From NCBI GenBank assembly GCA_022510385.1, contig JAFLTQ010000006.1:62001-126000 (forward strand): DNA of 64,000 nucleotides, read 5' to 3'. A model generated the notes under the pieces. It ran no database searches. It was given only the letters and a program-made list of their open reading frames with translations, and was not told the origin of the DNA. Position 1 is the first letter of the stretch; the number at the start of each line of letters is the position of its first letter. Shown piece by piece: positions 1 through 64,000 of the stretch. Both the position numbers and the translations under genes were made by a program. This DNA comes from Muribaculaceae bacterium. Its GTDB lineage: Bacteria; Bacteroidota; Bacteroidia; Bacteroidales; Muribaculaceae.

Positions 1-2
1 AT

Positions 3-566
3 GAGATAGAAAAGGCAAATCCGGATGTTTTCAATATCCTTTTGCAAGTGCTCGACGATGGAAGGCTCACCGACAATAAGGGTAGATTCATTAACTTCAA
101 GAACACTATCATTATAATGACCTCAAATGAGGGTTCCAACATCATCCGTGAAAACTTTGCAAATATGAAGGAAGGTGAACGCGAAGATGTGATTTATAAG
201 ACGAAACAGGATGTGATGGATCTTCTCAAGATGAAGATACGTCCGGAATTCCTCAATCGTATAGATGAGATAGTGATGTTTACTCCTCTTAATAAGAAAG
301 AGATTCAGGAAATCGTGGATTTGCAGGTTAAGGGAGTTCAGAAGATGCTTGCATCAAACGGAGTCACATTGGAGGTTACTCCTCAGGCTTTGGAACTTTT
401 GGCTGAAGATGGATATGATCCTGAATTTGGAGCACGTCCTGTGAAGAGAACAATCCAAAGAATGGTGCTTAATCAGCTTTCAAAAGATATTCTTTCTCAG
501 AAAGTGAATAGGGATCATCCTATCAAGATCGATAGGGAAGGAGACGAGCTGGTGTTTAGGAATTGA
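3..566 (+). CDS. clpB: ATP-dependent chaperone ClpB/ClpA-type, C-terminal part (5' truncated by window edge)
   Basis: Frame is open from the window start (EIEKANPDVFNILLQVLDDGRLTDNKGR...) with the AAA+ C-terminal D2-small motif (DPEFGARPVKRTIQR). Track ORF begins at 42 only because of the first Met. Confidence 0.93.
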   Translation, partial: EIEKANPDVFNILLQVLDDGRLTDNKGRFINFKNTIIIMTSNEGSNIIRENFANMKEGEREDVIYKTKQDVMDLLKMKIRPEFLNRIDEIVMFTPLNKKEIQEIVDLQVKGVQKMLASNGVTLEVTPQALELLAEDGYDPEFGARPVKRTIQRMVLNQLSKDILSQKVNRDHPIKIDREGDELVFRN

Positions 567-655
567 GTTGTGAGTTGTGAGTTTTGAGTTTTTAGAATTC
601 ATAATTCATAATTCCTAATTCATAATTCATAATTAAGAATTAAGCATTAAGCATT
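567..655. repeat. Heptamer-periodic low-complexity array (gagttgt/gagtttt then aattcat/aattaag)
   Basis: Direct reading: gagttgtgagttgtgagttttgagttttt...aattcataattcataattcctaattcataattcat; unit length 7. Confidence 0.85.
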
Positions 656-722
656 AATAAAATATTAAGGACTTGAATATAAAAAATGTCGGGATGTAAA
701 AGCTCGGCATTTTTATTTTTGT

Positions 723-730
723 TATCTTTG
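723..730 (+). promoter_or_regulatory. Bacteroidetes -7 box TATCTTTG upstream of pyrF
   Basis: Matches TAnnTTTG; 60 nt upstream of the pyrF ATG. Confidence 0.6.
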
Positions 731-791
731 CAATAGTAATGTCGAACACCCGATAGGTTGACATATCGGTGAAAAAGTCAAAAAGCAAAAT

Positions 792-1532
792 ATGAAAAGA
801 GACGTTATCATAGCCTGTGATTTTGGATCTGCGGAGGAATGTCTGAACTTTTTGGATAAGTTCTCTCATTTGGAGAGGAAACCCTTCCTGAAAATAGGGA
901 TGGAACTCTTTTATTCTGCAGGGCCTGAGATAGTGAAAAAACTGAAAGAGAAAGGGTTCAAGATATTTCTCGACTTGAAGTTGCACGACATACCCAATAC
1001 CGTCAAGAAGGCGATGAAAGTGCTTTCGAATCTGGATGTAGATATGGTGAATGTTCATGCAGCGGGCACCAAAGAGATGATGAGTGCAGCCTTAGAGGGT
1101 TTGACAAGGGCAGATGGCACAAGACCCCTTTTGATTGCAGTGACTCAACTGACGTCAACATCTCAGCAGGCCATGACCGAACAGCTTCTTATAGATAATC
1201 CGATAGATGCGACAATTGCTCATTATGCACATAATGCTATGGAAGCGGGTCTTGACGGAGTGGTTTGTTCTCCATTGGAGGTGGGGAAGGTCAAAGAGAG
1301 TTGTGGTCCGGATTTCATTACCGTGACCCCGGGAATACGATTTGCCGACTCTGCAAAGGATGATCAAGTCAGGATCACTACTCCTGCGCTGGCCCGGGAA
1401 TTGGGGTCTGATTTCATTGTAGTGGGCCGACCAATTACAGCGGCCGTCGATCCGGTTGCCGCATATCAAAGATGCGTTGAAGAATTTCTGACGGAAGAAG
1501 AGTTTATATATAATCCCTCTAATTTTATCTGA
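792..1532 (+). CDS. pyrF: Orotidine 5'-phosphate decarboxylase
   Basis: [48 protein letters not shown] motifs. Confidence 0.95.
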
Positions 1533-1533
1533 C

Positions 1534-2169
1534 ATGAACGAGATAGCTATAGCAAAAGAATTGCTTCGTATTAAAGCAGTGTTTCTGCGGCCGAATGACC
1601 CCTTTACATGGGCCAGCGGAATAAAGAGTCCGATATATTGCGACAATCGTTTAATATTGTCAGACCCTCAGGCAAGAAAACTTGTGGAGGAAAGCATAGC
1701 AGCTATCGTCAGAGAGAAATATCCGGAAGCTGACTCACTTATGGGGACAAGCACGGCAGGAATTGCCCATGCTGCCATAGCAGCATGGATACTCGACAAA
1801 CCGATGGGTTACGTCAGGAGCGGCAATAAAGACCATGGGAGAGAGAACCGTATCGAGGGACGCCTTAATAAGGGGGATAAAGTGGTGGTGATAGAAGACC
1901 TTATTTCTACGGCAGGCAGCTGTATAGAGGTGGTGGATGCTCTCAGAGAGGCTGAGGCAGATGTGCTCGGTGTTGTCAGTATTTTCACCTACGGAATGGA
2001 GAAAGGGAAACAAAGGCTTGCAGAAGCCAAAGTCACAAACACTTCCCTGACTAATTTCGACACTCTATGCAAGGTAGCGGTTGAGGAAGGGTATATCTCC
2101 GAAGGCGATGAAAAGAAACTCAAAAAATTTATGTCAAACCCGTCTGACCCGTCATGGCAAAACATTTGA
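1534..2169 (+). CDS. pyrE: Orotate phosphoribosyltransferase
   Basis: PRPP motif [30 protein letters not shown]-terminus. Confidence 0.95.
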
Positions 2170-3248
2170 TAGATCCAACCGACCTCACTAAAGAGGAGTT
2201 GGAAGAAGTTCTGACTCTCGGACAAACAATTATAGACAACCGGGAGAAATATTCTGAAGTATGCAAGGGAAAGAAACTTGCCACGCTTTTTTATGAGCCA
2301 TCGACGCGGACTCGTCTGAGTTTCACTTCAGCAATGATGGAGCTGGGTGGCAATGTGTTGGGCTTTTCAGATGCTAAAAATTCCTCTGTGAGTAAGGGGG
2401 AAACATGTGCTGACACCACAAAAGTGATCAACTGTTTTGCCGACATCATAGCAATGCGTCATTTTGAGGAGGGTGCTGCCACCGTGGCGGCTCTGAATTC
2501 CAAAGTGCCGGTGATAAATGCCGGCGACGGAAGCCATAGCCATCCCACCCAGACCTTGACCGACTTGTTGACGATCAAGAGGGAAAAAGGCCATATCGAC
2601 AATATAACAATCGGATTCTGCGGTGACCTTAAATTCGGGAGGACAGTCCATTCATTAATAAAGGCGCTTTCAAGATATAAGGGTATAAAAGTGGTGCTTA
2701 TAGCTCCCGAACAGCTTCGGCTTCCCGATTATATGAAACAGGAAGTGTGTGAGATGAATGGAGTCCCATATGTAGAGGTTGATTCAATAGAGCCGGTGAT
2801 TGGTGATCTTGATGTTCTTTACATGACTCGCGTTCAGAAGGAACGTTTCCTCGATGAAGATGAATATGACAGAGTGAAGGATTTCTTTGTGTTGGATGCC
2901 GAGAAATTGAAGAATGCCAAGCCGGATATGTGTATCCTTCATCCGTTGCCGAGAGTCAACGAGATCAGCACGGATGTTGATGCCGATCCTCGTGCAGCCT
3001 ATTTCCGTCAGGTGGAGAATGGCAAGTTTGTGAGGATGGCATTGATATGCAAACTTTTGGAATGGTCGAAAGATCCCTCCAAGAATTCACAATTGATTCC
3101 CGATGATGCAGTCAAAGGAAAGTATGTTTGTAGAAACCGCAGATGTATTTCAAATATGGAGCCCGGCGTAGAGAGCATTTTCAGACCTGCGTTGGATAAA
3201 CCGGGAGAGATGCGCTGTCTCTATTGTGAATCAAAACCGAAGGAATAG
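2154..3248 (+). CDS. pyrB: Aspartate carbamoyltransferase catalytic chain with C-terminal PyrI-type zinc ribbon
   Basis: [33 protein letters not shown]-terminal [14 protein letters not shown]...MRCLYCE. Overlaps pyrE by 16 nt. Confidence 0.93.
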
Positions 3249-3251
3249 CCC

Positions 3252-3372
3252 CTAAAAACTTACAACTCACATATTTCTCATTTGCGCGGCGGACGCGACA
3301 GGTCGCGTCCCTACTTGAACAGAAATTTCTCAACTCTCAACTCTCAACTTACAACTTAAAACTCCCAACTAC
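3252..3372. repeat. Heptamer array (acaactc orientation) containing a GC-rich hairpin ggacgcgacaggtcgcgtcc
   Basis: acttacaactcac...caactctcaactctcaacttacaacttaaaactcccaac; 9-bp stem with 2-nt loop in the hairpin at about 3290-3310. Confidence 0.8.
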
Positions 3373-3379
3373 ACCCCCC

Positions 3380-3580
3380 ATGGAAGAACTCACATATACG
3401 AAGGCAATACAGGAACTTGAGGCGATAGTGGCCAAGATGCAAAGCGACAATTGCGATATCGATGCGTTGACCGGCCTGACAAAAAGGGCTGCTGAATTGA
3501 TAAAATTCTGTCGTGAAAAGCTCTTCACTACGGATGAGGAGGTAAAGAAATGTATTGAAAGCCTTACTGACCTGACGTAA
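3380..3580 (+). CDS. xseB: Exodeoxyribonuclease VII small subunit
   Basis: 66 aa, LTYTKAIQELEAIVAKMQSDNCDIDALTGLTKRAAELIKFCREKL. Confidence 0.85.
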   Translation: MEELTYTKAIQELEAIVAKMQSDNCDIDALTGLTKRAAELIKFCREKLFTTDEEVKKCIESLTDLT

Positions 3581-3604
3581 TTCCCCTTCCTTTAGATAGA
3601 CTCT

Positions 3605-6088
3605 TTATTCCCGATAATAGATTCTTTTGACACGAGGAGAAACTGAGGTCAGGATTTCGTAGGGAATCGTGTCGAGAGTGTCGGCAAGATTCTGCAAACT
3701 TACGTTTTCTCCGAAAATTTCAACGGAATCTCCTTCCCGGCAATCTATTCCGGTGACGTCAATCATCATTGCATCCATACAGATATTACCGATTGTGGGT
3801 GCATACTTTCCGTTTAGAAATACTTTTACAGCTCCATTGCCGAATTTACGGTTCATTCCGTCGGCATAACCAATCGGGACAGTCGCGATTTTTCGTCGGC
3901 CGGTAATCTTTCCTTTGCGGCTATACCCCACAGCATCATCTTGATCGCCATCAATCTCCCGGATGCATATTATGATGCTCCGCAAAGTGGAAACCACCGA
4001 CAAGGGCTTTTCGATGGAGGGTGGCAAGGTATTGGCACCATAAAGACCTATTCCTAACCTTACCATATCGTAATGGTATTGAGGGAATCTTAAAATACCG
4101 GCAGAATTAAGAATATGGCGTTTGATCGGGTAGCCCAACGATTTTATGATTTTATTCGACATATCCTCAAAACGTTGCAACTGTCGGAGGGTGAAGTCAT
4201 CCATATCAAGGCAGTCGGCTGTGGCGAGATGAGAGAATATGGAGGCTACTTTTATATTGGTTGAAGTTTTTAGCAACTCTAAGAGTTCATCTAATTCAGA
4301 GCCGAGAAAACCCATGCGGTGCATACCGGTGTCGAGTTTTATATGTATCGGATATTCACCGAGGTCTATCCTTTGAGCTTCACGGATGAACGTGAGGAGC
4401 ATTTGAAGAGAATAGATCACAGGTTGCAGCCTGTAGTTGAAAAGCGACTGATAATTGGCGGCTTTGGGATTCATTATCATTATCGGCATGGTGATGCCGT
4501 TTTTTCTAAGATCAATTCCTTCATCCAAGGCAGCCACTGCAAGATAAGCGGCCCCCGCATCCTGAAGAGTCTTGGCAATTTCATAACTTCCGGCCCCATA
4601 TCCTGAAGCTTTCACCATAGCTATTATTCCGGTTTCAGCAGGAATCCGGCTTCGGAAATAATTATAGTTACGGAGCAACGCGTCGAGATTCACTTCCAGC
4701 ACAGTTTCATGCTTCTTTGCCTCCAAAAGTTGGAAAATCTTATGGAAATGGAATTCCGGACTCCCCTTCAACAGGATAATTTCATTATTGAAATCAGAAG
4801 CAGAAATATTTTTAAGAAATTCAGAAGTATTGTCGTAAAATTGAGATCCGGTAGGAAATTTGTTGGCATAGGGTTTAAAGCCGTTTCCTATTCCAATGAA
4901 CCTGTTGATTTTTGATTCCTTAATGAGATTTGCCACTTCATTATAAGTCGCGTCAAGAGTGTTGCCCTCATGATGTAGCTCGCTAAGAATCAAAGTTTCA
5001 TTTTGCCAGGGCATTTTTCGGCGTTCTATGAAATTGAGAGCCGGAAGGAGCGAAGATATGTCGCTTGTGTAGGCATCCAGAATCACAGAGCATCCGTTCA
5101 ACCCTTCGGAAACATTCATTCGGGTGTTGATTCTTTGAAGAGTTTCGAATCGTTTTATTATTTCCTCCGGAGATATGTTTTCGGAGAGCATGAAACTAAT
5201 AGCAAGAGCAATGTTCTCAATGTCATAATCATTCTCTATGACTGAGTTTATTTCATAAAATTGATTCTTCCATTTAAATTGAATCCCCTCTTCAGTCCTA
5301 TTAACAAAAACGTCGGATGAAACATCTTTTTGTGACCATGAAATTCTTTCAATAGATTCAGGGAGATTCGAGATAGCCGAGACGATTAACTCGTCATCAA
5401 GGGAATAGATTACCTTTTTTGTATTTTCCCCTGAAGCTAATAGACTTTTTTCAAAGGCTTTCTCCTGTAGCGAGGAGAAACCTTGCTGATGAGCATCGCC
5501 GATTTTTGTAAAAATAACAGTGGCGGGTCTGATTGTTTCAGAGAGATGACTCATTTCTCCTTTTCTGGAGATGCCTGCTTCTATGATCGCAAGGTCGGAG
5601 TCGGGAGATATCTGCCAAAGAGAGAGGGGCACGCCGATTTTTGAATTATAACTTCTCGGGGAACGAGAAATTTTCTTCAAAGGCTCCATGAGTTGGAAGA
5701 GAGTCTCCTTTAGAGTAGTCTTTCCCCTGCTTCCGGTGATGGCAATAATTTCCTTTGACCTGTGACGGTTCAGACCTCCTATAAACGCTATTGCCTCAAT
5801 CGAAGAGGGGAGAACCAATAGATTTGAATCCTTGAGTCCGGAGAAGTCTTGAGGAATATATTCACAGACAAAATTTCTCACCCCTCTTTCATACATCTGT
5901 TGCATGAATTTATGGCCATCGTTTCCGCCCTCATTCCTGATTGCAAAAAAGAGAGTTGTGGCAGGATTAAAATGATTGCGTGAATCTGTGACAAGATCAG
6001 TGATTACCGATCCGGGCACATTGATGACAGGATTAAACCGGGGGCCTAATCGGGAGGTCAATTCATTTATAATATTCTCTATTTTCAT
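3605..6088 (-). CDS. Bifunctional MurF (UDP-MurNAc-tripeptide:D-Ala-D-Ala ligase-like)/alanine racemase
   Basis: N-half ITGSRGKTTLKE Mur ligase P-loop; C-half MVKASGYGAG PLP lysine and HIKLDTGMHRMGF alanine racemase signatures. Confidence 0.93.
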   Translation of the reverse strand: MKIENIINELTSRLGPRFNPVINVPGSVITDLVTDSRNHFNPATTLFFAIRNEGGNDGHKFMQQMYERGVRNFVCEYIPQDFSGLKDSNLLVLPSSIEAIAFIGGLNRHRSKEIIAITGSRGKTTLKETLFQLMEPLKKISRSPRSYNSKIGVPLSLWQISPDSDLAIIEAGISRKGEMSHLSETIRPATVIFTKIGDAHQQGFSSLQEKAFEKSLLASGENTKKVIYSLDDELIVSAISNLPESIERISWSQKDVSSDVFVNRTEEGIQFKWKNQFYEINSVIENDYDIENIALAISFMLSENISPEEIIKRFETLQRINTRMNVSEGLNGCSVILDAYTSDISSLLPALNFIERRKMPWQNETLILSELHHEGNTLDATYNEVANLIKESKINRFIGIGNGFKPYANKFPTGSQFYDNTSEFLKNISASDFNNEIILLKGSPEFHFHKIFQLLEAKKHETVLEVNLDALLRNYNYFRSRIPAETGIIAMVKASGYGAGSYEIAKTLQDAGAAYLAVAALDEGIDLRKNGITMPIMIMNPKAANYQSLFNYRLQPVIYSLQMLLTFIREAQRIDLGEYPIHIKLDTGMHRMGFLGSELDELLELLKTSTNIKVASIFSHLATADCLDMDDFTLRQLQRFEDMSNKIIKSLGYPIKRHILNSAGILRFPQYHYDMVRLGIGLYGANTLPPSIEKPLSVVSTLRSIIICIREIDGDQDDAVGYSRKGKITGRRKIATVPIGYADGMNRKFGNGAVKVFLNGKYAPTIGNICMDAMMIDVTGIDCREGDSVEIFGENVSLQNLADTLDTIPYEILTSVSPRVKRIYYRE

Positions 6089-6282
6089 AAAATAACCTCA
6101 CAGAGAGATTCACCCTTGTAGAAGGATTTATGCTCAAAATTACAAAAAATCTCTGAGAGAGGTGATAGAGAAACAGAGGAAAGTCGTATCGTCCGAAGGT
6201 GAGCATCAAAGAGCCCGAAAATCCCTATCCCAGGAATACATCATAAAAGCCGGGAAAGGGATCAGCTTTTTTGATCGCGAAA

Positions 6283-7839
6283 TCAAACGAGCTTCAGAGT
6301 CACGATCGAAGCCGCCGGCATCTCGATTTCAAGATGACCGTTTTTAATCTTGGCATCTTTGAAAATTTCTGTCTTAACTTTTTCAGGCGAGTCGAAATCA
6401 TTATAATCAGAAATCTTTTCACCTTTCAGAATCTCTCCGCTTTCGATCTTTCCTACCTTCAGACTTTCAAGCGGAACACTCACCTTAGCTTTATCATCCA
6501 AGGAAGTATTCACCACCGACAAAGTCACCGTGCCATCTTTCTCAGTAGCAGTGGCATTCACCATCGGAACTTTCCTTTCGAAATCTTTTCTTTCAGATTT
6601 CACAGGAGTATAGGGAGTATTTATCTCAAGCGGAATAAATGTACCGCCTTGATGGGGCACATACATTTTAAAGACATAATAAGTGGGAGTGACCACCATC
6701 TTGTCGCCCTGAGTCAGCACCATTGATTGGAGCACATTGGCTATCTGCGCGATATTGGCCATCTTCAGGCGGTCGGAATATTTATGGAAAGCATTAAGAG
6801 TCAAGGCTGCCACCATGGCATCTCTCATAGTGTTCTGCTGATATAGATGCCCCGGATTCGTGCCCGGTTCTACGTTCCACCATGTGCCCCATTCGTCGAG
6901 TATCATTGCCACCCTCTTGTTGGGGTCATGCTTGTCCATTACTTCCGCATGTCTGTTTATGACACTGTCTATTTCCAATGCTTTGCCAAGAGTGTAGTAA
7001 TAAAGCTCGGGAGTGAAGTCTGTGGCCGCACCCTTATCGTTCCAGTTCCACACTGTATAATAATGGAGAGAGAGGCCTTTCATTTGGTTCTTGGCATTTT
7101 TCATCAGCACGTCGGTCCAATTGTAGTCATAATCGCTTGCTCCGGAGGCTATTTTATAAAGCTTGTTGCCGTCGAAATCATGAGCAAAAGTCTGGTATCT
7201 CCTATAGACATTGGAATATTCTTCCGGAGTGAAATTGCCACCGCATCCCCAGCTTTCGTTACCTATCCCTATATATTTCAATTTCCAGGGTTCTTCGCGA
7301 CCGTTTTCCTTTCTCAACTTGGCTTGGGGCCCATCTTTGGCAGTGATATATTCAATCCATTCCATCATCTCCTTCACTGTGCCGGAACCCACGTTGACAC
7401 TCAGATAAGGTTCGATACCCAAAAGCTCGCAGAAATTGAAAAATTCATGCGTACCGAATGAATTGTCTTCCACTGTGCCTCCCCAATTGCTGTTCACCAT
7501 AGTGGGACGCTGATTTTTGGGTCCGATGCCATCTTTCCAGTGATATTCATCGGCGAAGCACCCGCCGGGCCATCTCAACACCGGTATCTCCAGAGCCTTG
7601 AAAGCCTCAATCACATCATTGCGGTAACCGTTGGTATTAGGGATATCGGAATCCTCATCCACCCAGATGCCTCCATATATGCAGCGGCCAAGATGCTCGG
7701 CAAATTGTCCGTAGATTTCCGGAGCCACTACACTTTTTTCCTGACTGACCACAGGAGTTATATCAACATCAATTGTTTTGGCATTTATCGGAAAAATAAT
7801 GCTCAAACCACAGATTAAGGATAGATAAGATGTTTTCAT
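6283..7839 (-). CDS. Alpha-L-arabinofuranosidase, GH51-like, with signal peptide
   Basis: EIYGQFAEHLGRCIYGGIWV, RWPGGCFADEYHWKDGIGP, GIGNESWGCGG, ILDEWGTWW. Confidence 0.92.
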   Translation of the reverse strand: MKTSYLSLICGLSIIFPINAKTIDVDITPVVSQEKSVVAPEIYGQFAEHLGRCIYGGIWVDEDSDIPNTNGYRNDVIEAFKALEIPVLRWPGGCFADEYHWKDGIGPKNQRPTMVNSNWGGTVEDNSFGTHEFFNFCELLGIEPYLSVNVGSGTVKEMMEWIEYITAKDGPQAKLRKENGREEPWKLKYIGIGNESWGCGGNFTPEEYSNVYRRYQTFAHDFDGNKLYKIASGASDYDYNWTDVLMKNAKNQMKGLSLHYYTVWNWNDKGAATDFTPELYYYTLGKALEIDSVINRHAEVMDKHDPNKRVAMILDEWGTWWNVEPGTNPGHLYQQNTMRDAMVAALTLNAFHKYSDRLKMANIAQIANVLQSMVLTQGDKMVVTPTYYVFKMYVPHQGGTFIPLEINTPYTPVKSERKDFERKVPMVNATATEKDGTVTLSVVNTSLDDKAKVSVPLESLKVGKIESGEILKGEKISDYNDFDSPEKVKTEIFKDAKIKNGHLEIEMPAASIVTLKLV

Positions 7840-7855
7840 ATTGGTTTTGGAAATT

Positions 7856-8005
7856 TTATGGTTTTACTGGAAGAGTAAGGCTTACAGGTTGAGGATCGCT
7901 TGTTAAAAGATAATCCTTATCATATTCAAATTCATAATGATTCTTATCTTTTTCAGTCAGCACTCCGGCTTTTATCCCATGCAAAAAGACTTCACAAGCT
8001 CTCAT
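7856..8005 (-). pseudogene. HipA N-terminal fragment (49 aa then stop)
   Basis: Own translation: MRACEVFLHGIKAGVLTEKDKNHYEFEYDKDYLLTSDPQPVSLTLPVKP*; typical HipA N-subdomain pattern ending at SLTLP. Not in the ORF track (below 60 aa). Confidence 0.75.
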
Positions 8006-8022
8006 AAACAACTCTTATTAAA

Positions 8023-8217
8023 CTATTTCAAATCTATTTCCAAACCTAATACTTTACTTATCTGAATGAGGGTCTTAATCTTTGGATTACCTTCTCCTTT
8101 TTCAAGAGAAACTATTGTATTGATATTCACTTCTGCCAAATCCGCCAGTTCCTGTTGAGTTATTTCCAAATTTCTTCTTCTAAGCTTAATGGTTTTTCCG
8201 ATAGTTTCCAAATTCAT
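8023..8217 (-). CDS. XRE-family HTH protein, HipB-like antitoxin
   Basis: IGKTIKLRRRNLEITQQELADLAEVNINTIVSLEKGEGNPKIKTLIQISKVLGL; followed 17 nt later by the HipA N-terminal ORF. Confidence 0.85.
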   Translation of the reverse strand: MNLETIGKTIKLRRRNLEITQQELADLAEVNINTIVSLEKGEGNPKIKTLIQISKVLGLEIDLK

Positions 8218-8230
8218 ACTGTAGTAGTAA

Positions 8231-8263
8231 TTTTATGTAAAATTAATGATTTATTACATAAAA
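8231..8263. promoter_or_regulatory. Perfect 10-bp inverted repeat TTTTATGTAA-n13-TTACATAAAA upstream of hipB-like gene (candidate operator)
   Basis: Direct reading; located 14 nt upstream of the HTH gene start (minus strand). Confidence 0.6.
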
Positions 8264-8307
8264 TCCATACAAATTACTATTCTAATAGGAATTTTAATTC
8301 ATTATTT

Positions 8308-9062
8308 CCAACGGGCAGGATTTTTTCCAAAATCCTTTTGCGCGGCGGACGCGACAGGTCGCATCCCTACTAAAAACTTACAACTCAAAACTTACAACTC
8401 ACTACTCCTTTCACTTCTCAGGCTTAAGGCCTCTCCGAGGCTCTTTCTCCGAAGGAGATTTCTGTGGTTAACCCCTACATAAGTGAGCGAAGCGAACTTG
8501 TTGGGGTGTGCAGTATCATCTGATATCTTCCTCGGAGAGGATGTCTATGGTCATCTTTTACAGAGATGCTCTCCGAGCAACCACCTTTTTCCTCATCTCT
8601 ACCCCAACAAGCTTACGCATATGTTGGGGTTAACCATCGATAAGCCCTCCGGGCTATCTAACGGGAAGGATTTTTTCTAAAATCCTCTAAATGGGAACTT
8701 AAAGAAAAGTTCCACCCATTGTAGTTGCTACCCGCGACTCGCTTATCTTATTCCCCACAGCTCAACACTTCCTACACTCGTGTTGACCAATGGGTTAATC
8801 ATCTTTAGTCGCTTCGCGCCTCACTGATTGTTTATTACTTATTGTTTATTACTTACAAAAGGAACTCGTAGCCGCTCAGTCCTCTGAGCGGTCATATAAT
8901 AAAAAAACCTTATTAATCTTTTTATAAGCGGATTTTAGTCATTTCCTACCGCCCGGGGACCGGGCGGCTACCAACTCTCCCAAACGGGCAGGATTTATTT
9001 TTAAATCCTCTAAATGGGAACTTATAAAAAAGTTCCACCCATTGTAGTCGCTACCCGCGACT
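8308..9062. repeat. Intergenic repeat island made of several hairpin families
   Basis: aacgggcaggattttttccaaaatcc, gcggacgcgacaggtcgcatcc, accccaacaagcttacgcatatgttggggt, 106-bp two-hairpin element; no convincing ORF. Confidence 0.8.
8867..8972. repeat. 106-bp two-hairpin MITE/REP-like element, copy 1
   Basis: cgtagccgctcagtcctctgagcggtcat...gattttagtcatttcctaccgcccggggaccgggcggctacc; ends are inverted GTAGCCGC; homologous (inverted) to 26296-26402 and 27110-27216. Confidence 0.8.
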
Positions 9063-9080
9063 CCCTTTGCTATTCCATAT

Positions 9081-9222
9081 GGTGTACTTCAGTATAGTCT
9101 TACCCTGTACTACAAAAAAAATAAAGACCGATTCTTCTGTAACAGATGAACCGGTCTTTATAGATCCACAAAAGTACTAACCCTTGGATTCCTCCAAAAA
9201 GGTACACTTCAGTTAATGCTTA
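9081..9222. repeat. Hairpin-containing direct repeat, copy 1 (left flank of TA cassette)
   Basis: ggtgtacttcagtatagtcttac...taaagaccgattcttctgtaacagatgaaccggtcttta...aaggtacacttcagttaatgcttac. Confidence 0.85.
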
Positions 9223-9299
9223 CTCAGAACATCCATGTTAAAAATTAATTATAAATGAGTTGTCAAAGATTAACTATAGTTCTAATAATATTGTCTATA

Positions 9300-9665
9300 T
9301 TAATTATCTAGAAGTTGATTAGATCTTATAAGGGACTCTATAATTTTATCTTTAATAAGTTTAATAACTAATTGTGCTTTTTCTTTCTCTTTTTTCTTAT
9401 CTTCTTTACTTAGATTACAGTTATCTATATCGAAGTTTATATGTTCTATAATACCATCTATCGCCTTATCAATAGTTTTTCTATTTATGGTATATTTAAA
9501 CCCTATTTCATTTATCACCGCAATATTTAGTAATTCCAATATTTCGGGAACCTTTATTGCAGTTTTTATCCTTTCTGCCATTAATTGAGTTCCTTTATCT
9601 GGTGATTTAGTTAGAATATCAAGAAATATATCTGCAATATTCATTCTTTTATTCCCCGTATCCAT
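9300..9665 (-). CDS. Hypothetical protein, third gene of higBA operon
   Basis: Probable start MDTGNKRMNIADIFLDIL 20 nt after the higA stop; no recognised family. Confidence 0.6.
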   Translation of the reverse strand: MDTGNKRMNIADIFLDILTKSPDKGTQLMAERIKTAIKVPEILELLNIAVINEIGFKYTINRKTIDKAIDGIIEHINFDIDNCNLSKEDKKKEKEKAQLVIKLIKDKIIESLIRSNQLLDN

Positions 9666-9684
9666 ATTAAATTTTTTTGTAAAA

Positions 9685-10044
9685 CTACATACCCAATATA
9701 GCCGTTGGAGCAATACCTAATATGATACATAGAGCACGAGCAATACGTAGTGTTGGTTCTGACCTACCACTAATATAATCATTCACTCTTGAAGGACTAA
9801 CACCAAGTTCTTTGGCTAATTGTTTTTGGGTCATACCTCTCTCTTCTATTGAAAGACTTATCAATTCACCTAAAGATGGCTTTTCTATAGGATAATGAAT
9901 CTTCTCATAATTTTCAACTACATCAGAGACAATCGACAATTCGATAGCACTTGCTTCAGTAGCCAGAGTTTCGTCCGTCACTTGAGGTAATAGCTCCTCT
10001 ATACGATTGAGTGCATATTCATATTGCTGTTTTGAAATTTCCAT
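9685..10044 (-). CDS. higA: HigA-like antitoxin (XRE HTH)
   Basis: RGMTQKQLAKELGVSPSRVNDYISGRSEPTLRIARALCIILGI; adjacent to HigB toxin. Confidence 0.85.
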   Translation of the reverse strand: MEISKQQYEYALNRIEELLPQVTDETLATEASAIELSIVSDVVENYEKIHYPIEKPSLGELISLSIEERGMTQKQLAKELGVSPSRVNDYISGRSEPTLRIARALCIILGIAPTAILGM

Positions 10045-10055
10045 ACTAGTCTATT

Positions 10056-10355
10056 TTATATAGTTGAACAATCTATTTTATCATATTCTTTGTGAGTACC
10101 GACAAATCTTATGTAAATTCTATTTATGGTAAATTTTATAACCACTACTAATCTATAATTGTTACCTTTGATATTAAAAACATAATGTTGATTCCCTACA
10201 TAATCAGTCGATGGGAAATCTAATTTTATATCTGAAATACTATGCCACTCTGCATGTTGAGCAATGTCATACCAACGCTCTAATGCAATTCTCGAATCCT
10301 CCATTCCTGGAGTTTCAAAGAATTCTTTTAATTTTTTATGAGATATAATATGCAT
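10056..10355 (-). CDS. higB: HigB-like mRNA interferase toxin
   Basis: LERWYDIAQHAEWHSISDIKLDFPSTDYVGNQHYVFNIKGNNYRLVVVIKF..IYIRFVGTHKEYDKI. Start chosen at MHIISHKKL because a -7 box TAACTTTG (10378-10371, minus) overlaps the longer ORF. Confidence 0.88.
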   Translation of the reverse strand: MHIISHKKLKEFFETPGMEDSRIALERWYDIAQHAEWHSISDIKLDFPSTDYVGNQHYVFNIKGNNYRLVVVIKFTINRIYIRFVGTHKEYDKIDCSTI

Positions 10356-10528
10356 AACTTCTTTTCTCTGCAAAGTTAATAATAAATTCTGTCATACAAT
10401 ATATTTTATATAAATAATTTTGTAATTCAAATTAAAATCTATTTCAGTGAAGAGTCCAAGTGACTATCTCTGAAAAAGGTTTACAGATTTGAGAGGGTTA
10501 AACTAAACTTACTTACAACATATTCATT

Positions 10529-10780
10529 GGTGAACTAAATCACCTTACTACAAAAATATTAAAGACCGATTCTTCCGTAATAGATGAACCGGTCTTTATA
10601 AATCTACAAAATTACAAATCCCTGAAATCCTCCAAAAGGTGTACTTCAGTTTAGTCTTACCATGTACTACAAAAAAATAAAGACCGATTCTTCTGTAACA
10701 GATGAACCGGTCTTTAAAGATCCACAAAAGTACTAACCCTTGGATTCCTCCAAAAAAGGTACACTTCAGTTATTGCTTAC
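10529..10780. repeat. Hairpin-containing direct repeat, copies 2 and 3 in tandem (right flank of TA cassette)
   Basis: Two head-to-tail copies of the 9081-9222 unit; copy 3 is near-identical, copy 2 diverged. Confidence 0.85.
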
Positions 10781-10888
10781 CTTACAGAGGGAGGATTTGA
10801 TGTTCCAGCACACTTAGATGTTGCTTTCCGAGCTTAAGAGCCAAGAAAACCTTGTTAGTATCTTTATCAGTAATCATAAAGGAATGAA

Positions 10889-11461
10889 TTAAGGTAGGGG
10901 AAAGGTTTGAGAGGATGAAAAAGATTGGGGAGAAGCGAAGTTAGTGGAAGAGATAGTCTCTGACGAGTGGACAATTATTTCAGTTGGAGATTTAGATATT
11001 TTAATAGATAAATTATCTTTTAAAGGCCCTGAATAAAAATTGTTATTGAAAGATTGAAAATAGTTTGTTCTCAATTTGGCTGCTTCAACTGGGGGAATTA
11101 TTTCTGGAGAATTGAAGACGAGTGATTCATTTAGGATTTCCTTTTCTCCATATTGAAACAATCTTGAAATTATAGCTTGTTTTATTTGGTCAACAGTTAT
11201 TTGATCTGCAGCAATAATTTCTATGGGCCATTCTATTGAATAGTAATAAGATACAGGTTTAATACCATTGATGGTTTCAAAATCGTTAGAAAATTGGCAA
11301 ACATAAGTTTTGGTTTCAAACCCATTTTCCCATTTACGATAATCTTTAATCTCAAGAGTATCTGAAAGCTCTTTATTAATATTTTTAAAAGCATTGATAT
11401 TAGAGGAAGAAAGTAATAAGCAAACGAGCAATGTTATATTTTTTAAAATTTTAGATTCCAC
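10889..11461 (-). CDS. Hypothetical secreted protein
   Basis: N-terminal signal-like segment KNITLLVCLLLSSSNINAF; AT-rich. Confidence 0.6.
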   Translation of the reverse strand: MESKILKNITLLVCLLLSSSNINAFKNINKELSDTLEIKDYRKWENGFETKTYVCQFSNDFETINGIKPVSYYYSIEWPIEIIAADQITVDQIKQAIISRLFQYGEKEILNESLVFNSPEIIPPVEAAKLRTNYFQSFNNNFYSGPLKDNLSIKISKSPTEIIVHSSETISSTNFASPQSFSSSQTFPLP

Positions 11462-11648
11462 GAGATAATAATTTAATAAGAAAACAATAAAATATGATGA
11501 AATTAATAAGAAAGATAATTTTATGTAAGTGCAATAATAGAAGAAAGATAAGAAAAAGAGAGTTGATATAAAACCGATTATATTGAATTGAAGGAATGTG
11601 AAATTACCAAGTTTATATCCAACTCTCTAATTTAAAACGGTAAGTTTA

Positions 11649-12470
11649 TTAATAAAAATAATTGTTTTTAAAAGAATCTATGCAATAATTATTTTGTCTT
11701 TTTCGGTAACTATCAAAAAACCATCCCCATTTATTGAAATATTGAATTACAGATTTAATATGCATCTTAAGAAGTTTCTTACTATGATAAGAGCCTTTAT
11801 CATATTCATGATAAATGGAAACTTCAGGGAAGAAAACCGTTTTGGAAACTTGTCCAATCCGACGACAAAGGTCCACATCTTCAGCATACATAAAGAATCG
11901 ATCATCGAATCCCCCGGTTTTCTCTAATACTGAATTACGAAGAACCATAAAACAACCTGAGAGAACCGGCACTTCCATTATTTTGTTATAACCCGTCCAA
12001 TGCATCTCGTATTGAGCATCCATTTTTTTTATAAGAGATTCAGGGAGAAATCTTCGAAATAATAGGTTGGCAGGATGAGGAAGAAGTTTGCAAAGATATT
12101 GAATGTCTCCATTAGGATAAAGCACTTTCGGCATTAATTGTCCTATGTCAGGATGTTCTTCCATATATTTAAGGATCGGAGAAATAATATCTCCCTTCCA
12201 ATATACATCAGGATTAATTACTATATGATATTTGAACCCTTTACGGATTGATCTTTTAATTCCGACATTATGCCCTTTGCCATATCCTACATTTACGATA
12301 CTATAGATATAACGTGCTTTAGGGAATTCATCAGCTATTTCCCTAAGTTCATCTGTGGAAGAATTGTCAATGATATATATTTTATCAATCGGGGATTCTT
12401 CTATATCCTTAAGGATACGACGCAGATCGTCAGGATGAGTATGATATGTAACTATTGAAGCAGATATCAT
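11649..12470 (-). CDS. Family 2 glycosyltransferase (rhamnosyltransferase-like)
   Basis: SASIVTYHTHPDDLRRILKDIEES..IYIIDNSSTDELREI; YAEDVDLCRRIGQVSKTVFFPEVSIYHEYDKGSY. Confidence 0.88.
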   Translation of the reverse strand: MISASIVTYHTHPDDLRRILKDIEESPIDKIYIIDNSSTDELREIADEFPKARYIYSIVNVGYGKGHNVGIKRSIRKGFKYHIVINPDVYWKGDIISPILKYMEEHPDIGQLMPKVLYPNGDIQYLCKLLPHPANLLFRRFLPESLIKKMDAQYEMHWTGYNKIMEVPVLSGCFMVLRNSVLEKTGGFDDRFFMYAEDVDLCRRIGQVSKTVFFPEVSIYHEYDKGSYHSKKLLKMHIKSVIQYFNKWGWFFDSYRKRQNNYCIDSFKNNYFY

Positions 12471-12505
12471 AATTACACTTTATATTAAAACAAGGAGGTT
12501 ATCTT

Positions 12506-13123
12506 CTATAATACTTTGTCCCAAACATTTTTTTCAAAATTAAATCTTTTGATTATTTTAGCGGGCGAACCGACAGCAATACAATAAGCGGGGATATCTT
12601 TATTAACTACACTATGAGCTCCAATGATTGACCCTTCACCTATATTTACGCCAGGCATAATAATTACTCCTTCCCCTATCCAAACTTTATCCTTTATATT
12701 AACTTCTTTTGAATAATAAGGCCTTAAAATTGGAGGAATAAAAGGTTGTTTATCTCTAGAGTCTGTGGAATACAAACCGTGGCTGTTGTCAGATATATAG
12801 ACATTGGAGGCAATAAGAACATCATTCCCAATTGTTATATTTGTCAAGGCTGAAATGTGTACAAAGTCATTTATTTGGATGTTATTTCCTAATCTAATTT
12901 TAACAGACTTATCACCGTCAGAAATAAAAGCCTCCAATCTACAATATTTACCAGTCGTCAATTTCTTCCCAAATTGTATCATATTTTTACCACGAATAGT
13001 TATTGGTAATCGAATTAATCTTTGGTGTGGAAAAAATAAGAGAGTAATTAATTTTAAAAAGATAAGATGGATAATTTGAAAAAGAGAATAATTATTGTGA
13101 ATTTTATAAACAATGCGAGTCAT
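12506..13123 (-). CDS. Hexapeptide-repeat (LbH) acyltransferase
   Basis: KVWIGEGVIIMPGVNIGEGSIIGAHSVVNKDIPAYCIAVGSPAKIIKRFN. Confidence 0.9.
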   Translation of the reverse strand: MTRIVYKIHNNYSLFQIIHLIFLKLITLLFFPHQRLIRLPITIRGKNMIQFGKKLTTGKYCRLEAFISDGDKSVKIRLGNNIQINDFVHISALTNITIGNDVLIASNVYISDNSHGLYSTDSRDKQPFIPPILRPYYSKEVNIKDKVWIGEGVIIMPGVNIGEGSIIGAHSVVNKDIPAYCIAVGSPAKIIKRFNFEKNVWDKVL

Positions 13124-14260
13124 TTAAGATAATAGGGTTTTAAATAAATCTTCGTAACCTGATATGATATTATTCATATTATCGTCAGCTACAGGTTGAG
13201 AAGAGAAATGATAAACATTATGAGAATAAAGTTCAATTATTAGGTTTGCTAATTTTTTAGCATCATTAGGGTTAAAATAGGCTACATGATTAGCTCCTTC
13301 AGCAGTTTCTTTAGCATAAGGTAGATCAGCTAAAATCATTGGTTTCCCGGTAGCTTTAAATTCTGATATTGGAAGTCCCCATGTTTCAAGCCGAGATGGG
13401 AATATTAAGACATCCATCTTTGAATACCAATCATTCATTTCTTCAGATGGAATTAATCCTGTAAATTTTATATTAGGAATTTGTTTATACTTGTTATATA
13501 TGTACTTAGAATATGAATTCTCAGAACCATCAATAGTGAGAAAGATTTTAATATCTTTTATTCTGTTTTCATAAATAATCTTGGCAGCTTCACAAACAGT
13601 TTCAAAATTTTTAAAGGGACGAGGAAGGGATGGGAAAAAGAAATTTACATAATTTTTCCGTTTAAATTGAATGTTAAATGAGATATTTTCAATATTTTTT
13701 GTTTGATCTTCAGGTTTTGCAACAATGAATTTAGTCTCATCTATTTTTAGTTTTTCAGATAAAGCACCTTTCAACCATTTTTGTTGAACAATACAAAATT
13801 TATTTTTTTTAATATTGATTTTATACAGATATTTATAGAATAAAGAAAATAGGATATATGTTTTATCGAATTTTAAATCAGATATTTTGAGTTTATTAAA
13901 GACAGATGGATTATGCATATATACGGCACGACGTTCGGCTTTTACAGAGGGTGTTATATCATGTAGGGATAGCCAAAGATAAGGATTTAATTTTTTTGAA
14001 AGTTTTTTGAAATAGAAATATTCATAATAAATTCTTAAAAAATAACTTTTTATACTTTTAGGGAATTCTAAATATTCAATGTTAGGGAAATTACATAAGT
14101 TTTTATTGTGCACTAAAGCGATTATTCTATAATTTTTAGAAATAGGGCTTCCACTTAAAAAATTTAAGCAATTTCGTAATATAGTTAAAGAGCCTCCGCT
14201 TCTTAGATTTATAGCTGAAATTATAATTATATCCTTTTTATTTATTTTATTATTAGACAT
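13124..14260 (-). CDS. Family 4 glycosyltransferase
   Basis: DVLIFPSRLETWGLPISEFKATGKPMILADLPYAKETAEGANHVAYFNPND. Confidence 0.88.
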   Translation of the reverse strand: MSNNKINKKDIIIISAINLRSGGSLTILRNCLNFLSGSPISKNYRIIALVHNKNLCNFPNIEYLEFPKSIKSYFLRIYYEYFYFKKLSKKLNPYLWLSLHDITPSVKAERRAVYMHNPSVFNKLKISDLKFDKTYILFSLFYKYLYKINIKKNKFCIVQQKWLKGALSEKLKIDETKFIVAKPEDQTKNIENISFNIQFKRKNYVNFFFPSLPRPFKNFETVCEAAKIIYENRIKDIKIFLTIDGSENSYSKYIYNKYKQIPNIKFTGLIPSEEMNDWYSKMDVLIFPSRLETWGLPISEFKATGKPMILADLPYAKETAEGANHVAYFNPNDAKKLANLIIELYSHNVYHFSSQPVADDNMNNIISGYEDLFKTLLS

Positions 14261-14269
14261 ATTATTAAA

Positions 14270-15115
14270 TTACTTTTTAAAAATACTCAAATTACACAGA
14301 ATTTTTTTGAGTTTTATTTTAAATTTAAAAAATGTAATATAAATATAAGCTACTGGGAATAAAAAAGCATACCTATCTTTGGTAATTTCTAAGATTCCAT
14401 TTTTTGTGTCTTCAATCCTGAAAGATACATCTTTATTATTAATTAAATCTGAAAATAAATTTAATGTATGTGTGAGTTTAGTGTTTAATACATAAAAAAA
14501 GGTATTATGATCGGAATACTTTAACATAAAATCATTATCTGTTCCATAAAAATTAATTTTTTCGTTATACCCTGGAAATTTTTCTTTAAGATATTGAACA
14601 TTAATGCACATACCACTATTAATAGCAGTTGAATGTTTTGCTTTTATTAGGCCGTTTTTAATAAATTTTATTCTTTTACCAAATATAAAAAATTGTTTAG
14701 CCGGACTAACTAATTGATTATTAAAATATATTTGAGGTAAAATTAAATTAGGAATATCAAATATTGATTTAAACACAGAATTTAATTCATTAAAATATAC
14801 ATCTGTTAGGTTAGTATCATCATCCAGAAGTATTAACCAACTAGTTGAGACTAGTGAGATGATATAATTATAAATTTTAGAAAGAGGAGTGTTTTCTATA
14901 GCAGGAATATATCTTATTTTAGTATCTTTAAATGATAAAGAAAAATTATTAATTTCCTCTTTAGAATTATATTCTGATGAATTGTCCCAAATTATTAATT
15001 CATTTACGTTATCTTCTTTTTTTAAGAAGTTTCTTAAAGATTGAAGAGTAATTGAATCATTAATATTTTTTTTATAAATTACAACTAAAATAGTTTTTGA
15101 GTCTCTAGCTTGCAT
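14270..15115 (-). CDS. Family 2 glycosyltransferase-like
   Basis: NELIIWDNSSEYNSKEEI...WLILLDDDTNLTDVYF; NFYGTDNDFMLKYSD. Confidence 0.75.
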   Translation of the reverse strand: MQARDSKTILVVIYKKNINDSITLQSLRNFLKKEDNVNELIIWDNSSEYNSKEEINNFSLSFKDTKIRYIPAIENTPLSKIYNYIISLVSTSWLILLDDDTNLTDVYFNELNSVFKSIFDIPNLILPQIYFNNQLVSPAKQFFIFGKRIKFIKNGLIKAKHSTAINSGMCINVQYLKEKFPGYNEKINFYGTDNDFMLKYSDHNTFFYVLNTKLTHTLNLFSDLINNKDVSFRIEDTKNGILEITKDRYAFLFPVAYIYITFFKFKIKLKKILCNLSIFKK

Positions 15116-16391
15116 ATTTATTAGAAGATAAATAAATATTTTTATTCTTATGTTTCCTATAATTTATATAATAAATAAGAATTATCCAATTAAATATTGA
15201 ATATAAGTCTTTTGATAGATAAATAAATAAAATTAAAAATAAAAGGAGATAGAAGTTATTATATTCTTTAAGGTTATTTATTTTTCTTAAAGTAAATAAT
15301 TTATATATTTGAATCGAATATAATAATAGAGATCCAATTATTCCCCAACAAAAAAGAAACCGAATGTAACCAATATCTGTATCCATATAAGTACCACCAA
15401 ATCCATTAGATATTCGATTATCACCAATTAAATATGTAGATATTTTATCAGGAAAAATGTACATACTTTTCATAACTTCCCCAGTTTGAAAATCCAAATT
15501 TCCATTTTCAATTAAATTTATAAATATTTCAAATGCCCACAGAAAAGTGGTATTATTATCATTATTTTTGTAAAAGTATAGAAAAATTATTATTAAGATT
15601 AGAAAGAAAACAAATACGTATATAATTAATTTTATTATATTTAATAAATTTTTCTTAATAAATTCATAGGAAATTATGAAGATACTCAATCCAAATACAA
15701 TGAAATAAGATCTTCCAGATAGAACGCCGCAAATCAAAAATAATATTAAACTACATATACTAAAATTAAATCTATTTTTTGTTTTAATATTAATCAAACA
15801 TGCGAATGATGCTAAACCATACATTATAGCCATATTTGCATATTGAAGTTCTGGTTTTGCTATCGCTAAAAGTCTAAAAGAACCAAAATGTTCAAGTTTA
15901 TCTATTTCCTTACCACCAAAGTAATTAAGGAAGATTTCTCTAAAGGTATCATTAAAAAAAATAACTAAAGATAATATTCCTTGAATATCAAAACATATAA
16001 TAATAAAAAAAAAGAATTTATCAGGTGTAATTTTAATTTTTTTTTGGTCAAGTAAAATAAAGAGAGGATAGACAGCAAGAGGGTAAATATACCATAATAT
16101 TATTTGTTTTTCCGGATAGAAATCAAAACTCTGATTATATACTTTAGAGAATAAACTAAATATGAATAAAAGGCTAATTAAACTATAGTAATTTGAAATA
16201 TAGTAAGGAATATGGGTTCTTTTTATTAAAAAAAGAAATAGTCCAACTACTGCAAGGATATAATCAGAGGATAAAGGTATAAAAGGGAATCTGATAGGAA
16301 ATAAATAAAAGAATAAGAGTACAATTATAGATATGCCTATTTGAATTTTTTGCGGGTAAATAATAAGTCTGATATTTTTTGTATTTATCAT
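15105..16391 (-). CDS. Multi-pass membrane protein, O-antigen/capsule polymerase (Wzy-like)
   Basis: About 10 hydrophobic segments, polysaccharide-cluster context. Confidence 0.7.
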   Translation of the reverse strand: MINTKNIRLIIYPQKIQIGISIIVLLFFYLFPIRFPFIPLSSDYILAVVGLFLFLIKRTHIPYYISNYYSLISLLFIFSLFSKVYNQSFDFYPEKQIILWYIYPLAVYPLFILLDQKKIKITPDKFFFFIIICFDIQGILSLVIFFNDTFREIFLNYFGGKEIDKLEHFGSFRLLAIAKPELQYANMAIMYGLASFACLINIKTKNRFNFSICSLILFLICGVLSGRSYFIVFGLSIFIISYEFIKKNLLNIIKLIIYVFVFFLILIIIFLYFYKNNDNNTTFLWAFEIFINLIENGNLDFQTGEVMKSMYIFPDKISTYLIGDNRISNGFGGTYMDTDIGYIRFLFCWGIIGSLLLYSIQIYKLFTLRKINNLKEYNNFYLLLFLILFIYLSKDLYSIFNWIILIYYINYRKHKNKNIYLSSNKYAS

Positions 16392-16461
16392 ACGTTTTAT
16401 ATTAATACCAAACAGTAATTAATCAATTTTTATAATAGATTACAATAGTAACTATACCTTA

Positions 16462-17424
16462 TTAAAATTTAATCCCTGAGATAGGTAATCTAAAAAATTC
16501 AAAAATTTTTCTTGGCACTTGGAGAATGGAGGCTGTAGCACATTTCCAATAAGAGTATCTATAATTTAAATCATTATATATATCATATAAAATATTTCTA
16601 AATTGATCTTCTTTTAATATTCTTTTTAAATAAATTAAATATAAAGTAAAAGGCCTTAATAATATTTTATTCTTTTTATAGAAATTTTCAGCTGAATAAA
16701 ATACTTTAATTCTGGATAATAATTTTTTACTATCTATAATTTCATTAAAACTAAGGGAATTGGGTCGAATGATATAGATATAAAATTGTTGAGGGATAAA
16801 TTTAATTTTCGTTGAATAAAAACCAGTCAAAATTGAAAAATACATATCGTTAGCAACCTCGGATTCTTGAAATTTAATAGAATATTTCTTAATAAATTCA
16901 TATGAAAACAATTTAGACCAGGGTTGATATACGCAGTATTTTAAATATTTATTAAGTTCTTTTTCTATTTTGCATAGCCTTTTTATATTTTTGATTTTTA
17001 GCGAATTATAGGTATTGCTTTTATATTCGGAAATACATTTTTCTTGAAAAAATAATATATCATAAGAATGATATAGTTCAGTATAATTATCCCAAATAAA
17101 TGCAGCGTTTTCTATAAGAAGATCGTCACTATCAACAAATATTATCCATTTGCCCTTGGCTTTTTCTAATCCATAATTTCTTGCAGCTCCTGCTCCTTTA
17201 TTATAATCAAAATAATAGAATTCAAATGACTTATATTCACTTTCTATTTCTTTAACTTTATTTTTATTAAATTCATTACTATTGTCATCAACAATTATTA
17301 CCTGTATATCTTCTCTTATCGGAATTGTACTTAAACAATTCTTCAAAAGATCTGGAATGTTATTATGAGGAATAATTATTGTATAACGTGTTAAGGTAGA
17401 GCTGTGCATTCTATACTCTTTCAT
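16462..17424 (-). CDS. Family 2 glycosyltransferase
   Basis: TIIIPHNNIPDLLKNCLSTIPIREDIQVIIVDDNSNE; AAGARNYG-like GAGAARNYGLEKAKGKWIIFVDSDD. Confidence 0.9.
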   Translation of the reverse strand: MKEYRMHSSTLTRYTIIIPHNNIPDLLKNCLSTIPIREDIQVIIVDDNSNEFNKNKVKEIESEYKSFEFYYFDYNKGAGAARNYGLEKAKGKWIIFVDSDDLLIENAAFIWDNYTELYHSYDILFFQEKCISEYKSNTYNSLKIKNIKRLCKIEKELNKYLKYCVYQPWSKLFSYEFIKKYSIKFQESEVANDMYFSILTGFYSTKIKFIPQQFYIYIIRPNSLSFNEIIDSKKLLSRIKVFYSAENFYKKNKILLRPFTLYLIYLKRILKEDQFRNILYDIYNDLNYRYSYWKCATASILQVPRKIFEFFRLPISGIKF

Positions 17425-17460
17425 ATCTTTAACTTTTTATGAAATTTTTAAAATAAAGAA

Positions 17461-18145
17461 TTAAACAATTTTATCTCTTGTCCATACAATATTTTCTTTA
17501 ATAATTTTGGCAGGTCTTCCTACGATAAGACAATTTTTCCGGGTATTCTTTATTTGTTGTCGTATCACTACCAATAACACAGCCATCACCGATTACACTT
17601 CCTTTCATTATTTTTGTATTTGGAGCAATCCAAATATGATTTCCAATTTTTATATTTTTGGGGATTATTTATTCTTCTCCCCGATAATTTGTTAAAAATA
17701 GGATGACCATCTGAATTTCTGATTTTAATTGAATTAGAAAACATACAATCTTCTCCTATTATTATATTCCCCTTGTGTTCTTGGGCTGTTATTTCAACAT
17801 TTTTAGTTATAGTTGTTTTTCCCTATAATTATCAGGTTATCATTCCCTTCAAATCTGAATTTACAATTAGGACCAACACTACAATGTTTTCCATTTATGA
17901 ATTGATCGTTATTACCTCGAATGTACAATAAAGCGTTTTTTATGGAGGTGTCATTCTTTATAATAATGAGATTATTTCTGCCAATATAATCTTTTTTAGG
18001 TTAACATATCCATTAGACTTAATTTTAACGAAAAAAATCTATTTTTAAATTTGATATATTCCTTATAATATAACCTAAAATATAATTATTTTTAACAAGT
18101 TTTTCTAATTTATAAAGGATAATAATTATACCATAACTATTAAAG
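17461..18145 (-). pseudogene. Hexapeptide-repeat acyltransferase (colanic-acid-type), multiply frameshifted
   Basis: Minus-strand fragments in different frames: KHCSVGPNCKFRFEGNDNLIIIGKN, GNIIIGEDCMFSNSIKIRNSDGHPIFN, KIGNHIWIAPNTKIMKGSVIGDGCVIGSDTTTNKEYP, GRPAKIIKENIVWTRDKIV*. Confidence 0.8.
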
Positions 18146-18187
18146 AGGCATTATAACTACAATGAAGCAGATAATGAGATTTAACTC

Positions 18188-19105
18188 TTATTTTAAAAGT
18201 TTAAATAGATCATATTTATTATAAACCTTTAGAATCTGAATATCATTTAAATTATCTCCTTGAACATTGATATTTAAAAGTCCTATATCTTGCATATCCA
18301 TATTTGTAATAAAATCTTCTCCAAGATTGCTATGGGTTGTTGCTTTACAAACTTCTGTGCCATTTTTAAGAGCCATGGCGTTGAACCATACATCATCAGC
18401 TGTAGGACAAATATCTAAAAAAACATCTTGATTCATGACCTCAGGATCTAAAGAGTGAGGAGGATATAAAGTACCTCCACCTCCTGTAAAGAAAAGGTGC
18501 TTGTTATTTTTTGTCGAAGCACTGCACCAATTCCAATTATTATATGGATTCAAATTACCAGATTTGTTAAAAGTCATAACATGAGTTCTTGCGGCATGGA
18601 TAGCCATTGGATTGTCAAGATATGATCTAACTAGACTATCTATCAAGTTACAGTCATATAATAAGTCATCGTCTACGGTAATTATCAAATCGTTAGGGAA
18701 TAAAGATAAAGAGGGAATAAGTTTTTTATAAGATCTTAGATCCTCGCATTGTTTGATTATTAAACCTCTTTTCTCCTGAATTTTAAGGGAAGCTGGAAGA
18801 TTTTTAAGATTATAGTTTTTATCAATCCATAATACTATTTTGTTAGCTTTAACAGTTTGTTGAAACAAGCTTTCTATTGTTGTCCATACTTCCTCTATTC
18901 TCTTTCCATAAGAAGTTAAAGAAATAATTAATTCTTTACCGTCAACTAACTCATTGGAAACACCCAATGACTTATCATTCAGCAAAGAGTATTGGAGACT
19001 TATTTTTTTTTGATTAAAATTAATGTTATATAATACATTATACAGGTAATTTACCTGATTGGTTGCATTATTTATTTTATTGAATATTTTTTTTAGAACA
19101 TTCAT
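18188..19105 (-). CDS. Glycosyltransferase-like polysaccharide protein
   Basis: ELIISLTSYGKRIEEVWTTIESLFQQTVKANKIVLWID...NDLIITVDDDLLYD. Confidence 0.75.
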   Translation of the reverse strand: MNVLKKIFNKINNATNQVNYLYNVLYNINFNQKKISLQYSLLNDKSLGVSNELVDGKELIISLTSYGKRIEEVWTTIESLFQQTVKANKIVLWIDKNYNLKNLPASLKIQEKRGLIIKQCEDLRSYKKLIPSLSLFPNDLIITVDDDLLYDCNLIDSLVRSYLDNPMAIHAARTHVMTFNKSGNLNPYNNWNWCSASTKNNKHLFFTGGGGTLYPPHSLDPEVMNQDVFLDICPTADDVWFNAMALKNGTEVCKATTHSNLGEDFITNMDMQDIGLLNINVQGDNLNDIQILKVYNKYDLFKLLK

Positions 19106-19131
19106 AATTTTATGAGATGTGATAAATAAAT

Positions 19132-20181
19132 CTAATTTAAGGAACTTACAAAATTTCTAATCTCGGAGTTAAGATCAGTTTCAGAATGACAATTTTCATT
19201 ATGTATCAAAGCACCTTTAACAAGTTTTTTATGGAATTGAGAATCTTGTATTATCTTTTCAATTGCATCAGCTAAAGCCTTTATATCGCCATCTTCAATG
19301 AGCATACCATTTTCTCCATCTTTAATAGAGTAAGGCATTGCTGAATTATTGAATGCTATGACTGGAAGTCCATGACTCATAGCCTCTTCTATTACCATTC
19401 CATAACCTTCATGCCGTGAAGGGAAGATGAATACATAAGAATCTGTGTAATAATTAATAAGCTGTTCTTGGGAAACAGATCCAATAATATGGATAGATTT
19501 TTCTAAATAATAATCTTGGATTTTTTGTTTTATAAAGTTGACATAATTTTCATCCCGGGTATTACCTACTAAGTTTACTTGTATCTTTTCTTTAGTTTCA
19601 GAAGGAAGGAGATTGATTGCTTCTATTAACAAATCAATACCTTTTCTATAATACATAGTACCTACAAACAACAAATTGAATTTTGTGAAATCTGAGAGTT
19701 TTTGATTTTTTTTAAATATATGACCTATTAAAACCCCTTTTTTATTATTTGATATTTTTTTAATCTCATCAATAACATAGGGATTAGGACAAATAACATC
19801 AGAAGCTTTTTTAATAATGAAATATTCAAGAAATTTCAATTTCTTTCTATTTAGACCTTGATTCTCTTGGTACCTGAAATGATGAATAAGAGGATATATT
19901 TTAATATTACCAACAAGACATTTATATAGAATGAGACTCAATCCTAATTTAATATTGAAAATATTATAAATAACCACACAGTTCTTTTCTTTATTTTTAA
20001 AAAGTTTTTTTAATTTTTGGAATGTGTTCTTGATGGAATCAATATTTTCAAAATCATCATTAATTTCAAGATTAATTTCATCAATTTTTTTTAAGGAATT
20101 AATCAGTATAGAATTGTAAATATGACCACCGGTGATAGGGTGTTCGAAATCATTATTATTAAAAAAAGCTATTATATCCAT
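19132..20181 (-). CDS. Family 4 glycosyltransferase
   Basis: LLFVGTMYYRKGIDLLIEAI; YVFIFPSRHEGYGMVIEEAMSHGLPVIAFNNSA. Confidence 0.92.
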   Translation of the reverse strand: MDIIAFFNNNDFEHPITGGHIYNSILINSLKKIDEINLEINDDFENIDSIKNTFQKLKKLFKNKEKNCVVIYNIFNIKLGLSLILYKCLVGNIKIYPLIHHFRYQENQGLNRKKLKFLEYFIIKKASDVICPNPYVIDEIKKISNNKKGVLIGHIFKKNQKLSDFTKFNLLFVGTMYYRKGIDLLIEAINLLPSETKEKIQVNLVGNTRDENYVNFIKQKIQDYYLEKSIHIIGSVSQEQLINYYTDSYVFIFPSRHEGYGMVIEEAMSHGLPVIAFNNSAMPYSIKDGENGMLIEDGDIKALADAIEKIIQDSQFHKKLVKGALIHNENCHSETDLNSEIRNFVSSLN

Positions 20182-20336
20182 TATTAATTTTAGTCTAAGT
20201 ATAAATGATATATCTGTGCAATTACATATTGTATTTATATTTTTGGCTATTACTGTCTTTTGGGATAGCTTTATATTTCAATTAGATAGTCACTTTCTAA
20301 TAACTAAATTCATAAAAAATACAAATTATAATTATT

Positions 20337-21434
20337 TTAATAATTAAACATTATGTTTTTTAGAAACGTTAAAGTACTTTCAAATGAGTATTTGTTTAAA
20401 TATGTTTCTCTTAATAAATAATTATATTTCATAACACAGGTATTATTTATAGAATCAATAAAGTCTTTGGGGGTTGAACAGATACTAAATAGACCATCTG
20501 GAATTTCATATCCTTCCAAAGCATTGGGAGTCCCAAAGATAAATTTACCATACATTAATGCTTCTGCAACCTTTACCTTCATTCCGGCTCCTGAAATTAT
20601 TGGCATAATAACGGCGTCACATCTAAGATATTCGTCTTGAAGATTCTCTGTATAACCTAATATTCGTAAATTATTATTTGGCTTTATATCTTCAATTAAT
20701 TTTTCCATACCATTACCTATTACAGTTAGATGACAATTTATATGTGGCAGGATTGATTCAATAAACCATTTAATACCTTCTACATTACCAAAAAAATAAC
20801 TTCCTACAAATAATAGATTCTCTATTTTTTTAGGATTGTTAGATTTTATATTAGTTTCATTGTACTTATCCGGAAGAGATATTGGTAAAATATCTGTTAG
20901 GCTTTTTTGATAATAATTTTCAATATTTCTCTTTTCATTAAGAGATAAAGCAATTTTTTTATCAGAAAATCTTATGGCATTAATTTCATTCTTTCTCGCT
21001 CTATAGATTTCTTGCTTTTTTCGAAAAAATTTTTTATTTAGATTCTTATTTTTATCTGAATAAAATTTATACTCAAAATTATGAAAAAAGGTTATAACTG
21101 TTATTTCTCTAAATTTGTTTTTAATTAATTTAGCAAAATTTCCTAGAGTAGAACTGTCAATCCATACAATATTGATATTTTTATCAATAATTAGGTTAAG
21201 AATATTTTTTTTAATAAATGTATAATAGTCAGGATCAAAACCTAAAATTTTCCTTATAACTCTTTTATAGAATTTTTGTGAAGGATGATATAGAACAGGG
21301 TCCATGTTGATAGTGAAAACATTTTCTGTTCCATATAAAATTTGTAATCCACTCAAATTCCTTTTTTGACAATTAGATCCTCCAGTATCGGCTCTTAAAT
21401 TTTGATGAATGAATAAAATTTTTCCCTTATTCAT
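20337..21434 (-). CDS. Family 4 glycosyltransferase
   Basis: NLLFVGSYFFGNVEGIKWFIESILPHI; CDAVIMPIISGAGMKVKVAEALMYGKFIFGTPNALEGYE. Confidence 0.88.
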   Translation of the reverse strand: MNKGKILFIHQNLRADTGGSNCQKRNLSGLQILYGTENVFTINMDPVLYHPSQKFYKRVIRKILGFDPDYYTFIKKNILNLIIDKNINIVWIDSSTLGNFAKLIKNKFREITVITFFHNFEYKFYSDKNKNLNKKFFRKKQEIYRARKNEINAIRFSDKKIALSLNEKRNIENYYQKSLTDILPISLPDKYNETNIKSNNPKKIENLLFVGSYFFGNVEGIKWFIESILPHINCHLTVIGNGMEKLIEDIKPNNNLRILGYTENLQDEYLRCDAVIMPIISGAGMKVKVAEALMYGKFIFGTPNALEGYEIPDGLFSICSTPKDFIDSINNTCVMKYNYLLRETYLNKYSFESTLTFLKNIMFNY

Positions 21435-21558
21435 AATTTAAGTCCTTCAGATTATATTAAATATTAGTTGGATTTGTGCGAAATAGGGCAACCAAGGTAA
21501 TGATCTAGAAATATACGTAAATAACATTATTCTATTGATAATAGTTGCCAAATATTCT

Positions 21559-23106
21559 TCACTTATTTTTAGGAATTAATTTAAGAAGGCGCGAGGATAC
21601 TTCTCTCATGCCCGGGTTTAATATGAAAAGTAATATCCATGAACCTAAAGCAAAGGTAGCCACTATAGGAATGGATCCAAGTAAAAATGTACCATAATTT
21701 TGTGAAGCGTAGACCGTAAAGTTTCTCAGGAAAAAAATGCATACAAAGGCCATTATGGCAAAGACAAAAAAATGTTTTAAGCTAAGAATTATAAAATGAC
21801 TAAGAAAGCCTTTCATTTTTCTTGTCATCAGATAGTAGGGTTTCCACATCATGATAACTAAAATCTGAGATATCATAACCCCAAGAAGAACACCATTAAG
21901 ACCCCATGCAAATCCTAAACCTATTGATAATCCTATGTTCAGCGTGGCTTCAATTATCGGGGCCAATATATCAGAATATAGTCCATAGGCATTTACAAAA
22001 ATTTCCACTGTGTAACGATGAAGTTGGATAAACATGTTGCCGCAAATAATCAGCAGAGTTGATGTTGGGAGAATATATTCTGCTCCTATCCATATTTTTA
22101 TAAAAGATGGTGAAAGAAAGAATACACAGAATACAATAGTAGATACAATTAAAAAGCGAATTGAGAAAAGTTCATCAAAGACATTACGTATTTTTTGTTG
22201 ATCTCCTTCTGCCACGAGGTTACCTACGCCGGCTCCCATGCTGTCGAATACGGCTCCAATTAACATCTGAACGCCGTTAACAATTGTTATGTAGTTACCA
22301 TAAAGCGCCACAGTAGTAAGAGTTGTAAATGCATAGATGATAAGAGGGGAGGATTGATTAAGAGCGAAACTTCCAATTTTATGGAAGAAGATTTGTTTTA
22401 TTTTGGTGACTAATATTGCGTGTTTGGTGCGTAATGACTTAAATGTTGATTTAACTTTAGTGAGTCCTGGGAATTCCTTTATTGTGGCTTTATGAAGGCT
22501 CCAAGATCCGATAATGGCAAAAATTCCTTCTATGATTAACCACCAAACATAGCCGTTGTTTAATCTATAAACGGCCCACATTTGTAGTAAGGTTTTAGCT
22601 ATCATTATAGTCCTGAAGCTGTAGAGTATCTTATAATTTTGTTGGTTGGCAGATAGGACTATTTGTTTGTAATTGAAGAAATATCCTAAAAGGGCGCTGA
22701 AAAGTAAAACACCGAATGAAGCATAGGCATACCAGAGGGGAAGATGAATTTTTTTGAAAATCAAGGGGAAGAATGCCATTAATATAAAACCCCCGATTAG
22801 AATTAGAATGGCAATTCTTTTATATAAATGACCTTGCAAAGAAACTATTTCGTTAACGGTGTCGTGGTCTTTTTCATGCAAGGGTTTGTAAAGGGAGAAT
22901 CCTACGGCATTAGCTATACCAAGTTCAGCGAGGTTTAAGAATTGGAGAAGATTGACGGCAGTGGTGTTGAGACCGAGTATCTCAGTGCCAAGGTAATCCA
23001 GGAATATTTTCCTTGAAAAAAAGGAAAGGAAGAAGTTGATAACATAGAAGATTAAGGCAACTATGCTATTATGAAGAGATTTGGAAGTGCGAGATTCCAG
23101 AGTCAT
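21559..23106 (-). CDS. Polysaccharide flippase (Wzx/MATE-like)
   Basis: 515 aa multi-pass membrane protein; FSRKIFLDYLGTEILGLNTTAVNLLQFLNLAELGI signature of PST exporters in Bacteroidetes. Confidence 0.85.
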   Translation of the reverse strand: MTLESRTSKSLHNSIVALIFYVINFFLSFFSRKIFLDYLGTEILGLNTTAVNLLQFLNLAELGIANAVGFSLYKPLHEKDHDTVNEIVSLQGHLYKRIAILILIGGFILMAFFPLIFKKIHLPLWYAYASFGVLLFSALLGYFFNYKQIVLSANQQNYKILYSFRTIMIAKTLLQMWAVYRLNNGYVWWLIIEGIFAIIGSWSLHKATIKEFPGLTKVKSTFKSLRTKHAILVTKIKQIFFHKIGSFALNQSSPLIIYAFTTLTTVALYGNYITIVNGVQMLIGAVFDSMGAGVGNLVAEGDQQKIRNVFDELFSIRFLIVSTIVFCVFFLSPSFIKIWIGAEYILPTSTLLIICGNMFIQLHRYTVEIFVNAYGLYSDILAPIIEATLNIGLSIGLGFAWGLNGVLLGVMISQILVIMMWKPYYLMTRKMKGFLSHFIILSLKHFFVFAIMAFVCIFFLRNFTVYASQNYGTFLLGSIPIVATFALGSWILLFILNPGMREVSSRLLKLIPKNK

Positions 23107-23394
23107 ATAATTTTAAAGATTTATTTAAATTATAAATCTTTAGGAATTATGAATTTTTAATTAGTAAATAGAGAGGTGTTATTCAACCTAACCGAGGTTG
23201 TAAGAGAAAGGAGGATAGTTCTATCCTCAGGCTCCGAATATCTCCTATATTTCTTGCCTGAGGTTGGCTTTATTAAGCATCTCCGAGGTTTTGAAGAGGT
23301 GGAAAGTTGGAAGGTGAGAAAGTCTTAAAGTTTGAAGATATGAGAGTTGTCGTGGAGAGCTTTATGACAGTTTTTCTTTTTGAACTATTATGTT

Positions 23395-24159
23395 TCAGAT
23401 GGCGGTCCAGCCTCCATCGGCTGCTATGATTTGACCTGTTATATATTTTGCTCCGTCTGAAACCAAGAATAGACAAAGCGGTGCAATGTCATCGGGATTT
23501 CCCATCCTTTTCATGGGACATCGATGATTATAATTTTTTACAAATTCTTCTCTCTGGTGGTCCCAAATACCTCCCGGGCATACACAATTAACTCTTATGT
23601 TATATTTGCCTAAATAAGATGCCAGATAGCGTGTGAAGTTTATTATTCCTCCTTTAATCGCACAATATTCTGCAGGAGAGGTTCCACCGTAATCTTCGTA
23701 TATCGTAAAATCATTGCCAACTATTCCATAAATGGATCCAAAGTTGACTATTGAACCATATTTTTGTTTCTCCATGACTATGGAGACTTGTTGATCAAGA
23801 TAAAAAACCGAGTTAAGCTGAATATCCACATTTTCTTTCCAATGGCGGAAAGGGGTATCTTCAAAATTATATCTTCCCCAATCTTTAGTGTGAGGATAAG
23901 CAGCATTTATAAGGCCATCAATTCGTCCGTAATGATTCAAAGTGAATTTAACAAGGTCTTCTATAGAATCATTTGATGACAGATCAAGATGAAAAGAAGC
24001 GGACCCATCTGAATGAAATTCAGTGGCCCTTTGAATATCTGCATAAATTACTTTGGCTTCATGTTCAACTAATTCCGAACAAATTTCTTGGCCTATCAGT
24101 CCGTTTGATCCGGTCACTATTATCACCTTATCTTTAAGATCTTTCATTTTGCAAAGCAA
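23395..24159 (-). CDS. SDR-family oxidoreductase
   Basis: IIVTGSNGLIGQEICSEL; YCAIKGGIINFTRYLASYLGKYNIRVNCVCPGGI; ITGQIIAADGGWT. Confidence 0.9.
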   Translation of the reverse strand: MLCKMKDLKDKVIIVTGSNGLIGQEICSELVEHEAKVIYADIQRATEFHSDGSASFHLDLSSNDSIEDLVKFTLNHYGRIDGLINAAYPHTKDWGRYNFEDTPFRHWKENVDIQLNSVFYLDQQVSIVMEKQKYGSIVNFGSIYGIVGNDFTIYEDYGGTSPAEYCAIKGGIINFTRYLASYLGKYNIRVNCVCPGGIWDHQREEFVKNYNHRCPMKRMGNPDDIAPLCLFLVSDGAKYITGQIIAADGGWTAI

Positions 24160-25057
24160 TCTTTAAAGTATGGTAGGCACTATTAACGTCGTTTTCTGCC
24201 TTTCGATTTTCTCTTATTAATTTAATGAAGTATTCCAACTGTTTTTTATAGGTGTCGGAGAAATTATCTTTCCCTTCATAAACCACTTCCCCTTTTGAGT
24301 CGGTGATTTTATTAGCTTTCAAATCAACTGTCCAGGTTATATCTTTAAAAACTATTTCGAGAGTTCGCTTGTAGTCTGTTCTATAATAATTCAAAACCAC
24401 AGAAACCGAGAATTCGGGATAAAGCAGGCAATAATTGGCATAATCGTATGATCTGATTTGAAGGGAGGAAACATTCCTAAAAATTCCAAAACTTTCTTTT
24501 GGAAATCCGAATAACCAACATATATAATCAAGTTCATGAATAAGATCCAGATGGACTCCGCCTCCTTGTTCCGGGATTGAACTATATACTTTTCTATAAT
24601 CTACCCCCTCTCTCCAATCAGGAAGGTGAGACCCGCAATATACATTCACTTCATTAATCCTAATTTCCGGATGAGAATGAATATAATAATGGAGGAATGA
24701 AATGCATCCAAGAAATCTCAGATTACATGCCACATAAGTTATGATTTCATTGTCGTTGATTTCCTCGATTAACGAATCATAAATAATGCTTTCAAATACC
24801 GGTTTTTCAATAAAAAGAGAAGTCTTTAACTTTATAACCTTAGCAATGGTTTCTGCATGCAATGAAGTAGGATTAGATATGATGATGAAATCATATTTTT
24901 CATCAGGAAGAAGATTATAGATATTCCTTACACCTTCTTCTTGTCTGGATTCCTTCGAAGAGCGTAAAGCATCGATCTTAACATCCGGATCTATAGCCTT
25001 GAGCGCTGTGATATGTTTTCGGGCTATTGAGCCAAGACCTATAATCAGAACCTTCAT
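24134..25057 (-). CDS. Gfo/Idh/MocA-family oxidoreductase
   Basis: VLIIGLGSIARKHITALKAI; LFIEKPVFESI; GGGVHLDLIHELDYICWLFG. Confidence 0.9.
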   Translation of the reverse strand: MKVLIIGLGSIARKHITALKAIDPDVKIDALRSSKESRQEEGVRNIYNLLPDEKYDFIIISNPTSLHAETIAKVIKLKTSLFIEKPVFESIIYDSLIEEINDNEIITYVACNLRFLGCISFLHYYIHSHPEIRINEVNVYCGSHLPDWREGVDYRKVYSSIPEQGGGVHLDLIHELDYICWLFGFPKESFGIFRNVSSLQIRSYDYANYCLLYPEFSVSVVLNYYRTDYKRTLEIVFKDITWTVDLKANKITDSKGEVVYEGKDNFSDTYKKQLEYFIKLIRENRKAENDVNSAYHTLKIALQNERS

Positions 25058-25773
25058 CCCATTATATTTTTTAGTTTATCATGGGTTAACAAGAATTCCA
25101 GATACTCAAAATCTAAAGGTTCATCCAGGTCAAAACACATATGGTCCATTACATAGCATTTGGAGCGGGGAGTCACGGCGCGGGGGGATTCAATATCCAA
25201 CGCTTCTCTACGATAAACATATATGGATGCATTCATATCATAGACTTTAGGAGCAGATTGACGGGTTGTATATTTCCCTCCTAAAACTACTTTACAATAT
25301 CCATCCGATGTTTCCTCCACCATATTAAAATATGGATTTCTGGCAGCGGGATTGACCGAAAAAGAAGTCAGGACCTCTTTATCTTCTTTGACAAGATCAA
25401 GGCACCTTTGAATATCTTCTACATTACGAATCGGAGAAGTGATATCGAGGTCTATTACAAATTCTACTTTTTTTCCTGTTTCGGTTTCATACCATAACAT
25501 TGCATCCTTTATGGCGTCAGGTTTTCCTACGGTGTCATTGGCAAGATAATCCGGACGGGTGTAATCTGTATAAATACCCAATTCCTTACCGACGTTTTTT
25601 ATCTCTTCGCTATCTGTGGAAAGGATAATCGCTGCATTCTTCCCCTTAATAAATTTTTTTGCCACTTCAACGGTATAAGCCATTAAAGGTTTTCCCGCGA
25701 TAATTTTTATATTTTTTCCGGGAATACCCTTAGAGCCTCCTCGCGCACATATTGTGACAAGTATATTGGACAT
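25054..25773 (-). CDS. Acylneuraminate cytidylyltransferase-like (NeuA/LegF family)
   Basis: MSNILVTICARGGSKGIPGKNIKIIAGKPLMAYTVEVAKK; LDITSPIRNVEDI. Confidence 0.88.
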   Translation of the reverse strand: MSNILVTICARGGSKGIPGKNIKIIAGKPLMAYTVEVAKKFIKGKNAAIILSTDSEEIKNVGKELGIYTDYTRPDYLANDTVGKPDAIKDAMLWYETETGKKVEFVIDLDITSPIRNVEDIQRCLDLVKEDKEVLTSFSVNPAARNPYFNMVEETSDGYCKVVLGGKYTTRQSAPKVYDMNASIYVYRREALDIESPRAVTPRSKCYVMDHMCFDLDEPLDFEYLEFLLTHDKLKNIMG

Positions 25774-25889
25774 GTTTTTAAGTTTTTATATCGGGGATTT
25801 TTTAAGTTCCCATAGAGGATTTAAGGAAAAATCCTTCCCGTTTTGATGGTATTTAGTTAGTAGCTTATGGTGTTATGGTCTCCGAATAT

Positions 25890-25988
25890 TTAGTGCCTGG
25901 CACCCTCTACTGAGTCAGCTTTTAGGAGCATTGAGGCAGCCTCAATCATGTGATGAATGCGATGAGGGTCACGGATTGATTCTCTCAT
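25890..25988 (-). pseudogene. HEPN (HepT/DUF86-like) toxin N-terminal fragment, 32 aa
   Basis: Own translation: MRESIRDPHRIHHMIEAASMLLKADSVEGARH*; overlaps the end of the MNT ORF as in mntA-hepT pairs. Confidence 0.6.
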
Positions 25989-26274
25989 AAATCTTTATTT
26001 TTTGAGCTTCAACTTCGTTTGCTATATAGGGATAGAGGGTACCTTCTTCTACAAGATCTACTTTAAGATTCAGTGTTTCTTCTAATTCTTGAATGATTTT
26101 GACAATTCCAAGGAGTCCGGGACGAAAACCGTCGTCGTATGAAACGAGGATGTCTATATCGGATGACGGAGTTTGGTCACCACGCGCGTATGAACCGAAT
26201 ATCCAAGCACGGGATATCGGCTTGTCTTGGAAATAGGTTTGGAGAGTGGATATGATGGATTCAAGAGAAAACAT
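25969..26274 (-). CDS. Minimal nucleotidyltransferase (MntA-like antitoxin)
   Basis: AWIFGSYARGDQTPSSDIDILVSYDDG (GSxxxRxxxxSDxD motif). Confidence 0.85.
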   Translation of the reverse strand: MFSLESIISTLQTYFQDKPISRAWIFGSYARGDQTPSSDIDILVSYDDGFRPGLLGIVKIIQELEETLNLKVDLVEEGTLYPYIANEVEAQKIKIYERINP

Positions 26275-26295
26275 GGTGGGGAGAGGTGGAGAGTT

Positions 26296-26402
26296 GGTAG
26301 CTGCCCGGTCCTCCGGGCGGTAGAAAATGACTAAATCTGCTTAAAATTATAATAATAAGGCTTTTTTGATTAGTTGACCGCTCAGAGGACTGAGCGGCTA
26401 CG
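26296..26402. repeat. 106-bp two-hairpin element, copy 2 (opposite orientation to copy 1)
   Basis: ggtagctgcccggtcctccgggcggtagaaaatgactaa...gattagttgaccgctcagaggactgagcggctacg. Confidence 0.85.
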
Positions 26403-26414
26403 AGGTGCCAATTG

Positions 26415-26512
26415 TAAGTAAGAAACAGTAAGTAAGAAGGAAGAAGTTGTAAGTTTTGAGTTGTAAGTTTTAAGTTTCAAGTAAGAAACAATAAACAATA
26501 AGTAGGTCGCGG
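26415..26512. repeat. Heptamer array
   Basis: gtaagtaagaaacagtaagtaagaag...gttgtaagttttgagttgtaagttttaagtttcaag. Confidence 0.75.
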
Positions 26513-26699
26513 AGCGATGGGGATATGTTTCTGAGGGATAGATGAATAGGTTGATTTTTGTAACCAACCGGGAGATTGTGAATATGATTATATTCACCCG
26601 TGGGAATAGGGAGTATTAAATAAAAAGAAGTAATCCCACGGGATTATAGGGCAAAAATAATAAAAAAAGGGAAATTAAACAAGTTTGGAGAGAAGGAGG

Positions 26700-26972
26700 G
26701 TAGGGAAGTAAGAAACAATAAGTAAGGAGTAATAAGTTGTGAGTTGTGAGTTTTGAGTTGTGAGTTTTGAGTTGTGAGTTGTGAGTTTTGAGTTGTGAGT
26801 TTTTAGAGAAGGAGGGAATAGAGGAATGCACCTTCGACGAAAGACCAATATAAAACAGTAAGTAATGAGTAATGAGTTGTGAGTTGTGAGTTTTGAGAGA
26901 AGGAGGGTATAGAGGAAGGCACCTTCGACGAAAGACAGATGCAAAACGGTAAGTTTTGAGTTTTGAGTTGTA
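26700..26972. repeat. Heptamer array with two copies of the 17-bp motif caccttcgacgaaagac (26829-26845, 26920-26936)
   Basis: gagttgtgagttttgagttgtgagttttgag...; motif copies read directly. Confidence 0.85.
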
Positions 26973-27109
26973 AGTTGTCGTGGAGCGACAGAAATGGGAA
27001 GAACTTTTTTTAAGTTCTCATAAATAAAGGAATTTTGGAAAAATCCTTCCCGTTTGTATAATAGGATTTAAGAAAAAATCCTGCCCGTTTTGGAGAGAGT
27101 TGGAGAATA

Positions 27110-27216
27110 GTAGCCGCACGGTCCTCCGGGCGGTAGAAAATGACTAAAATCCGCTTTTAAAATGATTAATAAGGCTTTTTTGATTAGTTGACCGCTCAGA
27201 GGACTGAGCGGCTACG
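27110..27216. repeat. 106-bp two-hairpin element, copy 3 (same orientation as copy 2)
   Basis: gtagccgcacggtcctccgggcggtagaaaatgactaaaatccgc...ttgattagttgaccgctcagaggactgagcggctacg. Confidence 0.85.
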
Positions 27217-27286
27217 GGAAAAATCCTTCCCGTTAGGAACTTTTCTCAAAGTCCGCTCATAAAAATACCCGATGAAATGGCGGGGA

Positions 27287-28084
27287 TTATTTCTTTTTGG
27301 CTACCGTGGAAGAAGCGCGAGATGGCGCGAAATTACGCGGTTGCGTGTAAGTTTTCTTGGAAAAAGTGTACGTGTCTGTGTGGGTTGTCTGATTTTCGAA
27401 GTCGAAAATAGCACAAGGATTAATGGCGTATCCCATGAAACGCGTTTCAAAATGGAGGTGAGGACCTGTAGAACGGCCTGTAGATCCCCCAAGCGCTATC
27501 GGTTCGCCTGCGCGTACCACTTGATCAGGTTTTACAAGGTGTTTATTTAGATGGCCATAGACAGTTTCGAGGCCGTTTGGATGACGAATGATGATATAGT
27601 AGCCATAACCGCGTCTTTCATAGGCAGTAAGGCGCACTTTGCCGTCGAAAGCCGCGTATATTGTGTCGTTGCGTTGAATTTTGAGGTCGACGCCTTTGTG
27701 CATACGTCCGAATTTACGCCGGTATCCGTAGTTGGAAGTTATGAAGCCCGGGCAAGGCATGAAATGTCCTGTTACGTCAATAGTCTGAGAGTCAGGGACA
27801 TCGGTGTCTTTAAAAGGATTAACTGATTTAGAGTTCCAACCTTCAGTGTAGATATCGAGTTCGGGTTCAATATCCTCTTCGAGGAGGTCGATAAAAGTAT
27901 AATGTTCCACGAGTTGCACCTGCTCGTCGGCGTGAGATGCCTGTTTTGCTAAGAGTTCACGGTGCATAGCAGCGTGAGGAGAAGATGATTTTGATGGTGA
28001 TGATATAGTTTGGGCCACAAGAGGTATGGCGCAAATTAGAGCAAATACAGAGTATGCTATTTTGTGCATAATTTTGATTATCAA
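27287..28084 (-). CDS. M23-family peptidase (LytM), secreted
   Basis: ITSNYGYRRKFGRMHKGVDLKI; YYIIIRHPNGLETVYGHLNKHLV; GSTGRSTGPHLHFETR. Confidence 0.93.
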   Translation of the reverse strand: MIIKIMHKIAYSVFALICAIPLVAQTISSPSKSSSPHAAMHRELLAKQASHADEQVQLVEHYTFIDLLEEDIEPELDIYTEGWNSKSVNPFKDTDVPDSQTIDVTGHFMPCPGFITSNYGYRRKFGRMHKGVDLKIQRNDTIYAAFDGKVRLTAYERRGYGYYIIIRHPNGLETVYGHLNKHLVKPDQVVRAGEPIALGGSTGRSTGPHLHFETRFMGYAINPCAIFDFENQTTHTDTYTFSKKTYTQPRNFAPSRASSTVAKKK

Positions 28085-28212
28085 GCAGTTGATTAATGCC
28101 GCTAAGTATAGGTATCAGATATAGGCGGCGAGTCGGTAGCAAAGTTAGGGCAAAAAACTCAGAGAAACAAGAGGGGGAGGAGAGAGGGAGATACAAAAAA
28201 TGTTAAAAAAGA

Positions 28213-28674
28213 TCAGGCCTCGCCATCGCCGTATAGGAATTGAAGGGTAGCTGGGGCGTAGTCGAAAATTTCCTCCGGACGGAAAAACCTTGCTATTTCA
28301 ATTTTAGCGTTTTCCACTGAGTCGGAAGCATGAATGATGTTAGCTTGTCCGCTCATGCAGAAGTCGCCTCGGAGTGTGCCGGGTTCTGCCTTTCGACCGT
28401 TGGTAACGCCTGTCATTTTACGGAAAACTTCGACGATATCGACCCCTGAAAGCACCATTGCAATCACCGGGGAAGCCATCATAGAGGCTGCCAGTGAAGG
28501 GAAGAATGGTTTGTCGACGAGGTGAGCGTAGTGTTCGCGAAGAATTTTTTCATCGAGTTGCATCATTTTGAGAGCGGAGATGATGATTCCGCGTTGTTGG
28601 ATGCGGGTGATTACTTGTCCTACGAGGCAACGTTGGATGCAGGACGGTTTAAGGAGTACGAGTGTTTGTTCCAT
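28213..28674 (-). CDS. ndk: Nucleoside diphosphate kinase
   Basis: TLVLLKPSCIQRCLVGQVITRI; RGDFCMSGQANIIHASDSVENAKIEIARFF. Confidence 0.93.
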   Translation of the reverse strand: MEQTLVLLKPSCIQRCLVGQVITRIQQRGIIISALKMMQLDEKILREHYAHLVDKPFFPSLAASMMASPVIAMVLSGVDIVEVFRKMTGVTNGRKAEPGTLRGDFCMSGQANIIHASDSVENAKIEIARFFRPEEIFDYAPATLQFLYGDGEA

Positions 28675-28784
28675 GGGATAGAAATTTGTTGTTTTGTGCA
28701 AATATAAGGAAAAAAGGCGGGAAAGGGGTAGGAAATAAAAAAATCAGTAAATTTGGGGGAAAATAAGAAACAAAAGATTTAGAG

Positions 28785-30260
28785 ATGGATTTAATAGAAA
28801 CGGGAAAAATTGCCGAGATGGCTAAGCCGGTGATCCCGGGAGTTGAATTGCATGGCGAGAATCAAGGCACATTTGCAATAGCGCATTGGCTGATGGACTT
28901 GGTGAAATGGTTTTTGGGACTTTTTCACGCTGATGACAATGCGACATTGTTCACTTTTATATATGCAATCATAGTATTCGCAATAGCGTGGGTGACAGGC
29001 TGGGTGTTGCAATGGATAGTATTGGGAATTGTGAGAGTGGTGGGGAAACGATTGAAAGGACATGGATATGATTATTTAGTGGAGGATCATTTTTTCACAA
29101 AGTGTGTGAGAGTTGTGCCTCCGATAGTGTTCCTGATACTTATAGAATTCACCCTCAACAGCAAAGTGACATTGGCGTCATGGCTGACAAGGTTGACTTG
29201 GGTTTATTTGAGTTATGTATTGGCAGATGCGCTGTGTGTGTTTGTGGATGTGACTTGGACAAAGATAGACCAAAGGGAGAATAAGAGGAAACTGCCTCTG
29301 AAAGGACTTGTGCAACTGGCGAAGGGTCTGATATGGATAGTATTTGCAATCATCACGGTTGCGATTATTCTTGACAAGAGCCCGGGGAGCCTGTTGGCGG
29401 GGTTAGGAGCCTTCGCGGCAGTTTTGATGTTGGTGTTCAAAGACAGTATCTTGGGTGTAGTTGCAGGGGTTCAACTTAGCGAGAATGATTCCTTGCATGA
29501 GGGAGACTGGATCAGTGTGAGCGGTACGAATGCCAACGGTATAGTAGCCGAGGTGAGTCTTACGGCAGTGAAGGTTTTGAATTGGGATAAGACAATTACG
29601 ACATTACCTCCCTATAGTTTAGTGAGTCAGGGATTTACGAATTATCAGAATATGAGTAATTCGAATACCCGACGGATCCAGCGGAGCTATCTGATAGATG
29701 CCGACAGTGTTGTGGAATGTGATGATGCGTTGCTTACTGAATTTTCTGAGATACCGTTCATGAAGGATTGGATAGCGAAGAAGCAGGAGCAGCGAGCCGC
29801 GGGGAAAGAGGTGGATGCGGGGAATCCTGATGGATTGGCCAACGGAAGCATCGATACGAATCTGGGATGCCTGCGAGCCTATTTGAAGATGTGGCTCGAG
29901 GCGAGTCCGATGGTGGCGAAGTCTACCGACAATGATCCGATATTTGTGAGGACGTTGCCACAGACATCCAATGGAATACCATTAGAGATATACTGTTTTA
30001 CATCAACATCCGACTGGGTTACTTATGAGGCCATCCAGAGTAAGATATTCGAGCATATCGCAGTGATGCTCTATAGATTCAGGCTCTATACATACGAGAG
30101 TCCGAGCGGACGCGACACGGTGATAGAGGGATATGTATGTCCGGGCAAGACTCCGGCCCAGGTATTCGGTATGCCTTATCCTTTCTTTTTGGGAATAGAC
30201 GGGAAGCCGTTGAATCCGCCTGAAGGAGGCGCGAAGGAGCCGCAGGTGAGTGGTAATTAG
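28785..30260 (+). CDS. MscS-family mechanosensitive ion channel
   Basis: AVLMLVFKDSILGVVAGVQLSENDSLHEGDWISV...NGIVAEVSLTAVKVLNWDKTITTLPPYSLVSQGFTNY. Confidence 0.9.
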   Translation: MDLIETGKIAEMAKPVIPGVELHGENQGTFAIAHWLMDLVKWFLGLFHADDNATLFTFIYAIIVFAIAWVTGWVLQWIVLGIVRVVGKRLKGHGYDYLVEDHFFTKCVRVVPPIVFLILIEFTLNSKVTLASWLTRLTWVYLSYVLADALCVFVDVTWTKIDQRENKRKLPLKGLVQLAKGLIWIVFAIITVAIILDKSPGSLLAGLGAFAAVLMLVFKDSILGVVAGVQLSENDSLHEGDWISVSGTNANGIVAEVSLTAVKVLNWDKTITTLPPYSLVSQGFTNYQNMSNSNTRRIQRSYLIDADSVVECDDALLTEFSEIPFMKDWIAKKQEQRAAGKEVDAGNPDGLANGSIDTNLGCLRAYLKMWLEASPMVAKSTDNDPIFVRTLPQTSNGIPLEIYCFTSTSDWVTYEAIQSKIFEHIAVMLYRFRLYTYESPSGRDTVIEGYVCPGKTPAQVFGMPYPFFLGIDGKPLNPPEGGAKEPQVSGN

Positions 30261-30261
30261 G

Positions 30262-30421
30262 AGTTGGGAGTTGTAAGTTTTGAGTTGTAAGTAAGGAGGA
30301 TATAGAGCACCTTCGACGAAAGACTGATGAGTTGGGAGTTGTAAGTTGTAAGTTTTGAGTTGTGAGTTGTAAGTTTTGAGTTGTAAGTTTTGAGTTTTGA
30401 GTTGTGAGAGAAGGAGGGTAT
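30262..30421. repeat. Heptamer array with one caccttcgacgaaagac copy (30308-30324)
   Basis: gttgggagttgtaagttttgagttgtaag...gtgagagaaggagggtatg. Confidence 0.85.
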
Positions 30422-30482
30422 GCCAAAAATTTGTTTTGACATACCCTCAATATTATTTTGATATGAAATAACTTACTGAGTG

Positions 30483-31028
30483 TCAGGCTTGATTTACGTT
30501 GTAGACCTCGCGGAGCATATCTTTAATTGAATCGATGTTGTGAAGATTCACATCACCATGAGTCAATAATAACATTGGGACAGCTTCCTGACCTTTGCCC
30601 CCGTATGAGGGTTGCGTATAGTTTATCTCTTCACGGATTCTGAAGCCATTTTTTTCGTAGAATTCAAGGCGCTTCTTGGCTTCCGGAGTGTCGGCCGGTT
30701 CTGCTTCGAGTAAAACGTTTGGAGACACTTCTTTAAAAAGATGTTGCAACATCAGTCGCCCGAGATTTTTACCTCTTTGTTCCGGGGCGACAGCGAAATG
30801 CTCTATATAAGTGTAACCCTCGAATGTCCAGTAGGATAGAAATCCGAGATAAAGGTCGCCGTCAACTACAGAGAAGGCGTTGAATTTCCCTCCTTTCATT
30901 CTGATGAAATTGTCAAGATGTTTCTCATCCTCATAAATTCTTTTTTGATTCAGAGGGAAAGTGCTGTTATAAAGATTAAGGAATTTTGGATAATCTTCTA
31001 ATTTTAGTTTTTCAAATACAACTGCCAT
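30483..31028 (-). CDS. GNAT-family N-acetyltransferase
   Basis: YIEHFAVAPEQRGKNLGRLMLQHL; RLEFYEKNGFRI. Confidence 0.88.
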   Translation of the reverse strand: MAVVFEKLKLEDYPKFLNLYNSTFPLNQKRIYEDEKHLDNFIRMKGGKFNAFSVVDGDLYLGFLSYWTFEGYTYIEHFAVAPEQRGKNLGRLMLQHLFKEVSPNVLLEAEPADTPEAKKRLEFYEKNGFRIREEINYTQPSYGGKGQEAVPMLLLTHGDVNLHNIDSIKDMLREVYNVNQA

Positions 31029-31174
31029 GATTCAATAATTTTAAAAGTTTATATAAATATAACAAGGGAGGGAGGAAATGGTTGAAGTGGCGGGAAAGTT
31101 GGTGAGTAGAGTAGACGTGCGGCGGGGGAGGCATGAATTGTGGGGAGAATTAGGGGATTATTGCTGAAATGTTT

Positions 31175-31182
31175 TAAATTTG
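31175..31182 (+). promoter_or_regulatory. -7 box TAAATTTG upstream of metF
   Basis: TAnnTTTG match 20 nt upstream of the metF ATG at 31203. Confidence 0.6.
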
Positions 31183-31202
31183 CAGATAATAAGAAAGAAC
31201 AG

Positions 31203-32189
31203 ATGAAGATTATTGATATCATAAGGGAGAGCAGGGAACCGTTGTTTTCATTTGAGATATTGCCGCCGTTGAAGGGCAATAGCATTTATAAGGTTTACAG
31301 CATAATAGACAGATTGAAGAGATTCGGACCCAAGTTCGTGAACATCACCTCTCATCATAGCGAATATGTCTACAAACCGTTGCCCGACGGGACCCATAAG
31401 AGGGTAAGCGTTGTGAAACGTCCCGGCACAGTGGCAGTTTCGGCGGCGATACAAAACAGATATGGGTTGATACCGGTGCCACATATAATTTGTTCCGGAT
31501 TTACGAAAGAGGAGACGGAATATGCGTTGCTCGACCTGAATTTTCTTGGAATAGACAATCTTTTTTTAGTGAGAGGAGACCAATCCGGGGAATCAGAGCA
31601 TCGCGATCCGGAGACCCATAATCTCTATGCGAGTGATCTTCAGAGGCAAATCAATGAGTTTAACCGTGGGATAGGAATCAATGACACAAGAATAGAGGGT
31701 ATCGAGACACCTTTTTCATACGGGATGGCCTGCTATCCGGAGAAACATGAAGAGGCTCCCAATTTTGAATCTGATCTCTATTATCTCAAAAAGAAGGTTG
31801 AAAATGGAGCTGATTATCTCATTTCCCAGATATTCTATGATAACAGGAAATTCATTGAATTTGTAAATCGATGTAGGGAAGAGGGTATAGATGTTCCTAT
31901 CCTGCCGGGAATCAAGCCGATAGGTAGGAAAGAGCATCTTAACATATTGCCGAAGATATTCCGGGCAGAGATACCTGAGGAGTTGGCGGCAAGGGTGAGG
32001 GCCTGTAAGGACGACCGTGAGGTGAAAGAGGTTGGGATAGAATGGGGCATCAAACAGTGCCGAGAACTTTTGGAAGCGGGCGTTCCCGGGATTCATTTCT
32101 ACACAATGAGTGCGGCGGAATCTGTAGAACGCATAGCGGAGAAGGTTTTTGGAAGCAAGGAGTTGGGAGTTGTGAGTTGTGAGTTGTAA
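31203..32189 (+). CDS. metF: Methylenetetrahydrofolate reductase
   Basis: FSFEILPPLKGNS; NLFLVRGDQSG; GADYLISQIFYDNRKFIEFV; GIHFYTMSAA. Start set at MKIIDIIRES. Confidence 0.92.
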   Translation: MKIIDIIRESREPLFSFEILPPLKGNSIYKVYSIIDRLKRFGPKFVNITSHHSEYVYKPLPDGTHKRVSVVKRPGTVAVSAAIQNRYGLIPVPHIICSGFTKEETEYALLDLNFLGIDNLFLVRGDQSGESEHRDPETHNLYASDLQRQINEFNRGIGINDTRIEGIETPFSYGMACYPEKHEEAPNFESDLYYLKKKVENGADYLISQIFYDNRKFIEFVNRCREEGIDVPILPGIKPIGRKEHLNILPKIFRAEIPEELAARVRACKDDREVKEVGIEWGIKQCRELLEAGVPGIHFYTMSAAESVERIAEKVFGSKELGVVSCEL

Positions 32190-32296
32190 GAGAAGGAGGG
32201 TATAGATGAATGCACCTTCGACGAAAGACTGATGAGTTGTAAGTTTTGAGTTTTGAGTTGTGAGTAATGAGTAATGAGTTTTGAGTTTTGAGATAA
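32165..32296. repeat. Heptamer array with one caccttcgacgaaagac copy (32213-32229), overlapping metF 3' end
   Basis: gggagttgtgagttgtgagttgtaagagaaggaggg... Confidence 0.85.
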
Positions 32297-32306
32297 GAAG
32301 AAGGAT

Positions 32307-33194
32307 ATGATAGCATCGATGACGGGATATGGCAAATCTGTGATTGCCGGAGAGAGTGCCAAGATAACAGTGGATATCAAGTCGATCAACAGTAAGCAAT
32401 TGGACTTGAGTTTCCGGATGCCTGTTTTATTCAAAGAACAGGAGACAGAGCTGCGCAATTATGTCGGGCCGATATTGGAAAGGGGTAAGGTTGAGATAAG
32501 TGTGACCTATGAGAATTTGAAGGGGGTATCTCCTGTGAAGTTCAATGTGGCGGTGATGAAACGCTATAAGGATGATATCGACTCCATATTGAATGAACTT
32601 GGATTAGAGGAGCCACGCGATTATGTGTCGATGTTATTGCGTCTTCCGGAGTCAGTGACTACATCTCTACCGGAATCGGATGATTCGGAGAATGAAATGT
32701 TAAGGAAGGCAGTGGTAGAGGCTGCCGAAGAATTGAAGAAATCAAGATTGAAGGAGGGGAGGGGTCTCTATGAATTTTTCTTTGAGAAGATAGAGAGAAT
32801 TCGTGGGTATCTTGAAAAGACGGGAGAATATGAGCATGGCCGGGTTGACAAGATAAGAGAGAAACTTGAGCAACAGCTCGGAAGGTTACAGGGGGTTGAG
32901 ATCGACCGGGGAAGGCTTGAGCAGGAATTGATTTTCTATATAGAGAAATTAGACGTTTCGGAGGAGAAACAACGCTTGGCTAGCCATCTGAATTATTTTG
33001 AGGAGACATTGGGCGAGCCTGATGAGGTGAATGTATCCGGGAAGGGGAAGAAACTGGGTTTTATAAGTCAGGAGATGGGAAGAGAGATCAACACATTGGG
33101 GTCGAAATCGAATGATGCGGAGATGGCTAAGCTGGTGGTGATGATGAAAGATGAACTTGAGCAGATCAAGGAGCAAGTGCTGAATGTGATGTGA
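32307..33194 (+). CDS. yicC: YicC-family endoribonuclease-like protein
   Basis: MIASMTGYGKSVI...VDIKSINSKQLDLSFRMP; C-terminal GREINTLGSKSNDAEMAKLVVMMKDELEQIKEQVLNV. Confidence 0.92.
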   Translation: MIASMTGYGKSVIAGESAKITVDIKSINSKQLDLSFRMPVLFKEQETELRNYVGPILERGKVEISVTYENLKGVSPVKFNVAVMKRYKDDIDSILNELGLEEPRDYVSMLLRLPESVTTSLPESDDSENEMLRKAVVEAAEELKKSRLKEGRGLYEFFFEKIERIRGYLEKTGEYEHGRVDKIREKLEQQLGRLQGVEIDRGRLEQELIFYIEKLDVSEEKQRLASHLNYFEETLGEPDEVNVSGKGKKLGFISQEMGREINTLGSKSNDAEMAKLVVMMKDELEQIKEQVLNVM

Positions 33195-33235
33195 TAGAGA
33201 GTTTGGAGGAAAAGGAAAGGAGAGAAGAAAGAATA

Positions 33236-33817
33236 ATGAAGAGAGGGAAGATAATAGTATTGTCGGCGCCATCGGGCAGCGGGAAGTCTACGATAATCGG
33301 AGAGCTAATGAAACGGCCGGAATTGGAGCTTCAATTTTCGATATCAGCCACGAGCAGATCTCCCCGGGGCTCGGAGAAACATGGCCGGGAGTATTTCTTT
33401 TTAACGGAGGAAGAATTCAAGAGAAGAGTAGAAGCCGGAGAGTTTGTGGAATGGGAAGAGGTATATGCGGGGGTATGCTATGGCACATTGGAGAGTGAGG
33501 TAGAACGTATCATCGGGAGCGGTCATAACCTTATAATGGATGTAGACGTAAAAGGAGGATTGAATATAAAGAAACGATTTGGGGATGATGTCTTGACTCT
33601 CTTTATAATGCCGCCTGACAAGGCAACACTTGAGGCCCGGCTTCGCAATCGTGGCACAGACAGCGAAGAGACAATCAGGAAACGATTGGAGAAGTCGGAA
33701 TATGAGATGGGTTTTGCCGGCGAGTTTGATAAAACAGTAGTCAATGATAAATTGGGAGAAACGGTAGAAGAGGTGGAAAATGCTATAAGAGAGTTTGTGG
33801 GCAAAGAGAAAAGATGA
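33236..33817 (+). CDS. gmk: Guanylate kinase
   Basis: KIIVLSAPSGSGKSTIIGEL; SATSRSPRGSEKHGREYFF. Confidence 0.95.
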   Translation: MKRGKIIVLSAPSGSGKSTIIGELMKRPELELQFSISATSRSPRGSEKHGREYFFLTEEEFKRRVEAGEFVEWEEVYAGVCYGTLESEVERIIGSGHNLIMDVDVKGGLNIKKRFGDDVLTLFIMPPDKATLEARLRNRGTDSEETIRKRLEKSEYEMGFAGEFDKTVVNDKLGETVEEVENAIREFVGKEKR

Positions 33818-34386
33818 GGATAGGGATATATGGGGGAAGCTTCGACCCGATACATACGGGGCATGCCATGGTAGCAAATTTTGTTGCACAATGCAATGTG
33901 GTTGACGAGGTCTGGCTGATGGTGAGTCGACGCAATCCATTAAAGACAGGAGGGACCTATGCGGGCGACAGAGAGCGGTTGGAAATGGCATCCATAGTAG
34001 CAAAAAAGTGTAAAGGAGTGAGAGTTACTGATATAGAGATGCATCGTGGAATTCCCTCCTATACAATAGAATCGCTTCGAGAGTTGCAGAGAGAGCATCC
34101 TGGCGATAGTTTCAAGATTATCATAGGGAGCGATTCACTGATAAAATTCAGGGAATGGAGATCTTGGGAAGAGATAGTGAAAGATTTCGGGGTTATTGTG
34201 TATCCCCGCCCCGGGTTTCCAATGCCTGAGAAGGAACCGGACAACTTCATTTTCTTGAACGGGGCTCCGGAATTCGGAATATCATCAACTTTGATAAGAG
34301 AATATGTGAGGTCGGGATGGAATATTAATTATTTTGTACCGACAGAAGTGAATGAATATATAAGAGAAAAACAATTATATCTATGA
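33814..34386 (+). CDS. nadD: Nicotinate-nucleotide adenylyltransferase
   Basis: MRIGIYGGSFDPIHTGHAMVA; ISSTLIREYVRSG. Confidence 0.95.
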   Translation: MRIGIYGGSFDPIHTGHAMVANFVAQCNVVDEVWLMVSRRNPLKTGGTYAGDRERLEMASIVAKKCKGVRVTDIEMHRGIPSYTIESLRELQREHPGDSFKIIIGSDSLIKFREWRSWEEIVKDFGVIVYPRPGFPMPEKEPDNFIFLNGAPEFGISSTLIREYVRSGWNINYFVPTEVNEYIREKQLYL

Positions 34387-34895
34387 GTGGAGAGAGGAGC
34401 CGGCTGTTGGAAGTGGTAGGATTGGCAAAGAGTTATTGCGAATTGTGTGAAGGAGCCGTTGAATACCCGAAAGAAGAATTCACCGACAGGGCTTTAGACC
34501 TGTTGCCACGGCTATATTGGAATTTTTTCGATTTATCTGCGGGAGTTTCACTCGGGGAATCGGAATATTTCTCTGAATATGTAGACGAGAGCCTCTATGG
34601 ACAGATAGAGAGAGGGATATCAGCAGTGATGGGAGAGGAAGATACCTTTCTTGAGACCTTTGAAGAGGATATGAAATATAGCGAGACACCGATCACTTCA
34701 TCGATATCGGAATGTATGGCAGATATATATCAACCTTTGTTTAATTTCATATCGATAGTGCATGATTCTGAGGGCAGTCAGCTCGAGGAGGCATTTATTA
34801 GTTGCAAAGAGGATTTCGAGAGTTATTGGGCACAGACGCTTTGCAACGTTATGCGGGCGTTAAACAGTGTGAAATACAGAGGGAAGGAGTTTTGA
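34383..34895 (+). CDS. DUF5063-like protein
   Basis: 170 aa, start overlaps the nadD stop; family assignment from recalled Bacteroidetes gene order. Confidence 0.6.
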   Translation: MSGERSRLLEVVGLAKSYCELCEGAVEYPKEEFTDRALDLLPRLYWNFFDLSAGVSLGESEYFSEYVDESLYGQIERGISAVMGEEDTFLETFEEDMKYSETPITSSISECMADIYQPLFNFISIVHDSEGSQLEEAFISCKEDFESYWAQTLCNVMRALNSVKYRGKEF

Positions 34896-35092
34896 GTGGT
34901 GAGTAATAAGTAATAAGTAAGGAGTAAGAAGTTTTGAGTTTTGAGTTTTGAGTTGTAAGAGAAGGAGGGCACCTTCGACGAAAGACCGATATAAACAGTA
35001 AGTAATGAGTAAGGAGTAATGAGTAAGGAGTAATGAGTTTTGAGTTGGGAGTTTTGAGTTGTGAGTTTTGAGTAATAAGTAAGAAGAAATAA
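34893..35092. repeat. Heptamer array with one caccttcgacgaaagac copy (34970-34986)
   Basis: gagtggtgagtaataagtaataagtaaggag...gagttttgagttttgag. Confidence 0.85.
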
Positions 35093-35101
35093 GAGAGGAG
35101 T

Positions 35102-36430
35102 ATGCGAGGAGAGAAGATAAAAAGATTGCTTGACTGGATGGATGAGTCAACGTGTAATTATTTGGCAGTGGCGTGTGTGGCCGGGGAGCTCGAAGAGCAT
35201 GGCTTCAAGGAACTTTATCAGAATGAAGATTGGGAGATACGTCCGGGTGGGAAGTATTTCATGAAAAAAAATGACAGCGCCCTGTTTGCCTTCACTATTG
35301 GGGAGGGAGGATTGTCGAGTTTCCGCAACGGGACTTTGATGATCTCTGCCCATTCAGACAGTCCGTGTCTGCGATTGAAACCCAATCCGGAAATTTATGG
35401 AGAGGGAGGGGCAGTGAGCCTGAATGTAGAAAAATATGGAGGCGGCATCCTCTATACATGGTTTGACCGTCCCTTGTCGATGGCCGGCAGAGTCACCTTG
35501 CAAAGTGAAGACTTGCTCCATCCGGAGGTGGCTTTGTTTGATTATAAGCGTCCGATAGCTGTTGTGCCACATCTGGCAATTCATTTCAATAGGGGGGTCA
35601 ATGATGGGAATCCTTTGTCGGTTCAGAAAGATATGAAACCGGTGGTGGGTTATTTCAGTTCGGAAGAGATAAAAGATGCCCGTGAGGGTTATGGGATAAT
35701 TTTGCCGGCCATAGCAGAGGGGGCCGGGATAGAACCCGAGCAGATAATAGATTACGACGTAAGCCTCTATCCATGTGAGGCTCCTCGCTTGTGTGGCCTT
35801 GACGAAGAGTATATCATGTCGGGGAGATTGGATGACCTTTCGATGGTTTTTGCAGGTCTTGAGGCTCTTTTGTCATCGACTAAAGAAGAAGAGGATTGCC
35901 GGCATGTGAGATTGTTTGCCATATTCGATAATGAAGAGACGGGTTCGGGAACACGACAGGGCGCAGCCTCACCGGTTGTTAGAGATCTGATGGAGAGGAT
36001 ATTGGAGAGTCTTGGAGGTGGGAAAGAGGATTTCCATGTCGGGATGGCCAATTCTTTTATGATATCAGCGGATAATGCCCATGCATGGCATCCTAATTAT
36101 AATGAGAAATATGATCCGACGAATCATCCGGTGATAGGAGGAGGCCCGGTAATAAAAGTGAATACCAATGGGAAATATATGACCGACAGTGTGGGCGCAA
36201 CGGTATTCAAACGTTTGTGTGAGGAAGCGGGGGTGAAATGGCAGATGTTTGTGAATCATTCAGATGTGGCAGGGGGATCGACACTCGGGAATATACTTAC
36301 CTCCCAGATGGATATAAACGGCGTTGATGTCGGGAGTCCGATATGGGCCATGCATTCAGCTATGGAAACTGGAGGAGTCAGCGACCACCTTGACATGATA
36401 AAAGTGTTTGAGCGATTCTGGAAGGGATGA
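35102..36430 (+). CDS. M18-family aminopeptidase
   Basis: MISAHSDSPCLRLKPNP; LFAIFDNEETGSGTRQGA; ISADNAHAWHPNY. Confidence 0.93.
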   Translation: MRGEKIKRLLDWMDESTCNYLAVACVAGELEEHGFKELYQNEDWEIRPGGKYFMKKNDSALFAFTIGEGGLSSFRNGTLMISAHSDSPCLRLKPNPEIYGEGGAVSLNVEKYGGGILYTWFDRPLSMAGRVTLQSEDLLHPEVALFDYKRPIAVVPHLAIHFNRGVNDGNPLSVQKDMKPVVGYFSSEEIKDAREGYGIILPAIAEGAGIEPEQIIDYDVSLYPCEAPRLCGLDEEYIMSGRLDDLSMVFAGLEALLSSTKEEEDCRHVRLFAIFDNEETGSGTRQGAASPVVRDLMERILESLGGGKEDFHVGMANSFMISADNAHAWHPNYNEKYDPTNHPVIGGGPVIKVNTNGKYMTDSVGATVFKRLCEEAGVKWQMFVNHSDVAGGSTLGNILTSQMDINGVDVGSPIWAMHSAMETGGVSDHLDMIKVFERFWKG

Positions 36431-36456
36431 TATTTGACTATCCGCTCATTTTTCAA

Positions 36457-36464
36457 TAACTTTG
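36457..36464 (+). promoter_or_regulatory. -7 box TAACTTTG upstream of tig
   Basis: TAnnTTTG match. Confidence 0.6.
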
Positions 36465-36529
36465 CAAAGCGTATGCCTTTGGTTTTTCATTAAGAAAAGC
36501 CAAGGAGTAAAAACAAATAAAAAGAAATT

Positions 36530-37879
36530 ATGAACGTAGAATTTAAAAAACTTGATAATGTCACCGGTGAATTGACAGTGACTCTCGAGGAGAAAGATTA
36601 TGCCGACAAGGTTAAGAAGCAGCTGAAAGAGATCGGGAAGAACAGACCGGAACCGGGATTCAGATCCGGACATGTGCCGATGGGGATGCTCGAAAAGAAA
36701 TATGGACCGGCAGTAAAATATGATATAGTCAACCGTGAGATAGCAGATGCAGTCTATGATTACATCAGAGATGAAAAGCTGCGCGTGTTGGGACAGCCGG
36801 TGGCTGATAAAGATAATGAATTCAAGGAAGGGGAGAAAGATTTTACCTTCAAATTTAAATTAGGGCTTGCTCCGGATATAGATTTAAAATTAGGGAAAGA
36901 CCTTAAGATACCTTACTACACGATAGCAGTGTCGGATGAGATGGTTGACCAAGAGATCGCAGCATTGCGCAAAAGATTCGGAGTGCAAGGTCCCGGTGAG
37001 GAAACTGAGCCGGATGCAGTGATCAAGGGAGTGATAAGCGAGCTGAATCCTGACGGAAGTGTCAAGGAGGATGGAATCGTTGTAGATAACGGAATCCTGG
37101 CTCCAATTCATTTCACAAATGAGGAGCAGAAGAAGCTCTTCGAGGGGAAACACCCGGGAGATGTGGTTGTATTTAATCCTTCGGCTTCCTGCAATAACAA
37201 TGCGACAGAGATGTCATCGATGCTCAATATCGATAAAGAGGCAATCGACCAACATCAGGGAGATTTCAATTTCGAGATCAAAGAGATCATAGTATTGAAA
37301 CCGGCAGAGCTCAACCAGGAATTCTTCGATAATGCAGTGGGTAAGGATAAGGCTCACAATGAAGATGAATTGAAAGAGGCTGTGAAGGGATTATTGAAAG
37401 ACCAACTGAAAGGAGAGTCAGATTTCCGCTTCACTATAGATGCCCACGCTGTGATTGAAAAGAAAGTTGGTGATGTGCAGTTGCCCGAGGAGGTGTTGAA
37501 ACATTTCCTGATTTCTCAAAACGAAGGACTGAATTCAGAAAACATAGACGAAGAATTCGGAAAGATCAGACAACAGCTTGTGTGGGATCTCACAAAAGAT
37601 GAAATCGTAAAGAAATACTCTGTTGAAGTTAGTGAAGATGATCTTTTGAATGAGGCACGTGCTGCAGTCTACCGCCAGTTAAGTCAATATGGCCCCGCTT
37701 CATTGACTGAAGGATTGATCGACCATTATGCACATGAAGTGGTGAAAGACCCGAAGAATCGGGAATCATTTGAAAGAAATGCGTTGAACAAGAAGATTTT
37801 CGAGGTTGTCAAGGAGCAAGTGACCCTCGATAATAAAGAATTGTCGATAGAGGATTTCCGCAAACTTTATCAGGTATAA
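36530..37879 (+). CDS. tig: Trigger factor
   Basis: VTLEEKDYADKVKKQLKEIGKN...PGFRSGHVPMGMLEKKYG; adjacent clpP-clpX. Confidence 0.92.
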   Translation: MNVEFKKLDNVTGELTVTLEEKDYADKVKKQLKEIGKNRPEPGFRSGHVPMGMLEKKYGPAVKYDIVNREIADAVYDYIRDEKLRVLGQPVADKDNEFKEGEKDFTFKFKLGLAPDIDLKLGKDLKIPYYTIAVSDEMVDQEIAALRKRFGVQGPGEETEPDAVIKGVISELNPDGSVKEDGIVVDNGILAPIHFTNEEQKKLFEGKHPGDVVVFNPSASCNNNATEMSSMLNIDKEAIDQHQGDFNFEIKEIIVLKPAELNQEFFDNAVGKDKAHNEDELKEAVKGLLKDQLKGESDFRFTIDAHAVIEKKVGDVQLPEEVLKHFLISQNEGLNSENIDEEFGKIRQQLVWDLTKDEIVKKYSVEVSEDDLLNEARAAVYRQLSQYGPASLTEGLIDHYAHEVVKDPKNRESFERNALNKKIFEVVKEQVTLDNKELSIEDFRKLYQV

Positions 37880-37918
37880 CAGGATGCCGGAGGAAAGCAG
37901 AATTCGGAATGAAAAGAC

Positions 37919-37951
37919 AAAAGGGTAGAAAAAGATAGGTTCTACCCTTTT
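37919..37951 (+). terminator. Hairpin AAAAGGGTAGAA / TTCTACCCTTTT after tig
   Basis: 12-bp perfect stem between tig and clpP. Confidence 0.65.
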
Positions 37952-38000
37952 GGCATAATATTTGCGTAATTTCCGGCAAGATTATACAAAAGAAAACAAC

Positions 38001-38717
38001 ATGCAGAAAGATTTTAGAAATTATGCTGTAAACCATTTGGGAGTGAGTTCCAGTGAGTTTGACAGTTATGTAAAACGGATTAATATCAGCAATCCGAATG
38101 TGAACATGACTCAGCCGCAAGCTGATTATATGAATCCGTATATATTAGAGGAGCGCCAGCTGAATGTGACCCAGATGGATGTTTTCTCACGCTTGATGAT
38201 GGATAGGATAATCTTCCTTGGGACACAGGTGACCGACACCTCCGCCAATATCATCCAGGCCCAATTGCTCTATTTGGATTCTATAGATCCGGAGAAAGAT
38301 ATCTCAATCTATATAAATTCCCCCGGTGGTTCGGTATATGCCGGACTTGGAATTTACGACACCATGCAGTATGTCTCGAGCAATGTATCGACTATCTGCA
38401 CGGGCATGGCAGCCTCTATGGCAGCAGTGTTGCTTGTGGCAGGAGAGCAGGGCAAGCGTTTTGCGTTGCCTCATTCAAGAGTAATGATCCATCAGCCGAT
38501 GGGCGGCATACAGGGTCAGGCATCCGACATAGAGATAACCGCCAAAGAGATCCTGAAACTGAAAGATGAATTATATAGGATCATATCAGAACATTCAGGA
38601 CAGCCATTTGAGAAAGTGGAGAAGGATTCCGACAGGGACTACTGGATGACAGCTTCAGAGGCCAAAGATTATGGTATGATTGACAAGATATTGGTGAATC
38701 CACGGAAAAAAGATTAA
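38001..38717 (+). CDS. clpP: ATP-dependent Clp protease proteolytic subunit
   Basis: [49 protein letters not shown]. Start at [10 protein letters not shown]. Confidence 0.95.
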
Positions 38718-38741
38718 CCGAGACCTATAATAGGGAAGAAT

Positions 38742-39989
38742 ATGGCAAACAACCGAACGGGGTTAATATGTTCGATGTGCGGGGGTCGAGAAACGAACGC
38801 CACTCCTGTAGTGAAGGTGCTCGATGGCTTGAACCTTTGCACAGATTGTATCACCTTCATTGATAATGCCCGCGACACACAGTTGAAGAAAAGCAGGCAG
38901 AAACAAAAAGATGGTAAAGGATCGAATAATAGCATACCCAAGCCAAAGGAAATCAAGGAATTTCTTGACAAATATGTGATAGGACAGGATGAGGCAAAGA
39001 AATACCTGTCTGTAGCAGTCTACAATCATTATAAGCGCATCAATCAGCCCGAAGATGATGAGGTGGACATTGAGAAGTCGAATATCATCCTTGTGGGTCC
39101 GACAGGCACGGGTAAGACCCTTTTGGCAAAGACCATAGCCAGATTGTTGGATGTTCCCTTCACGATAGTAGACGCGACTGTATTGACAGAGGCCGGTTAT
39201 GTGGGAGAGGATATCGAATCACTCCTGACCCGGCTACTTCAAACGTGCGAATATGACGTTGAGAAAGCGGAGCGTGGCATAGTGTTTATCGATGAAATAG
39301 ATAAGATTGCGAGGAAAAGCGATAATCCGTCGATAACACGTGATGTGAGCGGAGAGGGGGTTCAGCAAGGATTGTTGAAGCTGCTTGAAGGCTCGGTGGT
39401 GCTTGTTCCGCCCAACGGAGGGAGGAAACATCCTGAACAAAAGATGATAGCCGTCAATACCAAGAATATTCTCTTTATATGTGGAGGAGCCTTCGATGGC
39501 ATCGAGAGAAAGATTGCCTCGAGGTTGAACACACATGTGGTAGGATATGGACATGATGAGTCAGGACGTAAGAAAAAAAGGGAAAACCTGATGAAATATG
39601 TCCTTCCGATGGATTTGAAATCGTTTGGATTAATCCCTGAGATAATAGGGCGTTTGCCGATACTGACGAGTCTGGATCCTTTAGATCGGGATGCTCTTCG
39701 GAGAATTCTGACAGAGCCGAAGAATTCGATAGTGGGTCAATACAAGAAGTTGTTTGAATTGGATGGAGTCAAGCTGGAATTTACAGAAGAGGCATTAGAC
39801 CTGATTGTGGATAAGGCAATAGAGTATAAATTAGGAGCCAGGGGTCTTCGATCGATTGTGGAGACCATAATGGTTGACTCAATGTTTGAAGTGCCGTCAA
39901 ACAATCACAAGAATTTCAGGATAGATGCCGACTATGTAAGGGCACAGCTGGAACGAGCTCATTTCGAGAAAACATCTATCAAGGATTAG
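38742..39989 (+). CDS. clpX: ATP-dependent Clp protease ATP-binding subunit ClpX
   Basis: N-terminal zinc finger [39 protein letters not shown]. Confidence 0.96.
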
Positions 39990-40011
39990 AAGAAAGATGT
40001 AATAAATAATG

Positions 40012-40048
40012 GGGATTGTTGACTTGTCGGCAATCCCTGTTTTTTTTA
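40012..40048 (+). terminator. Rho-independent terminator after clpX
   Basis: GGGATTG...CAATCCCtgtttttttt. Confidence 0.75.
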
Positions 40049-40168
40049 GACTCCTCAATAAAACAGATTATGCTAAAAGTTTTCTAAATACAAAAAACTT
40101 TATTAATTTTGCAGGAGCAAACCCCGGGGTGGCGTCGAAGTGGAAATCGCGGGGTGGGCAAAGGGCAC

Positions 40169-40242
40169 GGACTGGTAGCTCAGCTGGATAGAGCAACAGC
40201 CTTCTAAGCTGTGGGTCGCGGGTTCGAATCCCGCCCGGTTCA
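40169..40242 (+). tRNA. tRNA-Arg (anticodon TCT)
   Basis: ggactggTAGCTCAGctggataGAGCa-acagc-ctTCTaa-gctgt-...gcgggTTCGAATcccgc-ccggttca; cloverleaf folds by hand. Confidence 0.93.
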
Positions 40243-40250
40243 CCTCCCTA

Positions 40251-40290
40251 AATTCCAAGAAATTGATTTTCAATCTCTTGGAATTTTTTT
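40251..40290 (+). terminator. Terminator after tRNA-Arg
   Basis: AATTCCAAGA...TCTTGGAATT + T tract. Confidence 0.75.
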
Positions 40291-40355
40291 CTAAATCTGC
40301 CCAACCGTTGCACCACAGAATGAGGGCTATATTTGGAATTTTCTAACTTCATGCT

Positions 40356-40363
40356 TAATTTTG
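40356..40363 (+). promoter_or_regulatory. -7 box TAATTTTG upstream of small-ORF/GNAT pair
   Basis: TAnnTTTG match 27 nt upstream of the small ORF ATG. Confidence 0.6.
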
Positions 40364-40389
40364 CGTTATAGCTAATAAAAATTTACTCT

Positions 40390-40554
40390 ATGGCCAAACC
40401 TATTAGAAATACTCCAATATTATATGGTGAAGATGCAAGACGGTTTCGTGAGGAAATTTCTCATATACCTCCTATAGAAGAAAGGCGAAAAGAAAGAGCA
40501 AGAATTCAGAAAAGCGTCCAAGAACTATATGAAATGATAGAAGCTCTACGATAA
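40390..40554 (+). CDS. Small protein (54 aa), candidate antitoxin of GNAT pair
   Basis: Own translation MAKPIRNTPILYGEDARRFREEISHIPPIEERRKERARIQKSVQELYEMIEALR*; stop overlaps the next ATG by 1 nt (taATGa). Confidence 0.65.
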   Translation: MAKPIRNTPILYGEDARRFREEISHIPPIEERRKERARIQKSVQELYEMIEALR

Positions 40555-41177
40555 TGAATTCCTTTTTTCAGAATATTCCTTATGAGAGATTAAGGGAGTC
40601 TTCAAAATTATTCCCTTTTGATTGTGGCAATTCTGACCTAACGGATTATTATTACCATTCTGCTAAGAAGGATATAGCAAAACTGCTCACTGTTGTTTAT
40701 TATCTGGCGACAGAAGAGACAACAATACTATTTTTTACTCTATCAAACGATAAAATCTCAGAGATTGAACTAAAGAACGGAGAACCAATATATTCAAAAA
40801 GTTTCTTTCGTAGGATAAAAGATAAATTCGGAAGGGCAAAACATCGTCGCGATTATCCTGCTGTAAAAATCGGAAGGTTTGGGGTAAATAAAGAATTCAG
40901 AGGTAAAGGTCAGCATTGGGGTTCAAAGACTTTGGATTTCATCAAGGAGTGGATGATATCTGATAATAAAACCGGTTGTTGTTTTATCACAGTCGATGCA
41001 TATGCCAATGCCGTTGAATTCTATAAAAAGAATGATTTCTTATTTATGGGAGAAAAGGAAAAATCCGGATATGAAAAATGGCTTAAAGAAAATCCCGATT
41101 ATAAAAACAAAGAAATTTCCGGTGACATTCCAACCTTTGCTATGTATTTCAATCTCCTTTCACTTGTTGAAAATTGA
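40554..41177 (+). CDS. GNAT-family acetyltransferase, candidate TacT/AtaT-like toxin
   Basis: RLRESSKLFPFDCGNSDLTDYY...VKIGRFGVNKEFRGKGQHWGSKTLDFIKEWM...VDAYANAVEFYKKNDF. Confidence 0.7.
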   Translation: MNSFFQNIPYERLRESSKLFPFDCGNSDLTDYYYHSAKKDIAKLLTVVYYLATEETTILFFTLSNDKISEIELKNGEPIYSKSFFRRIKDKFGRAKHRRDYPAVKIGRFGVNKEFRGKGQHWGSKTLDFIKEWMISDNKTGCCFITVDAYANAVEFYKKNDFLFMGEKEKSGYEKWLKENPDYKNKEISGDIPTFAMYFNLLSLVEN

Positions 41178-41453
41178 ATATTCTAAATTTTTATTACTCT
41201 CCAATCCAAAAATAATGAAGCCTGACCGGAAATTTCGATCAGGCTCAAATAAGTTGTTAAGAATATAATCATTCCATTGTTGGCAACTTGTGGTATTTCA
41301 TAAAGAATCTATTAGGAGAAGCACAATTAAAGACTTCAATTTTTCTTTCTTCCTTTTTATCTTGACATTGCAGACGCTCAATCTGGAGAATAAACTGAGA
41401 TCTCTGAATCAATATTTGCCGAAATAAGTTTTAAAATCGTCAAAAAAGATCTC

Positions 41454-41498
41454 GCCGACAAATAATGTCGGCAATATTATAAAAATAAAGTAAATTTG
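41454..41498 (+). promoter_or_regulatory. Inverted repeat GCCGAC-n7-GTCGGC followed by -7 box TAAATTTG (candidate autoregulated promoter)
   Basis: IR 41454-41472; TAAATTTG 41491-41498; XRE ORF starts at 41512. Confidence 0.6.
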
Positions 41499-41511
41499 TA
41501 AGGAGAAGGGA

Positions 41512-41739
41512 ATGACCCTTAATCAACTTGCCGAAAAGATAGGAATACAACAGCCATCTATGTCCGGCATTGTTAATGGGAAAATAAAACCATCGCTCGA
41601 CACTCTTGAAAAAATTGCTTCTACATTCGGAGTATCAATCGGAGAATTATTTGATGAAAAGGATTCCAATACTTTCTCTTGTCCTCATTGTGGGAGGAAG
41701 ATGAAAGTTGTCCCGATAGAAAAAGGAAAAGAAAAATAA
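41512..41739 (+). CDS. XRE-family HTH regulator with C-terminal zinc-ribbon
   Basis: LNQLAEKIGIQQPSMSGIVNGKIKPSLDTLEKIASTFGVSIGELF; SCPHCGRKMKVV. Confidence 0.85.
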   Translation: MTLNQLAEKIGIQQPSMSGIVNGKIKPSLDTLEKIASTFGVSIGELFDEKDSNTFSCPHCGRKMKVVPIEKGKEK

Positions 41740-41756
41740 AATATTAAATTTGCAAT

Positions 41757-41945
41757 GCGAGAGGCTGGTAAGAGATCGAGGAAAATCCTCCGCCGCGTCT
41801 CGCTCCAAATATTAGATAAGACCTAAATAATAAAAATTGGCGAGGGCATAGCCGCCGCCTGGTTAATCTAAGAAACTTGGTTATAGGCTCCAAGAGCCTT
41901 GTACCCCGACTCTGGAGGACATTCTTGTTCTCCAGTTTTATTTTT
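41757..41945 (+). ncRNA. Candidate structured ncRNA 1
   Basis: -7 box TAAATTTG (41745-41752), predicted 5' hairpin GCGAGA(41757-41762)/TCTCGC(41798-41803) enclosing GAGGaaaatCCTC, hairpin GGCTCcaaGAGCC, terminal hairpin CTGGAG/CTCCAG + ttttattttt; no ORF. Confidence 0.6.
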
Positions 41946-41974
41946 AGAATAAGGAAGATTTATTAATTTTGAGA

Positions 41975-42178
41975 ATTAGTATTAGGAGACCATGCCCCGG
42001 GGCGTTCCCCCGGACGGATTCATCGACTAATATTTAATTGGAATAAGGCTCAATAGAAGCTACGTATGGAAACATAAGAAACGGAGGAAACAATCGAAAG
42101 GCCTTATTCTAAAAATTACCGCTGGAATGATAGAGTAGCACCGTCATCGGGTTAGCAAATCATTTCAGCGGTTTCTTA
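41975..42178 (+). ncRNA. Candidate structured ncRNA 2
   Basis: -7 box TAATTTTG (41964-41971); ATTA-TATTAG/CTAATA-TAAT stem enclosing CCGGGGcgttcCCCCGG; GAATAAGGC(42041-42049)/GCCTTATTC(42101-42109) enclosing TATGgaaaCATA; 14-bp terminal stem ACCGCTGGAATGAT/ATCATTTCAGCGGT + T-rich tail. Confidence 0.6.
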
Positions 42179-42406
42179 TTTATAATCACCCCGACTTCGT
42201 TTCACAACGCAATCGGGGATTTCTACATAAAGAATAAGTCCATAATTAATGGGAATTAGTAAAATTGTGGATTAAAGAAAATCTCTTAATATATCATCAT
42301 CGGTGAGTTAATCTCCACTTCCACGCATTTCAAAAGTGCCTGTGATAGGTTCAAGAAAAATTGGATCAGTGGAGATATGAAGATGTTCATGAACTATTAA
42401 GAAAAA

Positions 42407-42454
42407 ATGGCAAAACTCGTAGTTGACACAAATGCATTAATACAAATAATTTGA
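42407..42454 (+). pseudogene. PIN-domain toxin N-terminal remnant
   Basis: Own translation MAKLVVDTNALIQII*; matches the PIN-domain N-terminal VVDTNxLIQI signature, then stop. Confidence 0.5.
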
Positions 42455-42484
42455 AATAATAATATGGATTCCCCTTTTTACTAT

Positions 42485-42567
42485 GGGAAAGTGTGCTGAT
42501 TTGGAAATTCAATATTATCCATTAATTTACAATAATTTATAAAGGTAAAATAAGAAGACTGGGGAGT
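42485..42567 (+). repeat. Diverged copy of the core of the 159-bp repeat
   Basis: gtgtgctgatttggaaattc...aatttataaaggtaaaataagaa. Confidence 0.65.
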
Positions 42568-42622
42568 ATTATTTCAATAAAATTATACGTTTATAAATTT
42601 CTCAACTATAAAATTATTATAT

Positions 42623-42630
42623 TAATTTTG
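42623..42630 (+). promoter_or_regulatory. -7 box TAATTTTG upstream of 42660 ORF
   Basis: TAnnTTTG match 30 nt upstream of ATG. Confidence 0.6.
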
Positions 42631-42659
42631 TAAAAGTTTAATCATAAAGTGATTATAGT

Positions 42660-43136
42660 ATGAAAAAATTATTATTGATCGTAGCAGCCATTATTACCGG
42701 AATTTCAGTTTCTGCGCAAGATTTAGAATGGTCGGATCTTGGTGAGGAGATCGCTTCAGGAACCAATGCTTCTGTAGGTGCAATTGAAGAATCTTTTAAA
42801 TCTAATGGTTTGGATGTAAAAGCGTCCACTCATTTTAATCCTTCCACTAATTCTGTGAATATAACTTTTGATTTTGGTTCCTTAGATATTGTTTCTCTTT
42901 TGAATGAAGAATCATTAACAGTATTTAAAGACTCATTTGCTGATGCCTTCGTCCAGGGTTTCCTTGAAGAGCCCGGGACTGATAACAATCTTTTTGTTGA
43001 CCATGTGAAAATAATGGAAAAAGGGAAAGGAGAATATCGGTTGATATTAAAGGGAAATGGAAATTCAAAAGTTATCAGGATTACCCCGCAAGATTTAAAA
43101 AGGGTAGGCGCCAAGAATTATGGTGTGAAATTCTAA
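42660..43136 (+). CDS. Secreted hypothetical protein (158 aa)
   Basis: Signal peptide MKKLLLIVAAIITGISVSAQ; no recognised domain. Confidence 0.75.
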   Translation: MKKLLLIVAAIITGISVSAQDLEWSDLGEEIASGTNASVGAIEESFKSNGLDVKASTHFNPSTNSVNITFDFGSLDIVSLLNEESLTVFKDSFADAFVQGFLEEPGTDNNLFVDHVKIMEKGKGEYRLILKGNGNSKVIRITPQDLKRVGAKNYGVKF

Positions 43137-43187
43137 TCATTAAAGGGAGGAATAGAATCCTTCACGTCCAACCTCAACTTCAATTAA

Positions 43188-43214
43188 GACTGCAGATTTT
43201 CTGCGGTCTTTATT
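43188..43214 (+). terminator. Terminator GACTGCAGAttttCTGCGGTC + tttattt
   Basis: Direct reading, 50 nt after stop of 42660 ORF. Confidence 0.7.
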
Positions 43215-43325
43215 TATCTCTATAATTATTTAGGAACTTGCTATTATCGTTAATCCTTGGCTAACCTCTAAACAAAAATCTTCATCTTCCGGATTACAAT
43301 TTAAAGTTCTCAGGAGACTTTTCCA

Positions 43326-43735
43326 AATAAGCATGTTTGAATGTGCTTATTTGGAAATTTAGTCTTAATATACTAATAGACAAGTATTTATAAAGGTAAA
43401 ATAAGAAACACCGGGGGTATAGGGGAATCTAAAAATAAGATTTCTAAAACAACTCTTTTATTCTAATAGGCATAAAAATGTAAAAATAAGCATGTTTGAA
43501 TGTGCTTATTTGGAACTTTGGTCTTAATGTGTTAATAGACAAGTATTTATAAAGGTAAAATAAGAAACACCGGGGGTATAGGGGAATCTAAAAATAAGAT
43601 TTCTAAAACAACTCTTTTATTCTAATAGGCATAAAAATGTAAAAATAAGCATGTTTGAATGTGCTTATTTGGAAATTTAGACTTAATATACTAATAAACA
43701 AGTATTTATAAAGGTAAAATAAGAAGAAAGTCTGT
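43326..43735 (+). repeat. 159-bp tandem repeat, 2.5 copies
   Basis: gcatgtttgaatgtgcttatttgg begins at 43331, 43490 and 43649 (period 159); long identical stretch taggggaatctaaaaataagatttctaaaacaactcttttattctaataggcataaaaatg. Confidence 0.95.
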
Positions 43736-44069
43736 AGGGAAGGCCCAAGCCGTATTCATTTAACGGGATTTCAGAGTGAGATTCTATCTCTTTCTCCCTA
43801 TTTCCCATAACAAATTTTGAGGTTTTATATCAAAGGAGGTTCCTGACAAATCTTTTTCTAAAAATTACCAATCTCGACATTAATTGATTGTATAAATTAT
43901 TCCTCTCTCTTGCAAGTTATTGTGTTATTTTGTTAAAACATTACAATGGAAACATCTGTTGGCCTTTAGGCTTATTTTTTATAAATTTGCAAAGGTAGCC
44001 TGAAAGAAATAGGCTTAAGAGACTTTAATTATTGCGACCTTTCGCGGCCGCCGAGTAAAAGGAGTAGGT

Positions 44070-44245
44070 GGAAATGGGAAGAACTTTTTCAAAGTTCTCA
44101 TATGGAGATGAGTTGTGAGTTGTGAGTTGTAAGTTGGGAGAGTCTGGTAGGGATGCGACCTGTCGCGTCCGCCGCGCAAAAAAGGATTTTGGAAAAATCC
44201 TGCCCGTTTTAAGGATTTTGAAAAAATCCTCCCCGTTTGAGGAGC
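44070..44245. repeat. Repeat island 3 (hairpin families plus short heptamer array)
   Basis: gaactttttcaaagttctcat, gagttgtgagttgtgagttgtaag, gtagggatgcgacctgtcgcgtccgccgcgc, ggattttggaaaaatcctgcccgtttt. Confidence 0.8.
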
Positions 44246-44343
44246 GGACCCATCTATAGAACGATTCTCGCATTTCGCTTAAATAATTAAAGAAACAAAA
44301 GGTTGATAAACTCCTATACGAATTAATATACGAAAGCATAAGT

Positions 44344-45591
44344 ATGAAAAAAATTCTTTTTACTTCATTAAGTTTGGCCCTTATGTTAAATTTATTTTCC
44401 TGTGGGTCAAATAAAGAAAGTGATAAACAGACAGAGTCAGTTGTTGTAATTGAAAGCGAATCTGATAATTCCGAAGAAATAGAGGTAATACCCGCAAATC
44501 TGGAAGAACTGTCGACTGAATACAAATCCCTGATAGGAGTTTTGCAGCCATCTTTGGCAGAATATGATTATAATTTCCCGAAAGATTGGATAAATATTTC
44601 ACAGCAAAAAGAATGGGACGAAATTGGATTTGATTCCAACTTGCAAGGGGCAATATCAAGATTATCCTTTTTTACATTTGATGGTGTAAAAGTTGGCGAA
44701 TATAGAGACAATGCAACATCGCCTTTTTATGAGACAGAATTGAAACCTCAGGCAAAAGATAAAAATTTTGATCAATCTGTCAGGCTCAATATTTTCAGAT
44801 ATCCCAAAAACGGATTGCCCCTTTTGGCAATTAACGGGAAAGTGCTTAATGCCAACCATTACCGAATGACAGTGGATGGTAGAAATAGACAATTACTGAT
44901 TTCAGCAAGAGTGGATCGTTCCTCTCCGTTCATCAACTTCAATGATTCCACTTCAGAAGTTCCTGAATATGATCCATATAAAATGGTAACTTCCACTTCT
45001 CAGGCCTTCAATTGGGATAATCACAATAATGAGGCTTATCGAGATGTTGACGACCCATTGGCTTATCTTGCAGAATCAGACCCCGAAAAATATTTATTCG
45101 TAAACATTACAATGCATGGGGTGGATCAAGAAGCCCCTATGATCGATCTTAAAGTGGATGGTGAAGAGTTTGCTTTAATAAAAAACACATGGGAAAATGA
45201 AGTGTTATCCCCTGAAGAAATTATGACAGTGAAAAAACATCTGTTTGACAAAACCTTTGGTCAGACAATCTATGAATACAATACCGGCGTTGGAACTCCG
45301 GTCGCCGCCCCTTATGTTGACAAATATATAGAGATGCATAATAGTGGGAAGTCCGGTTATCACGAAGCCGGTAGAAATGAATTTAAATTCGGGCGTGATG
45401 TTAAAATTAATGATGAAAAATGGGGCCGTGTCTATCGAATTGCTCAAAATAATGACAACATAGAACTCTATGTTTTCAGATATGGAGAGGCCGACAAACC
45501 CGAAAAAATTATATTGCCAAAATCATCACAAAGCAATAAAATAAAACTCACTTTTAATGGAAAGAGTGAAGAACTTGAAGAAATAAAATAA
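44344..45591 (+). CDS. Lipoprotein, hypothetical
   Basis: Lipobox LFSCGSNKES after hydrophobic N-terminus. Confidence 0.75.
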   Translation: MKKILFTSLSLALMLNLFSCGSNKESDKQTESVVVIESESDNSEEIEVIPANLEELSTEYKSLIGVLQPSLAEYDYNFPKDWINISQQKEWDEIGFDSNLQGAISRLSFFTFDGVKVGEYRDNATSPFYETELKPQAKDKNFDQSVRLNIFRYPKNGLPLLAINGKVLNANHYRMTVDGRNRQLLISARVDRSSPFINFNDSTSEVPEYDPYKMVTSTSQAFNWDNHNNEAYRDVDDPLAYLAESDPEKYLFVNITMHGVDQEAPMIDLKVDGEEFALIKNTWENEVLSPEEIMTVKKHLFDKTFGQTIYEYNTGVGTPVAAPYVDKYIEMHNSGKSGYHEAGRNEFKFGRDVKINDEKWGRVYRIAQNNDNIELYVFRYGEADKPEKIILPKSSQSNKIKLTFNGKSEELEEIK

Positions 45592-45612
45592 AGATTACAC
45601 TTTACACTTTGT

Positions 45613-46983
45613 ATGAGAACGAAAAAAATTTTAATAAAATTCTTCCTGATAGCCCTTATTTGCCTTTTTATTCCAACATTAGTCAACTGTGGAGGTTCTA
45701 AGGAAAATAATAATGATGAGAATGTTGAAGTGGACGTAGAATTTGTCGGTTCTGACGATGAAGATTCTATGGCCTCCTCTCAGGAAAATGTCGAGATTGT
45801 TTCCCAAGAATTCATAGGAGTTGATTTAGGATTGCCAAGTGGCAATATCTGGGCTTCAAGTAATTTAGGAGCGAAAGAACCGTGGGATTATGGAGATTAT
45901 TACACTCTGGGAGTGAATCATCCCGGAAGCATGATAGCCAAAGACTACCATGAAAAGACAAAAGGGATAGGGGAACAAGATGTAATATCCGGCGACCAGA
46001 GGTATGATGCAGCGGCGGCTGTATCCGGTTCTCGATGGCGCACGCCATCATATTCAGATTTCAAGGAATTGAAAGATAATTGCACCTGGAAATGGACAGT
46101 TTTGGGCGGTCATCAAGGGTATTGGGTCATCGGATCTAATGGGAATTCTATTTTTTTTCCTGCAGCCGGATCTGAATCTTCTCATTTAGGAAATATGAAA
46201 GATGAGAAAGGGGTAATAAATGAAGAAAATAAGGGCTATTATATGTTTTATTCCACCCGGCCTACCAAATGGCTTGCCGGAAGACTCTCGTTTGAAAAGG
46301 GACGTAGTGACCTTCACGAATTATCTAAAGCAAGTTGGGATCATTATGCGTCTAATATAAGACCCATCACTAATGATTATTCGGCAGTCAAGACCAACGA
46401 ATTGGATTCGGGTAAATACCGACCCATCACAAAATTTGTATATACAAAACCAACAGGAGTGGCAAATGGACATGGTTATGTGGATCTCGGGTTACCGAGC
46501 GGCACAAAATGGGCTACTTTAAATATTGGTGCCAATGAACCGATTGATGAAGGTGATAGCTTTTGCTGGGGAAGAATTATCCCGGATGAGGAATATTATA
46601 GGATGGAAGATTTTCCGGAGCCTCCTTCTTTCTTTGGTGGCAATCCAACCCATGATGCAGCTACAGCTCTTTGGGGAGATTCCTGGAAAATCCCTTCACA
46701 GAAAAATATTCAAGAACTTATTGACAATTGCCAGTGGGTCTATATGTCGACATATGATACTAACGACAAAAATATCTATATGATTGGCATAGGTCCAAAT
46801 AGGAATACCATTATACTCCCGGCAAGTGATGAGGTTGGCTCATATTGGTCGACAAGTTTAAGCGAATATGAAGAAAATGCAGCCGCTACTATGTATATAG
46901 TAAAAAGGGGAGTTAGCCCGGATATCGGTGCAAATTACATTTATTACAGATCTCTGATACGCCCCGTTCTAAAAAAAGGTTAA
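45613..46983 (+). CDS. Lipoprotein with two FISUMP-like (VDLGLPSGxxWA) domains
   Basis: Lipobox LVNCGGS; repeated GVDLGLPSGNIWASSNLGAKEPWDYGDYYTLG and YVDLGLPSGTKWATLNIGANEPIDEGDSFCWG. Confidence 0.8.
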   Translation: MRTKKILIKFFLIALICLFIPTLVNCGGSKENNNDENVEVDVEFVGSDDEDSMASSQENVEIVSQEFIGVDLGLPSGNIWASSNLGAKEPWDYGDYYTLGVNHPGSMIAKDYHEKTKGIGEQDVISGDQRYDAAAAVSGSRWRTPSYSDFKELKDNCTWKWTVLGGHQGYWVIGSNGNSIFFPAAGSESSHLGNMKDEKGVINEENKGYYMFYSTRPTKWLAGRLSFEKGRSDLHELSKASWDHYASNIRPITNDYSAVKTNELDSGKYRPITKFVYTKPTGVANGHGYVDLGLPSGTKWATLNIGANEPIDEGDSFCWGRIIPDEEYYRMEDFPEPPSFFGGNPTHDAATALWGDSWKIPSQKNIQELIDNCQWVYMSTYDTNDKNIYMIGIGPNRNTIILPASDEVGSYWSTSLSEYEENAAATMYIVKRGVSPDIGANYIYYRSLIRPVLKKG

Positions 46984-47240
46984 ACAATTAAAAAATACCT
47001 CAATAGCATCAGAGATTGTGGTAAAACAAAAATCACCCCGTTCGGCAAACAGGTCTTTGAATAAAAATTAAGCTATAAATATGCTCCAGAATAAAGGAGG
47101 GAGTGAGAGATATTCCCGGTTTATTTTTGGGGAAGGGTGTTTTAACATTAAAAAACGTTAATATTTAACTGAAAACTGTGAAAAATTATTAAAAATAGGA
47201 ATGTAAAAAGGAATTCTTTTTGTGATACCACGGAAAGCCG

Positions 47241-47248
47241 TAAATTTG
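47241..47248 (+). promoter_or_regulatory. -7 box TAAATTTG upstream of pilus locus
   Basis: TAnnTTTG match about 220 nt upstream of the first gene. Confidence 0.5.
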
Positions 47249-47467
47249 TATAGCATAAATTAAGGAAAGCGTGGCTTTATGTATTTCTTTTAATTCCGCT
47301 TGGTTGTTAAGAAAAACAGGTAAAAAATTCTATTTTTCTATATTTCGAAACGGTTATTCTTAGATAAATTATTGCTTCTTAGATATTTGGATATATTTTA
47401 GAGCCTTGTCTCCTTCGCTTTCAATTGCAAATTTTTCAGTCATGGAGAGGAGCTGTGACTTCTTATA

Positions 47468-48052
47468 ATGCAAATGTTAAAGAAAAGCTTATTTGCAGCA
47501 GTTTTACTCTTCTCTTCTTTCTTTTCTTTAAACGCACAGGTAGGCATAAAGAGTAACTTGATAGCCGACGGCCTGTTGTCTCCCAATCTTGGAGTAGAGA
47601 TAGGACTTGCCCCCCACTGGAGCCTTGATCTTACGGGAGAAGTCAATTTCTGGGATGTCAACCGCCACAAATGGAAACACTGGCTGGCTCAGCCCGAGGC
47701 ACGCTATTGGTTCTGCGACCGGTTTGCGGGCCATTTCCTTGGGTTTCATGCCATAGGGGGTCAGTATAATTTCGGTAATCTCCACAACAACATCACCTTT
47801 TTGGGGAGCAAGTTCAAGAATCTCACCGATTACCGCTACCAGGGCTGGGCGGCGGGAGCCGGCATAGCCTACGGATATGCGTGGCCGGTACATAAACACT
47901 GGAACATAGAGGCCGAGATAGGAGTGGGGTGGATGTATACACGCTACGATAAATTCAGTTGTGAAAATTGCGGGCGCAAGCTTGAGAGCAACCGGCCCCA
48001 TAATTATGTAGGGCCGACCAAACTGGCGTTGAATGTTGAATATGTCTTCTAA
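47468..48052 (+). CDS. DUF3575-family outer-membrane protein of type V pilus locus
   Basis: GIKSNLIADGLLSPNLGVEIGLAPHWSLDLTGEVNFW...WKHWLAQPEARYWFCDRFAGHFLG. Confidence 0.88.
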   Translation: MQMLKKSLFAAVLLFSSFFSLNAQVGIKSNLIADGLLSPNLGVEIGLAPHWSLDLTGEVNFWDVNRHKWKHWLAQPEARYWFCDRFAGHFLGFHAIGGQYNFGNLHNNITFLGSKFKNLTDYRYQGWAAGAGIAYGYAWPVHKHWNIEAEIGVGWMYTRYDKFSCENCGRKLESNRPHNYVGPTKLALNVEYVF

Positions 48053-48072
48053 ACTGCATTATACCTGAAAAT

Positions 48073-49512
48073 ATGAAAACACTCAAAAAAATACTACTAC
48101 TGTGCGGCATATGCATGGCTGCATTTTCCACAGGGATGGCACAGGATAATGCAGAGAGCGAATTTTATCTCACCTCCCCGTCGCTTATACGCAACGGCAA
48201 CCTGATGACGGTGGACATGTCGTTTGATTTTGAAGGGATGAAGTTGAAGAGCAACCAGGCGGCAGTATTCACCCCGATGCTCATATCCAGCAACGACACC
48301 ATCAGGCTTCTGCCCGTCGGTCTGTACGGCAAGACAGCCTGGATACAGCATCAGAGAGGTATCTTGAAGACAGAGCCGGTTGACAGGGAGATAGCGCTAA
48401 AATACAAACGCGGGATGGAGCCTGTGGCCTATCAGCAACATGTGGAATACAGCGAAGAGATGAACGGCTCCTATCTTGTGGTAAGGAAAGATCTCTACGG
48501 CTGTGCCGGATGCAATGACGGAGAATTCACATCGGAAGAACTCACAGCCTACATAGAGCCCCTTGAAATGGAAGCTCCGCAACTTATGTACATGGCGGCC
48601 ATCGACGAAGGAGTCAAGATGCGCGAACTAAGCGGGCGGGCCTATGTGGATTTCCCGGTCAATAAGATAGTGATATATCCGGAGTACCGGAACAACACCT
48701 ACGAACTGGGCAAGATCATCGCCACGATCGACTCGGTAAAGAATGATCCCGACATAACGGTTACCAGTATCCATATAGCAGGAACGGCCTCACCCGAGGG
48801 ACCCTACGACAACAACGTGTACCTGGCAAAGAACCGTACGAAAGCCCTGAAAGAGTATGTCACCAATCTTTATAACTTCCCGAAAGATTTTATCCAGACG
48901 GCCTATGACCCGGTGGATTGGAAAGGATTGAGAGAATGGCTTGAACATAACAACATCAATCATAAGGAAGAGATACTTTCGATAGTGAATTCCAATATAG
49001 AGCCTTATGCCAGGAATTCAAAGATCAAGACAGATTTTCCTTCGGAATATGAATGGTTGCTGAGGAATGTCTATCCGGCGTTACGCCATTCCGACTATGT
49101 GATACAGTATCAGATACGAGAATTCACCAATATATCAGAGATAGCCGAAATAATAAAGACAAAGCCACAGAAACTCTCGCTTAGCGAGATGTACAGGCTT
49201 GCGGCCAGCCTGGAGCCGGGCTCAGACGAATACAACGAAGTGTTTGAGATAGCAGTAAGGTTATATCCCGAAGATGAAAGGGCCAACCTGAATGCAGCCA
49301 ACACGGCACTTTCTCGCGGAGACCTTATTTACGCAGAGAGATATCTCGAAAAGGCAGGCAACTCACCGGAGGCCACATATGCCCGCGGAGTTCTCAAAGG
49401 GATGCAAGGCGACTATTTGGAAGCTGTAAGACTAATCGAACAGGCACGAGATTCCGGTCTACAGGGCACTGAAGAGATGCTTGGACGCTTCAATTCATTA
49501 TTAAACCGATAA
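48073..49512 (+). CDS. DUF3868/OmpA-like periplasmic protein of type V pilus locus
   Basis: N-terminal SEFYLTSPSLIRNGNLMTVDMSFDFEGMKL; IHIAGTASPEGPYDNNVYLAKNRTKALKEYV (OmpA-like); C-terminal TPR-like. Confidence 0.85.
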   Translation: MKTLKKILLLCGICMAAFSTGMAQDNAESEFYLTSPSLIRNGNLMTVDMSFDFEGMKLKSNQAAVFTPMLISSNDTIRLLPVGLYGKTAWIQHQRGILKTEPVDREIALKYKRGMEPVAYQQHVEYSEEMNGSYLVVRKDLYGCAGCNDGEFTSEELTAYIEPLEMEAPQLMYMAAIDEGVKMRELSGRAYVDFPVNKIVIYPEYRNNTYELGKIIATIDSVKNDPDITVTSIHIAGTASPEGPYDNNVYLAKNRTKALKEYVTNLYNFPKDFIQTAYDPVDWKGLREWLEHNNINHKEEILSIVNSNIEPYARNSKIKTDFPSEYEWLLRNVYPALRHSDYVIQYQIREFTNISEIAEIIKTKPQKLSLSEMYRLAASLEPGSDEYNEVFEIAVRLYPEDERANLNAANTALSRGDLIYAERYLEKAGNSPEATYARGVLKGMQGDYLEAVRLIEQARDSGLQGTEEMLGRFNSLLNR

Positions 49513-49591
49513 AACAGCCGTAGGATATTCAAGCAACATCAATTCGCTGTATTATCATATTAAACAAGCATAACAAATAACCAAACATAAA

Positions 49592-51637
49592 ATGAAAAAA
49601 TATTTTTACACCCTTCTTCTTGGCACAATCCTGGCAGGATGTACAGCCAATGACGACCTCAAGAATGGAGGAAACAAAGCAGACAACCAGCTCCTTGGAG
49701 AGGGACAAACAAGTTATCTCTCTATAAGAATTCAAGCTCCCGGCGGCATGTTTACAAGAGCCGGTGACGACAATTACAAGGAAGGTTCAGAAATTGAGAA
49801 CTATGTGAATCTTGTACGGTTCTTCTTCTTCAATGATGATGATGGAGCCGCCTATATAAGAAAAAATCCTCTTTTCGATACAGAGAAGCCACAGGGGGAA
49901 GACAACCTGCAATATTTTTCATATTATGATTTTTATCCCACCCCTTATGAAAATGCAAATGGTGATCCATCAGCATCAGAGTCTGCAGGGACTGTAGAAA
50001 AGGTTCTCACCACTATGCTTGTGTTAAACCTCACCGATAATGAAGAATACGCACCCTCGCAAATTGTTGCTGTGGTTAACCCCTCTTCTAATGTCTTAGC
50101 CCTGACCAATCCAGATCTATCCACACTCACCGGAACAACAATGGTTGCAGACTATCTGACAGGTTTAACAGAGAATAACTTCGTAATGAGCAATTCTGTC
50201 TATATTGCCACAATCGAAAACAACGGATATAAAATTGTGACCCAAAATATAGAAGATAATCTGGCAACCACCCAGCCTGAAGCTCAGGCCAATCCTCTAT
50301 ATGTATACGTGGAACGCGCTGTGGCACGTTTAGACATGACTTTCAATCCCACCAAATATGCAGACCCCCAAAAAACCACTAACAATCCTGCTCAATTCAT
50401 TCCCATAACGCTGGATGATGAAAATAAAACCGTATTATATCCCACCGGTTTCAGTTTCACCAGTGAAGACAGGGATTACTCAAGTGATGCTACTTCAGGC
50501 ACTCAAGAATATGATAATGAGCCTATCTACGCCAAGTTCCTCGGCTGGGCAATTACCTCCACTCCCGTAGAATCTAATCTGATAAAGGATATCACAGTTA
50601 ATTGGGGAGGCTCAACCAATATTTTCGGAAGCAACAGTGAGCCTTGGTATGTTTCTGATTACCACCGTTCTTTCTGGGCCATGAACCCCGCTTCCCTTAT
50701 TGACAATGCCGAAAAGTATGAATGGTTCTCATTTAATGAATTATCAGGTTTAGATGAAGACGTTGCTCAGATCGGATTCCCAATGCCGCCTGTGGCTCAA
50801 CCAGGTGAACCGATTCCTGTTGTGACAAAATATATGCAAGAGAATGCAAATCCATATGAATCTTCTATTGGAGGAACAGGCACTATGGTAGCTAAAAATC
50901 CGGCAGAACCTACAAAGGTGATATATGCAGCCCAACTATGTACAAACGATGGCACACCTGTCACTATCGCTGACTGGAACGGTGTATATTTCACATTAGA
51001 TGGCCTTAAAAACTATGCAGCCACCACACTTAATATGTATTACAAGGATAATCAAGGTAAATATGTTCCCATCAAAGGTTCTCAGATTACATTTATCACT
51101 AACTCTGATTTCAAAGGCTCCGGCCCCATTTTCAGTTCAAACAACTACCGGGTTTATGCCACGCTGACCACATCTACAGAAGAAGACGACCAGAACGATC
51201 CTATCAATAATGCCGCGGGTCAAACATGGTATCACCTTACCGATAATGTCAACCCCGGTGAGGCCACTGACGCTGACTACACACCGATAGTACCTGCCGG
51301 CACTTCCGAAGATCAGGCTCTGAAGACAATAACCAACTACATGGCTGAGGTGTTCGGTCACGCAATGATATGGAATGAAGGTTATACCTATTATTACTAT
51401 ACTATTCGCCACCTTGGCAACCCGGAAAACGAAAAAACTCCCGGCCATTTTGGAGTTGTGCGTAACCACATCTATAATAGCACGGTAAATGCGCTTTCCG
51501 GACTGGGTACTCCGGTGTGGGATCCCGAGGAGGATATCTATCCCGAGAAACCAGAACATGAGGGCAACAACCTCTCAGCTGTTATCAAAGTATTACAATG
51601 GCGTTTGGTAACGGCAGAATATGAATTGAACTGGTAA
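49592..51637 (+). CDS. Mfa1-like major fimbrillin
   Basis: Lipobox ILAGCTAND; YVERAVARLDM; C-terminal VVRNHIYNSTVNALSGLGTPVWDPEEDIYPEKPE typical of Mfa1. Confidence 0.88.
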   Translation: MKKYFYTLLLGTILAGCTANDDLKNGGNKADNQLLGEGQTSYLSIRIQAPGGMFTRAGDDNYKEGSEIENYVNLVRFFFFNDDDGAAYIRKNPLFDTEKPQGEDNLQYFSYYDFYPTPYENANGDPSASESAGTVEKVLTTMLVLNLTDNEEYAPSQIVAVVNPSSNVLALTNPDLSTLTGTTMVADYLTGLTENNFVMSNSVYIATIENNGYKIVTQNIEDNLATTQPEAQANPLYVYVERAVARLDMTFNPTKYADPQKTTNNPAQFIPITLDDENKTVLYPTGFSFTSEDRDYSSDATSGTQEYDNEPIYAKFLGWAITSTPVESNLIKDITVNWGGSTNIFGSNSEPWYVSDYHRSFWAMNPASLIDNAEKYEWFSFNELSGLDEDVAQIGFPMPPVAQPGEPIPVVTKYMQENANPYESSIGGTGTMVAKNPAEPTKVIYAAQLCTNDGTPVTIADWNGVYFTLDGLKNYAATTLNMYYKDNQGKYVPIKGSQITFITNSDFKGSGPIFSSNNYRVYATLTTSTEEDDQNDPINNAAGQTWYHLTDNVNPGEATDADYTPIVPAGTSEDQALKTITNYMAEVFGHAMIWNEGYTYYYYTIRHLGNPENEKTPGHFGVVRNHIYNSTVNALSGLGTPVWDPEEDIYPEKPEHEGNNLSAVIKVLQWRLVTAEYELNW

Positions 51638-51718
51638 TATCCCTCAATATTGGCTGATCTTTCCTTGCGGAGAGATCCAGCCCCTAACTTCTATAGAATG
51701 TTGAATTATTTCAAAAAT

Positions 51719-52777
51719 ATGAATTATAAAACTTTCCTGGCATTGGCAACCTCTGTGCTCACGCTATCATCCTGCAATAACCCTGTTTTCGATGATGAGG
51801 GAGATTGTGAAGTGCACTACTACTTGAGGTTTGTCTACGACATGAACCTGAAATGGGCCGACGCATTCCCTTCCGAAGTGAATTCGGTGAATCTTTACGC
51901 CTTCAACTCCAATGGAATCTTCGTGAAAGAATTCCTTGGAAGGGGCGATGCTCTTTCACAGGCAGGATATGAGATGGAGCTAGACCTGGATCCGGGCACC
52001 TATCAGCTTGTTGCATGGTGCGGCCTGGACAACGACGGCAAGGAGATGGAATCTTTCACTGTGCCCACACCGGAGCCCGGAGTCACTACCCTTGATGAAC
52101 TAACCTGCACTCTCAACACACTGAGCAATAGCCAATATCCGGTATATTCCGACTCAAGACTATATTTCATGTACCATGGGAATATGGAGGTGGAGCTACC
52201 CGACAGTCAGGACGGTTCATCCTATTATTACACAATGGCTCTTACCAAAGACACAAACCATATCAGAATTATCCTTCAGCAACTATCAGCCGAAGATATG
52301 GAACCCGACCGTTTCGGTTTCCGTATCACCGATGCCAATGGGGAGCTTGCCTACAACAACGACCTTCTCGGTGACACCAAGGTGAATTATCTCGAGTGGG
52401 CAAAAGGATCTGCATTGGCCGGTGTCTCAAAAAAGGATATTGTGGGAACTTCCGAACTAGTTTATGTAAACGGTGTATACGCCGACCTCAGTGTATCCAG
52501 GATTATGGCTGACCATAAGAATGAGTTTCTTCTGTCGGTCTACGACTCCAAGAAGGGTGACGACATTATTGTCGACATACCGGTGATTCAATATGCCCTT
52601 CTCTCTAAAGACTACTATGAACTGGCATACAATCATGTGATGACTGATCAGGAATTCCTCGACCGTGAGGACGAGTATGTGCTCACTTTCTTCCTCGACG
52701 AGAACATTAAATGGGTGAGTACATCAATTCTAATTCATTCCTGGAGAATTGTTTTAGATGAATACGGACTACAATAA
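51719..52777 (+). CDS. FimB/Mfa2-family anchor protein
   Basis: Lipobox TLSSCNNPVFDDEGDCEVHYYLRFVYDMNLKWADAF...SVNLYAFNSNGIFVKEF. Confidence 0.88.
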   Translation: MNYKTFLALATSVLTLSSCNNPVFDDEGDCEVHYYLRFVYDMNLKWADAFPSEVNSVNLYAFNSNGIFVKEFLGRGDALSQAGYEMELDLDPGTYQLVAWCGLDNDGKEMESFTVPTPEPGVTTLDELTCTLNTLSNSQYPVYSDSRLYFMYHGNMEVELPDSQDGSSYYYTMALTKDTNHIRIILQQLSAEDMEPDRFGFRITDANGELAYNNDLLGDTKVNYLEWAKGSALAGVSKKDIVGTSELVYVNGVYADLSVSRIMADHKNEFLLSVYDSKKGDDIIVDIPVIQYALLSKDYYELAYNHVMTDQEFLDREDEYVLTFFLDENIKWVSTSILIHSWRIVLDEYGLQ

Positions 52778-54252
52778 TGAAGTATCTCAAAAGAAATATA
52801 TCTCTCAGTTTCATCTTACCGTTAATTGCACTGATGGTGAGTTCATGTTCACGGAAAGATGCTTTAGTAGCTGAAGAAAAAGATCAACAGCCTCGTATTA
52901 TTCTTAAAATAAGCCCTGTTTCCCAGGGGCAGGGGCTTGGAGGGAAAAATGTAGAGGAAATGATCCGTTCTCTCCGAATCATTATGCTTACAGAAACCAA
53001 ACTTGAGGATGGAACCACTGAAAATTTCATAGAGTTCAACAGATATATCGATTATAAGGAAGGTGATTATCAAGGTCCCGGTGAAATTGCCGCAGGTTTC
53101 AAACATATATTCACACGTCCTACAGTTAATGGAAAGAAGAAATTTTATATCCTTGCCAATGAGGAATCTGTAGGAAATATAAAGTTTCAGAAGGCTGTTC
53201 TCCCATCATGGATTAGTGATGCAGAGAATTTAACCCTATCCGATTTCCTTAACCATTATACGGGTAATTTCATCCCCGGCTTCGAAGACCCGGGAGTTGA
53301 ACCCGGCGAAGGAGAAGCCAATGGAGATGAATTTGAGGAGTACATGAATTCCGTTTATTTTTCACCCGACCTTAGCTGGAGTGTAAACACAGCATATCCC
53401 GGACAGCGTGCCGAGATATATCTGCCTTATTCATCATATTATGATGGATATGAAATAAATGGGGACAGCGGAAACGGAGAGAATACCAATATACTTGATG
53501 TGAGTATGTATCTTGTGCCGTGTGCCACTAAATTCTTTTTTAAATTCATCAATAACCGCCCTTATGATGAAGTGGCTATCAACGGTATAAGTCTCGGTGG
53601 AATCGCATCACAAAATTTTGTTTTTCCTCAACTATCGGATACAGAGAAAACCAAGAAGCTCAACTATCAGAATGTGTATTGGATAGACTGGATGAATGCT
53701 TTGGGGAATGCTACGGTTGAATCTGATAAAGTGAACAACGGTAATATTGAAGACAATATGGCATTCAACAACTTATGGGGATGGATAAAAGATTTTGAAG
53801 TACCGGAAGAAGCCTATGATCTTGAAAGTCTTGACGAAGAAAATCCGATACCGGGTATCATTGAACTTAAGCCATACGACGGCCAAAATATTTTTGGGAC
53901 GCTGCCGGTATTCAATCCCAATAACACCGACATCAATCTAACAGTGGGACCTTTCTATATTCCTGAAAGCCACTATCTTGTGGAGAAATTCGGAGCGGAG
54001 AACACCTCAGTTATTGTACAAGAATACTACCTCACCCTGGATATTGTAGAACTTACAGACAATAAAAAGGCTCCCTTCACTAATACTCCTCTTGGAACTT
54101 TTGTACCTTCCTTGTTTAGGAACACATGCGTATTGATTATCGTGAAATTAGGTGATAAGGCGGAAGCGACTGTTTATGGTGAGATTCAGCCATGGAACAC
54201 ACAATATAGCCAAAGCGGATATTTAATAGAAGAACCTGAATACGAAGAATGA
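52777..54252 (+). CDS. Minor fimbrillin/pilus accessory lipoprotein
   Basis: Lipobox MVSSCSRKDA; start overlaps previous stop; fimbrillin-like MYLVPCATKFFFKFIN. Confidence 0.75.
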   Translation: MKYLKRNISLSFILPLIALMVSSCSRKDALVAEEKDQQPRIILKISPVSQGQGLGGKNVEEMIRSLRIIMLTETKLEDGTTENFIEFNRYIDYKEGDYQGPGEIAAGFKHIFTRPTVNGKKKFYILANEESVGNIKFQKAVLPSWISDAENLTLSDFLNHYTGNFIPGFEDPGVEPGEGEANGDEFEEYMNSVYFSPDLSWSVNTAYPGQRAEIYLPYSSYYDGYEINGDSGNGENTNILDVSMYLVPCATKFFFKFINNRPYDEVAINGISLGGIASQNFVFPQLSDTEKTKKLNYQNVYWIDWMNALGNATVESDKVNNGNIEDNMAFNNLWGWIKDFEVPEEAYDLESLDEENPIPGIIELKPYDGQNIFGTLPVFNPNNTDINLTVGPFYIPESHYLVEKFGAENTSVIVQEYYLTLDIVELTDNKKAPFTNTPLGTFVPSLFRNTCVLIIVKLGDKAEATVYGEIQPWNTQYSQSGYLIEEPEYEE

Positions 54253-55643
54253 GAACAAATAAATACACCTTTCTTTCATCTCTAGCCTTGACAGTTATGT
54301 CGAGTCTTTCTTCATGTTCTAACAAGGAGCCGGGGATAACCGAACCGGAACCTGATCAGGTGAAGTTGTTGAATGTGGAGATAGTTTCACATAATGTCGA
54401 GTCGAGAGCTGATGGATGGACTGTGCAAAACGGGCCTCATGAAAGTGAGGCTGCAGCCAAATTGCTTGACGAAGCTTTCCACACAGGATCTGATTCCGAA
54501 GGTAGAGAGCCAAGCAAGATATATCTAACCCAATACGGGCCGTTGAATCAGTCGCCGGAACTTCTATTTGAAAATGATAACAGGTTTGAATATATATATA
54601 AACCGATGGAATCCGTGATAGATCAGACAGATTGGGATCATTACTACAACTTTGCGACAGCTTTCCCGGATGATGAATCAGGAACAAAGATGTTAGATTG
54701 GGATCATGTGGATGCTGTAGGCTCGGTTGGAAACGGCTATTGGCTCTATGGATTTTATTATCCATTTGATAATGAACCCAGATATTATGTTGAGCCTGAT
54801 CAATCCACAAAGGAAGCACTAAGGAAATCCAATATCCTGGCGGCATTCCATCAGGCCCCCTCTCTGAGAACCCGCCTTCGTTTTCGTTTCTACCATCTCA
54901 TGGTGTATCTTAAGGTGTATGTTTTGGTTCCGGTCTATCAGCTCACTCCGGAGGATAAGGAGAACACAAACACCGGATTCTATCCCGATGCTCTCCAGTC
55001 GGCTCAACTTTTAAACACATACATAAATTTTGGAATCAACTGGTCGAAGCCAAGGAATTCAGACACTGAAGGGCCCTTAGTCACTCTTGTCACATCTACA
55101 AACATTGCTCCGTATGACGAAGGTAATCCTGTTCCACCCGGATGGGAAAACGGGAATTTAGGAGTAGGAGGAATGGATAATCCCCCTACAGTTCAGGAAA
55201 TTTCGCTTGATCCTATGGATATTAATTTATATATGCATCCATTTATTACTGCCGATGGGAAAGAAAGCCCTTATCCATCGGAGGAAGATATAGTAACCAT
55301 AGATAACATAGGCGACTATCAACCCAATATGACAGGATCAGATAGATGCTACCTTTACACTTTTAGTGTATTGTTTCCGCCGCAGCAATTTAATGGCAAT
55401 TTCCTTAAATTCTCTTTCAAGAATCCCTTGGGAGTTGTGAAAAATTATAATTACAGCGGTGCCAATAATGAATCTGTGACCGGCACGTTGCAGACTGTTT
55501 ACCAGGGTGATCTACAGGTACTCGCCCTCTATCTCCCAAGAAAAGGGAATCAGGCCATACTTGTGACAGCCGATGTGGAAGATTGGCAGCAGGCAAATGC
55601 CTCCACCAATGTCAATATGCAAGGAAAAAAAGACATTGACTAA
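54249..55643 (+). CDS. Pilus accessory lipoprotein
   Basis: Lipobox SLSSCSNKE; overlaps previous stop by 4 nt; RFRFYHLMVYLKVYVLVPVY. Confidence 0.7.
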   Translation: MRTNKYTFLSSLALTVMSSLSSCSNKEPGITEPEPDQVKLLNVEIVSHNVESRADGWTVQNGPHESEAAAKLLDEAFHTGSDSEGREPSKIYLTQYGPLNQSPELLFENDNRFEYIYKPMESVIDQTDWDHYYNFATAFPDDESGTKMLDWDHVDAVGSVGNGYWLYGFYYPFDNEPRYYVEPDQSTKEALRKSNILAAFHQAPSLRTRLRFRFYHLMVYLKVYVLVPVYQLTPEDKENTNTGFYPDALQSAQLLNTYINFGINWSKPRNSDTEGPLVTLVTSTNIAPYDEGNPVPPGWENGNLGVGGMDNPPTVQEISLDPMDINLYMHPFITADGKESPYPSEEDIVTIDNIGDYQPNMTGSDRCYLYTFSVLFPPQQFNGNFLKFSFKNPLGVVKNYNYSGANNESVTGTLQTVYQGDLQVLALYLPRKGNQAILVTADVEDWQQANASTNVNMQGKKDID

Positions 55644-55666
55644 AATTGAATCTGAGTTTGAATTAG

Positions 55667-58264
55667 ATGAAAAATCTTATTAAAAATATTTATTTTGTTA
55701 TAGGAGCCCTGTCTATAATGTCGGGATGGGGTCTTATATCTTGCAAAGACGATGGTTTTAATATACCGGGAGAGGAATACTCATCAGATATAATAAAGGT
55801 CTCGGCCTCTTCCCTGCAGGCTTACGAAAGTAGAGGCGACTACTCATATATAGCTTACGGGCCAGTGGAATCAGGGGATTTTGTAGTGTCTTACCAATAT
55901 TATTATGATTGGCGTAATTCAGGTTTAGGAACAAGATATATAAGATATAGATACGGGGAAGTTAAATTCGGACAAATTGGAGATGAAAAAACCGGATTCA
56001 TAAATATAAGTCCTTCCGGAATAAAAGAATTGGTGTGGGGTTCTTCCGGTGGACAGGGAAACGGCATATTCTTTTTCAGTGGTACGAAGCCAAACTTCTT
56101 TATGGATAATGTACCGATCACTCCGAATTTACGCCAGTATATGAATGTGCCCACCGGCACCCGTACCATTGAGCAAGATTCAGTGGTCAACTTAAATACA
56201 ATGGAGGATCCCACAAGGTTTAATGCCGCAGTGCTTGATTCTCTATCAGGAAGGAATGATTTATTGTGGGGAGAAATTCAGGCTTCTCAGAACACCAATC
56301 CTATTCATTTTAATCTACTTCACCGGATGTGTCAGTTCAATTTGGCTGTAGAAGTAGACAATAGAGGAGAATCGGCTGGGCAGTTTACGATAGATCTTTC
56401 ACACGCCACAGTTTATATAACTAATCTTCAACAAAAGCCGATACAATATTGGAGAAACTATGGCGATTTAATTTTTAACACACCACCCGAACTTAGCGAT
56501 TTATATATGGTGGGGGATGAGAATCTAAACACATCCCCTTCTTCCGATCTTTATTGGAGTTGCGTCTACCGTGACGGCCAAAGAGTGGAAGGTGAAAACA
56601 TCGAAGAGAAATTTTATGGGATAGAAACATATTATACCGAAAATTTCGTTATTGCCGACCAGTCTCTGGTGGAGGGGGTAAATTGGCCTAAGATAGTCAT
56701 TAAAATTCCAAGAAACGACGTAAACGACGGAACGGACCTCGGAGGTCTTCCCGATGGTGAATATATAGAATTCTCAGGTGGTATGCCTCATGGCATCTAT
56801 TTCAACAGGGTTGATGAAAACGGTAACTTTTATCAGGATCCTGACATGTTCAGATTCTGGAAAGGCACTAAAATTAATCTTAAAGTCAAGATTGATCCAT
56901 CCGACTGGAGTCTTGAGTTTGTGCCTGTTATGGTGGAACAATGGGTGGATAAAGGATCTTACGGACCTGAAGCAAAGCAAGCCGGTATACACACTGCCGA
57001 CGATCTCTACAACCTGATTGATTATTGGAATTCAGAACCTCTGGTTGAATTCAATCTTTCAAGATACGGTTATTTTGATGGTACAAAATGGATTTTCCAG
57101 TTCCAAGCTCCCAACCTTGAATTTGAGCTGGAAAAAATAATCGGCCAGATGCAAGTGAAAGAAGAGTATTCCTTCTCCTTCGATTTCAGGGGCCGCAGGG
57201 AATATCTCATAGTTCCGGGTAGAGAAACGCCGTCTTTATTGGATCGTACTGCCGGTCAGAATACTCTCTATGAAATCGTAACGGGAGGATACAACACAGG
57301 CATTAAGCAATCCGATTTCGAAGACCTAATCTCCGCTTACCAATCGTATGGATGGAAACTGGGAAGATATGGGGATTATGATAACGAAACATGGGTGTTT
57401 AACCTGAATGAAAACCTGGTATTCCAAACCACTGAAGAAGTGGAGGGGATGATGGTTCCCCCTCAAGGAGATGACGTAGACTTTACTTTTAATTATAACG
57501 GAAATACCGTGACCATAGCCGGAAAGTCATATGAGGTGGAAGAATTTGTAGAAATATTATCATCTAGGGCTCCGGGAGTATATTTCGATTCAGACTTCCT
57601 GTTATTGATTGACGTTTATTCTCAAGCCAATATGCTTGGTCTCGAAGACTTTGCAAAGCAAGACACTCCTAATGAATGGACAATCTATTTCAGAAGGAAT
57701 AATCTCACTTTAGATATGGCAGACATTCAAGGCAGCATGCAACTTTCGACTTCTGATGAGATCCCATTCAAATTCGATTTTTTAAAATATTCCGTGAAGG
57801 TGAACAATTATGACGGTACAACCACAACTTTAACCGGTGTTAACGGACAAAACATTCTCTACGAAATCGTCTCCGGCCCCAAGATGACCGGCTTGTCAAG
57901 TAAGGCTGATATTGAATCATTAATAACTCAATATACTACCAATCCATCAGAAAATAACCGCGCGCTCACACAATTCGGGTACTTTGATTCCAGAACCGAC
58001 GTGGAACAATGGAATTTCTTAGTAACAGGGGAATTAACCATTCAATGGGAAGATTTTTTCGGAAAAATGCCGATTGAAGACGGTAACCCGGGTTATTTCT
58101 TAAGTTTAGGGGATTGGGCGGTAACCATTGAAGAAGTTCCGGAAGAATATAGTAAAAGTTCCACTATTGTTTTGGTAGGGACAAATAATGGTAACTGGGA
58201 TTTCTATAAAATAATGACCGGGACATATGAACCATTGGAAACTCCTACCCCTGATGAACCGTGA
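55667..58264 (+). CDS. Pilus accessory lipoprotein with four tandem ~100-aa repeats
   Basis: Lipobox GLISCKDDG; fimbrillin-like N part (LLHRMCQFNLAVEV); repeats W-x-F / YGYFD motifs. Confidence 0.75.
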   Translation: MKNLIKNIYFVIGALSIMSGWGLISCKDDGFNIPGEEYSSDIIKVSASSLQAYESRGDYSYIAYGPVESGDFVVSYQYYYDWRNSGLGTRYIRYRYGEVKFGQIGDEKTGFINISPSGIKELVWGSSGGQGNGIFFFSGTKPNFFMDNVPITPNLRQYMNVPTGTRTIEQDSVVNLNTMEDPTRFNAAVLDSLSGRNDLLWGEIQASQNTNPIHFNLLHRMCQFNLAVEVDNRGESAGQFTIDLSHATVYITNLQQKPIQYWRNYGDLIFNTPPELSDLYMVGDENLNTSPSSDLYWSCVYRDGQRVEGENIEEKFYGIETYYTENFVIADQSLVEGVNWPKIVIKIPRNDVNDGTDLGGLPDGEYIEFSGGMPHGIYFNRVDENGNFYQDPDMFRFWKGTKINLKVKIDPSDWSLEFVPVMVEQWVDKGSYGPEAKQAGIHTADDLYNLIDYWNSEPLVEFNLSRYGYFDGTKWIFQFQAPNLEFELEKIIGQMQVKEEYSFSFDFRGRREYLIVPGRETPSLLDRTAGQNTLYEIVTGGYNTGIKQSDFEDLISAYQSYGWKLGRYGDYDNETWVFNLNENLVFQTTEEVEGMMVPPQGDDVDFTFNYNGNTVTIAGKSYEVEEFVEILSSRAPGVYFDSDFLLLIDVYSQANMLGLEDFAKQDTPNEWTIYFRRNNLTLDMADIQGSMQLSTSDEIPFKFDFLKYSVKVNNYDGTTTTLTGVNGQNILYEIVSGPKMTGLSSKADIESLITQYTTNPSENNRALTQFGYFDSRTDVEQWNFLVTGELTIQWEDFFGKMPIEDGNPGYFLSLGDWAVTIEEVPEEYSKSSTIVLVGTNNGNWDFYKIMTGTYEPLETPTPDEP

Positions 58265-58292
58265 AAGGAAATCTAAGCCTAAAAAAATTGAA

Positions 58293-60284
58293 ATGAAATT
58301 GAAAAAATATATTTACACTTCTATAATCCTTTATTCCGTCGGGTTCGTAGCCTGCACAGATGAACTTATAGATAAATCAGTGGAAGGAGAGAGAGAAGGA
58401 ATATTTCCTCTCAGAGCAGAAATAACTTTGGGGGAAGGTTTTTTACCCCACACTCGTGTAGGTCTTAACCCTGATGACGGATGGACCTATGGGAGTTCCC
58501 GGATCACCGGATTTAAAGTGGGAGATGAAGTAGGAGTCTTTTCACGTGGTGGCAATATGGCAGAAGATAACGGTAACGGCCACATCATAAATATTCCTAT
58601 GACATATACATTGGTATCGGTTTCAGATAATACAAGCGGCGATCAGACCGAGACCTACACTTTTATGAACAGTGACCTCAAGATGTACACAGAAGCTATG
58701 AGGTCGGGAGGAGTTTTTATGTATTATCCATATTCAGAAGAGATGGGTAATAAAAGTAATGTTATCACGACATCAAACTCTTACGGTCAATATGAAACTA
58801 TGAACACCACTCCCGGCCTCCCATTAAGAGTGAAGCCGGAAGGATCAGATGATTATAGGTGCCGAGATCTACTCCAAATTCCGAGTGTGGATGCATCCGA
58901 CTTGAAAAAGGGGGTTTTGAGGGGAACAGCTTCACATGCATTTGCAGAAATCGGAATCATCAGGGGAGAAGGATTCAAGAATCCGCCACCGGATAAAAGA
59001 GATATATGGGTAGTATTGACTGAACCATACACCCATGTGAGAATTGTTGCAAATCCCAATACCGTGGGATGGATACTGCAAATGGTATCATTTGATGAAA
59101 AACAACAATGGGCACAACAATACGCTCAGGAAACGGGTCTTGATAAAGAAGATTTCAAAAAATGGAAATGCTGGGAAGGTAGGGCACCGGCTTCTTTTAT
59201 CACTGATAATGAAAACAATGAGGACTTTGAATATGAAGATGGTGACGAATTGCCTCCATTCTATTACGTAGTGATTCCAACTACATCCTATGGAGTTTCA
59301 TCGTCTTCTGCAGTCAACTACCGTTCCACGGTGTCGGAAATTTATCTTGCCGATGATAGAGGAGAATATCAACATGTGACCTCTTTTAATCTCAATGCCA
59401 ACTCCACGACTGAATCTACTGACATAAGCAAGCGCACAGATGTGGCTGATAAATATCCCAGGTATAGGAATCGCTATTTCCTTCAGATTCAGACTTCTGA
59501 GCTTGGGCCTACAGTCAGTCAAGTAGAAATCAAAGATTGGATAAAAGACGAAGAAAATGATATAACCGAGAAACGCGAAAGAGGCATCAACGATGTGGCC
59601 GGTTATAATGCCTGGGTGGATCTATATAAGGTTTACAAGACAAATCCCAACGAAGAACAGACTAAAGAAAACCTCAAAGCATACGGAGATTATGACGTAA
59701 CTAACGGAATTTGGCATTTTTATATCAATAAAGACTTGACATTCATCCCCAATAACCCTGACTTCACTCCCCACATCATTGAACAATTTGATGACGTATT
59801 GGAGAGTGGCAGTCAATTTTATAATATGACATTATCCGGCATACGGCTTTCACAACCCTTGATCTCTAAGATGGCTGGAAATGCCGCTATAAAAAGGTTG
59901 GATTTCGACGGCATCTACATAAAATATACTTCAGAACAGCCGAAGCCGATTGGGGCTATTGCAGGCACAGTAGAAGGGTCAAGTATCACCGGAGGAGGCT
60001 CCAACAGCTTTGCAAAAGGATGGTTTGAAAAAGTGAATATCATAAATGGAACCGTTATAAGTAACGGCCCTGTGGGCATTTTATCAGGTACTATGACTTC
60101 AGGATGGATAAATAAATGCTCTTTCTCAGGATTTATCTCAGGCTCCTCCACCTCCGGCTTTGAAAATACCGGGAACACGGGAGATATGAATATTAAATCT
60201 TCCAAAATATTGGGTGTGACTCCTTCGGTAAATATGCCTTCTATAGATGATACAGATGCTGACGGAGTGATCTTTACAAATTAA
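58293..60284 (+). CDS. Pilus accessory lipoprotein, fimbrillin-like with C-terminal GLUG-like segment
   Basis: Start MKLKKYIYTS, lipobox GFVACTDE; TASHAFAEIGIIRG; IGAIAGTVEGSSITGGG. Confidence 0.75.
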   Translation: MKLKKYIYTSIILYSVGFVACTDELIDKSVEGEREGIFPLRAEITLGEGFLPHTRVGLNPDDGWTYGSSRITGFKVGDEVGVFSRGGNMAEDNGNGHIINIPMTYTLVSVSDNTSGDQTETYTFMNSDLKMYTEAMRSGGVFMYYPYSEEMGNKSNVITTSNSYGQYETMNTTPGLPLRVKPEGSDDYRCRDLLQIPSVDASDLKKGVLRGTASHAFAEIGIIRGEGFKNPPPDKRDIWVVLTEPYTHVRIVANPNTVGWILQMVSFDEKQQWAQQYAQETGLDKEDFKKWKCWEGRAPASFITDNENNEDFEYEDGDELPPFYYVVIPTTSYGVSSSSAVNYRSTVSEIYLADDRGEYQHVTSFNLNANSTTESTDISKRTDVADKYPRYRNRYFLQIQTSELGPTVSQVEIKDWIKDEENDITEKRERGINDVAGYNAWVDLYKVYKTNPNEEQTKENLKAYGDYDVTNGIWHFYINKDLTFIPNNPDFTPHIIEQFDDVLESGSQFYNMTLSGIRLSQPLISKMAGNAAIKRLDFDGIYIKYTSEQPKPIGAIAGTVEGSSITGGGSNSFAKGWFEKVNIINGTVISNGPVGILSGTMTSGWINKCSFSGFISGSSTSGFENTGNTGDMNIKSSKILGVTPSVNMPSIDDTDADGVIFTN

Positions 60285-60297
60285 AAGTCTTCATAAA

Positions 60298-62853
60298 ATG
60301 ACAATTAGAAACACATTATATATCTTTCTTCTTCTAACATTTCCATTTATTCTAAATTCTTGCCGTGAGGATGATTTATGGGACAATGCAGACTATGGGT
60401 TGCCTAATGGCGCTATTCCTATAGACATCAAATGCTTACTTCCTGATGTGGCTACAAGAAGCATTGTAAATCCTAAATCGGAATTTGTGGTAGGTGACGT
60501 CATTCATATTGAAGGATGTTTTAAAATGCAAAATGACGACAATGATAATCCTGTAGAAGATTTATATCTTTATGGAGCCTTCCAATATTCCGCCGAAGGT
60601 AAATGGATACCATTGTCAGATAATGAAAATAGCGAAGTAGCTGCCAGAATCTATTGGCCTAATAAATCCGTATCTGCCTCTTTTAAATCATATTATATTA
60701 GTTCAAGAGAAGATGCCGACATGCTTTCTCCCGGCACTGAAACCAGGACTTATTCCCTATCTTCTCTTTCAGGCTACAAAGATCCTCTTGACAAACAAAA
60801 TAATAAGGAAGACAAGGATCCGTTGGTGGCTCAGACTTCAACTGTCGCATACGGACATACAATCCAGTTGAATTTCGAACATGCCTGTGCTTTCCTAACC
60901 ATTGAGGAGTTACCTTACGGAGTTAGTCCCAACGATGTATTTTGGATTATGAGAGAAAAAGGGGCTAACAATATTGACGATACATTCAACAATGCTTTTA
61001 AACTAACACTTTCAGAAGATAATAAACTGTCATTAGTGTTTGTTCAACAAAAAGACGAAAATTACAGTGATGCAATTTATGTGGCAGGGGAAGCCGAAGA
61101 CTTTGACACGGCTGAAGGATTGAGAAATTCAGTGGGTTTTTATCTTGAACCCGGACATTATGACTCGTTTGTGATTGCATATCCCGAAGGCGACCGGATG
61201 AAACGTTATTTCACATTTAATAGTGAGGAAGTGGAAGAGAAACCGGATAGAAATCTGCTATTGAAAAACAACCGATATATTTTTAATGTGACTCGTTCAT
61301 CGGGTATCGATATAGAAAATGATCCTAACTTAAATAATTGGGACGAAACCGACGATCTGGTAAGACTGGAACCTATCGAAGTGGAACAATTCCTTTGGGC
61401 TATCTCTCAAGGGGAGGACTACTCAAATATGGAAGGAACTGCAATCCTTGAAAAAACATCCGTCGGGTCAAGGCTTATTAAGAATGTCGACTTTCAATTC
61501 TATAGGTATAATGTGTTTGATCCCGAACCCGGATTACATGAAGACTGGTTTTTGCCTAATGTAGACAAAGTTTTCGATGGAGGTCTTCATTATATTTGGA
61601 ATATAGGGTGTCCTCTATTTATCAATAATAGTGGAACAATAAGGAATGTTGGCATTAGGAACGCTCAGGTTGAAGCCTACTCAGCATTACATTTTTATCC
61701 TGAAACCGGCGGTAATGATTCATTTAACTTCAGCAGGATAGGTGCTGTGTGCGGTTATAACAGCGGCACACTCGACAATTTACGCATCCGGGATTTAAAT
61801 ATGACAGTATATGTAAATCCATCACAGGAATTGGATAGTGAGGGTCACCCCATGGCTGCAGGTGAAATACACGCTATAGGAGGGATTGTGGGGTCCGTGG
61901 GAGATCACGGGATAATTAATTCTGTATCTATAAACGGAAACTTTATCCTTAATATCCTGAATGCTCCTTTGAAGGAAGATCCGGGTAGTGAATCACCGGA
62001 AACACCCGGAGGTGGTGACGAAAATACTGGCGGTGACAACGGTGATGACAATACCGGCACACGAGATGACTCCGGGAATGGCAATGAGAATCAATGGTTC
62101 CCCTCCCGAGGTTTCTATACCCCGGAGGTAGATGCCGGAGCAATTGCAGGCAACAACAGTAATTTAATTCAGAATATATCTGTTTTGGACAATGTTCTCA
62201 ACGTTGAAATACGGTTCAAATGCGAAGGGGAGACCGGAGCCTACTATATAGGTGGTCTTGTTGGAAACAATACCGGTGGATATATAGACACTGCAATAAT
62301 CCCATCTTTAACTGTGAGGACAGTTAATAGTTTCGGAAACAACCTGTACTTAGGTGGAATAGCAGGGCGTCTTTCATCTTCAAATGCCACGAGCGCTGTA
62401 AATTCTTGCATCATAAAAGGAGCGATCTCAACGGGTGTGACAGAAAAATATGGCACTACCGATTCATTCTCTTTCGTGGGAGGAATGGCAGGTCAAGTTT
62501 CGACGAATGTGTCAGTGGATAATTGCCGTTCGATTATGGATATTACAGGTGCACAACAAAAGTTCATAAGTGATAACGTGAATTACGGTATAGGAGGAAT
62601 TTTCGGCTATATACTCTCTTCCAATTCTTCTCGAGCAAGTTTTTACGATCTGATAGATACAGGATCTTCTTTATCAGTGAATTACTCCCTGACAAATGTT
62701 TATGCAGGCGATTTTGCCGGAGTTTGTTCTGTGGGGGATTCTTGGGAAAATTATATGAATAGTGATTTGAATATTCAAAATTTTGAGGAGAATAGGATTA
62801 AGGAAATAGGAGCTAATTATAATTCCTCCTCCAAAACGTTTACTAAGTTTTAA
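60298..62853 (+). CDS. Large fimbrillin-like lipoprotein with multiple GLUG-type repeats (candidate tip adhesin)
   Basis: Lipobox ILNSCREDD; repeats IGAVCGYNSGTLDNLRI, IGGIVGSVGDHGIINSVSI, GAIAGNNSNLIQNISV, IGGLVGNNTGGYIDTAI, LGGIAGRLSS. Confidence 0.78.
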   Translation: MTIRNTLYIFLLLTFPFILNSCREDDLWDNADYGLPNGAIPIDIKCLLPDVATRSIVNPKSEFVVGDVIHIEGCFKMQNDDNDNPVEDLYLYGAFQYSAEGKWIPLSDNENSEVAARIYWPNKSVSASFKSYYISSREDADMLSPGTETRTYSLSSLSGYKDPLDKQNNKEDKDPLVAQTSTVAYGHTIQLNFEHACAFLTIEELPYGVSPNDVFWIMREKGANNIDDTFNNAFKLTLSEDNKLSLVFVQQKDENYSDAIYVAGEAEDFDTAEGLRNSVGFYLEPGHYDSFVIAYPEGDRMKRYFTFNSEEVEEKPDRNLLLKNNRYIFNVTRSSGIDIENDPNLNNWDETDDLVRLEPIEVEQFLWAISQGEDYSNMEGTAILEKTSVGSRLIKNVDFQFYRYNVFDPEPGLHEDWFLPNVDKVFDGGLHYIWNIGCPLFINNSGTIRNVGIRNAQVEAYSALHFYPETGGNDSFNFSRIGAVCGYNSGTLDNLRIRDLNMTVYVNPSQELDSEGHPMAAGEIHAIGGIVGSVGDHGIINSVSINGNFILNILNAPLKEDPGSESPETPGGGDENTGGDNGDDNTGTRDDSGNGNENQWFPSRGFYTPEVDAGAIAGNNSNLIQNISVLDNVLNVEIRFKCEGETGAYYIGGLVGNNTGGYIDTAIIPSLTVRTVNSFGNNLYLGGIAGRLSSSNATSAVNSCIIKGAISTGVTEKYGTTDSFSFVGGMAGQVSTNVSVDNCRSIMDITGAQQKFISDNVNYGIGGIFGYILSSNSSRASFYDLIDTGSSLSVNYSLTNVYAGDFAGVCSVGDSWENYMNSDLNIQNFEENRIKEIGANYNSSSKTFTKF

Positions 62854-62894
62854 TAGTAGCTATATAACCACAAAAAGAAACGGTCTAAGTTCTC

Positions 62895-64000
62895 ATGTAC
62901 AACCTGCAAAAATATATAAAACTCTTATCAATTGTTTCTTTGATGTCAGCACTGATGTTTCTGTATTCCTGTCAGTCTGATATCTCACCGGACAATGGAA
63001 ACGAAATTCCAGCCAATGTTTCCGGAGTGATTTTCTCTGCCAAAGTAGATAATTCAGTCACTCCAACTACAAGGGCATTGACTCAGGATCCCGAACCGGT
63101 AAGACAAATTGACTTTCCCAACAACTTCTATATACAAATGGTATTGGAAGATAATCAAGTAGTTCCGGAGAATTCTCAAAAAATATCGTCGGCTACATAT
63201 AGAATACCTTCCGGTTCGCAGGCTTATCTGCAATATAAATATTTTAAGAATGATGTGACACCCGACACAAAACAAGGATTGAACTGGGGCAATGCAACAG
63301 TAACCTATAATTTCTGGAGTTGGACCACTCCATGGAAAGATGAATTCAATATTGTAAAGGAAGAAGATCCTAATGATCCGGATACACCTGTAACCGGAGA
63401 GCCGGAGAATCAGGAACCGGAACAGGAAATAATACCCGATCTGACCCCACAGTTTGTGCCCATCAAGTCTACAACAAAATTCGGACAAAATGATCGTCCT
63501 GACAATAATAATGCCTATCTCGAGCAGTTTATAGGAGCAAAATCAGGGCCACATAGTTTTAAATCTACAGGTAATGGTGAAGTAGACCTACAATTCCGTC
63601 ATCTCGTGTCGAAAATTATAATCACCAGATTTTCTTTCATTGATATGTATGGATCAACAAAAGATGGAGAGAAAGCCTACATTACCTTCCTAAACATGCC
63701 TGAAGGTTTCATGTTTTATCCACATCCCGACGGCACTGAAGAGTATATCGGTGCAGATGGTCAGACACATACTTTACAAGCAGACGGAGCACCTATTGCC
63801 GTAGGAGATTTTGAGCATGCCTCAAAGGTGAAGGGGCCCACATTTGCAATAAATAATGAAGGGATTTATGACAAAGATGGAAATCTTACCGGTGGGGATC
63901 TTGATATGTTCTATATATGTCCGGAAGTGGATTTCTCTAAAATAGAATTTATGGTTGTGATGAATAATCCCGACTACAACAAGAGAGGAGCCTATTTCGG
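62895..64000 (+). CDS. Fimbrillin-family lipoprotein, 3' truncated by window end
   Basis: Own translation MYNLQKYIKLLSIVSLMSALMFLYSCQSDISPDNGNEIPANVSGVIFSAKV...; not in the ORF track because the stop lies outside the window. Confidence 0.8.
   Translation, partial: MYNLQKYIKLLSIVSLMSALMFLYSCQSDISPDNGNEIPANVSGVIFSAKVDNSVTPTTRALTQDPEPVRQIDFPNNFYIQMVLEDNQVVPENSQKISSATYRIPSGSQAYLQYKYFKNDVTPDTKQGLNWGNATVTYNFWSWTTPWKDEFNIVKEEDPNDPDTPVTGEPENQEPEQEIIPDLTPQFVPIKSTTKFGQNDRPDNNNAYLEQFIGAKSGPHSFKSTGNGEVDLQFRHLVSKIIITRFSFIDMYGSTKDGEKAYITFLNMPEGFMFYPHPDGTEEYIGADGQTHTLQADGAPIAVGDFEHASKVKGPTFAINNEGIYDKDGNLTGGDLDMFYICPEVDFSKIEFMVVMNNPDYNKRGAYF

Follow-up and report, generated by a model that had tools for sequence, protein, structure and literature searches.

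Two candidate small RNA families linked to phages and mobile elements in Muribaculaceae

Introduction

Small RNAs (sRNAs) of mobile elements have been well studied in Escherichia coli prophages and are little known in Bacteroidales. In a Muribaculaceae genome of 2.7 Mb, a stretch packed with predicted hairpins (41757-42225) follows a short XRE-type regulator gene. This locus raises the question of whether the hairpins are RNA genes, to which class such RNAs would belong, and whether the regulator is their partner. Coordinates refer to the window, which is the whole 64,000-nt stretch of DNA that was analysed.

Predicted transcription units

Two putative transcription units lie inside 41757-42225, each behind a Bacteroidales -7 box, and the sequence features of both were found at the positions given in the preliminary description. 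The features of the region are as follows.

41455 to 41473, strand not assigned: GCCGAC-n7-GTCGGC palindrome (sequence; terminator-like scan)
41512 to 41739, plus strand: XRE HTH and zinc-ribbon open reading frame (ORF), 75 aa, 5'-truncated (Pfam HTH_3, homologue comparison)
41745 to 41752, plus strand: -7 box of unit 1, TAAATTTG, 4 nt ahead of the first hairpin
41757 to 41803, plus strand: M1, 5' hairpin of unit 1, GCGAGA/TCTCGC (fold z -2.9)
41810 to 41874, plus strand: M2 RNA core (homologues in G047, G123, G200 and G247; pair changes on both sides)
41912 to 41945, plus strand: predicted intrinsic terminator of unit 1 (terminator scan; fold)
41964 to 41971, plus strand: -7 box of unit 2, TAATTTTG, 6 nt ahead of the first hairpin
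41978 to 42036, plus strand: M5, GC-rich hairpin in an AT stem (fold z -2.4)
42038 to 42112, plus strand: M6, GGAATAAGGC/GCCTTATTC stem with a GAAA-capped inner hairpin (fold z -3.2)
42114 to 42174, plus strand: M7 RNA hairpin (homologues in G176, locus L111; G324, locus L112; and phage contig L116)
42186 to 42222, plus strand: M8, CCCCGA/TCGGGG hairpin (fold z -3.9)

Unit 1 is predicted to begin with the GCGAGA/TCTCGC stem and to end in a CTGGAG/CTCCAG terminator with a TTTTATTTTT tail. Unit 2 is predicted to contain a GAATAAGGC/GCCTTATTC stem and a 14-bp terminal stem, and the CCCCGA/TCGGGG hairpin is also predicted. Compared with dinucleotide shuffles, the folding energy gave z scores of -4.3 (unit 1), -5.3 (unit 2) and -7.1 (entire region), and none of the shuffles folded as low as the native sequence in any of the three. 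The earlier proposal that the region holds two structured RNAs, each behind a putative promoter and ahead of a putative terminator, is thus supported.

The TAnnTTTG sequence corresponds to the -7 consensus that PMC7366714 quotes for the housekeeping sigma factor of Bacteroides. It occurs at 41491, 41745 and 41964, and its background in the window is about one per 1.5 kb per strand. Among the homologous loci described below, it lies 2-10 nt upstream of the element at three of the five M2 loci and at one of the four M7 loci, as well as ahead of both units in the window; no such box was found close upstream of the G123 copy of M2 or the L112 copy of M7.

Comparison with known RNA classes

Rfam placed the RNA elements in no family, and neither a housekeeping RNA nor a riboswitch was found, in line with the first inspection by eye. 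At gathering threshold the only match in the whole window was a tRNA-Arg at 40169, upstream of the RNA region, and a permissive search of 41200-42700 gave sub-threshold matches only. The M2 core searched alone against Rfam had no match, and no family of Rfam 15, among them tmRNA, 6S, RNase P, SRP, riboswitches and HEARO, matched the RNA elements at gathering score. ARAGORN and Rfam likewise returned no tRNA or tmRNA match for the RNA elements. BLASTn of the region against phage and plasmid collections recovered the tRNA-Arg and an upstream GNAT acetyltransferase gene and, within the RNA, one weak 30-nt match only. A type III-like toxin-antitoxin module, which had been put forward as a possibility, is not supported: tandem RNA repeats are absent in 41757-42225, no recognizable toxin gene lies downstream, and the next gene in that direction, at 42660, has no Pfam match.

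The M2 family

The core of unit 1, M2, is a single 65-nt hairpin composed of P1 (UUAGAU/AUCUAA), P2 (GACC/GGUU), P3 (GGCG/CGCC) and P4 (GGC/GCC), with a 15-nt A/U-rich bulge on the 5' side, UAAAUAAUAARAAUU, that is nearly invariant and has one variable base. BLASTn against 111 genomes of the genus located the central part of unit 1 in two relatives. With a covariance model and an exact-pattern search across 84,980 species genomes, the total rose to five genomes. The M2 set thus comprises five loci: the window, G047 (L087, L097), G123 (L085, L094), G247 (L086, L095) and G200 (L088, L096). The homologues share 89-90% identity and come from four other Muribaculaceae genomes; the named carriers are Muribaculaceae and Bacteroidales MAGs, assigned to the family of the window genome. 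M2 was not found by the genome scan in other families of the order Bacteroidales. Its distribution is patchy (5 of about 450-500 Muribaculaceae genomes), with one copy per genome.

Three M2 pairs are changed on both sides (UA/GC in P1, CG/UA in P2 and CG/UA in P4), and 96.5% of cells are paired, as against at most 48% with slid partners. Variation is mostly limited to loops and paired changes. The terminators are separate from the core and differ in sequence between most loci. Homology is limited to the RNA (48-70 nt) in nine of the ten locus pairs, and the tenth, G047 and G247, has both the RNA and a convergent gene in common. Between these two loci the RNA core is 95% identical, the terminator 100%, the convergent gene 72-83% and the upstream flank 35%, which indicates that the RNA itself is conserved, and more strongly than the gene that accompanies it. 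The complement of the bulge occurs within the window only at M2 itself, and no target was found there.

Several further candidates were set aside. Locus L084 (G125) scores 29 bits with the M2 model with several pairs broken and was judged an ordinary terminator hairpin, the L004 match is restricted to the promoter stretch, and L074, from a viral contig, is a chance match of a GC stem within coding sequence. L092 and L093 fit the bulge pattern but not the model.

The M2 copies stand in diverse surroundings. The G247 copy is in a prophage: a MuF head-morphogenesis gene lies on one side of it and head genes on the other, and a gene for a phage integrase is close by. The MuF gene is convergent with M2, and its C-terminal tip is CdiA_C-like by a weak match (E 0.0024, below the curated cut-off); no obvious same-strand small ORF follows this toxin gene. 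In G047 this toxin tip recurs at 78% identity, accompanied by an N6-methyltransferase and a further MuF-tip-like ORF. The block common to G247 and G047 consists of the RNA with its promoter and the toxin tip, and the sequence outside it is unrelated. Linkage of M2 to a toxin domain is confined to these two genomes and is not constant across loci, and no relatives of the tip were found in annotated phages and plasmids. In G123 the neighbours are a RhuM/PLD-like gene and an AAA/DUF4143 gene, both of which match PADLOC candidate-defence models. The G200 copy lies downstream of a tRNA-Ser, beside a transposase fragment and a tubulin-like/papain-like operon. M2 is convergent with its 3' neighbour in all four of these genomes and not in the window.

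Two observations concern the surrounding genes in their own right. In G047 (L087, 1-4263), MuF-like toxin tips without a head part flank the N6-DNA methyltransferase gene. The G200 operon (L088/L096) pairs a tubulin-like gene with one for a 1097-aa protein that contains a papain-like protease domain.

The M7 family

BLASTn of unit 2 against 397 genomes of the family gave two good matches, both at its last hairpin, M7. A viral scan added a third homologue on L116, a 4.1-kb phage contig, where M7 lies beside terS and terL. The M7 structure therefore rests on four sequences: the window, L111, L112 and L116. Its 14-bp stem is capped by a near-invariant core, AGAGUAGCA-CCG-UNAU-CGG-GUU(U)AGCAA, and the 27-nt core AGAGUAGCACCGUNAUCGGGUU(U)AGCAA varies only at one loop base and by a single extra U. 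The outer stem is alike in three loci and is replaced by GGGCG/CGCCC in the fourth. All five outer pairs have changes on both sides, 100% of cells are paired, and the fold z is -6.9.

In L116 and in L111 (G176), a small convergent ORF runs into the M7 3' arm with its last codons. The two ORFs look similar (protein similarity judged by eye), and no close relatives of this small gene were found. The L112 copy (G324) has no convergent gene at its end and lies within a row of tRNA-like sequences that neither ARAGORN nor Rfam called. T-rich stretches are present on both strands beside the window copy. The phage-linked origin suggested in the preliminary description is corroborated by one M2 copy in a prophage and one M7 copy in a phage contig, and for the window copy the link is indirect.

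The row in G324 (L112 1386-1870; L117 ~7756-8240) comprises four or five such sequences, whose acceptor-like stems are unusually long. Its neighbours, named by eye, are a 1784-aa UvrD-like protein and an accessory FtsZ-like gene.

Hairpins known from the window alone

M1, M5, M6 and M8 had no homologue in the collections searched. The two units are therefore real as structured stretches, but support from evolution is limited to M2 and M7, which recur with pairs changed on both sides. Apparent matches of M5 and M6 (L076, L080, L113 and L115) fell in coding-looking sequence and were judged chance matches, including that of M5 to L115, a plausible coding stretch. The four hairpins could have been added locally or could be relatives that have decayed. 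The two recurring cores adjoin M1, M5 and M6 in the window, and as these three are found nowhere else, the local function of M2 and M7 may have been lost or changed.

The regulator gene and the setting of the window

The gene ahead of unit 1 had been described as a 75-aa XRE protein with a CxxC zinc ribbon. The domain assignment stands, with Pfam matches to HTH_3 and HTH_26 and one copy of a CPHC motif, but the ORF is 5'-truncated. The HTH_3 match begins at profile position 10, the HTH domain starts about 10 residues earlier in three homologues (L006, L033 and L034), and the window gene has an in-frame stop at a stretch that all three translate, which indicates the truncation. The protein may be inactive as a result. 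The palindrome at its promoter is present as described, but an operator role is insecure because the same sequence scores as terminator-like on the minus strand (41474-41452, terminator scan).

A regulator-plus-RNA pair had also been proposed. The M2 model (R2) had no match at any of 18 loci, from other genomes or phage contigs, that have an XRE or GNAT relative, and no XRE gene was seen beside the RNA at the remaining M2 or M7 loci. XRE homologues without M2, RNA loci elsewhere without XRE and the truncation of the window gene all argue against the pair. From these comparisons the XRE gene does not look like the partner of the RNAs, and their adjacency in the window looks coincidental.

Relatives of the XRE ORF occur in Bacteroides and Porphyromonas phages and, with up to 59% identity, in viral contigs. 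Upstream of the RNA region, near the tRNA-Arg, the GNAT acetyltransferase gene (40554-41177) includes a 200-nt stretch 70% identical to the acetyltransferase gene of Bacteroides phage BS-TP1 (BLASTn). The neighbourhood therefore appears phage-like yet partly decayed, since both genes have phage relatives and the XRE gene is truncated. Evidence that the window copy was phage-borne is indirect; the RNA region is probably what is left of a phage or of another mobile element. Close relatives of the GNAT gene also occur in G125, G123 and G149, and the RNA is not beside them.

Interpretation and alternative explanations

On balance, we lean towards M2 and M7 being two new sRNA gene families that are carried on phages and mobile elements and act in trans. 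This reading follows from the recurrence of the cores in unrelated mobile or phage contexts and from their lack of a match to any known RNA family. Each would be an autonomous sRNA gene with a host-type promoter and terminator, unit 1 corresponding to M2 and unit 2 to M7. The housekeeping sigma factor would transcribe each from its TAnnTTTG box, and the RNA would fold into a stable hairpin that displays a conserved unpaired element, which in M2 would be the 15-nt A/U-rich bulge and in M7 the internal loop with the UNAU cap. The partner bound in trans by this element could be an mRNA, a second sRNA or an RNA-binding protein, of host or phage origin, and the binding would benefit the mobile element in its host. 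A trans-acting regulatory or sponge RNA that presents such an element is the function we favour, with the chances about evenly balanced.

The elements might instead act only in cis, as bidirectional terminators or 3'-end stabilizers between convergent genes, with no function in trans. The T-rich stretches on either strand around the window M7 fit this idea, as do RNA 3' ends that overlap convergent gene ends in G247, G047, L116 and L111. Neither the conserved M2 bulge nor the 27-nt M7 core is necessary for a terminator, however, and M2 is followed by a separate terminator that varies between loci while the core stays constant. With promoter boxes that abut the elements and a copy of M7 (L112) that ends without a convergent gene, we consider a purely cis role unlikely. 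The same core within unrelated flanks, the patchy distribution and the truncated XRE gene would also be consistent with selfish or decaying cassettes, in which the cores are small non-autonomous mobile elements or recombinase sites that persist through transposition or recombination rather than through an RNA function in the cell. The window copy would then be debris next to the broken XRE gene. This is doubtful: each genome has a single copy, no common terminal repeat was seen beyond P1, substitutions are mostly in loops or preserve pairs, and the stems of the window copies are still fully paired.

The surroundings in G247 and G047 raise the alternative of an RNA immunity factor or antitoxin. 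M2 would neutralize, or repress synthesis of, the convergent CdiA_C-like MuF toxin tip, and M7 would do likewise for the convergent small gene in L116 and L111. In temperate phages a small ORF follows 89.4% of MuF toxin genes (PMC5576092). Like these polymorphic toxins, the product of the G247 gene convergent with M2 is a MuF head protein whose C-terminal tip is variable, but where their expected immunity factor is a small protein, the neighbour here is an RNA gene, and the G247 toxin gene has no obvious same-strand small ORF after it. The common block of RNA, promoter and toxin tip, with unrelated sequence beyond, points the same way, as does the overlap of the M7 3' arm with similar-looking convergent ORF ends. 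Against it, the other M2 neighbours differ, with RhuM in G123, the papain/tubulin-like operon in G200 and none in the window; the weak CdiA_C match is under the curated cut-off; G247 and G047 amount to one lineage; and the L116-L111 protein similarity was judged by eye, with no further relatives found. We regard RNA immunity as improbable on this evidence. Its most specific form, in which M2 and M7 are phage-borne factors that protect the lysogen from a phage head-protein toxin tip or an adjacent small toxin and are exchanged with the toxin cassette, seems quite improbable.

Comparison with described systems

For the preferred reading, trans-acting sRNAs of mobile elements, the closest parallel in layout is in the lambdoid prophages of E. 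coli O157:H7, where sRNA genes lie 3' of morons and convergent with cargo (EcOnc/AgvB class; PMC4104026). M2 and M7 share with these the small size of the sRNA genes, their own putative promoter and terminator and a location in a prophage or phage contig for one copy of each family. Most copies, though not all, are also arranged convergently: a convergent gene is present in G247, G047, G123, G200, L116 and L111 and absent in the window and L112. The O157 set includes an anti-sRNA, AgvB, that acts by base pairing and has A-R-N repeats (PMC4104026). The M2 bulge, read as AAU-AAU-AAR-AAU, fits A-R-N too, with its variable base at the free triplet position, a fit that is suggestive only because there is a single variable site. 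M2 and M7 differ from the EcOnc/AgvB class as folded Bacteroidales cores; the likeness is one of layout, and no relation in sequence or structure is claimed.

Bacteroides has no obvious Hfq or ProQ homologue (PMC7366714). FopS of B. thetaiotaomicron has sigma-ABfr promoters, an intrinsic terminator and a 5' single-stranded seed, is chromosomally multicopy and has been deposited in Rfam (PMC11697453). M2 and M7 resemble FopS and GibS (PMC11697453) as Bacteroidales sRNA candidates, whereas, unlike FopS, they are stable hairpins, single copy and linked to mobile elements, and no Rfam family matched them. A collection of candidate structured RNAs from human microbiomes also holds structures linked to Bacteroidetes phages (PMC8040213); M2 and M7 are new relative to Rfam, and overlap with that collection is possible.

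As compact covarying families found in phage and island settings of gut Muribaculaceae, M2 and M7 offer probes for the roles of phage RNAs in Bacteroidota and for the protein that such RNAs use. Because M2 and the toxin tip occur together in two genomes, RNA-based immunity can be tested directly.

Repeat downstream of the RNA region

Further downstream, the window contains an intergenic 159-bp tandem repeat (43325-43801) in 2.5-3 copies, with a hairpin. The 59-nt tail of this repeat also occurs singly at 42500-42558, with 68-75% identity, before the 42660 gene.
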